The notes under the pieces are model-generated. The model worked only from the letters and a program-made list of their open reading frames with translations, ran no database searches and had not been told where the DNA came from. Below are positions 1-26,905 of a stretch of DNA of 26,905 nucleotides, in pieces (the first letter of the stretch is position 1; the number at the start of each line of letters is the position of its first letter). The position numbers and the translations under genes are program-made. This stretch comes from a virus. The stretch spans positions 1 to 26,905 of IMG/VR virus record IMGVR_UViG_3300006052_000027; one strand, 5' to 3'.

Positions 1-2
1 GG

Positions 3-341
3 AAAGACGAGGAATGGGACTATAACTACTTGTTAGACATCATCAAGTACAAATTGAGCCGAATGGAGAAGGTGATTGGCTCACCCCGATCCTTCGCCGC
101 CCATTGGGAACAGCGTAGGGTTGAACTGGCACAGGCACAGTTGTTGATATCCAAATTCCACGATGACCCAGACGACGAATGGACGGCACACTACAACCAA
201 TATCACACGGGTGAGGGGCTGAGTTGTCCAGCGGAAACGACATGTCGTTTATCGCTATCCGCGTCACATAAGCGAACGGAACGTAACTGGAAGGCCATTT
301 GGAAGCATTTTGAGAAGTGTGGCCGAGGGTGGTGGGATTAA
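3..341 (+). CDS. Conserved phage protein of unknown function, 5' end missing
   Basis: The frame is open to the left edge of the window with no stop, reading KDEEWDYNYLLDIIKYKL into the rest of the protein. A TTG at 30 is possible, but the residues before it look like natural protein, so I treat the gene as 5'-truncated. At least 112 residues are visible. The N-terminal part, rich in Tyr, Leu, Lys and Glu, recalls a small protein common in phage early regions whose role is unknown to me. The next gene begins 1 base after the stop, so the two are probably co-transcribed. No catalytic motif is visible. Confidence 0.6.
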   Translation, partial: KDEEWDYNYLLDIIKYKLSRMEKVIGSPRSFAAHWEQRRVELAQAQLLISKFHDDPDDEWTAHYNQYHTGEGLSCPAETTCRLSLSASHKRTERNWKAIWKHFEKCGRGWWD

Positions 342-342
342 A

Positions 343-528
343 ATGATTAGACGATGTGAGTTTTGCGACGAACCGATACTAGACGGGTCCGAGATTCGAT
401 TTATCGGGCATGGAACATATAAGCAGTTACCGTCCAAGGTCACATATGCGATTGGTAGAGATTTTCATGTGGAGTCTACCTATCACCCAGACTGTTTGGA
501 TTATGTGATCGGCGGTGGTAAGCAATGA
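343..528 (+). CDS. Small zinc-binding protein, 61 aa
   Basis: The ATG at 343 is one base after the preceding stop and has purine-rich sequence (GAGGGTGGTGGG) upstream. I prefer it to the longer frame from 310, which would overlap the upstream gene. C5-x2-C8 near the N terminus and H48-x2-C51 near the C terminus make a plausible four-ligand zinc site of treble-clef or LIM-like spacing. No catalytic residues are apparent. It overlaps the next gene by 4 bases (ATGA), so translation is likely coupled. The function is unknown; DNA binding or protein interaction is only a guess. Confidence 0.6.
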
Positions 529-965
529 TTAAGATTATCAAACGATTTAAACCAGATAGGCACTGGAACACCAATGTACTAGCAGAGTGTCATTGCGGTA
601 AAGAATGGGTTGTTCGTCTAAAGTCGCTACGTTCAGGCAACACAAGTTCGTGCGGCTGTTCCAAACGCACGTTAGCGTATTACAAACACAGATTATTCAA
701 AGTCTGGACGGCAATGAAACAACGATGTTACAACCCGAAAGTAAAACAATTTTATGACTATGGCGGTAGGGGCATCAGTGTATGTGATTCCTGGCGTAGT
801 TCATTTGAACAATTCTATAGGGATATGGGAGATCCCGCAGAGGGACTAACTCTTGATCGAATAAACCCTAACGGTAATTATGAGCCCAGTAATTGCAGAT
901 GGGCTACACGAAGAGAGCAGCAATTAAATCGCCGATGTAATAAGGGGTTTCTTAATGCTGCATAA
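525..965 (+). CDS. HNH-like phage protein with N-terminal zinc knuckle
   Basis: This 146-residue protein has two parts. Residues 20-46 carry C22-x-C24 and C43-x-C45, a likely zinc knuckle. Residues 55-130 contain the block seen in a widespread phage family often labelled HNH or homing-type endonuclease: [17 protein letters not shown], then YGGRGI, then LDRIxxxGxYxPxNCRWAT at about 110-127. The family match is from memory of that signature. Nuclease activity is not proved, because the classical H-N-H triad is not obvious. It sits between small genes with ATGA-type overlap upstream and 11 bases of overlap downstream, so it is part of the early operon. It may be a mobile homing gene or a DNA-binding protein. 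Confidence 0.65.
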
Positions 966-1509
966 AATTACTTATTGGTTCAAAGGTCTATTTGTTTGTC
1001 GTGTGTATGTGGCGACACGTATGACAAATCGTAGCCGTGGCGAGATGATTAAACGGGCAAAGTTAGTGTCCCGCATATTTGCAAAGGCTGGTGTAGAGGC
1101 CATTTCCCCCGTACTACGCGAGAAAGTTAGAAACAAACGCGGGGTACTGAAAAATACGTCAAAGCTGTTACTGTACAAAAAATGGACTGGTGACAAAGAC
1201 ATTCTCGCCTGGGAATGTCACGGTATGGCCTGGGACGGAGCGAATGATAAGTCCATTGGGTGTGAACGTGAATATGGGCTGGCACGTTTTCTTTGGTGGA
1301 AACCAATTGCGACGATTGTACCGGAGCCCCAGACCCTAACTGTCGCTAAGTTTGAAGATGATCTGATATCGGGGGATGTAGAAGCCGTCGCGCACTACTT
1401 CGCCACGGTACACGGCAACTTGTACAAGCGGTGGAAGTGGCGGTTGTTGATTTTGAATCGCAGTTTTCCAAAGTTTTTATTCGGTCAACTGTGGCAGTGG
1501 TTACATTGA
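955..1509 (+). CDS. Nucleoside 2-deoxyribosyltransferase-like (DUF4406-like) protein with basic aromatic C-terminal extension
   Basis: Residues 15-120 look like a Rossmann-type nucleoside 2-deoxyribosyltransferase or DUF4406 domain. The signs are a first strand [14 protein letters not shown], then a helix and '[10 protein letters not shown]', then D80 and the pattern MAWDGA...S100-x-G102...E106-x-G108-x-A110, where family enzymes place their nucleophilic Glu and substrate contacts. Such enzymes exchange or cleave the N-glycosidic bond of deoxynucleosides, so nucleotide salvage or base modification is plausible alongside the dNMP kinase downstream. The last 60 residues do not fit the domain; the end is rich in Trp, Leu, Lys and Arg and could be an amphipathic helix. 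The fold assignment is moderate and the substrate is unknown. Confidence 0.6.
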
Positions 1510-1592
1510 ATATCGGCACCCTTTTAGACGTGTGTGCCTTACTGAGCGTTATTCTACTCATCGCAGTTTATCTACTGTTATACCGCAAATAA
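1497..1592 (+). CDS. Possible single-pass membrane micropeptide
   Basis: In the 97 bases between the flanking genes, one frame encodes about 28-31 residues dominated by a hydrophobic run (LLDVCALLSVILLIAVYLLL), ending YRK. This matches a single transmembrane helix with positive residues at the C terminus. No ATG exists; the start would be GTG at 1497 or TTG at 1506, the latter overlapping the upstream stop. The stop overlaps the strong Shine-Dalgarno AAGGAG of the next gene. The shape suggests a real peptide, but the non-ATG start and weak ribosome site keep confidence low. Confidence 0.35.
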   Translation: MVTLNIGTLLDVCALLSVILLIAVYLLLYRK

Positions 1593-1606
1593 GGAGCTAA
1601 CCGACG

Positions 1607-2020
1607 ATGCCACACATAGACCCTAGCCGTAGGAACATCTGTTTGGACCTTCCCCAGTGCCAGTCTGTGGGTGAACTCCACTACTTCTTTGGACAACAGA
1701 TGCAGGAGACATTCTTAAAGAACCCGTGCTATGCAACCATCTCAAGTCTGCGTAGGTTTTACGTTCAGACCGCGAACCGGCAGGAGATGTTCAAAAAGAT
1801 ACGGCAGGTGTTTAGAGTCCCACTGGACACCGTTCTAAACGAAGCTGCGATGGCATGGGAGATTTTTGAAGCCGAGGTTGTTGTTCCGTATGAGGACGTT
1901 AAGGCCTTGGAGAACGGACACGCGTACCAGAAGTCACTCGAATATATCCGTAAGAAATTGGACGAAGTAACGGCCAAGAAACAGGCGATGGCCACTATTA
2001 TCGTACCAGGCGCGAAGTGA
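1607..2020 (+). CDS. Hypothetical protein, 137 aa, mainly helical
   Basis: The ATG at 1607 follows a near-perfect Shine-Dalgarno AAGGAG at 1591-1596, so the start is firm and translation is probably strong. The 137-residue product has no motif I recognise. It looks alpha-helical, with amphipathic stretches at about 25-75 and a charged helix at 105-130, and it ends with a short hydrophobic-Pro-Gly tail. The early-operon position suggests a host-takeover or replication accessory role, which is inference only. Confidence 0.6.
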   Translation: MPHIDPSRRNICLDLPQCQSVGELHYFFGQQMQETFLKNPCYATISSLRRFYVQTANRQEMFKKIRQVFRVPLDTVLNEAAMAWEIFEAEVVVPYEDVKALENGHAYQKSLEYIRKKLDEVTAKKQAMATIIVPGAK

Positions 2021-2084
2021 CAGTGTCAGACGGAAATTGATTGTCTTACACACAATGAAACGTGCGGGGTAAGGGGCACAAATA

Positions 2085-2225
2085 ATGAAAGTATATCGTG
2101 TTATAGATAACGGCATGGAAGTAATGGCAACCGTAAGTGAATTAGAGGCACTTCGTCGATTGCAAATCATTATGAAAAAATATGACGTTACGTGGGGATG
2201 GGTGGACACGACGGAGGTTCAATAA
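2085..2225 (+). CDS. Hypothetical small protein, 46 aa
   Basis: A frame starting at ATG 2085 (AAGGGG at 2071-2076 is a possible ribosome site) encodes 46 residues, beginning MKVYRVIDNGMEVMATVSE and ending DTTEVQ. The pattern of short beta strands followed by a helix (SELEALRRLQIIMKKY) looks like a small folded protein. Its stop overlaps the dNMP kinase start as TAATG, the coupling used throughout this genome, which supports both calls. Function unknown. Confidence 0.55.
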   Translation: MKVYRVIDNGMEVMATVSELEALRRLQIIMKKYDVTWGWVDTTEVQ

Positions 2226-2788
2226 TGCGAATTGTTGGTATAAGCGGCAAAAGACGTAGCGGCAAGACATTACTTGCGGATATGTTAATGCGTGAGTACG
2301 GATTTGTTCATCTATCACTAGCCGGTCCACTGAAAGAAGAAGTTAGGCGGGTCTTCGATCTGGACCACGACCACACCGACGGTATTTTGAAAGAAGTATT
2401 GGTGGAGCGTCTTGGGGCTACCCCGCGTGAAATCATGATCGAGTACGGGAAGCAGAAACGATCCAAAGACCCCCTCTATTGGATTAAACGGTTACAGCAA
2501 ACGATCCTGGCCACACCACAGGCCCAACTGCGTAACTTTGTGGTTAGCGACATTCGATTCAAAAACGAGGCTGCTTGGATTCAAAAGCACCACGGATATC
2601 TCGTAAGACTAGAGCGTGACCAACTATACACAGGAGCCCCCATCAATGACCCTAGCGAAATGGATCTCGATGATTACGATAGTTTTGATTTACGGATTCC
2701 TAGTTCTTGTAATGTGGATGTAAAAAACATGGAAGATACCGTCGAGATGGTCGCCAACATGGTACTTGACCGATGCCCGAAACTTTAA
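2225..2788 (+). CDS. Deoxynucleoside monophosphate kinase
   Basis: The 187-residue protein opens with a P-loop, GKRRSGKT at residues 7-14 (GxxxxGKT form), directly after a beta strand MRIVGIS. Later signatures match phage dNMP kinases: 'GATPREIMIEYG', and 'VVSDIRFKNEA', which carries the Asp-Arg pair typical of that family. The enzyme would phosphorylate dNMPs from degraded host DNA or salvage to dNDPs for the adjacent polymerase. I place the start at 2225 because TAATG overlaps the upstream gene and GGAGGT lies 7 bases before it; the frame is open further upstream but lacks such a site. Substrate range cannot be read from the sequence. Confidence 0.85.
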   Translation: MRIVGISGKRRSGKTLLADMLMREYGFVHLSLAGPLKEEVRRVFDLDHDHTDGILKEVLVERLGATPREIMIEYGKQKRSKDPLYWIKRLQQTILATPQAQLRNFVVSDIRFKNEAAWIQKHHGYLVRLERDQLYTGAPINDPSEMDLDDYDSFDLRIPSSCNVDVKNMEDTVEMVANMVLDRCPKL

Positions 2789-4446
2789 CCGAACAGTTAA
2801 ATTGGGGTCTAGCGTCGCACGGCGTTGACCTTTACATTGACACCGCCCACTACCCCGCTGGACTGGCGGCGGTGGATGTGGAAACCGATGAACAGGATCA
2901 CTTCGTGGGGTTGGCGTTAACGGACGGCCCCGCTGTCTATTACTACACCAAGCTGACTGATGAGTTGAAACGGATGTTAGAGGACATTGACCTTATCGGT
3001 CATAACATAAAGTCGGACGCTAAGTGGCTTCGCCAGTGGGGTGTTAACCTCAACTTAGACGATCTGGTGTATGACACGATGCTGGCCTCATACGTCCAAG
3101 ACTCCACGAAGCAGGGCCACGGGCTAAAGGATCTAACCAAGGAAGTGCTGAACTGGGAGTATCCGTCTTACAAGGACATGGTTGGGACTGGTAAGAGCAA
3201 ACAGACCTTGGACAAACAACCCGTGGAGAAAGTCGCTAACTACTGCGGTATGGATGCCTTGTCCACATTCAAACTGTACCAGTATTTCACTAAAGTATTG
3301 ACGAAAGAACAAGACCGCTACCTGCGTGATATCGAAATGCCCGTCATGCGGGTTTTGACCTTAATGGAAGAACAAGGGGTGATGTTGGATGCTGGATACC
3401 TTACAACTTTGGATAGTCGATTTAATATGGAAGTTCGTCACCTGGTCGAAAGAATCAAACTTCTCGCACCGTCAATTAAGAATGTTAACAGCGATAAACA
3501 GGTGGGCGACTTCCTGGTATCTAAGGGTATTACTCTCCCAAAGACCCCCAAAGGTAAAAACTCTGTTAGTGGAAAGGCTTTGGAGCCTTATCAGGGTATA
3601 CCTTTTGTTAAAGCCCTTAGACGCTATAGCGAGATGGAGAAATTAGTCTCTACTTACACGCAGCCTTTACTCGAAAGGACCAATGAATCTAATAATCGTC
3701 TATACGCTAGTTTTAATCAGGCTATTACTCATACTGGAAGGCTTAGTTCTAGCGGGCCAAATCTACAGAACATTCCTACACGCACCAATACTGGCAACCT
3801 GCTGCGCGGTGTGTTTATTGCAAGCAGCGAACATATTTTTATCGACGCTGATTACTCCCAGATAGAACCAAGGCTGTTTGCCCATTTCAGCCAAGATCCA
3901 GAACTATTGAAGATCTTTAACAGTGGATTGGATCTGTATGACTATGTGGCAGAGTCAATCGGGTCTACGCGGAGTGTGGCTAAAACGGTCTGGTTGGCCC
4001 TGTCGTATAACGCTGGTGCCTTCAAGATTGGGCAGACCGCGCATATTGCCACCTACACGGCACAGGAGTTTATCGACAAGATGAGACAGAAGTTCGGCGT
4101 TGCGTTTGCATGGAAAGAGAAGGTCATTCGGGACACAGATTCTAACAAGTACATCGAAACACTATTAGGCCGTCGAATCAAACTGATTGAACCTGGACTA
4201 GGCCCCAATTACACCGTCCAGGGGAGCGCTGCCGAGATTATGAAGCTGGCGATTATTAAGACCCAGGACTTTAACCCCGTATTAACAGTCCACGATGAAT
4301 TGCTGTTTGAAATCGACTACTTTGCCGAATTCCCGTATAGCAGCGTGGATTCGATTAAAACAAGGATGGAATCGGTCTACCAACTCCGTGTGCCATTAAT
4401 CGCGGAAGTAGGTGTGGGTAGAACATGGAGCGAGGCGAAACAATAA
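2773..4446 (+). CDS. polA: Family-A DNA polymerase with 3'-5' exonuclease domain
   Basis: The replicative polymerase, 557 residues, lacks a 5'-3' exonuclease domain, as usual for phage PolA. The proofreading domain carries D35-x-E37 (Exo I), N78...D82 (Exo II) and Y157-x3-D161 (Exo III). The polymerase domain has the TGRLSSSGPNLQNIP block, motif A DADYSQIEPRL (D358-L368), motif B from R400 to Y412 with K404, and motif C VHDE (H507-E509). In motif B the residue equivalent to E. coli Phe762 is Leu408, and the Gly after the conserved Tyr is Asn413. All catalytic residues are present, so the enzyme should be active. The gene overlaps the dNMP kinase by 16 bases and the next gene by TAATG. Confidence 0.95.
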   Translation: MPETLTEQLNWGLASHGVDLYIDTAHYPAGLAAVDVETDEQDHFVGLALTDGPAVYYYTKLTDELKRMLEDIDLIGHNIKSDAKWLRQWGVNLNLDDLVYDTMLASYVQDSTKQGHGLKDLTKEVLNWEYPSYKDMVGTGKSKQTLDKQPVEKVANYCGMDALSTFKLYQYFTKVLTKEQDRYLRDIEMPVMRVLTLMEEQGVMLDAGYLTTLDSRFNMEVRHLVERIKLLAPSIKNVNSDKQVGDFLVSKGITLPKTPKGKNSVSGKALEPYQGIPFVKALRRYSEMEKLVSTYTQPLLERTNESNNRLYASFNQAITHTGRLSSSGPNLQNIPTRTNTGNLLRGVFIASSEHIFIDADYSQIEPRLFAHFSQDPELLKIFNSGLDLYDYVAESIGSTRSVAKTVWLALSYNAGAFKIGQTAHIATYTAQEFIDKMRQKFGVAFAWKEKVIRDTDSNKYIETLLGRRIKLIEPGLGPNYTVQGSAAEIMKLAIIKTQDFNPVLTVHDELLFEIDYFAEFPYSSVDSIKTRMESVYQLRVPLIAEVGVGRTWSEAKQ

Positions 4447-4637
4447 TGGACAGGGACGACTTCTCGTTTTACATCAGTTTGACTGTGACTGTCGGTGCGT
4501 TGTTCTTTGGTGGTTATTACTTGGGACGTAAATTGGAAGAACGCAAATGGAAGGTGTTAATTCCAGAGATGATGGAAAATCTTTGTAGGGAATGTGCTGG
4601 TCAAGAGACACGACCCGACGGGCTCCCACAATCATGA
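4446..4637 (+). CDS. Small single-pass membrane protein, 63 aa
   Basis: The start at 4446 overlaps the polymerase stop as TAATG; the longer frame from 4425 is less likely. The protein begins MDRDDF and then has a hydrophobic segment at about 8-27 (ISLTVTVGALFFGGYYLG), followed by charged GRKLEERKWK. That fits one transmembrane helix with a basic cytoplasmic side. A CxxC-like pair (C-R-E-C) lies near residue 50. Function unknown. Its coupling to polymerase suggests co-expression rather than a shared role. Confidence 0.6.
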   Translation: MDRDDFSFYISLTVTVGALFFGGYYLGRKLEERKWKVLIPEMMENLCRECAGQETRPDGLPQS

Positions 4638-4759
4638 CCCCCTGCCCAACGTGTCACAACTTGGGGTTTATAGACCTTGGGGATTGTGAGGATGGAATCA
4701 CGGTGGTCTGTCCTAATCCAGAGCATGACAGCTATATCGAGGACGAAGATGAAGAATAG
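4634..4759 (+). CDS. Mini zinc-ribbon protein, 41 aa
   Basis: The ATG at 4634 overlaps the upstream stop (ATGA). The 41-residue product carries C4-x2-C7, C18, C26 and H31, enough ligands for a zinc ribbon or a DnaJ-like CxxCxG knuckle (CPTCHNLG). It ends in a very acidic tail, EDEDEE. Small proteins of this kind are common in phage early regions and usually have no assigned function. Confidence 0.55.
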   Translation: MTPCPTCHNLGFIDLGDCEDGITVVCPNPEHDSYIEDEDEE

Positions 4760-4763
4760 TGGA

Positions 4764-4931
4764 ATGACCACATACAGGAATGGGAAGCTGTATTTCGACG
4801 CTGATGCGTGGGCCATTGTTACTGAGTACGCAAAAAAGAAGCACAAAACCCCACAACAAGTTGTTATTGCGGCATTAAAGAGGTCTATCAAGCGTGAAAA
4901 AGGCACGATTCAAGAAACCGTGGAGCCCTAA
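4764..4931 (+). CDS. Ribbon-helix-helix-like small DNA-binding protein
   Basis: From the ATG at 4764 the 55-residue product has a short strand (GKLYFDADAW) and two helices (AIVTEYAKKK; TPQQVVIAALKRSIKRE) separated by a turn. This length and pattern fit an Arc/MetJ-type ribbon-helix-helix dimer, a fold that binds operator DNA through its strand. It is the only protein in the window with a plausible small-repressor fold. An in-frame ATG at 4749 is an alternative start. The C terminus overlaps the downstream HNH gene by 38 bases. Confidence 0.5.
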   Translation: MTTYRNGKLYFDADAWAIVTEYAKKKHKTPQQVVIAALKRSIKREKGTIQETVEP

Positions 4932-5247
4932 CGGGTATATCTTTGCGGCACTACGTCGGATATTTCGGTGGAGTCCTGAGAGAAAGAAAGCATTAGGGGA
5001 GGCTGAAAGTGCAGAAGTTAAAGGCGAGTTCGTATGTGCTGCATGTAAAAAGGGATTTACTCGTGGGGCAGTTGCCGTCGATCATCGAACCCCAGTCGTT
5101 GATCCGACTACAGGATTCACCGGATGGGACAGTTATGTTAACCGTTTATTTACGACATCCGAAAATCTTCAAATACTTTGCCTAGAGTGTCATAAGGCAA
5201 AGTCTGGAAAAGAAAACAAAATCCGTAGATCGAGGAAAAAGAAATGA
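4894..5247 (+). CDS. HNH nuclease
   Basis: A GTG start at 4894, preceded by AAAGAGG at about 4877, gives 117 residues. Zinc cysteines C48-x2-C51 and C96-x2-C99, with D63-H64 (VDHRTPVV), N91 (NLQILC) and H100, make a complete HNH catalytic motif. Both ends are strongly basic (the C terminus is RRSRKKK), consistent with DNA binding. Phages often carry such nucleases near polymerase genes, either for DNA processing or as free-standing homing enzymes; the sequence does not decide which. The stop overlaps the next start as ATGA. Confidence 0.8.
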   Translation: MKKARFKKPWSPNGYIFAALRRIFRWSPERKKALGEAESAEVKGEFVCAACKKGFTRGAVAVDHRTPVVDPTTGFTGWDSYVNRLFTTSENLQILCLECHKAKSGKENKIRRSRKKK

Positions 5248-5393
5248 TCGAATTTGAACTGGACGAAGATCACTCACATGATGGGGCACGCGCTGTGTAT
5301 TGGTTAGGGCTTACTCACATTACTGGTGAGGATGAGGAACACATAGACGAAATCTATGAGCAGTTAGACGCTGAGTTGGCGTTTAACCTATGA
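5244..5393 (+). CDS. Hypothetical acidic protein, 49 aa
   Basis: An ATG at 5244 overlapping the HNH stop (ATGA) starts a 49-residue, strongly acidic protein: MIEFELDEDH, an aromatic turn AVYWLGLTHI, then a Glu/Asp-rich helix to the end. Highly acidic small early proteins may mimic DNA or bind a basic partner such as the neighbouring nuclease, but this is speculation. I recognise no family. Confidence 0.5.
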   Translation: MIEFELDEDHSHDGARAVYWLGLTHITGEDEEHIDEIYEQLDAELAFNL

Positions 5394-5442
5394 AGTCTGC
5401 GTGTATACAAATCTTGCCCATTTACTGGAAGAAGGAAACCAA

Positions 5443-6195
5443 ATGCAAAAAGTCCTAGTTCTCGATATTGAAACTCAGCCGATGGTTGCATATGTTTGGG
5501 ACCGCAAGGACGTTAACATTGCCTTAAACCATATAAAGAGTGAGTGGTCGATTATCGCCTGGTCTGCCAAATGGCTTGGGGACTCCCCATCTAAGATCAT
5601 ATATAAGGATGTGAGTAAGCAGAAAGACTACTCAGACGACAAGGCTATATTAGAACCCCTCTGGAAGTTGATTGACGAGGCCGATATCATCGTGACCCAG
5701 AACGGCCAGTCCTTCGACTTACCACGGTTAAACGCACGGTTTATACTGCACGGTATGAAACCACCCAGTCCCTACACCCATCTGGACACCTATCGTATTG
5801 TTCGCAAGATAGCGGCGTTCACATCGAACAAACTGGAATATCTGACCGATAAGCTGTGTACCAAGTACAAGAAACTGCGCCACGGTAAGTACCCAGGAAT
5901 GGAACTGTGGAAACAGTGCTTAAACGGTAACATGGATGCCTGGGCAGAGATGCGCCGGTATAACATCCATGACGTTCTATCTACCGAGGAACTTTACTTG
6001 AAGCTACGAGCATGGACACCTGAATCAATGCCCCGTCCTCATCTGAGTAACATCCCAGAAATCTGTGGGGTGTGCGGTAAGAACACGGTTACTAAGGAAG
6101 GGACAAGGATTGCAAAGACTGGGAAATATCAACGACTACATTGCACGTCTTGTGGCACCTGGTCTAAAGGCGAACGAATCAAGGACACAAAGTAG
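5443..6195 (+). CDS. DEDDy 3'-5' exonuclease with C-terminal zinc ribbon
   Basis: A 250-residue RNase H-fold exonuclease. D8-x-E10 (VLDIET) is Exo I, N87...D92 (QNGQSFDLPRL) is Exo II, and Y173-x3-D177 (YNIHD) is Exo III of the DEDDy class, resembling the stand-alone PolB-type exonuclease domain. Residues 205-240 add a zinc ribbon, C208-x2-C211 and C234-x2-C237, probably for nucleic acid binding. I chose ATG 5443 because GAAGAAGGA lies just upstream and MQKVLVLDIET is a natural N terminus; a GTG at 5401 is in frame but would add residues outside the fold. It probably trims DNA during replication or recombination. Confidence 0.8.
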   Translation: MQKVLVLDIETQPMVAYVWDRKDVNIALNHIKSEWSIIAWSAKWLGDSPSKIIYKDVSKQKDYSDDKAILEPLWKLIDEADIIVTQNGQSFDLPRLNARFILHGMKPPSPYTHLDTYRIVRKIAAFTSNKLEYLTDKLCTKYKKLRHGKYPGMELWKQCLNGNMDAWAEMRRYNIHDVLSTEELYLKLRAWTPESMPRPHLSNIPEICGVCGKNTVTKEGTRIAKTGKYQRLHCTSCGTWSKGERIKDTK

Positions 6196-6199
6196 GGGG

Positions 6200-6228
6200 T
6201 TGACAAACTAGCAACTTCAATGTATACT
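6200..6228 (+). promoter_or_regulatory. Host sigma70-type promoter upstream of the integrase unit
   Basis: TTGACA at 6200-6205 and TATACT at 6223-6228 are separated by exactly 17 bases: a perfect -35 and a 5/6 -10. The predicted transcription start is near 6235. It lies just after the exonuclease stop and upstream of the membrane peptide and integrase, so it could express integrase from host polymerase independently of the early operon. ATACT-CCT-AGTAT at 6224-6236 overlaps the -10 and start region and might be an operator half-site pair. Confidence 0.7.
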
Positions 6229-6234
6229 CCTAGT

Positions 6235-6405
6235 ATGCGGATAGCGATTGTAGTCTTAGCGGTGTTACCGGTGTTCTACCTCACGGTAAAATGGGTAAAC
6301 GCTGAGAAGCGTGCCGCATACTTAGAAGGCAGACAGAGCGTCTACAACGAGGAAACGGAACTCCCTCCCTCAAGCTCTTGTTATGCCAAGAATGGGAGAT
6401 GCTAA
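6235..6405 (+). CDS. Small signal-anchor membrane protein
   Basis: The 56-residue frame from ATG 6235 starts MRIAIVVLAVLPVFYLTVKWV, a hydrophobic segment that would serve as a signal anchor, followed by a charged, coiled stretch (NAEKRAAYLEGRQS) and a Cys-containing C terminus. An in-frame ATG at 6220 lies inside the promoter, so it cannot be used by a transcript starting near 6235. Translation from 6235 would be nearly leaderless unless a longer operon transcript is used. The stop overlaps the integrase start as TAATG. Function unknown. Confidence 0.5.
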   Translation: MRIAIVVLAVLPVFYLTVKWVNAEKRAAYLEGRQSVYNEETELPPSSSCYAKNGRC

Positions 6406-7409
6406 TGAATGGCATTAGATTAGATCACGGCTGCGTCCAAGTAAGGATTCACCACCAAGGCCGCACCTACTATAAGAACTTTGGTCCCAACTGCCCCGAT
6501 GCTCGTAAGCTGGCAGAGATTCACATTGCCGAAAAGAAGCGCGAGATTCTAATGGGAAAGTTTGGGATCACACCCGAACTGCCAGAAAAGACGTTTAAGG
6601 AATTGGTACCAGTCTACATGGATATGTGGACCAAGGAACGGGACGGGGACGGTAAACCTAAGCACGGCCCTGTTTCGATCTATGAACGTCGGCGGGTCTT
6701 TGACAGGGTGTTGGTACCGTATTTCGGTACCTACAGATACCATAACGTAAGGACGGTGGATGTGGAGAAGTGGCGTGACAGCCTTTTGACCACCGGAGTC
6801 CTTGGGACGACCATTAACCGCTACATGGTCCCGCTAGGGGATATGTTCTCTGCGATAGCAACGGCAGTGGCTACCGAAAGGATACCTGCGTTTAAGCAGC
6901 CGGCAGAGAACCCCTGTAAACACGCAACCAAGGCCAAAATGCGTAAACGTGAGGTCATTTATACGGACTACGAGTTAAAGAAGCTCCACATGGCCTTTAA
7001 CACACTAGGTGACCAGGATGGGTGGGAGATTTGTGTATTGGCCTTAAAGAGCGTTCTCAGCTTATCCGACTTGAAGAAGTTAGAAATTGGGCAAACGATT
7101 GACCTTGACCGTAGTAAGACAGGTGTGCCGGTTCACATACCCATTACGGTATTGGAGAAGTTGAATTGGAAGAACTGGCGCAGACGTTGGTCAAAGGCAA
7201 GAGAAGTTGCGGGACTGAAAGATAAGCAATTTAGAGACTTGCGGAAGACAGGCGGTAACAAGCCTATCGGTAAGTTTGACTTGAAGTTAGTGAGCCAGTA
7301 CTTTGGTCACTCGAACATCAAAACTACCGAGAATTCCTACATGGTCACCTCCCAGGAAAAGATGCGTCCCATTGCGGAATTCTTGGAAGCTTGGACGAGG
7401 ACATTATGA
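6405..7409 (+). CDS. int: Tyrosine recombinase / phage integrase with non-canonical active site
   Basis: This 334-residue integrase would catalyse site-specific insertion of the phage genome. The N-terminal 55 residues (VQVRIHHQGRTYYKNFG...AEKKREILMGKF) look like an arm-binding domain, residues 60-165 like a core-binding SAM-like domain, and 190-334 like the catalytic domain. Visible catalytic residues are K238 (RSKTG), R280 (DLRKT), H302 (FGHSN) and the nucleophile Y312 (ENSYMV). The usual first arginine (TGLR-x-S-[ED]-L) aligns with SVLSLSDL, giving Ser219, and the His of HxLR is Arg277. The start at 6405 uses TAATG with GGGAG upstream. The nearby repeats fit an attachment site. Confidence 0.85.
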   Translation: MNGIRLDHGCVQVRIHHQGRTYYKNFGPNCPDARKLAEIHIAEKKREILMGKFGITPELPEKTFKELVPVYMDMWTKERDGDGKPKHGPVSIYERRRVFDRVLVPYFGTYRYHNVRTVDVEKWRDSLLTTGVLGTTINRYMVPLGDMFSAIATAVATERIPAFKQPAENPCKHATKAKMRKREVIYTDYELKKLHMAFNTLGDQDGWEICVLALKSVLSLSDLKKLEIGQTIDLDRSKTGVPVHIPITVLEKLNWKNWRRRWSKAREVAGLKDKQFRDLRKTGGNKPIGKFDLKLVSQYFGHSNIKTTENSYMVTSQEKMRPIAEFLEAWTRTL

Positions 7410-7786
7410 AAATTTGTGGACCGTACGCGAATTGCACGCGTAATTCATCCATGCCATGGATGCGTGATCCTATTTCACTAACGGCCCCAAGAAAGGTAAG
7501 TATGCACGAAGATCCACCTAATTGTCAATGTGGACATTCTTGGGACAACCATCACCACGGATGTATTGTGAATCCAGCCTACTGTGAATACACAGATAGT
7601 CACATGTATGGTACGTGCGGTGGCCTAGCCGCACAAGAGTGTGAGTGGACAGAGCTGAACGGTGAAAGAATACGTGAAAATGAACCGGAGTGTCTTTGCG
7701 GCAGTTATGTGAACTCAATAAGTGGACTCAGTATGTCAGATCTTGTAGACAGGATTGAAGCAGAAAAAATAGAAAAACGAGTCTAG
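7406..7786 (+). CDS. Cys/His-rich phage protein of unknown function
   Basis: The frame from ATG 7406 (ATGA overlap with integrase, GAGG upstream) gives 126 residues. An ATG at 7503, with AAAGG upstream, would give 94. The C-terminal part is the natural domain: C-x-C-x2-H (NCQCGHSWDNHHHGC), several more Cys, AAQECEW, and CLCGSY near the end, suggesting two zinc sites. The first 30 residues of the longer version look unstructured and overlie a 17-bp palindrome, so 7503 may be the real start. I recall similar CGHxWxxHHHGC proteins in phages but know no function. Confidence 0.6.
   Translation: MKICGPYANCTRNSSMPWMRDPISLTAPRKVSMHEDPPNCQCGHSWDNHHHGCIVNPAYCEYTDSHMYGTCGGLAAQECEWTELNGERIRENEPECLCGSYVNSISGLSMSDLVDRIEAEKIEKRV
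7446..7462. repeat. 17-bp near-perfect palindrome, copy 1
   Basis: CATCCATGCCATGGATG has 8-bp arms around a single central base. Its inner 13 bases, TCCATGCCATGGA, recur at 7857-7869. It lies just after the integrase stop, within the N-terminal extension of the following frame. A dimeric regulator or recombinase could bind it. The binding role is inference. Confidence 0.65.
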
Positions 7787-7808
7787 TAATCAGTATGTTT
7801 ATTCAAAC

Positions 7809-7829
7809 TGTCTTAAAAACTGTCTTAAA
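7809..7829 (+). repeat. Direct repeat pair TGTCTTAAA, first pair
   Basis: TGTCTTAAA occurs at 7809-7817 and 7821-7829, a 12-bp start-to-start spacing. The same pair with the same spacing occurs at 8002-8022. Close, phased direct repeats near an integrase gene are typical of arm-type integrase or excisionase binding sites. Confidence 0.75.
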
Positions 7830-7855
7830 TGAACACCCTTTCGTCGGTAGCACAC

Positions 7856-7870
7856 CTCCATGCCATGGAG
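7856..7870. repeat. 15-bp palindrome, copy 2
   Basis: CTCCATGCCATGGAG has 7-bp arms around one base and shares the 13-base core TCCATGCCATGGA with 7448-7460, 409 bases upstream. It lies between the two direct repeat pairs. It may be an operator or the core of a recombination site. Confidence 0.65.
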
Positions 7871-7978
7871 TTTCAGCGGATAATAGTATCTTTAGATATT
7901 GACAAGTGAAGGTGTTTTATGCCACATATACTCAGAACCCTATTCGTAAAGTAGTGAATCAAAAGACCCGTACTTTGA

Positions 7979-7995
7979 GCATCGTTTTTTGATGC
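7979..7995. other. Small hairpin with T-rich loop
   Basis: GCATC and GATGC form a 5-bp stem around GTTTTTT. It is short and not followed by a T run, so a terminator is unlikely. It sits 6 bases before the second direct repeat pair. Confidence 0.3.
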
Positions 7996-8001
7996 GACAC
8001 A

Positions 8002-8022
8002 TGTCTTAAAAATTGTCTTAAA
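8002..8022 (+). repeat. Direct repeat pair TGTCTTAAA, second pair
   Basis: TGTCTTAAA occurs at 8002-8010 and 8014-8022, again 12 bp apart and in the same orientation as the first pair 193 bases upstream. The bases between the two units are also similar (AAC versus AAT). Confidence 0.75.
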
Positions 8023-8040
8023 GAAAGAGAGTAAAGACCC

Positions 8041-8148
8041 ATGACCGACCCTAAAGCGAAACTGACAAGACCGACGGTCGAGGAATTACGGAAGCTTCGT
8101 GCCGCTATTGAGGCCCTCAGCGCGAAGGATAGGGGGAAGAGCAAATGA
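8041..8148 (+). CDS. Possible small helical protein, 35 aa
   Basis: An ATG at 8041 opens 35 codons encoding MTDPKAKLTRPTVEELRKL and then a Lys/Ala-rich amphipathic helix ending GKSK. A purine-rich tract (AAAGAAAGAGAG) lies upstream, though farther than ideal. The composition is that of a genuine small helical protein; this size and position next to attachment-like repeats would suit an excisionase-like factor, but no such motif is visible. Confidence 0.4.
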   Translation: MTDPKAKLTRPTVEELRKLRAAIEALSAKDRGKSK

Positions 8149-8200
8149 AAGGTCATGAGCGAACGATGTTCATTACATTCACAGATTTTGGGGATGCGTT

Positions 8201-8422
8201 ATGGTAATCCGTGGATACTGTGGGCCGGACACAGAAGGTTACCGTTTAATTCTGGGTCATTCCCAACCATCCCCTTTTCACTTTGGGCGGTCAGAAACAT
8301 TGCGAGTTTGTGCCCGCAAGGGAGTCGGTACAAATCCGGCCCGACCGCCTTACCTTTACCTAGCGGAGGAGAATTATGAGCGAAGAACAATGGGCTCCAG
8401 ACTTAAAAATAGAAAAGCTTAA
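8201..8422 (+). CDS. Uncertain small ORF, 73 aa
   Basis: ATG 8201 follows GGGGA at 8191-8195 with good spacing. The product starts MVIRGYCGPDTEGYRLILG and is rich in Arg, Pro and Tyr, with no recognised motif. It overlaps the well-supported downstream gene by 47 bases, and a competing frame (8155-8379) covers the same stretch and ends as ATGA at that gene. I favour the 8201 frame on composition and ribosome site, but neither may be real, in which case 8149-8375 is non-coding. Confidence 0.3.
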   Translation: MVIRGYCGPDTEGYRLILGHSQPSPFHFGRSETLRVCARKGVGTNPARPPYLYLAEENYERRTMGSRLKNRKA

Positions 8423-8711
8423 AACACAAATTAAAAGACTCAAAGCCGAGAACGAAGAACAGGCCCGCCTACTTGGCATAAGCGGGTCTAGAGAGGCGGC
8501 GTTGTTATCGGAGATAGCTTCCTTGAAGAATGAAGTGAAACAACTAAAGACTGACCATATGTGCCAATGGCGTTTGGAGCGAGATGACTGGAAATCCCTA
8601 GCCCTCGGAGCGAAGGGGGCGTTGGATAACATTAAAGAAAGCGATTCTTGCGGAGAAGAACAATGTCGCTATTTAGCCAAACGAGCCTTAGACGCTTTCG
8701 AGAAAAGGTAA
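8376..8711 (+). CDS. Coiled-coil hypothetical protein, 111 aa
   Basis: A strong GGAGGAG 6 bases upstream fixes the start at 8376. Residues 8-60 form a heptad-rich coiled coil (KIEKLKTQIKRLKAENEEQARLL, later LLSEIASLKNEVKQLKTD), followed by a helical C-terminal part with two Cys near residue 93. Proteins of this shape are common and uncharacterised in phages. It is the last rightward gene before the convergence point. Confidence 0.65.
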   Translation: MSEEQWAPDLKIEKLKTQIKRLKAENEEQARLLGISGSREAALLSEIASLKNEVKQLKTDHMCQWRLERDDWKSLALGAKGALDNIKESDSCGEEQCRYLAKRALDAFEKR

Positions 8712-8768
8712 AAGTGCGCATGCTTAAACGGTCAAAATAAATCGGAGAAATAATATGTTAGGACAAAT

Positions 8769-8794
8769 AAAAAGGCCCCCAAACATCGGGAGCC
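8769..8794 (-). terminator. Rho-independent terminator of the leftward late unit
   Basis: On the minus strand GGCTCCC, a 7-base loop and GGGGGCC form a 7-bp stem with one mismatch, followed by TTTTTATTT. It lies 42 bases past the last leftward stop. The plus-strand reading lacks a T tract, so it works mainly for leftward transcripts. Confidence 0.75.
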
Positions 8795-8835
8795 ATTAAC
8801 TACAGCGACGCACAAAGGCCACACTACACGTAGCT

Positions 8836-9243
8836 TTAAGGAAGGATTTGTAGTCTAATCCCCTCTTTCCTTCTGCGCCACATCTTCCATAATAATTGAG
8901 CCAGGGCCTTGCGACTCTCCAATACAGAGTCCAGGGCCTTTTCTCTACCTACCAAAAGACACCCATCCGAATCAGACGGCTTGTTGCCGTGATGTATTCT
9001 AACACCCTCAAATCCTGGCACGTTGTTGACCAATGGGCATATTCGTGGTCCGTGGGGCTTCGAGAAGTGTGGTGACACGGTCATTGTAACCACGTACGTG
9101 CCCGACGGGATACCAGTTATACCATCAATTTTAACAGCGCGTTGGGGGTGTTCCAACACATAGCACTCGAATTGCCCGTCAATATCCACAGTGCTGATAG
9201 TTGACACATTTGTAAACAACGTGTGTTTTACCGTTAGTTTCAT
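8836..9243 (-). CDS. DUF5675-like protein, candidate peptidoglycan-active lysis protein
   Basis: The 135-residue protein begins MKLTVKHTLF, then FECYVLEHP at 25-33, GITGIPSGTYVV at 41-52, and NVPGFEGVRIHHGNKPSDSDGCLLVG at 74-99, read here in parts. These blocks match the DUF5675 family as I remember it. H84/H85-G-N...D93-G94-C95 resembles the His...Ser-Gly-Cys signature of L,D-transpeptidases, making cell-wall activity plausible but unproved. The start at 9243 is taken because TAATG joins it to the zinc-ribbon gene upstream; an in-frame ATG at 9273 is less likely. It ends the late operon beside a membrane protein, a usual place for a lysin. Confidence 0.65.
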   Translation of the reverse strand: MKLTVKHTLFTNVSTISTVDIDGQFECYVLEHPQRAVKIDGITGIPSGTYVVTMTVSPHFSKPHGPRICPLVNNVPGFEGVRIHHGNKPSDSDGCLLVGREKALDSVLESRKALAQLLWKMWRRRKEGIRLQILP

Positions 9244-9401
9244 TATTTCTTTATCGGTCTGACCTTTCCCCATTCTTCCAGGTCAAAGGCAAAATGGCAT
9301 GTTTGACAACGGGTTATTAACCAGTGTTTTAACGTCTTTGGGTCTTGCTGTATCCGTTCTTCTATTGGCCTACTCTTATTGCAGCGTGGGCAAATCTGCA
9401 T
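9243..9401 (-). CDS. Mini zinc-ribbon protein, 52 aa
   Basis: On the minus strand, ATG 9401 starts 52 residues with C4-x2-C7 (ICPRCN) and C32-x2-C35-H36 (RCQTCH), a clear zinc ribbon, and ends with basic RPIKK. Its stop overlaps the start of the DUF5675-like gene as TAATG. The function is unknown; it is one of several similar miniature zinc proteins in this genome. Confidence 0.65.
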   Translation of the reverse strand: MQICPRCNKSRPIEERIQQDPKTLKHWLITRCQTCHFAFDLEEWGKVRPIKK

Positions 9402-9422
9402 TTTACGGCCTCATTTACGCGG

Positions 9423-9656
9423 TTACTCATTCGCTTCTAGGTGGGTCTTGACGTAGTGAACGTCGTCTGCAATACTTTGAAAGGCAGCTTCCAGTCGCGT
9501 TAGCCGGTTGTTGGTAGACCAGGCGAAGCTAATGGTTGTGGTCACAATCAGGATTAAGAACGCAACAAGGATCTGCGTACCGAATTCTTCAAGTAGTTTG
9601 ATTTTGAAGGCGTTTAGTCGTTTCATAGCACGTTGATGTTTACGGTGTTTTGTCAT
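9423..9656 (-). CDS. Single-pass membrane protein, holin-like candidate
   Basis: This 77-residue protein has a highly basic N terminus (MTKHRKHQRAMKRLN), one transmembrane segment at about 28-47 (ILVAFLILIVTTTISFAW) and a C-terminal coiled coil (RLTRLEAAFQSIADDVHYVK). Basic end inside and coiled coil outside is the predicted topology. Its place just before the DUF5675-like gene suggests a lysis function such as holin or pinholin, or an XhlA-like partner, but no family is certain. It overlaps the zinc gene upstream as TAATG. Confidence 0.6.
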   Translation of the reverse strand: MTKHRKHQRAMKRLNAFKIKLLEEFGTQILVAFLILIVTTTISFAWSTNNRLTRLEAAFQSIADDVHYVKTHLEANE

Positions 9657-9760
9657 TATTTAGTGGTGAAGGTACGGTTGCACTTAGGACAGGCTAACAT
9701 CCGATACAGATAGTCATTAACGACAACAAGCAGTTTAACGTCACAGAAAGGACACTGCAT
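9656..9760 (-). CDS. Mini zinc-ribbon protein, 34 aa
   Basis: ATG 9760 on the minus strand starts 34 residues with C3-x2-C6 (CPFC) and C24-x2-C27 (CPKC), followed by NRTFTTK. It is a minimal zinc ribbon. The stop forms TAATG with the membrane-protein start. No clear ribosome site precedes 9760. Its small size and close packing support it, while function is unknown. Confidence 0.5.
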   Translation of the reverse strand: MQCPFCDVKLLVVVNDYLYRMLACPKCNRTFTTK

Positions 9761-9949
9761 ATGACGACCGTGATACTGTACGCCGTTATCTGTTTAATTC
9801 CAGTTATCTACTACCTGTATCAGTGGGTTGTGTGGCTTGACCAGCGAGAATTGAAGCGGGAACTGTCGAAGCTAGACCAGCGGAAACCGGCAGACCACCC
9901 GTATATAGTTTCGCTGCGAGATAGGGTAAAGCAAGACCAGCCCCAGTAG
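9761..9949 (+). CDS. Possible opposite-strand membrane protein, 62 aa
   Basis: On the plus strand, within the leftward module, ATG 9761 follows AAAGGA by 9 bases and encodes a plausible membrane protein: hydrophobic TVILYAVICLIPVIYYLYQ, then charged coiled residues (DQRELKRELSKLDQRK). It overlaps the last ~48 codons of the internal virion protein on the other strand. It is well formed for chance, but a single reversed gene in a late operon is unusual. Treat it as a candidate only. Confidence 0.3.
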   Translation: MTTVILYAVICLIPVIYYLYQWVVWLDQRELKRELSKLDQRKPADHPYIVSLRDRVKQDQPQ

Positions 9950-11522
9950 TTCCCAAAGCACCGAGAGCAAGTCCTGGGTGACCGGACATGGCAAGCCCAC
10001 CAGCGCTTGTCGCACCCGACATTGCTGCTAACCAGGCGTTCATTCGAGATGACCCATTCATAGGGGCCATTGTAGACGCGGCTAATGCTTTCTGTTTAAT
10101 CCCATGTAATAGCTGGAGGGACTGTAACTGCTGTGGGGTAAGGGCTTCTTGTAAGAACTCTGGGCTATATTTATCCAGCTCTTTACCAATGTTCTTGGAA
10201 TTGAGAAGATCGGTAAAGAAAGACTTTTGAACAGGGGCAAATCCAGAATCTCCTAGAACTGCTTTAGCAACCCTTACGTCATCTACCCTACCACTCTTAA
10301 AAGCAATATCAGGTATGTCTTCGACAGGAGCTTGTCTAATCGCCTGGGCTACGGGGTGGTTGTTTAATGTGGCCATGTCCCTGTAATAATTGGTGGCGCG
10401 GTTTAATGTGTCTTTAACATTTTGACCTAACATTTGAGCCAACGGTGAATTGGCGTTATCAGCTAATCCAGTAATATCATTATTAAGAGCCTGTTTGATC
10501 CGTGTTGCATACATTCCATTTAAACCACCTTCTGACTGCATGGCGGTTAAGTTGCTCCGCAAGGTCATTAGAGACTGTAGATCTGTAGTGCCGCTAATGG
10601 TGGGCTGTGCTGACGGCGACGCGCTTGCGGCGGTTTCTGAGGTGCCGGTGGTTTCTGGTGCTGGATTACCAATGTCCGTGTACTTACGGACCATCTTTGT
10701 AATGTTTGATGGTAGTTCGTCAGCTAATTGGTTCACGGTCTGCGCCAGTAACGGCGTGGGCAGTCGAGCGTCTTTGGGCACCTGGGAATAAAGGGCCTCT
10801 GAGGTGGCTTTATTAACGGCCTGTTCTTGTAGTGCCGCCACTCTCACCTGTGTACCCGTTAAAAAGGCTGGTTGATTTGTACCAAGGGCCGACTGCATAG
10901 CATCTTGTAAAGCCCCAATTTGAGCAGCCTGTTTACCATAAAAAGCGTCCATAACAGGTGCGCCGGTGGGTGATTTGGCTAGTAAGGACTCCACACCCGC
11001 TGCTGTAGATGAGTTGGCAGACGGTAACATTGATACGCCGGTGTTCGCGTCAGTCGTCGCACCGCCAATCGTACCCGCACCACCAAGGGCCTTACTGACT
11101 GCCCCACCAAGATATGTTTGGGGGTTTGATAACACGTTTGCAGCCATTCCAAGGCCACCACCAACAACTGGGGGCACACCGTGTTGACCTGCAAAATCAG
11201 CAACACCCTCGCCAATAGCATTAGAGGCATTGTTCATGGCATCGTTAGCCGTGCCGTGTAACAAGGTGTTGATGCCCTCTATTGGGTTAGGATTGGCAAA
11301 GGCCATTACTTTTGGTGCCACACTTCCAACGGCAGACATAAACTGCTGAATGGGACGGGTATAGTGTTGGACGGTCTGACCAGCATTTATTACATTATCA
11401 GTGGCATCGTCCATGGCACTAGACGTAAGAGCCTGGTGGAACATGTCGAGGTTTTCGGCATGATCGTCACTTTCAATCTCGTATGTATTGCCGTCAGAGC
11501 CTTCAACTTCAAAAGTAGCCAT
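9804..11522 (-). CDS. Internal virion / DNA ejection protein
   Basis: This 572-residue protein starts MATFEVEGSDGNTYEIES, a short beta domain, then long Ala/Gly/Ser-rich helical regions with low-complexity linkers (about 290-310). The C-terminal 80 residues are hydrophobic and glycine-rich (GGLAMSGHPGLALGALGTTG), able to enter a membrane. Large proteins of this composition at the end of podovirus virion operons are usually capsid-internal proteins ejected with DNA to form a channel across the envelope. The start is fixed by TAGGAG 8 bases upstream. I cannot align it to a named family; the role comes from composition and position. Confidence 0.6.
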   Translation of the reverse strand: MATFEVEGSDGNTYEIESDDHAENLDMFHQALTSSAMDDATDNVINAGQTVQHYTRPIQQFMSAVGSVAPKVMAFANPNPIEGINTLLHGTANDAMNNASNAIGEGVADFAGQHGVPPVVGGGLGMAANVLSNPQTYLGGAVSKALGGAGTIGGATTDANTGVSMLPSANSSTAAGVESLLAKSPTGAPVMDAFYGKQAAQIGALQDAMQSALGTNQPAFLTGTQVRVAALQEQAVNKATSEALYSQVPKDARLPTPLLAQTVNQLADELPSNITKMVRKYTDIGNPAPETTGTSETAASASPSAQPTISGTTDLQSLMTLRSNLTAMQSEGGLNGMYATRIKQALNNDITGLADNANSPLAQMLGQNVKDTLNRATNYYRDMATLNNHPVAQAIRQAPVEDIPDIAFKSGRVDDVRVAKAVLGDSGFAPVQKSFFTDLLNSKNIGKELDKYSPEFLQEALTPQQLQSLQLLHGIKQKALAASTMAPMNGSSRMNAWLAAMSGATSAGGLAMSGHPGLALGALGTTGAGLALPYLAAKLYTGGLPVSAGLASTVPASILAGQATQPTDTGSR

Positions 11523-11533
11523 TTAACGAACTC

Positions 11534-12976
11534 CTAGGCTTTCTTCAAACGAATGGATTTGATTTTAATTTTTGTGCCAGGAATCACGCCACCGACTTGA
11601 AGCCCACTAGGATTAGCCGCAGCCTGTCCCTGGGGTGTTATGGGTTGTCGTGGTGCTTGTGGTTGACCTTGCGGAGGCATTGGTTGTGGCTGTTGTCCAG
11701 GCTGTGGGGCTGGCCTATTAGGATTTGTAGTTGCGGATTGTAACAATGGAGCATACTTAGCCGCGAACGGTTGCTGTGCCAACTGACCCGCAAAGTCCGG
11801 CGCTGATCCGTAGGTAGACTGAATAATTGAGTTATACAGGGGTGGATTCTGTTGCTTTAATCCCGCATACGCCCCTAACACCGCATTTACATACCCATCA
11901 CGAATCGACTGGGATGTAACACCCTGCCGCGCTAACATATCCACCATCGAGTTAATGACAGACTGTGTAGATCCAGTTAACCGCTGTCCTTGTGGATCTG
12001 TAATACCGAGATAGTCGGCAACACCAGCCATGTCACCCTTAGCTGTCCTTTGGTTAATCTGACTAATCATTTCATTAGACAGAACGGGGTTGTTGGTGGC
12101 AATTTTGGCGACCGTTTGCGCCAGTTCGTTATACTGATTTGCAGGGACGTTAAAATCACCCGACTTAGGATCGTAATACTGCGACACAAGCTGTAGACCG
12201 TGAATGGCGTTACTGGTCTTATCATTCTGGGTCTTGAAGTCACCCTGGGCCTTGGCCGCCGAAAGCAACTGGCCCATCTCAGCACCTTGACCGGTTTGCT
12301 GGTTAGCAACACGGCCTAACAATGCCGAGGCCATCATGTCACCCTTCTTAGCAGAACTGATTAGAGTCTGCAATTTAGGGGTCATGGGTATACCGGCTTT
12401 CTGTAATGCGGCAGCGGCACCGTCATAGTCACCGCTGTTAATAGCTGTGGAGAAGTCGGGGGGTAAGATGGGGTTTTGTAGGTTGTTCTTCATCTGTGCA
12501 ATCGCGGCCTGTCCTTCCCATCCCTGTTGTTTTTGCATCGCCGCATAGTCATACAAAGGGTTACCATTAGCATCGCTGCCAATCGGTTGTAACTGCATAC
12601 CCTGTGGGATACTGGACTGATCTGGTACACTGCCGGTGGCAAGGACTGGATTGCCGACATTGTGCATTAACGGCTGTCCAGTAACCATTTTGCTTATCCA
12701 ACTACCTAAACCATGTCCGGGCATCTGCGGTTGAACGGCGGTTAGTCCCGGCGTGGTGGGGACGTGCTTCTGCATCGTCGCCTGAGCCGCGAGATGAAAC
12801 GCCATAGATGGATCAACTTGACCGCCATTCGTTGGGGTGTTAGAGTCATCGTCAGGACTGCTACCACCAGACGGTGGTTGTTGCTGCTGGGCTTGTTGTT
12901 GAATCAAGGCCAACAACTGCTGCGAGTTTAACTGACTAGGATCTTGTGAAGGGTCTACAGATTGGTTAATGTCCAT
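11534..12976 (-). CDS. Internal virion protein, Gln/Pro/Ala-rich
   Basis: The 480-residue product has a Gln-rich N terminus (LALIQQQAQQQQPP), a helical middle at about 150-390 with Ala and Gln, and a Pro/Gln linker at 410-450 leading to a basic end (TKIKIKSIRLKKA). These features resemble podovirus internal virion or ejection proteins, and its neighbours on both sides are of the same kind. I chose ATG 12976, preceded by AAGGTGA, over the upstream GTG at 12985. No enzyme motif such as a transglycosylase Glu site was found. Confidence 0.6.
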   Translation of the reverse strand: MDINQSVDPSQDPSQLNSQQLLALIQQQAQQQQPPSGGSSPDDDSNTPTNGGQVDPSMAFHLAAQATMQKHVPTTPGLTAVQPQMPGHGLGSWISKMVTGQPLMHNVGNPVLATGSVPDQSSIPQGMQLQPIGSDANGNPLYDYAAMQKQQGWEGQAAIAQMKNNLQNPILPPDFSTAINSGDYDGAAAALQKAGIPMTPKLQTLISSAKKGDMMASALLGRVANQQTGQGAEMGQLLSAAKAQGDFKTQNDKTSNAIHGLQLVSQYYDPKSGDFNVPANQYNELAQTVAKIATNNPVLSNEMISQINQRTAKGDMAGVADYLGITDPQGQRLTGSTQSVINSMVDMLARQGVTSQSIRDGYVNAVLGAYAGLKQQNPPLYNSIIQSTYGSAPDFAGQLAQQPFAAKYAPLLQSATTNPNRPAPQPGQQPQPMPPQGQPQAPRQPITPQGQAAANPSGLQVGGVIPGTKIKIKSIRLKKA

Positions 12977-12986
12977 TGTGGTCACC

Positions 12987-13955
12987 TTATCCCATTAATC
13001 CGGACAGCCCCGCATAGTTACCAGTTGTGCCAGCTTGATTTTGCCCAGCCCCAGGAGAGGTCCATTGTCCCAGACCGTTACCCACTGATCCAGCAAAACC
13101 CTGCCCCAATGTCCTCATAAATGACGGCTGCATATTCTGTTGCTGTTGGAAGTAGTTATTTTGTAACCCTAGTTGGTACTGGTAATTAAGGGCGTTCGAC
13201 ATGGTGTTGTAGTTCTGCCCCATTGCCGTGTTCGCTTGCTGTTGCATATAAGGCACTTGGTTTAAGTAGTTTGATTGCTGATACTGATACGGTGCAGAGG
13301 CCCCACCAAACGCAATCTGATTAGCCTGGTTTTGCGCCTGTAATTCTGCATTGGCCAAATAGCCGTTTGCTTGACCGGCTAAGTCCTTTTGGGCACCTGC
13401 CATGGCCTCATTAAGCCCCCCAGTGTTGAGTAGTCCCTGGGATTGTAGAGAAGTCATGATTTGGGGCTGTAGGCGGTTAAATAACTGCTGGTCATAGTTC
13501 TGCATGTACTGTGAAGTAGCGTCGATCCCCTGTTGCGCCCCTTGCATATACTGCTGACCAAGCTGCTGCGCCTGTGCCTGTTGCGCCTGCAACTTTTGGG
13601 TTGCTGTGTCCTGGGCCGCTTGTTGGAAGTTGTTGCCCACAAACTGGTTTATGTAACTGGACGGGTCCAAATTCTGGGGAGAGTTTGGATTCATAATGTT
13701 CGTTACATTGGGGGCGATGTACTGCGAACTAAACTGATCTATCTCTGCCTGTGTCGGTGCCCGTCCAACTAAGTTTTGGAACTGAGAGGCAAACGTGCTT
13801 TGTAGTGTTCCAACACGGTTATTGAAGTCAGAGAAGTTTCCTGCGGTCCACCCCCCCTGTGCGTTTTGTGTTCCATTAAACGCATTCAATAGCTGTTGAT
13901 TCAGATTTGTATATTGAGTGTTCTCTGATTGGTTAGTTGGTTGGGCTGTAGACAT
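12987..13955 (-). CDS. Gln/Asn-rich virion protein, probably internal or ejection protein
   Basis: The 322 residues are dominated by Gln, Asn, Ala and Tyr. A central helix at about 120-230 contains QKLQAQQAQAQQLGQQY and the block LQSQGLLNTGGLNEAMAGAQ, which I recall in short-tailed phage internal or DNA-transfer proteins. The C terminus is Gly-rich. It is first of three consecutive proteins of this type in transcription order, which together could form the ejection apparatus. The ATG at 13955 has TAGG upstream. Confidence 0.6.
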   Translation of the reverse strand: MSTAQPTNQSENTQYTNLNQQLLNAFNGTQNAQGGWTAGNFSDFNNRVGTLQSTFASQFQNLVGRAPTQAEIDQFSSQYIAPNVTNIMNPNSPQNLDPSSYINQFVGNNFQQAAQDTATQKLQAQQAQAQQLGQQYMQGAQQGIDATSQYMQNYDQQLFNRLQPQIMTSLQSQGLLNTGGLNEAMAGAQKDLAGQANGYLANAELQAQNQANQIAFGGASAPYQYQQSNYLNQVPYMQQQANTAMGQNYNTMSNALNYQYQLGLQNNYFQQQQNMQPSFMRTLGQGFAGSVGNGLGQWTSPGAGQNQAGTTGNYAGLSGLMG

Positions 13956-14001
13956 GGGATTACCTAAAACTACGGGAGTTAACGGCTAATTGTTACTTAG
14001 G

Positions 14002-14148
14002 TTATTTTGCAAGGATGGCAGTTTGGTATGTAACTTCATCAATAAACGTACACGTCAAACCCTGCTGTGCTAACATTGTTGTAATAGCGTCTTGGGACAT
14101 TCCATTGAAAGAGGCGTATGCACCGTCGGAACGAAGAAGGTATACCAT
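14002..14148 (-). CDS. Hypothetical small protein, 48 aa
   Basis: The 48 residues start MVYLLRSDGAYASFNGMSQ and go on with a helix (DAITTMLAQQGLTCTFI) and a strand. The start at 14148 overlaps the stop of the upstream tail gene as TAATG, so I prefer it to the longer frame from 14205. The alternating strand-helix pattern suggests a compact fold. It lies between tail and internal virion genes; the role is unknown. Confidence 0.55.
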   Translation of the reverse strand: MVYLLRSDGAYASFNGMSQDAITTMLAQQGLTCTFIDEVTYQTAILAK

Positions 14149-14753
14149 TATCGCACCCGCCTGGCAGATATGCGACCAGCGATTGTAGAAGTACCACTGC
14201 CCCACACAAGTGCCGCTTTTAGATAGATGGTTGTGGTTGCGGATAAACTAACTCTCCACTGTGCTATTGTCAACGTCACGTTATAGCTGCTACTAGGAAC
14301 TCCCTCAACTACGTTGTCATAAAGAACATGGTCTGTCGTGGCACTTCCACTATATGCCGAAACAGCTCCAAAAAACTGCCCTAGTCCCGTTCCAGAATTG
14401 GCTTGGTAGGATGGCTGCCCAGTCACATCCCAATCACCAGCCGTCAAGGAAATACTGGTGATGTTGGCGTATGTGCCTGTAGAGCCCTGTCCCACTCCTG
14501 AAGCTACAGAAGAAACATACTCACCAACATTCCCCGCCGTTGCACTACTATTTGTTGATACGCCCACAATACCACCAGTTAGTGTTGATAGGCCGGTAAC
14601 AGTTAAAACACCAGTCTTGACATTTGTCCATGAAGACGACGCGGAATCAAGACTATTAAGCGTATTAACAATGTTGTTAATCTCGCTGTTGACTTGGGAG
14701 CCGTAAGCCACGGTGCCGTCAGTAAAGGTATACGTTCTAGTGATGAGCGACAT
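14148..14753 (-). CDS. Tail protein with shared N-terminal module, third of the set
   Basis: The 201 residues begin MSLITRTYTFTDGTVAYGSQ and continue with a helix-turn (INNIVNTLNSLDSASSSWTNV) nearly the same as in the gene upstream. The remainder is Ser/Thr/Gly-rich beta structure (about 60-200) with a carbohydrate- or receptor-binding look. I start it at 14753, where GAGGG precedes. The shared N-terminal part may dock to the virion while the C-terminal part varies. The C-terminal fold cannot be named. Confidence 0.6.
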   Translation of the reverse strand: MSLITRTYTFTDGTVAYGSQVNSEINNIVNTLNSLDSASSSWTNVKTGVLTVTGLSTLTGGIVGVSTNSSATAGNVGEYVSSVASGVGQGSTGTYANITSISLTAGDWDVTGQPSYQANSGTGLGQFFGAVSAYSGSATTDHVLYDNVVEGVPSSSYNVTLTIAQWRVSLSATTTIYLKAALVWGSGTSTIAGRISARRVR

Positions 14754-14755
14754 AC

Positions 14756-15520
14756 TTAGGCCCTCAACTCTATCGCATAAAGGGTGTACGATCCGCAACT
14801 TGGTGCCGAACCAATGTCAAGTTGGTAAGACAGTTTGTAGGTATGGGAACCCGCTGATGGCGTTAAGATAACCGTACCACTGAGGGTGGTGGAAAAGGAA
14901 CCACTCGCGCTACCTTGAACTACTGTTGACCCCCCGTTACCGTTAAAATTTGCCCCGTCTTGTTGTAGTACAACGGTCGCCTGGGAAAGGCCGCTACCAT
15001 CAGCGATTCCAGAAACACTCGCTGACCATCCAACGAGCACATAACCACCGATGGTTGTTATTGTAGTCGTCGTTAGCTGCGTTGGACTGGCTCTGCCAAA
15101 GCCACTACTAATAGAATTGACCTGTTGACTAACGGCATTAGCACGAAAATCTGGCGTTGAAATTGTCCCCTGTGAAATCTCTTGCGCGGTCGCACTTGAA
15201 TTCGCAGTTGATCCACGGATTGTTTGCGACGTAATACTGGCGTTGGTGATAGTATTTGCCGCTATCTGAGAATTGGTAATCGGGTACTGTGCGGCATCAC
15301 CAGAAGTGCTTGGTGTACCAACACTTGCAATACGGTTACCATTGGCATTGGCGTTACCAGCAAGTTGTAAGGACGTTACTTTAACATTGTCCCAGGTGGT
15401 AGAGGCTGAATCGAGACTGTTTAGAACACTTACAATGTTGGCAACTTCAGCCTCTACTTGTGACCCATAGGCGGTCGTGCCATCTGTGAAGTGGTAGGTT
15501 CGCGTAATGATTGTGGACAT
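14756..15520 (-). CDS. Tail protein with shared N-terminal module, second of the set
   Basis: 254 residues begin MSTIITRTYHFTDGTTAYGS, then QVEAEVANIVSVLNSLDSASTTWDNVKV. A low-complexity Ser/Thr/Ala/Asn middle (about 60-140), reading like a beta-helix or collagen-like spacer, links it to a C-terminal beta domain (YVLVGWSASVSG...YKLSYQLDIGSA) that recalls fibre-tip jelly-roll domains. It is probably a short fibre or appendage. The stop is 2 bases from the next start. Confidence 0.6.
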   Translation of the reverse strand: MSTIITRTYHFTDGTTAYGSQVEAEVANIVSVLNSLDSASTTWDNVKVTSLQLAGNANANGNRIASVGTPSTSGDAAQYPITNSQIAANTITNASITSQTIRGSTANSSATAQEISQGTISTPDFRANAVSQQVNSISSGFGRASPTQLTTTTITTIGGYVLVGWSASVSGIADGSGLSQATVVLQQDGANFNGNGGSTVVQGSASGSFSTTLSGTVILTPSAGSHTYKLSYQLDIGSAPSCGSYTLYAIELRA

Positions 15521-15946
15521 TTAAAGTGTGCTCCATTCGGTGCCGTTATATACGAGTCTAAGGACACCGTAGGCTGTACTAATGACTTTGTTTGATGCTC
15601 CATCAATGGTCCCACTGGCAGGTGATACAGTGATGTTATTAGTGTTCGCATCCCCCTTACCATCTTTCACGGTATACACAGATCCGGTAACCGGCGAAGA
15701 AGCTAACGTAACTGCGGTGGCCGCACCGGTGCCTTTCTTAACAACTAGGATAGTCTCATTTGCTGCCGTGATGCTACCGGTGCCCGTAAACACCCGTGTG
15801 GTCAACGAAACGTGATCCCAGGTTGTTAATCCAGCATTGGCATTATTAATCGTCTGCGTAATCGCGGTTAGTACGCTCTGCAGATATGACCCGCTGATCT
15901 GGTTAAGATTAGTGAATTGAAATAGTGGCGTTAGTTGAACTGTCAT
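15521..15946 (-). CDS. Tail protein with related N-terminal module, first of the set
   Basis: The 141 residues start MTVQLTPLFQFTNLNQISGS, followed by a helix (LQSVLTAITQTINNANAGLTTWDHV) that repeats the pattern of the two downstream genes in weaker form. The rest is beta-rich (ILVVKKGTGAATAVTLASSP; VYTVKDGKGDANTNNITV) like a fibre or head-spike domain. The start at 15946 is chosen over the longer frame from 16000, which would overlap the hub gene. A tail appendage is likely. Confidence 0.6.
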   Translation of the reverse strand: MTVQLTPLFQFTNLNQISGSYLQSVLTAITQTINNANAGLTTWDHVSLTTRVFTGTGSITAANETILVVKKGTGAATAVTLASSPVTGSVYTVKDGKGDANTNNITVSPASGTIDGASNKVISTAYGVLRLVYNGTEWSTL

Positions 15947-15950
15947 GGGC

Positions 15951-17600
15951 CTAAGCCTGTGAAATACCTTCTGGGATAGCTGATATGGCAAACCCTTCAA
16001 TGGTGGCTGTGTTGTTTAAAGTGCTGTTTGATAGCTTTACACGAACGGTCTTTGCATCAAACGCAAGTTCTTTCTGGGTAGTTGAAATACCAGCGGTGGC
16101 CCAGGTGGAGGTGCCCCAGGTCATTGTTCCACCAGAGCCAGTTGTTCCCCAAGTTGTCGTAATAGGGGCGATGGATGTTTGTATTGTTGGTATTGAGGTT
16201 GTGTCTGACCCATCCAAGTAACAATCAATGTTAATATACTGACTGGTACTTCCGGTTGTGCCCTTAATTTCAATCCACGGCCACTTGCTTCTAATGGTGG
16301 GTTTCTCAGCAAAAATGTCTCCAAACGTGACATAGCTACTAATCGCCGTTCCATTGTCATTAGTACCAATGTCATGCTGATAGACGGTACCAGCGTAGTC
16401 ACCAGCAAACGGTATCCAAGAACCATTGTTTAGTTCAAAAACTGCCCCGCAAGCAAACGTATTTGCAAAGCTGTGCCGCCCCCACACAAAGTCCGTGGTA
16501 TAGTCCAGCACCCAACAAGTGTCGTTCTGACCGTTGGATTGAGACATAAAACACCACACTTGATTGCGGGCGGGGTAGTTAATCGCCCACACATTTTTTA
16601 ACTGAGAGTGGTCTATGTTGGTAAGATTTGTGATCGTCGTATTTCTACTCTGACTAATGGTGTATCCCACTTGAACGGTGGTCCTACCATCAAAAATCCG
16701 CGGCACTCCAAACTGGTCAACAAAGAACACCAGCTCTGCCCCTGATTGTCGGGTATTGGTGATGGGGGTTGTGAACTTAACAATGGACCGATGTGACTGT
16801 GTACCAACACCGGCAACTACGGGCGTGGGGTTTTGGGTAAACGGGAATATAACACCAGAGCTGTTAACCTGAGTGGGTTGGAACGCTATCTGATAAATAG
16901 CATTGCGTTTAAAGCCGTATAAGAACGTATTGTAGTTAACGGCACCTCGCAGATCCCCACCGGTCTTTGGCGAAATGTCCATATAGTTGTTACTGCCTAA
17001 CATGGTAAAGGAGTTGGGGTTGTTAACGTCAGAGAATCGTAGGCGGTCGTAGTATCGGGTGGAAGATTCTACCGTCTGTCCCCAGAACATATACCCCTGG
17101 TATTCCACATTGAAAAGAGCTGATGTAAAGGCGGGGGAGCCTTGGATAACCTGGGTAGTTCCAGAACTATTGGTTTGCCAACATGTATTACTGTCGTCGG
17201 TCATACAAACAATGTCATTTAAAATGGCGAATGTGTTGTAATAAGTAGATCCCGTGGTGACGGTGGTGCTGTTGGTAATATCGGACCACGTACCACCCAA
17301 ACTAGCCGACATACTATAGAGTTTTCCACCGCAGACTAATAAAGCCTGGTTACCAGAAGAAAACCTAGCCATGTAGATACCATTGCAGGCATTGGCACTT
17401 ACAGGAGAGGTGTTTAGTGGTATATATCCGTTTCGCCACTGAAACCCACCAATGGGAAAGTAGTTAACATTCTGTGCATCCCGTAGTTTGGCCTGTCCCA
17501 AAAGCACCGAGGACGATACGGTGTCAATTCCACCCGTCGTGGAATAACGGTCGATAATGTTCCCACCAAAATTGGGTATTTGACCAGTTGTAGTTGCCAC
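15951..17600 (-). CDS. Beta-propeller-like tail hub / stabilization protein
   Basis: The 549-residue protein is almost entirely beta strands with repeated blocks of the form 'G..L....YN.FLYGFKRNAIYQI', 'VFFVDQFGVPRIFDGRT', and 'DTCWVLDYTTDFVWGRHSF'. These are propeller-like blades with Trp and Asp in turns. The size and position just after the connector match P22 gp10-type hub or tail nozzle proteins that seal the portal after packaging. The C-terminal part (450-549) is Thr/Trp-rich. The start is GTG 17600, overlapping the upstream stop as TAGTG. Exact homology was not tested. Confidence 0.7.
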   Translation of the reverse strand: MATTTGQIPNFGGNIIDRYSTTGGIDTVSSSVLLGQAKLRDAQNVNYFPIGGFQWRNGYIPLNTSPVSANACNGIYMARFSSGNQALLVCGGKLYSMSASLGGTWSDITNSTTVTTGSTYYNTFAILNDIVCMTDDSNTCWQTNSSGTTQVIQGSPAFTSALFNVEYQGYMFWGQTVESSTRYYDRLRFSDVNNPNSFTMLGSNNYMDISPKTGGDLRGAVNYNTFLYGFKRNAIYQIAFQPTQVNSSGVIFPFTQNPTPVVAGVGTQSHRSIVKFTTPITNTRQSGAELVFFVDQFGVPRIFDGRTTVQVGYTISQSRNTTITNLTNIDHSQLKNVWAINYPARNQVWCFMSQSNGQNDTCWVLDYTTDFVWGRHSFANTFACGAVFELNNGSWIPFAGDYAGTVYQHDIGTNDNGTAISSYVTFGDIFAEKPTIRSKWPWIEIKGTTGSTSQYINIDCYLDGSDTTSIPTIQTSIAPITTTWGTTGSGGTMTWGTSTWATAGISTTQKELAFDAKTVRVKLSNSTLNNTATIEGFAISAIPEGISQA

Positions 17601-18730
17601 TAGATTCGATACCTCGGAGGTCGATTAGAAAAAATGGGTGCTGCAACTTGCCGTTGCGTCAGTGATCTATCTTCTGCCTTAGCCTTGTCCCATGCTACGT
17701 TTTGTAGTTGGAATTGGGAGCCCTCACGCGTATCGGGACTCGCGCCCTCTTCACGCCACACTGTGGATTCGATAACAGCCACGGGGTATCGATAAAGCAT
17801 CTCATTGGTATCAATGCTATTAATGAGAGTGGCATACTTCCGATATCCAGCCACTAATACCCCCCATCCCTGGTTAGGTGACGGGTCCAGGCGTAGGTAC
17901 TTACCGAACTGTCTCGATGAGGTGTAAGAGGCCCCACTTGGTCCAACAAGTAAATTCTGATTAAGGATAATGGAGGTGTCACTAAGTACTTTATGCACCG
18001 TGTACGGCGTTAGCACACCCGTCAAGGCACCCACGGTAGAAGAGTCACCCGTAATGGTGATGGTATCGCCCGGGGTGACATTGGCTAGCCACGCGGTCCC
18101 AGAACCAGTTAATGTGTTGGTATTGACTGTCCCAGTCACAGTGCCAGTCGTATAAGTAGATCCAACGAAGTCCTGGTTAAAGATATAGGCCGCACTAGGA
18201 ACACCGCGGTTCACGTTTGGCGGCGCCACATTCCAGTAGATGGGCAAGGCATCCGTGTAGATCGGAACCAGAACGTGCTTTACATCAACCAATTCTGAAG
18301 GAAATAACCAATCCAACTTTTTTAGCTCGAAGTTCTTAGTAGAGCCGGTGGTGCCTTGGTAGGCGGGATCTATCGTGATTTGGTTCGTACTGACCACGTT
18401 CAACACCTTATAGAACATGTTGGGAGCATCGCCATAGAACCTGATGTATGCACCAACGTGTGTGCCTACAACAAACGGAGTACCGCTTGCGTCCGCTGTG
18501 ACAGTCCTTGACCCATTCGTGGCAGTGACAGTGCCGTTAGTGGGGCTAAACAAGTCCGTAACTTCGGGTAACAGATATTCCCGCATACGAAACGACCACG
18601 GGTATCCATCCCACATTTCTTGACACGCCTCGTTCACAAACCGCTTTAGGCGGGTCTGCACGGTCGTATCGTTAATGTTCTTGTTTAATCTCGATGCAAC
18701 CGTGGTTATGATGTCGTTAAGATTGGCCAT
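17600..18730 (-). CDS. Head-tail connector / tail accessory protein
   Basis: The 376 residues open with helices (LNDIITTVASRLNKN; RLKRFVNEACQEMWDGYPWSFRMREY), the N-terminal look of podovirus adaptors such as P22 gp4-like and tubular A-like proteins. Two small beta modules follow: one at about 66-130 (TVTATNGSRTVTAD...YIRFYGD...ITIDPAYQG) and a second at about 190-270 (TVNTNTLTGSGTAWL...DTITITGD...SIILNQN). The C terminus is helical again (YRYPVAVIESTVWREEGA). It probably attaches beneath the portal. The stop touches the hub start. Confidence 0.7.
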   Translation of the reverse strand: MANLNDIITTVASRLNKNINDTTVQTRLKRFVNEACQEMWDGYPWSFRMREYLLPEVTDLFSPTNGTVTATNGSRTVTADASGTPFVVGTHVGAYIRFYGDAPNMFYKVLNVVSTNQITIDPAYQGTTGSTKNFELKKLDWLFPSELVDVKHVLVPIYTDALPIYWNVAPPNVNRGVPSAAYIFNQDFVGSTYTTGTVTGTVNTNTLTGSGTAWLANVTPGDTITITGDSSTVGALTGVLTPYTVHKVLSDTSIILNQNLLVGPSGASYTSSRQFGKYLRLDPSPNQGWGVLVAGYRKYATLINSIDTNEMLYRYPVAVIESTVWREEGASPDTREGSQFQLQNVAWDKAKAEDRSLTQRQVAAPIFSNRPPRYRI

Positions 18731-18832
18731 TTATGCAGCCTCTTGTAGCATTCTTTCAGTCTTGTGCGGGCATGGGGTCATTCTTCGCTGTGCCCTACGG
18801 GCCTTTTGTTCGGCTGTACGGGGATTGGGCAT
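18731..18832 (-). CDS. Small basic protein, 33 aa
   Basis: Minus-strand ATG 18832 follows the upstream stop by 2 bases, and its own stop abuts the connector start (TAAATG). The product, MPNPRTAEQKARRAQRRM followed by TPCPHKTERMLQEAA, is an Arg/Lys-rich helix with a Cys-Pro-His group. It could bind nucleic acid or be a small assembly factor. The tight fit between flanking genes supports it. Confidence 0.5.
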   Translation of the reverse strand: MPNPRTAEQKARRAQRRMTPCPHKTERMLQEAA

Positions 18833-18834
18833 TT

Positions 18835-19188
18835 CTAGTTCACGTGGTACAAGAGCGTCACGCCACCTGTGTTTCCCGTCGTGGTGTATGTGATACCAGA
18901 GGAACATCGCACATTAAAGTGCAATTCATTGACAGCCGACAGACTCACAACACCAATTTTGCTTGCGGCATTGGCACCCTGTCCGTCAAATATCGTCAAC
19001 ACACCGGAAATGGAGGGGGTGCCGATAATCACGCCTCGAAAGTCCGTGTTTGGACTGGTCCCAGTAATCTGTTGCGTGGTGTCATTGGTGGCGGTGAAAG
19101 ATGAGGCGTTAATTTCCCGTGTTTCGGTATAGCAATAGGCGGTCGAGGAAAGAGCCAACGACAGCCCGATGAGCAGTAACTTTTTCAT
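18835..19188 (-). CDS. Exported protein with signal peptide, virion-decoration-like fold
   Basis: Residues 1-19 (MKKLLLIGLSLALSSTAYC) form a textbook Sec signal peptide: two Lys, a hydrophobic core and small residues before a cut near STA or AYC. The mature ~98 residues look like one beta-sandwich (DFRGVIIGTPSISGVLTIFDG; GITYTTTGNTGGVTLLYHV). That domain resembles the mature part of the signal-peptide gene on the other side of the coat gene. TAATG links it to the membrane-protein gene. An exported product in a virion operon is unusual; a decoration-like ancestor is my inference. Confidence 0.65.
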   Translation of the reverse strand: MKKLLLIGLSLALSSTAYCYTETREINASSFTATNDTTQQITGTSPNTDFRGVIIGTPSISGVLTIFDGQGANAASKIGVVSLSAVNELHFNVRCSSGITYTTTGNTGGVTLLYHVN

Positions 19189-19385
19189 TAGTGAGACTCC
19201 CTGTAGATCGGTATGAAATAGCTCTTACCGTCGATTTTTTGTTCCATAAATCCAGCAATGTAGAATTTATGTCCATCCAGTGTGTATGTGGATGTTTGTA
19301 CCCGTGCATACAGCATGGCGATTACAAACAACAACACAGCAAATGCATATCCCAACAACGGACGTTTAGATATATTTTCTTCCAT
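19188..19385 (-). CDS. Membrane-anchored small protein, 65 aa
   Basis: One transmembrane segment at about 10-28 (LLGYAFAVLLFVIAMLYA) follows a short basic N terminus, leaving a ~37-residue beta-like domain (TYTLDGHKFYIAGF; DGKSYFIPIYRESH) on the far side of the membrane. Together with the signal-peptide gene after it, this part of the late cluster appears to target the envelope. Overlap with the upstream zinc-ribbon gene is 20 bases. Function unknown. Confidence 0.6.
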   Translation of the reverse strand: MEENISKRPLLGYAFAVLLFVIAMLYARVQTSTYTLDGHKFYIAGFMEQKIDGKSYFIPIYRESH

Positions 19386-19605
19386 TGGTCCTCTTCACAG
19401 TTCCGTCACCCTGCGCCTGTCGGCTTAGAATGTCTTTATAATGCGCTGACGATAGTTCTTGTCCACCCTTGAGCCGAATCATGGCCTTAAAGGTGTTGGG
19501 TTTCAGATCATCCGGTGAATTGACGTAGGCTCTAAAACAATCGTTACAGCGTTCTAGGAAGTCTACGTCGTTAACTTCTTTCTTACACACATCACATGTT
19601 TTCAT
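19366..19605 (-). CDS. Zinc-ribbon protein, 79 aa
   Basis: C4-x2-C7 (TCDVCK) and C20-x2-C23 (RCNDCF) form an N-terminal zinc ribbon, followed by a helical, charged C-terminal half with no recognised motif. No good ribosome site lies upstream of ATG 19605; the 100-base leader instead holds a hairpin (19630-19659). It follows the coat gene and may be expressed at lower level because of that structure. Confidence 0.55.
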   Translation of the reverse strand: MKTCDVCKKEVNDVDFLERCNDCFRAYVNSPDDLKPNTFKAMIRLKGGQELSSAHYKDILSRQAQGDGTVKRTNGRKYI

Positions 19606-19629
19606 GATTTTTAAGGTTAAACTTTAGCT

Positions 19630-19659
19630 GTGGGGTACTCACCGGAGGTTTTCCCCCAC
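19630..19659 (-). promoter_or_regulatory. Stem-loop between coat gene and next gene
   Basis: GTGGGG and CCCCAC pair around a loop that itself holds ACC-TCC-GGT as an inner stem. On the transcribed strand it lies 46 bases after the coat stop. No uridine tract follows, so it is not a classic terminator. It could slow polymerase, protect mRNA 3' ends, or limit expression of the downstream genes. Confidence 0.4.
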
Positions 19660-19705
19660 GGCCAAAGAACAGTTAGTTTTTAGGTAAGAACTTTGTGACT
19701 AGGCG

Positions 19706-20572
19706 TTACTTGCCGTACAGCGTGACTCCGAAGGTGGTACGATAGTTGAGGATACCGTAGATACAGGTAGCCACATACAGATCGCCCGTGTAGTCAGGCC
19801 GGCGCATTTTCTCAACACCAATCTGCTTCTGGATAGCAAGCAGGTACGCATCTTTGTGGAACATCTGGTTAACTTCATGACCACCAGACGTAGGCGCATT
19901 GTTGGTCCAATAGATCACAACACCCAGGCGCTCACCGACGATACCGGTTTTAATCGGCTGATCGGGAACGTAGCGGGTATTAATGAACTGATCGGTTTTC
20001 AACCACGCGGCTTTGGTCTTGGGACCAATGACGCATGACCGATCCGTGTCAGGGGCATCCGCTTGGTCAAGCGCGAGGGCGCACGCAACCCAGTCGTCTA
20101 GGATCGGGTCTTGTCCGAGAGTACCAACAGCGGTGTTGGTCCCACCCGAATAGAGTCCGAGAACGTCTGTGTCGATTTGCACGGCCAGTCCGTAGACCGC
20201 TTTTTCCTTCATCATGTCCGCAAACATATACTTGCTCTGCACGGTCAACATGTCGTCAACCAGGAAGGCTTCGTAATACCGTTTGTTAAGACTCAGTTGA
20301 AGGTTGGTCTGCGTGATGGTGTCGATTTGAACCTGTGACACCGTAGAAACACTGCGGGTCTGCGCGGACGACATGTTAGCCAACTGAGGAATGTTGACCG
20401 TGTCGCCACCGTCTTTAACGAATTCGTCCATTCTCTTAACGAGTTTGGCCGCGACGAGTTGGTGTTCAACGGCAAGCTGCACTTCTTTCGCCCACAGTGT
20501 GGGGTTAAATACTTCTGCTGACTGTCCAGCTCCACCAGTATAGGCGGCTGAACCAATAGCTCCGTAACTCAT
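19706..20572 (-). CDS. Major capsid protein
   Basis: The 288-residue protein has the size, position and composition of an HK97-fold coat protein: N-terminal part with FNPTLWAKEVQLAVEHQLVAAKLV, a strand-turn region 'GDTVNIPQL', helix 'KRYYEAFLVDDM' (E-loop and spine region), alpha-domain 'AVQIDTDVLGLY', and a C-terminal domain with 'YRTTFGVTLYGK'. It follows scaffold and a signal-peptide protein, the usual order. A ribosome site (AGGAACGGTGA) lies upstream. Not further classified by subfamily. Confidence 0.85.
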   Translation of the reverse strand: MSYGAIGSAAYTGGAGQSAEVFNPTLWAKEVQLAVEHQLVAAKLVKRMDEFVKDGGDTVNIPQLANMSSAQTRSVSTVSQVQIDTITQTNLQLSLNKRYYEAFLVDDMLTVQSKYMFADMMKEKAVYGLAVQIDTDVLGLYSGGTNTAVGTLGQDPILDDWVACALALDQADAPDTDRSCVIGPKTKAAWLKTDQFINTRYVPDQPIKTGIVGERLGVVIYWTNNAPTSGGHEVNQMFHKDAYLLAIQKQIGVEKMRRPDYTGDLYVATCIYGILNYRTTFGVTLYGK

Positions 20573-20590
20573 GTTAGTTCACCGTTCCTA

Positions 20591-21028
20591 TTAGTTTTGA
20601 TCGCTTTGTAAGCGATATAGAATGGTCCAGTGTTCGTTGTTACCAGTAGCCGCGTTCATCGTCGCGCTGATACCGTTAACAAACTTCACTGAGACTGGAT
20701 AGAAGGGCTGCACAGTGGCGCTGTTCTGGACAGCACCGACAAACAGTACGCCCGATGTGTGGTTGGCAGTAGCGGAGTCACGGAACGTAATAAAGTCCGA
20801 TGACGCGCCAGTGCTGCTTGATACGATAACCCCAAATATGATTCCTTTGCCGGTCGCAACCAGAACGTCAGTCGTGCCCGTGGCGGTGCCCATGTCATAT
20901 GACGCGGCACCGGCCCACAGAGGATTTCCAATTTGGAGGTTGTTGCTGTCTTTGGGTACAGGAATAGCCGCATAAGAGGCTGTGGCGAACCCAAGGACGA
21001 GCATGAGAGAGATTAGAAGTCTCTTCAT
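20591..21028 (-). CDS. Exported protein with signal peptide next to the coat gene
   Basis: From ATG 21028, preceded by GGAGG, 145 residues begin MKRLLISLMLVLGFATASYA, a clear Sec signal peptide with SYA|A cleavage. The mature part is a beta-rich domain (GIIFGVIVSSSTG...FITFRDSATANHTSG; FYPVSVKFVNGISATM; HWTILYRL) of the kind found in head decoration or fibre proteins. It resembles the product of 18835-19188. It sits between scaffold and coat genes, where decoration proteins are often encoded, yet a signal peptide would send it out of the cytoplasm where capsids assemble. Confidence 0.7.
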   Translation of the reverse strand: MKRLLISLMLVLGFATASYAAIPVPKDSNNLQIGNPLWAGAASYDMGTATGTTDVLVATGKGIIFGVIVSSSTGASSDFITFRDSATANHTSGVLFVGAVQNSATVQPFYPVSVKFVNGISATMNAATGNNEHWTILYRLQSDQN

Positions 21029-21044
21029 TGTAGCCTCCGAGAAT

Positions 21045-21701
21045 TTATCCAACGACCTTAATTGAGCCGTTGTTTATTTGTTCGCGGATCTTGGCGTATT
21101 CAGACAGGGGCATGTTTTCGATTTCTTTGTTCGTCATGGTACGGGACGAACCAGCGGCGGGAGCAGAATTAGAAGTAGTGACGGGAGCGTTCTGACCAAT
21201 CGCCTTGAGCCTTTCAGCTTCGGCAGCGGCTTTGGCGGCGGCTTCCGCTTTCTTCTCTTGTTCCATCAACGTCCACGCTAATTTAGCCGTCTTGTCAGGT
21301 GAAGATCCAACAATCCCACGCCGTTGCGCGAACGCAACAACTTCTTTAAATGCGTCGGACTGTTCCACTTCATCTGGATCGACATTAGCCTTGCTTGCGA
21401 TAAAGGCTTTCGCCTTCTCATAAGCCACGGCCTGCATGATTAACGGGGTAGCGTGTTCAACAACTTTCTTCTGCAACAGAGCATCAACAGGGTCGGCCAC
21501 CTGATTACCCGCAGGGACGGGATTTGCCTTCGCTGCTTCAAGCTGCTGTCTTTTCTCGCGTTCGCTGAGTAAATCAGCTTTTATGCCTTTGTTTGCACGT
21601 TCAAGGTCTGCGATTTGTTGCTTCATTTTTTCAAGCTCTTGGGTTGCATCGGACTGTCCCGCCGATGAAGGGATTGAGCTTGCGGGTGTTCCAGTGTCCA
21701 T
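21045..21701 (-). CDS. Scaffolding protein
   Basis: Its 218 residues are charged, helical and Ala/Glu/Lys-rich: a coiled coil at about 20-60 (ELEKMKQQIADLERANKG), a variable middle, a long helix (EKKAEAAAKAAAEAERLKA) and a C terminus NMPLSEYAKIREQINNGSIK that may bind coat protein. The position just upstream of the coat gene is diagnostic. I use ATG 21701 because GGAG lies 6 bases before it; an ATG at 21707 would be too close. Confidence 0.8.
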   Translation of the reverse strand: MDTGTPASSIPSSAGQSDATQELEKMKQQIADLERANKGIKADLLSEREKRQQLEAAKANPVPAGNQVADPVDALLQKKVVEHATPLIMQAVAYEKAKAFIASKANVDPDEVEQSDAFKEVVAFAQRRGIVGSSPDKTAKLAWTLMEQEKKAEAAAKAAAEAERLKAIGQNAPVTTSNSAPAAGSSRTMTNKEIENMPLSEYAKIREQINNGSIKVVG

Positions 21702-21713
21702 AGACATCTCCTT

Positions 21714-22136
21714 TTACGCCGTGATGGGGGCGAATTCACTAATGGACTGTGGTACCATTAGCGGTTTACGACCTGCGTGAATAAGACCAAGTTGTCTTTG
21801 CTTATGCGTTCTAAGCATGTGACAGTTGGCACATACCACATCACACTTTTTTGCTTCTTCTAAAATCGACGATACTGCTGAATTACGGGAAACCATTTGA
21901 CCTATTTCTAAAATCTTTTTTGAAGGATCTCTGTGATCGAACTGCATTTGACAAGGTTCGTACCAACCTTGACAATCCGCGCAGGGTTTGTTTTTAAGCT
22001 GATCTGATAACCGCTTTAAATTCTCTCTACGAGAAGTGGAATACTTTCGACGCTGTGTGACGCGGGCTTTGTACATATCTGTAGTTCGATACCATGCCCA
22101 GTAAGCTCTTCGCTGAATTCCTGTGCGATGACCCAC
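21714..22136 (-). CDS. HNH homing-type endonuclease inserted in the capsid module
   Basis: 140 residues with C52-x2-C55, D67-H68 (MQFDHRDP) and C102-x2-C105-H106 (VVCANCHMLRT), a full zinc-supported HNH nuclease. The N-terminal half is strongly basic. It lies between a small virion gene and scaffold, with a TAGTG overlap upstream and a 12-base gap to scaffold. GTG 22136 is the start. No capsid function is expected, so it is likely a free-standing homing endonuclease that entered the module. Confidence 0.8.
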   Translation of the reverse strand: MGHRTGIQRRAYWAWYRTTDMYKARVTQRRKYSTSRRENLKRLSDQLKNKPCADCQGWYEPCQMQFDHRDPSKKILEIGQMVSRNSAVSSILEEAKKCDVVCANCHMLRTHKQRQLGLIHAGRKPLMVPQSISEFAPITA

Positions 22137-22477
22137 TACCTGCTCACCAATACTTTCTTCTTTAGTTCTTCCTGCTTTTTAATTGCCAGATCTACAACTC
22201 TTAAAAGATCCAATGATGCTCTTAACCCGCCACGCGCCTGATCCACTTCTTGCGCGGTAGCCTTCTCGTTCAATATCTGATTCAAATATGTAAAGACCTG
22301 CGCCCACGCCTCATTCTCATAGGACTTGTAGGCAGGGGAGTTACCGAATTCGATAACCTTCATTACATCGGCTTTAATGGATTCTGGATTGGACGGCAGG
22401 GGCTTCATGCCGAACTTCAACATGTCCTTACCTTCATTGGAACTTAACAGCTTTTGTAAGCTGGCAATCCAGTTCAT
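22136..22477 (-). CDS. Hypothetical helical protein, 113 aa
   Basis: The product is helical with a short N-terminal hydrophobic part (NWIASLQKLL) and a C-terminal Lys/Glu helix (VVDLAIKKQEELKKKVL). It lies between portal-adjacent genes and the HNH gene, with TAATG overlap upstream. A head-morphogenesis accessory role is possible from position. No family recognised. Confidence 0.55.
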   Translation of the reverse strand: MNWIASLQKLLSSNEGKDMLKFGMKPLPSNPESIKADVMKVIEFGNSPAYKSYENEAWAQVFTYLNQILNEKATAQEVDQARGGLRASLDLLRVVDLAIKKQEELKKKVLVSR

Positions 22478-22698
22478 TAGTAATTACCTGCTGTTAACTG
22501 ATAGTTTTGAGTTGCGATGTTCTGCCCACAATATGTCTGTTGGTAGTAATATGGGTATGGAATCTGTATTGGTTGAACGTAGATTGGCTGTGGAATATAT
22601 TGCCAGATGGGTTGATAGACGACCTGGGGTCTGGACTCTAATTCCAGTATACGCTTTTCAAGGTTTGCAATCTTCTCAAGCAACTCTTTCCGTTTCAT
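22477..22698 (-). CDS. Small coiled-coil protein with Tyr/Pro/Gln-rich tail
   Basis: The 73 residues have a helical first third (MKRKELLEKIANLEKRILELE, a leucine heptad pattern) and then an aromatic low-complexity tail (VVYQPIWQYIPQPIYVQ; YPYYYQQ). It is coupled to the portal gene by TAATG. It could oligomerise by the helix with the tail exposed; a virion or assembly role is inferred only from position. Confidence 0.6.
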   Translation of the reverse strand: MKRKELLEKIANLEKRILELESRPQVVYQPIWQYIPQPIYVQPIQIPYPYYYQQTYCGQNIATQNYQLTAGNY

Positions 22699-24905
22699 TA
22701 TTTACCCCCCATCATGGAACCCATAACACCGTTCTGCGGTTGCGCGGCCATGGAAGGACCAGTTTCGCTGGCGCGAAGGGTATTCATCGTGTTCGATGGG
22801 TTTTGACTCATGGTCATCCCCGGAAGTGGGGCCTGTCCTTGGAGATTTGGACCTGGTTCAAAGATACCGGACTTATTCAACTGGAACTTCTCAAGGGCTT
22901 TCTTCAAGTGTTGGAATTTCTGGATCATTAACTTCAAGTGGGTTTTCTTGTCCAGATCCCACTCGTCATACTCTTCGGTCTGCATAAACTCTTCGTACCG
23001 CTGTAAGTGTTCATCGGCATCCACGCCTGGCATCGGGTTGTAGTCCCGTCCAGCCTCAATCATCTCCAAGACTTCACTGGGCGACAGGGCATCAGCCTGT
23101 GGGGGTTTGGGAATGGTGAGGTTAATGCCCATACCCTGCACCGTATTCTTGAACAACTCATACGCCGAGGCGGGGTTCATGGCAATGATGGGGTCTTGAC
23201 GGAACATCTTGAAGGCCATTAACCAAGTCTGCTGCATCTGCTGTTGGTCAAAGACATTCTGGATTTCCAGCTTGAACTTGGTCTGGGTGGCGAAATCTTC
23301 CCGCTTCATGGTCTTGAACAGCGGCACGCCCTTCCCAATTCCAACCACGTAGAATTCTTTGTTCTCAGGGGCGCACTGACAGTTCAAGTCCCACATATGG
23401 TTCAACAGCTTTTCGAGTGAGAGAACCAACCGGTTAAGGGGGTTACTGATACGAATAGACGCTTTCTGATTCATCGAAATGGACTCTGTGGCGGTTTGTT
23501 CACCCGCTGCGGGGAGTCCTTGGATGTTGTCCGTTATGCCGAGTATCCGTTCGACATATTGAAGCAGTAGGCCTTCTTCCTGAAAATAGGACTGGCGTAC
23601 GGGAGGCGTAGGGGCAAAAGAGACTTCGCGGGGATCATCGACGGGGTAAAAGTGACCAGGGACGATGGTAACTGCTTCGGGATTGAAACGTCCACCGGCT
23701 CGATAGAAACCGAACACTGTATTTTCCCACGCACCAGCATTAACTCTAGCGTTGTGTATGGCTTCCCATTCGTCGCAAAGCGGGCGTATTGCTTTATGTA
23801 AACTTTCCCCCGGACCTCTTCCGTCAATGGGTCTGGTTTTGATTTCGACTATCCTGCACGGTGTAAGCGCGACTCTAACCACAACTCCGGTCTTTGCTTC
23901 AAAGACCACTGTAATCTCTTCTCGTTTACCATCGTCATCAATGTCTTTCCACAAATAGGCTTGGACAAGTTCAACAAGCTGTTGGTCCAAATACCAGCCA
24001 ATAGTAAAGCCGTCATACTGTTTCCTTGCCTGTTCCAGCGCACTGGTGTCATCCATTAACTTCGACACCATCAACCCCCGCAGTTCTTCTACTTGGGATT
24101 TGATGAAATAAGAATCGCCGCTTTCCGTTTCTTCGGCCAATTGCTTAACTTCTTCCATCGTGGTCTTTTTGTATTTGAAGACCACATCCTTCTCTATGGC
24201 ATCCTCGAAGTTGACAATGAACGGGGATTTGTAAATAAATTCTGGGCTTATGCTCTCAATCTTGATCCCGTCAAACACGACCTTCTTTTCTTTCTTGGTC
24301 TTGTTCCGCTTAATCTTCTTAACTTGTCCGGTGGGGTTGCCGTCCTTGTCCAGTTCTGGCACTTCCTCTTCGGTCTGATACTTGACGGTTTCCCACTTGA
24401 TCTGTCGTTCGTAACGGGGCTCCAAGTAAGCCGTGCCGAATTTCTTATCCTTCAAATCGGCATCATCCAGCACACTGTAGAAATCAGCTTCGTAGGCCAA
24501 CTGGTAACTGAGATAGGCAGCAGCCTTATCAGCCTTACTCTTAAAGTCCTCAGTCAAATAATGGGGCTTAACCTTGGCCATGTTCCCTTGCCCAAAGATC
24601 GAATACATGTGATTGGCGTGAAGGGAGTCAGCGGCAATGCGGGTGAAGATACATCGAAGGTTAGCGGCACCGGCGTAGGGAACGGGTTTATCGGGTGCCT
24701 CTAAATAGTACGCTTTCAATGCTTCGGCTTTTTCAGCCTCCCATTGTTCGCGTTCGGAATACTGTTTCATCTTCTCGTAGCGTTGGTTTAGTTCCTGTCC
24801 AAGAGTCCGTAACTTCTCAGCGGACAGAGAAAGATTGTCCTGGTCATTGACCTCGCGTGGCTCAACCTCGCTCTTTAGTAATTCGTAACGTGATAAATCG
24901 GCCAT
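22698..24905 (-). CDS. Portal protein (P22 gp1-like)
   Basis: The 735-residue protein has the length and layout of large podovirus portals: N-terminal helices with KQYSEREQWEAEKAEALKAYY, a Lys-rich insert at about 190-215, 'GWYLDQQLVELVQAYLWKDIDDDGKREEITVVF', then stem-like 'RGPGESLHKAIRPLCDEWEAIHNARVNAGAW' and crown-region helices near 480-620. It directly follows the terminase. A C-terminal Gly/Met/Gln tail closes it. Portal dodecamers form the DNA entry channel. The start ATG 24905 is 7 bases after the terminase stop. Confidence 0.85.
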   Translation of the reverse strand: MADLSRYELLKSEVEPREVNDQDNLSLSAEKLRTLGQELNQRYEKMKQYSEREQWEAEKAEALKAYYLEAPDKPVPYAGAANLRCIFTRIAADSLHANHMYSIFGQGNMAKVKPHYLTEDFKSKADKAAAYLSYQLAYEADFYSVLDDADLKDKKFGTAYLEPRYERQIKWETVKYQTEEEVPELDKDGNPTGQVKKIKRNKTKKEKKVVFDGIKIESISPEFIYKSPFIVNFEDAIEKDVVFKYKKTTMEEVKQLAEETESGDSYFIKSQVEELRGLMVSKLMDDTSALEQARKQYDGFTIGWYLDQQLVELVQAYLWKDIDDDGKREEITVVFEAKTGVVVRVALTPCRIVEIKTRPIDGRGPGESLHKAIRPLCDEWEAIHNARVNAGAWENTVFGFYRAGGRFNPEAVTIVPGHFYPVDDPREVSFAPTPPVRQSYFQEEGLLLQYVERILGITDNIQGLPAAGEQTATESISMNQKASIRISNPLNRLVLSLEKLLNHMWDLNCQCAPENKEFYVVGIGKGVPLFKTMKREDFATQTKFKLEIQNVFDQQQMQQTWLMAFKMFRQDPIIAMNPASAYELFKNTVQGMGINLTIPKPPQADALSPSEVLEMIEAGRDYNPMPGVDADEHLQRYEEFMQTEEYDEWDLDKKTHLKLMIQKFQHLKKALEKFQLNKSGIFEPGPNLQGQAPLPGMTMSQNPSNTMNTLRASETGPSMAAQPQNGVMGSMMGGK

Positions 24906-24912
24906 GGGTAAC

Positions 24913-26424
24913 CTACTGACGGAAGACGTTTAAACTATTTAAGGGTGGGAACACTAAACCTAATTCAGCGATTCGTGAAGCCTCAGACCGCTGTGATGTG
25001 TGTTGATTCAAACGGACAGGGGCAAGTTGCTGACTGTATTGGGGTCTAACGGCCAGGGTGTATCGAACACAGTCTGGAAAATCCTTGAGATAGTCACGGG
25101 GGCGTTCTTTCTCGTCTTTCAACGTGTTGCCGTGCGCCCACTCGTCCCACATGAAGTTAGACATTCCGTGCCAGGTCTGCGGAACATCTTTGGTGAAATA
25201 AACCTGTGGATGGTTCATCGAATCCAAGGGTTTCGTTTTGTCCCATCGGAGGTATTCGTGAACAACGTTATATCCCCCCTCTGAATTATCTGCGAGGGTG
25301 AAGGACATCCCCGCATCAGCAAACTCTCGCAGCGTGGTCCTGGCCGACCCGTAGCCACTCACTTGCTTATTGGCGGCGGGGTCAATCAACCGCAACATGG
25401 TACGGGCACCGTGTAATTGTTCACGCTGTTGAATGTACTCAACAGCCTCTTGTGCGGTGCCCTTAATCAGGGCTTCATCAAAGAACACGACTGAGTTATG
25501 CTCATCAACGTAAGCCCATGTCACATAAGTGCCTTTGCGTTGATGCGGATCTACGGTACAGATAACGGGATAGTGCGCCAGGGGCTTTCGGGATTCTGGA
25601 ATGAAATGAACTTGATTATCTAGTTCTGTATATACGAGGCCATCAAACTCCATAAACTGGCCCTCTTCACGGGCTTTGCGTTCGTGTTCTGGCCAGTTCG
25701 CAATGATCGCTTGCTTTTCTTTTTCTGGGAGGTTCGGGTTGTCATGGATGGATACCTTGAACACATCAACATTGGGGTCATCGACTTTGTTCCAGTAGGT
25801 CATCGCCCAGGTCATGGAGTACATCGGGGTCACGGTTAACGCCATCGCACCCTTGCGGGAAATCAGACGGGTCATGGTTTCGGAGAATAGTCGCTGTGGC
25901 ATTTCTTCATCAGCCCACACAAAGTCCAGTTCAACCGAGGCCGCGCCAGCAACGTCCTGGTCATAGGTCATTATTGAGATGATCGACCCATTGGCTCCAT
26001 AGATCAAATGATTGCGAGAGTCATAGGCCGTTTGCCACGAACCACCTCGATACCATTTTTTGGGTACCCAGGTCTTGAGTAATGGGATTATGAAAGTCTC
26101 CACAAGCTGGTACTTCTCTGTGAAGATTCGGTAGTTACCTGGTTGCCTATTCTCAAGTCCCGTAAACCGATGGGTCTTGAAACACGCCCGATACACCAAC
26201 TCTGTAACACCCGCTGTCGTCTTACCGCTTCGGTTACCACCAAAGAATATGCGAATGGGTTTTAGCGACTTGTGAAACTGGATATGCTTTGGGGAACATG
26301 GGCTGTAGAAACGGATGCGCTCATCTTCATACCGTCTGAGTAACTCTGCGGCTGCCTCTGCCCGTTTGTTTAATTCGGCGCGGGGCAGTCGATCTATGCC
26401 GTCCGTGTTACTTACTGGGTCCAC
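24913..26424 (-). CDS. terL: Terminase large subunit
   Basis: 503 residues with an ATPase domain: Walker A GGNRSGKT at 62-69 and Walker B VWADEE with D172-E173, followed by 'LTVTPMYSMTW' at about 196-206 (coupling motif). The nuclease domain has D292 (CTVDPHQRKG) and D348 (LIDPAAN), both fitting RNase H-type metal ligands. It drives DNA packaging through the portal encoded next. The start GTG 26424 has AGG upstream; the gene overlaps the small zinc gene by 17 bases. Confidence 0.95.
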   Translation of the reverse strand: MDPVSNTDGIDRLPRAELNKRAEAAAELLRRYEDERIRFYSPCSPKHIQFHKSLKPIRIFFGGNRSGKTTAGVTELVYRACFKTHRFTGLENRQPGNYRIFTEKYQLVETFIIPLLKTWVPKKWYRGGSWQTAYDSRNHLIYGANGSIISIMTYDQDVAGAASVELDFVWADEEMPQRLFSETMTRLISRKGAMALTVTPMYSMTWAMTYWNKVDDPNVDVFKVSIHDNPNLPEKEKQAIIANWPEHERKAREEGQFMEFDGLVYTELDNQVHFIPESRKPLAHYPVICTVDPHQRKGTYVTWAYVDEHNSVVFFDEALIKGTAQEAVEYIQQREQLHGARTMLRLIDPAANKQVSGYGSARTTLREFADAGMSFTLADNSEGGYNVVHEYLRWDKTKPLDSMNHPQVYFTKDVPQTWHGMSNFMWDEWAHGNTLKDEKERPRDYLKDFPDCVRYTLAVRPQYSQQLAPVRLNQHTSQRSEASRIAELGLVFPPLNSLNVFRQ

Positions 26425-26569
26425 TGTTTACCTGTTTGGCAATCTCACGCATTACATACTGGGAACCGCGACAGACGTTACATTGCCATGCCTGGGGGTT
26501 AGAGGATTCGTCGCTAACCAGCACGTAAGTACCCGTACAGTTTGGGGTGGCGTGGAGATAGGGAAGCAC
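26408..26569 (-). CDS. Mini zinc-binding protein, 53 aa, overlapping the terminase start
   Basis: A GTG at 26569, 2 bases after the upstream stop, opens 53 residues with H6...C11 and C30-x2-C33 (WQCNVCRG), a possible zinc site, and a basic end. The stop lies 17 bases inside the terminase gene. No ribosome site is seen, so coupling to the upstream gene would be needed. Function unknown. Confidence 0.45.
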   Translation of the reverse strand: MLPYLHATPNCTGTYVLVSDESSNPQAWQCNVCRGSQYVMREIAKQVNSGPSK

Positions 26570-26571
26570 CG

Positions 26572-26847
26572 TTAGATATCTTTGTAGCCAGGTTTTTGAT
26601 TAACGATGGTGGTATGGCCTTGCCCAAACAAGTTAGCATCAGCGGGAAAGGTGTCCTCATCATGGCCAGGATTGATGAACTTCTTTGTTTCGTCCTGGTC
26701 TTCGCCATCATTGCGGTACTGGGATATAACGGATTTGTCCATCAGCTCTTCTGCACCGTTAGACTTCCCATTGCCCAACTCAATCTTGTTCTCTGACTTC
26801 CGACCCTGAGTAATGTCTTTAACTGGCTTTTCGTTTTCTGGGATCAT
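26572..26847 (-). CDS. Hypothetical charged protein, 91 aa
   Basis: 91 residues rich in Asp, Glu, Lys and Gly, probably disordered, with no hydrophobic core visible. AAGAGG precedes ATG 26847. Its place one small gene upstream of the terminase is where a small terminase subunit is often found, but no helix-turn-helix or family match is evident. Confidence 0.5.
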   Translation of the reverse strand: MIPENEKPVKDITQGRKSENKIELGNGKSNGAEELMDKSVISQYRNDGEDQDETKKFINPGHDEDTFPADANLFGQGHTTIVNQKPGYKDI

Positions 26848-26856
26848 GGGGGCCTC

Positions 26857-26905
26857 TTAAAGTCCTGGTTTCGTATGCTTAGTCGGGGTCATACGATCAT
26901 TGAAG
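26857..26905 (-). CDS. 3' end of an ORF running off the window edge
   Basis: The minus-strand frame reads FNDRMTPTKHTKPGL and stops at 26857, 10 bases before the next start, and is open to the window edge. It probably is the tail of another late gene, but only 15 codons are seen. Confidence 0.35.
   Translation of the reverse strand, partial: FNDRMTPTKHTKPGL

Follow-up and report, generated by a model that had tools for sequence, protein, structure and literature searches.

Two small proteins, designated A and B, are encoded on either side of the major capsid protein (MCP, or coat) gene in the window, a 26,905-base linear IMG/VR virus record from an uncultured tailed phage, and both begin with a predicted Sec signal peptide. 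Their mature domains are homologous, the pair recurs beside the coat gene in distantly related phages, and, judged by sequence features, A and B are very probably exported and cleaved. Phage capsids are built inside the cell, whereas A and B are tagged for export. The two proteins should therefore either work beyond the cytoplasm or arrive at the particle along a path that has yet to be described. The reading that we favor, at a probability of roughly 40%, is that A and B are cement-type proteins that would be exported by Sec and bind to heads at lysis.

The head genes lie on the minus strand in the order terminase, SU10-type portal, small genes, probable scaffold, B, coat, zinc ribbon, one-TM protein, A, and adaptor (Table 1). 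No PHROG function was found for the scaffolding candidate. The topology of the 65-aa TM protein was derived from the positive-inside rule rather than from a predictor, and counterparts with a common C-terminal pattern are encoded in the related loci L002, L007, L010, and L012. The start codon (ATG) of A overlaps the stop codon of the membrane protein gene (TAATG), and a GGAG-type ribosome-binding site is found at both A and B, whose ORFs were confirmed at the coordinates given in the preliminary description. L002 also has the zinc-ribbon gene, but none was seen in the coat-to-A interval of L007, L010, and L012; ribbons resembling it lie close to a coat or adaptor gene in L002, L013, L029, and L048. 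The window also encodes an HNH-endonuclease-like protein (21714-22136, within the head cluster just upstream of the scaffold gene, recognized from sequence alone), a tiny basic 33-aa ORF between the adaptor gene and A (18731-18832), and a DUF5675 protein (8836-9273, E 5.6e-25), one of which is also encoded by Helicobacter phage KHP30.

Table 1. Features of the head region of the window and the basis of their assignment
Feature	Coordinates	Strand	Basis
Head-tail adaptor gene, downstream of A	17600..18730	-	SU10_adaptor, E 2.7e-4, below the Pfam cut-off
Protein A, 117 aa (leader plus 98-aa beta-sandwich)	18835..19188	-	ORF; relatives in L002, L003, L007/L006, L010, L012, L013
Predicted Sec signal peptide of A (MKKLLLIGLSLALSSTAYC; alternative cut after ...SSTA)	19132..19188	-	Score 6.5; orthologues 5.3-14.3
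65-aa protein with one TM segment, predicted N-in/C-out	19188..19385	-	Gene abuts/overlaps A
Small zinc-ribbon gene, between the coat and membrane protein genes	19366..19605	-	CxxC pairs in the sequence
Major capsid protein (MCP, coat) gene	19706..20572	-	phrog_267 major head protein, E 8.1e-39
Protein B, 145 aa (leader plus 125-aa beta-sandwich)	20591..21028	-	ORF; relatives in L002, L007, L010, L012, L013, L029, L030
Predicted Sec signal peptide of B (MKRLLISLMLVLGFATASYA)	20969..21028	-	Score 10.7
Probable scaffolding gene, directly upstream of B	21045..21707	-	Position; coiled-coil/low-complexity make-up

Both leaders have the charged n-region, h-region, and A-x-A c-region of Sec/signal peptidase I substrates, as assessed with a home-made score rather than SignalP. 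The scorer was built from 18 well-known E. coli signal peptides, which scored 2.1 to 18.8 in leave-one-out calibration, and 0.12% of random internal 46-mers reached a score of 7. The 33 other genes of the window scored 2.2 or less except for a one-TM protein at 6220-6405; that protein scored 6.6, so the score alone cannot separate the leader of A (6.5) from an uncleaved anchor. A close orthologue of A scored 10.8, the relatives of A and B together ranged from 4.7 to 16.5, and the leaders of A orthologues end in clear A-x-A-like sites (AFA, AYA, VWA, and SYA). For B, the best cut by the scorer falls after residue 17, and residue 20 was chosen from the A-x-A site and the orthologues. All 15 A and B proteins carry a K/R n-region and a hydrophobic core, nearly always followed by an A-x-A-like site, and this character persists even where identity to the window copy is 25 to 40%. 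The leaders (21 to 68% identical to those of the window) have diverged about as fast as the mature parts (25 to 66%) but have retained their character, an indication of function. Between the window and L002, pS exceeded pN for A (0.81 versus 0.31) and B (0.73 versus 0.23), and likewise for the leaders, although these comprise just 19 to 20 codons. A bacterial lipoprotein or spanin reading was rejected, as the lipobox [LVI][ASTVI][GAS]C is absent; the only cysteine at a leader end, TAYC in A, has no small residue at -1 and is missing in relatives. The predicted Sec signal peptides named in the preliminary description were confirmed by score and by the conservation of the relatives' leaders.

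Searches with A, B, and the coat protein, together with alignments, identified relatives in L002, L007/L006, L010, L012, L013, and L003. L002, whose coat protein is 89% identical to that of the window, has the same order of scaffold, B, MCP, zinc ribbon, TM protein, A, and adaptor, and the order is kept without the zinc ribbon in L007, L010, and L012 (coat identities of 33, 34, and 30%). The bracketing of coat and membrane protein that had been noted for the window is an arrangement kept in distant phages. The pair is swapped in L013, with A before the scaffold and B after the MCP gene, and in L003 A follows an unrelated MCP gene together with another leader-bearing protein. Since several of these loci had been found through A or B, a coat-only scan, blind to both, was run. 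It brought in L029 and L030, in both of which a leader-bearing B lies immediately upstream of the MCP gene; the L030 record stops before the expected position of A. The window, L002, L007, L010, L012, L013, L029, and L030 thus all have a gene of the family next to the major capsid gene. Leaderless relatives are encoded behind the coat gene in L031 (33% coat identity) and between the MCP gene and the tail adaptor in L048. No leader-bearing ORF of the family was found beside the coat gene in L033 to L047, whose coat matches are partial and of about 28% identity or less. Profiles found no homologue of A or B in Saffermanviridae or other named phages with a related coat, tblastn of named phages gave no close relative, and scans of genome contigs revealed neither a prophage nor a host. 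A weak match in Acetobacter phage phiAP1 (E 0.2) was set aside because it sits in the tail region. Besides A and B, two leader-bearing proteins were observed: the one in L003 just mentioned, a 224-aa protein between the unrelated coat gene and A (L003:5267-5941, MKKLMIALALLIGFSSLAYA...), with no usable family match, and a beta-rich 133-aa protein before the scaffold gene (L029:4398-4799), in the slot that A occupies in L013 and unmatched by the A profile.

The direct similarity of A and B is marginal (BLASTP E = 0.042, 30% identity over 80 aa; hhalign P of 0.0024 and 0.012). However, among 952 ORFs from 17 head-gene neighborhoods, the A and B profiles independently ranked the same two leaderless proteins top in hmmsearch, namely, those of L031 (2.8e-7 with the A profile and 3.3e-3 with the B profile) and L048 (3.8e-6 and 5.8e-5). 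The score gap to the next match was 22.9 versus 6.9 bits for the A profile and 13.1 versus 10.5 for the B profile, and because the latter gap is small, the match of B to L031 is weak if taken alone. Profile searches of whole records reproduced the shared match for L048 and returned one A and one B per leader-bearing record, save for L003 (A only) and L029 (B only). The homology of the two mature domains is solid through these shared leaderless intermediates together with shared fold matches. The paralogy first seen by eye was thereby borne out, and the short motifs quoted for it are all real, but the third pair had been given in inverted order (NGIS belongs to B and SSGITY to A). In a tree of 17 mature domains, built from a short alignment and with some long branches, all B proteins grouped together (support 100/99), as did all A proteins (92/86), with the leaderless ones on the A side. 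The separate groups across phages indicate that the duplication is old, and a recent duplication was rejected on the same grounds.

The AF2 models of A (pLDDT 84.4, pTM 0.79) and B (pLDDT 71.9, pTM 0.67) have the same best viral-structure match, A0A0F7L9H8, a 100-aa protein named 'Pol-like polyprotein'. Both profiles also detect the L031 protein and a 'Pol-like polyprotein' of podovirus ct2G2228 (UOF81786), in the slot behind the MCP gene; unlike A and B, the latter, of 93 aa and starting MADDRRNRYSN..., has no leader, and its name is uninformative. In the PDB, both models best resemble nucleoplasmin-like sandwiches (Z of 7.9 for A and 8.8 for B), and Foldseek with A placed nucleoplasmin-type folds first, with no phage protein among the best 50 matches listed. 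The cement proteins of Helicobacter phages KHP30 and KHP40 (7dn2, 7dou), small beta-sandwiches of about 125 aa, are middling matches: B aligned with KHP40 cement at Z 7.9 (rmsd 3.4, 101 aligned) and A at Z 6.8 (rmsd 3.8, 94 aligned), with nucleoplasmins equal or better, and B aligned with KHP30 cement at Z 7.5. KHP30 gp15, encoded directly after the MCP gene, has the length of the cement chain and no leader. In contrast to A and B, the KHP30/KHP40 cement has no signal peptide, and no sequence similarity to them is detectable. The turret of the archaeal tailed virus HFTV1 (8qpg), also a head-surface protein with a similar sandwich, matched A at Z 6.0, which is no better than the matches to unrelated sandwiches. 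Since Z values of 6 to 8 are common among beta-sandwiches, the likeness of the modeled folds to capsid cement proteins, at a level generic for small beta-sandwiches, is a lead rather than proof. Ig-like trimeric cement proteins are used by GP4, KHP30, and other phages (PMC9698820), and in HPy1R, which is related to KHP30, mass spectrometry detected in virions the small protein numbered right after the coat protein (PMC9319048). Sequence searches of PHROG, Pfam, and the PDB with A, B, and their profiles returned nothing usable, and as no curated cement family in Pfam or PHROG was matched, A and B are not classed as members of one.

The mature domains contain 0, 2, or 4 cysteines in 14 of the 15 A and B proteins, the exception being A of the window, which has a single cysteine, or two with the alternative cut after SSTA. 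A common C24/C37 pair, whose members are separated by 13 residues and lie on neighboring predicted strands, is found in B of L002, L007, L010, L012, and L030 and counts as one inherited event; B of the window has neither cysteine. In A of L002, L010, L003, and L013, the pairs are at other positions. This pairing is suggestive of disulfides in an oxidizing compartment, and the mature domains are probably disulfide stabilized in most relatives.

A role confined to the envelope is nearly as likely as head binding. Once exported, A and B would then reside in the periplasm or at the cell surface and alter the host, whether dying or lysogenic. They might, for instance, exclude superinfecting phages, mask receptors, or keep released virions off debris, with the TM protein as their inner-membrane partner. 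The signal peptides, the paired cysteines, and a TM protein of envelope type, coupled to A by its abutting gene, are consistent with such a role, and a weak Pfam match to a tyrosine recombinase at 6378-7409 hints at lysogeny. Possible precedents are lambda lom and phi80/N15 cor, which code for exported proteins with signal peptides and lie within or next to structural gene clusters; they are single copies and lie by tail genes. Tailed phage T4 makes an antiholin, RI, that carries a cleavable signal peptide and acts in the periplasm (PMC8385771), but RI controls lysis and is not encoded next to the coat gene. The preliminary description had taken A and B for envelope proteins derived from decoration proteins; that they are paralogous, leader bearing, decoration-like, and placed around the coat gene holds, but an envelope role, receptor blocking, or a part in the outer surface was not established, and nothing in either sequence indicates receptor binding. 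Moreover, expression of exclusion genes is normally early or from a prophage rather than part of a late head operon, and the leaderless sisters in the same slot and the four MCP-gene arrangements point to heads. On balance, confinement to the envelope is a serious possibility at about one chance in three.

It is improbable that the leaders are uncleaved, or cut late, and tie cytoplasmic head assembly to the inner membrane with A and B remaining in the cytoplasm. Proheads of tailed phages can start at the membrane, as in T4, and the score cannot tell anchors from signal peptides; however, small residues stand at -3 and -1 in nearly all relatives, the cysteines are paired, and the charge of the n-region predicts an N-in loop with the domain outside. 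Polymerization into an extracellular fiber or sheath, like the Bacillus Ena endospore appendages with their similar jelly-roll subunit, is very unlikely. Ena1B (7a02) matched B at Z 8.5 and Ena3A matched A at Z 7.0, and some relatives have an N-terminal extension bearing cysteines, but the fold match is generic and there is no conserved Cys-Cys connector. Ena subunits, moreover, are not known to carry a signal peptide.

The placement beside the coat gene, the leaderless sisters in the slot, the four coat-gene arrangements, and the cement-like fold favor a head-related job, and the leaders, cysteines, and coupled TM protein favor a location outside the cytoplasm. Late decoration at lysis would reconcile both sets of signs. 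The late-operon position fits a head-related role as well as an envelope role or slightly better, and we put the chance that A and B bind heads rather than the envelope just short of even. Late expression is presumed from the placement beside the coat gene. Heads of tailed phages assemble in the cytoplasm, so that head binding by exported A and B needs mixing at lysis. According to the late-decoration explanation, A and B would be an anciently duplicated, cement-related family of small beta-sandwiches that gained Sec export. Made late together with the coat protein, they would cross the inner membrane, be cut by signal peptidase, and in most relatives be stabilized by disulfides. The mature proteins would wait outside the cytoplasm, where the cotranslated membrane protein perhaps holds A, until lysis mixes periplasm and cytoplasm and they bind heads to give a late outer layer.

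Searches of the open-licence literature for signal peptides in capsid, decoration, or exclusion proteins found no report of such a pair. As a tentative generalization, some tailed phages may export head-coating proteins by Sec, let them fold and form disulfide bonds outside the cytoplasm, and attach them to completed heads only at lysis. The leaderless sisters in the same slot make the question directly testable. If A and B do belong to the virion, an outer layer would be made outside the cytoplasm, which would open the way to disulfide-stabilized coats; alternatively, phages would have turned cement proteins into envelope factors.
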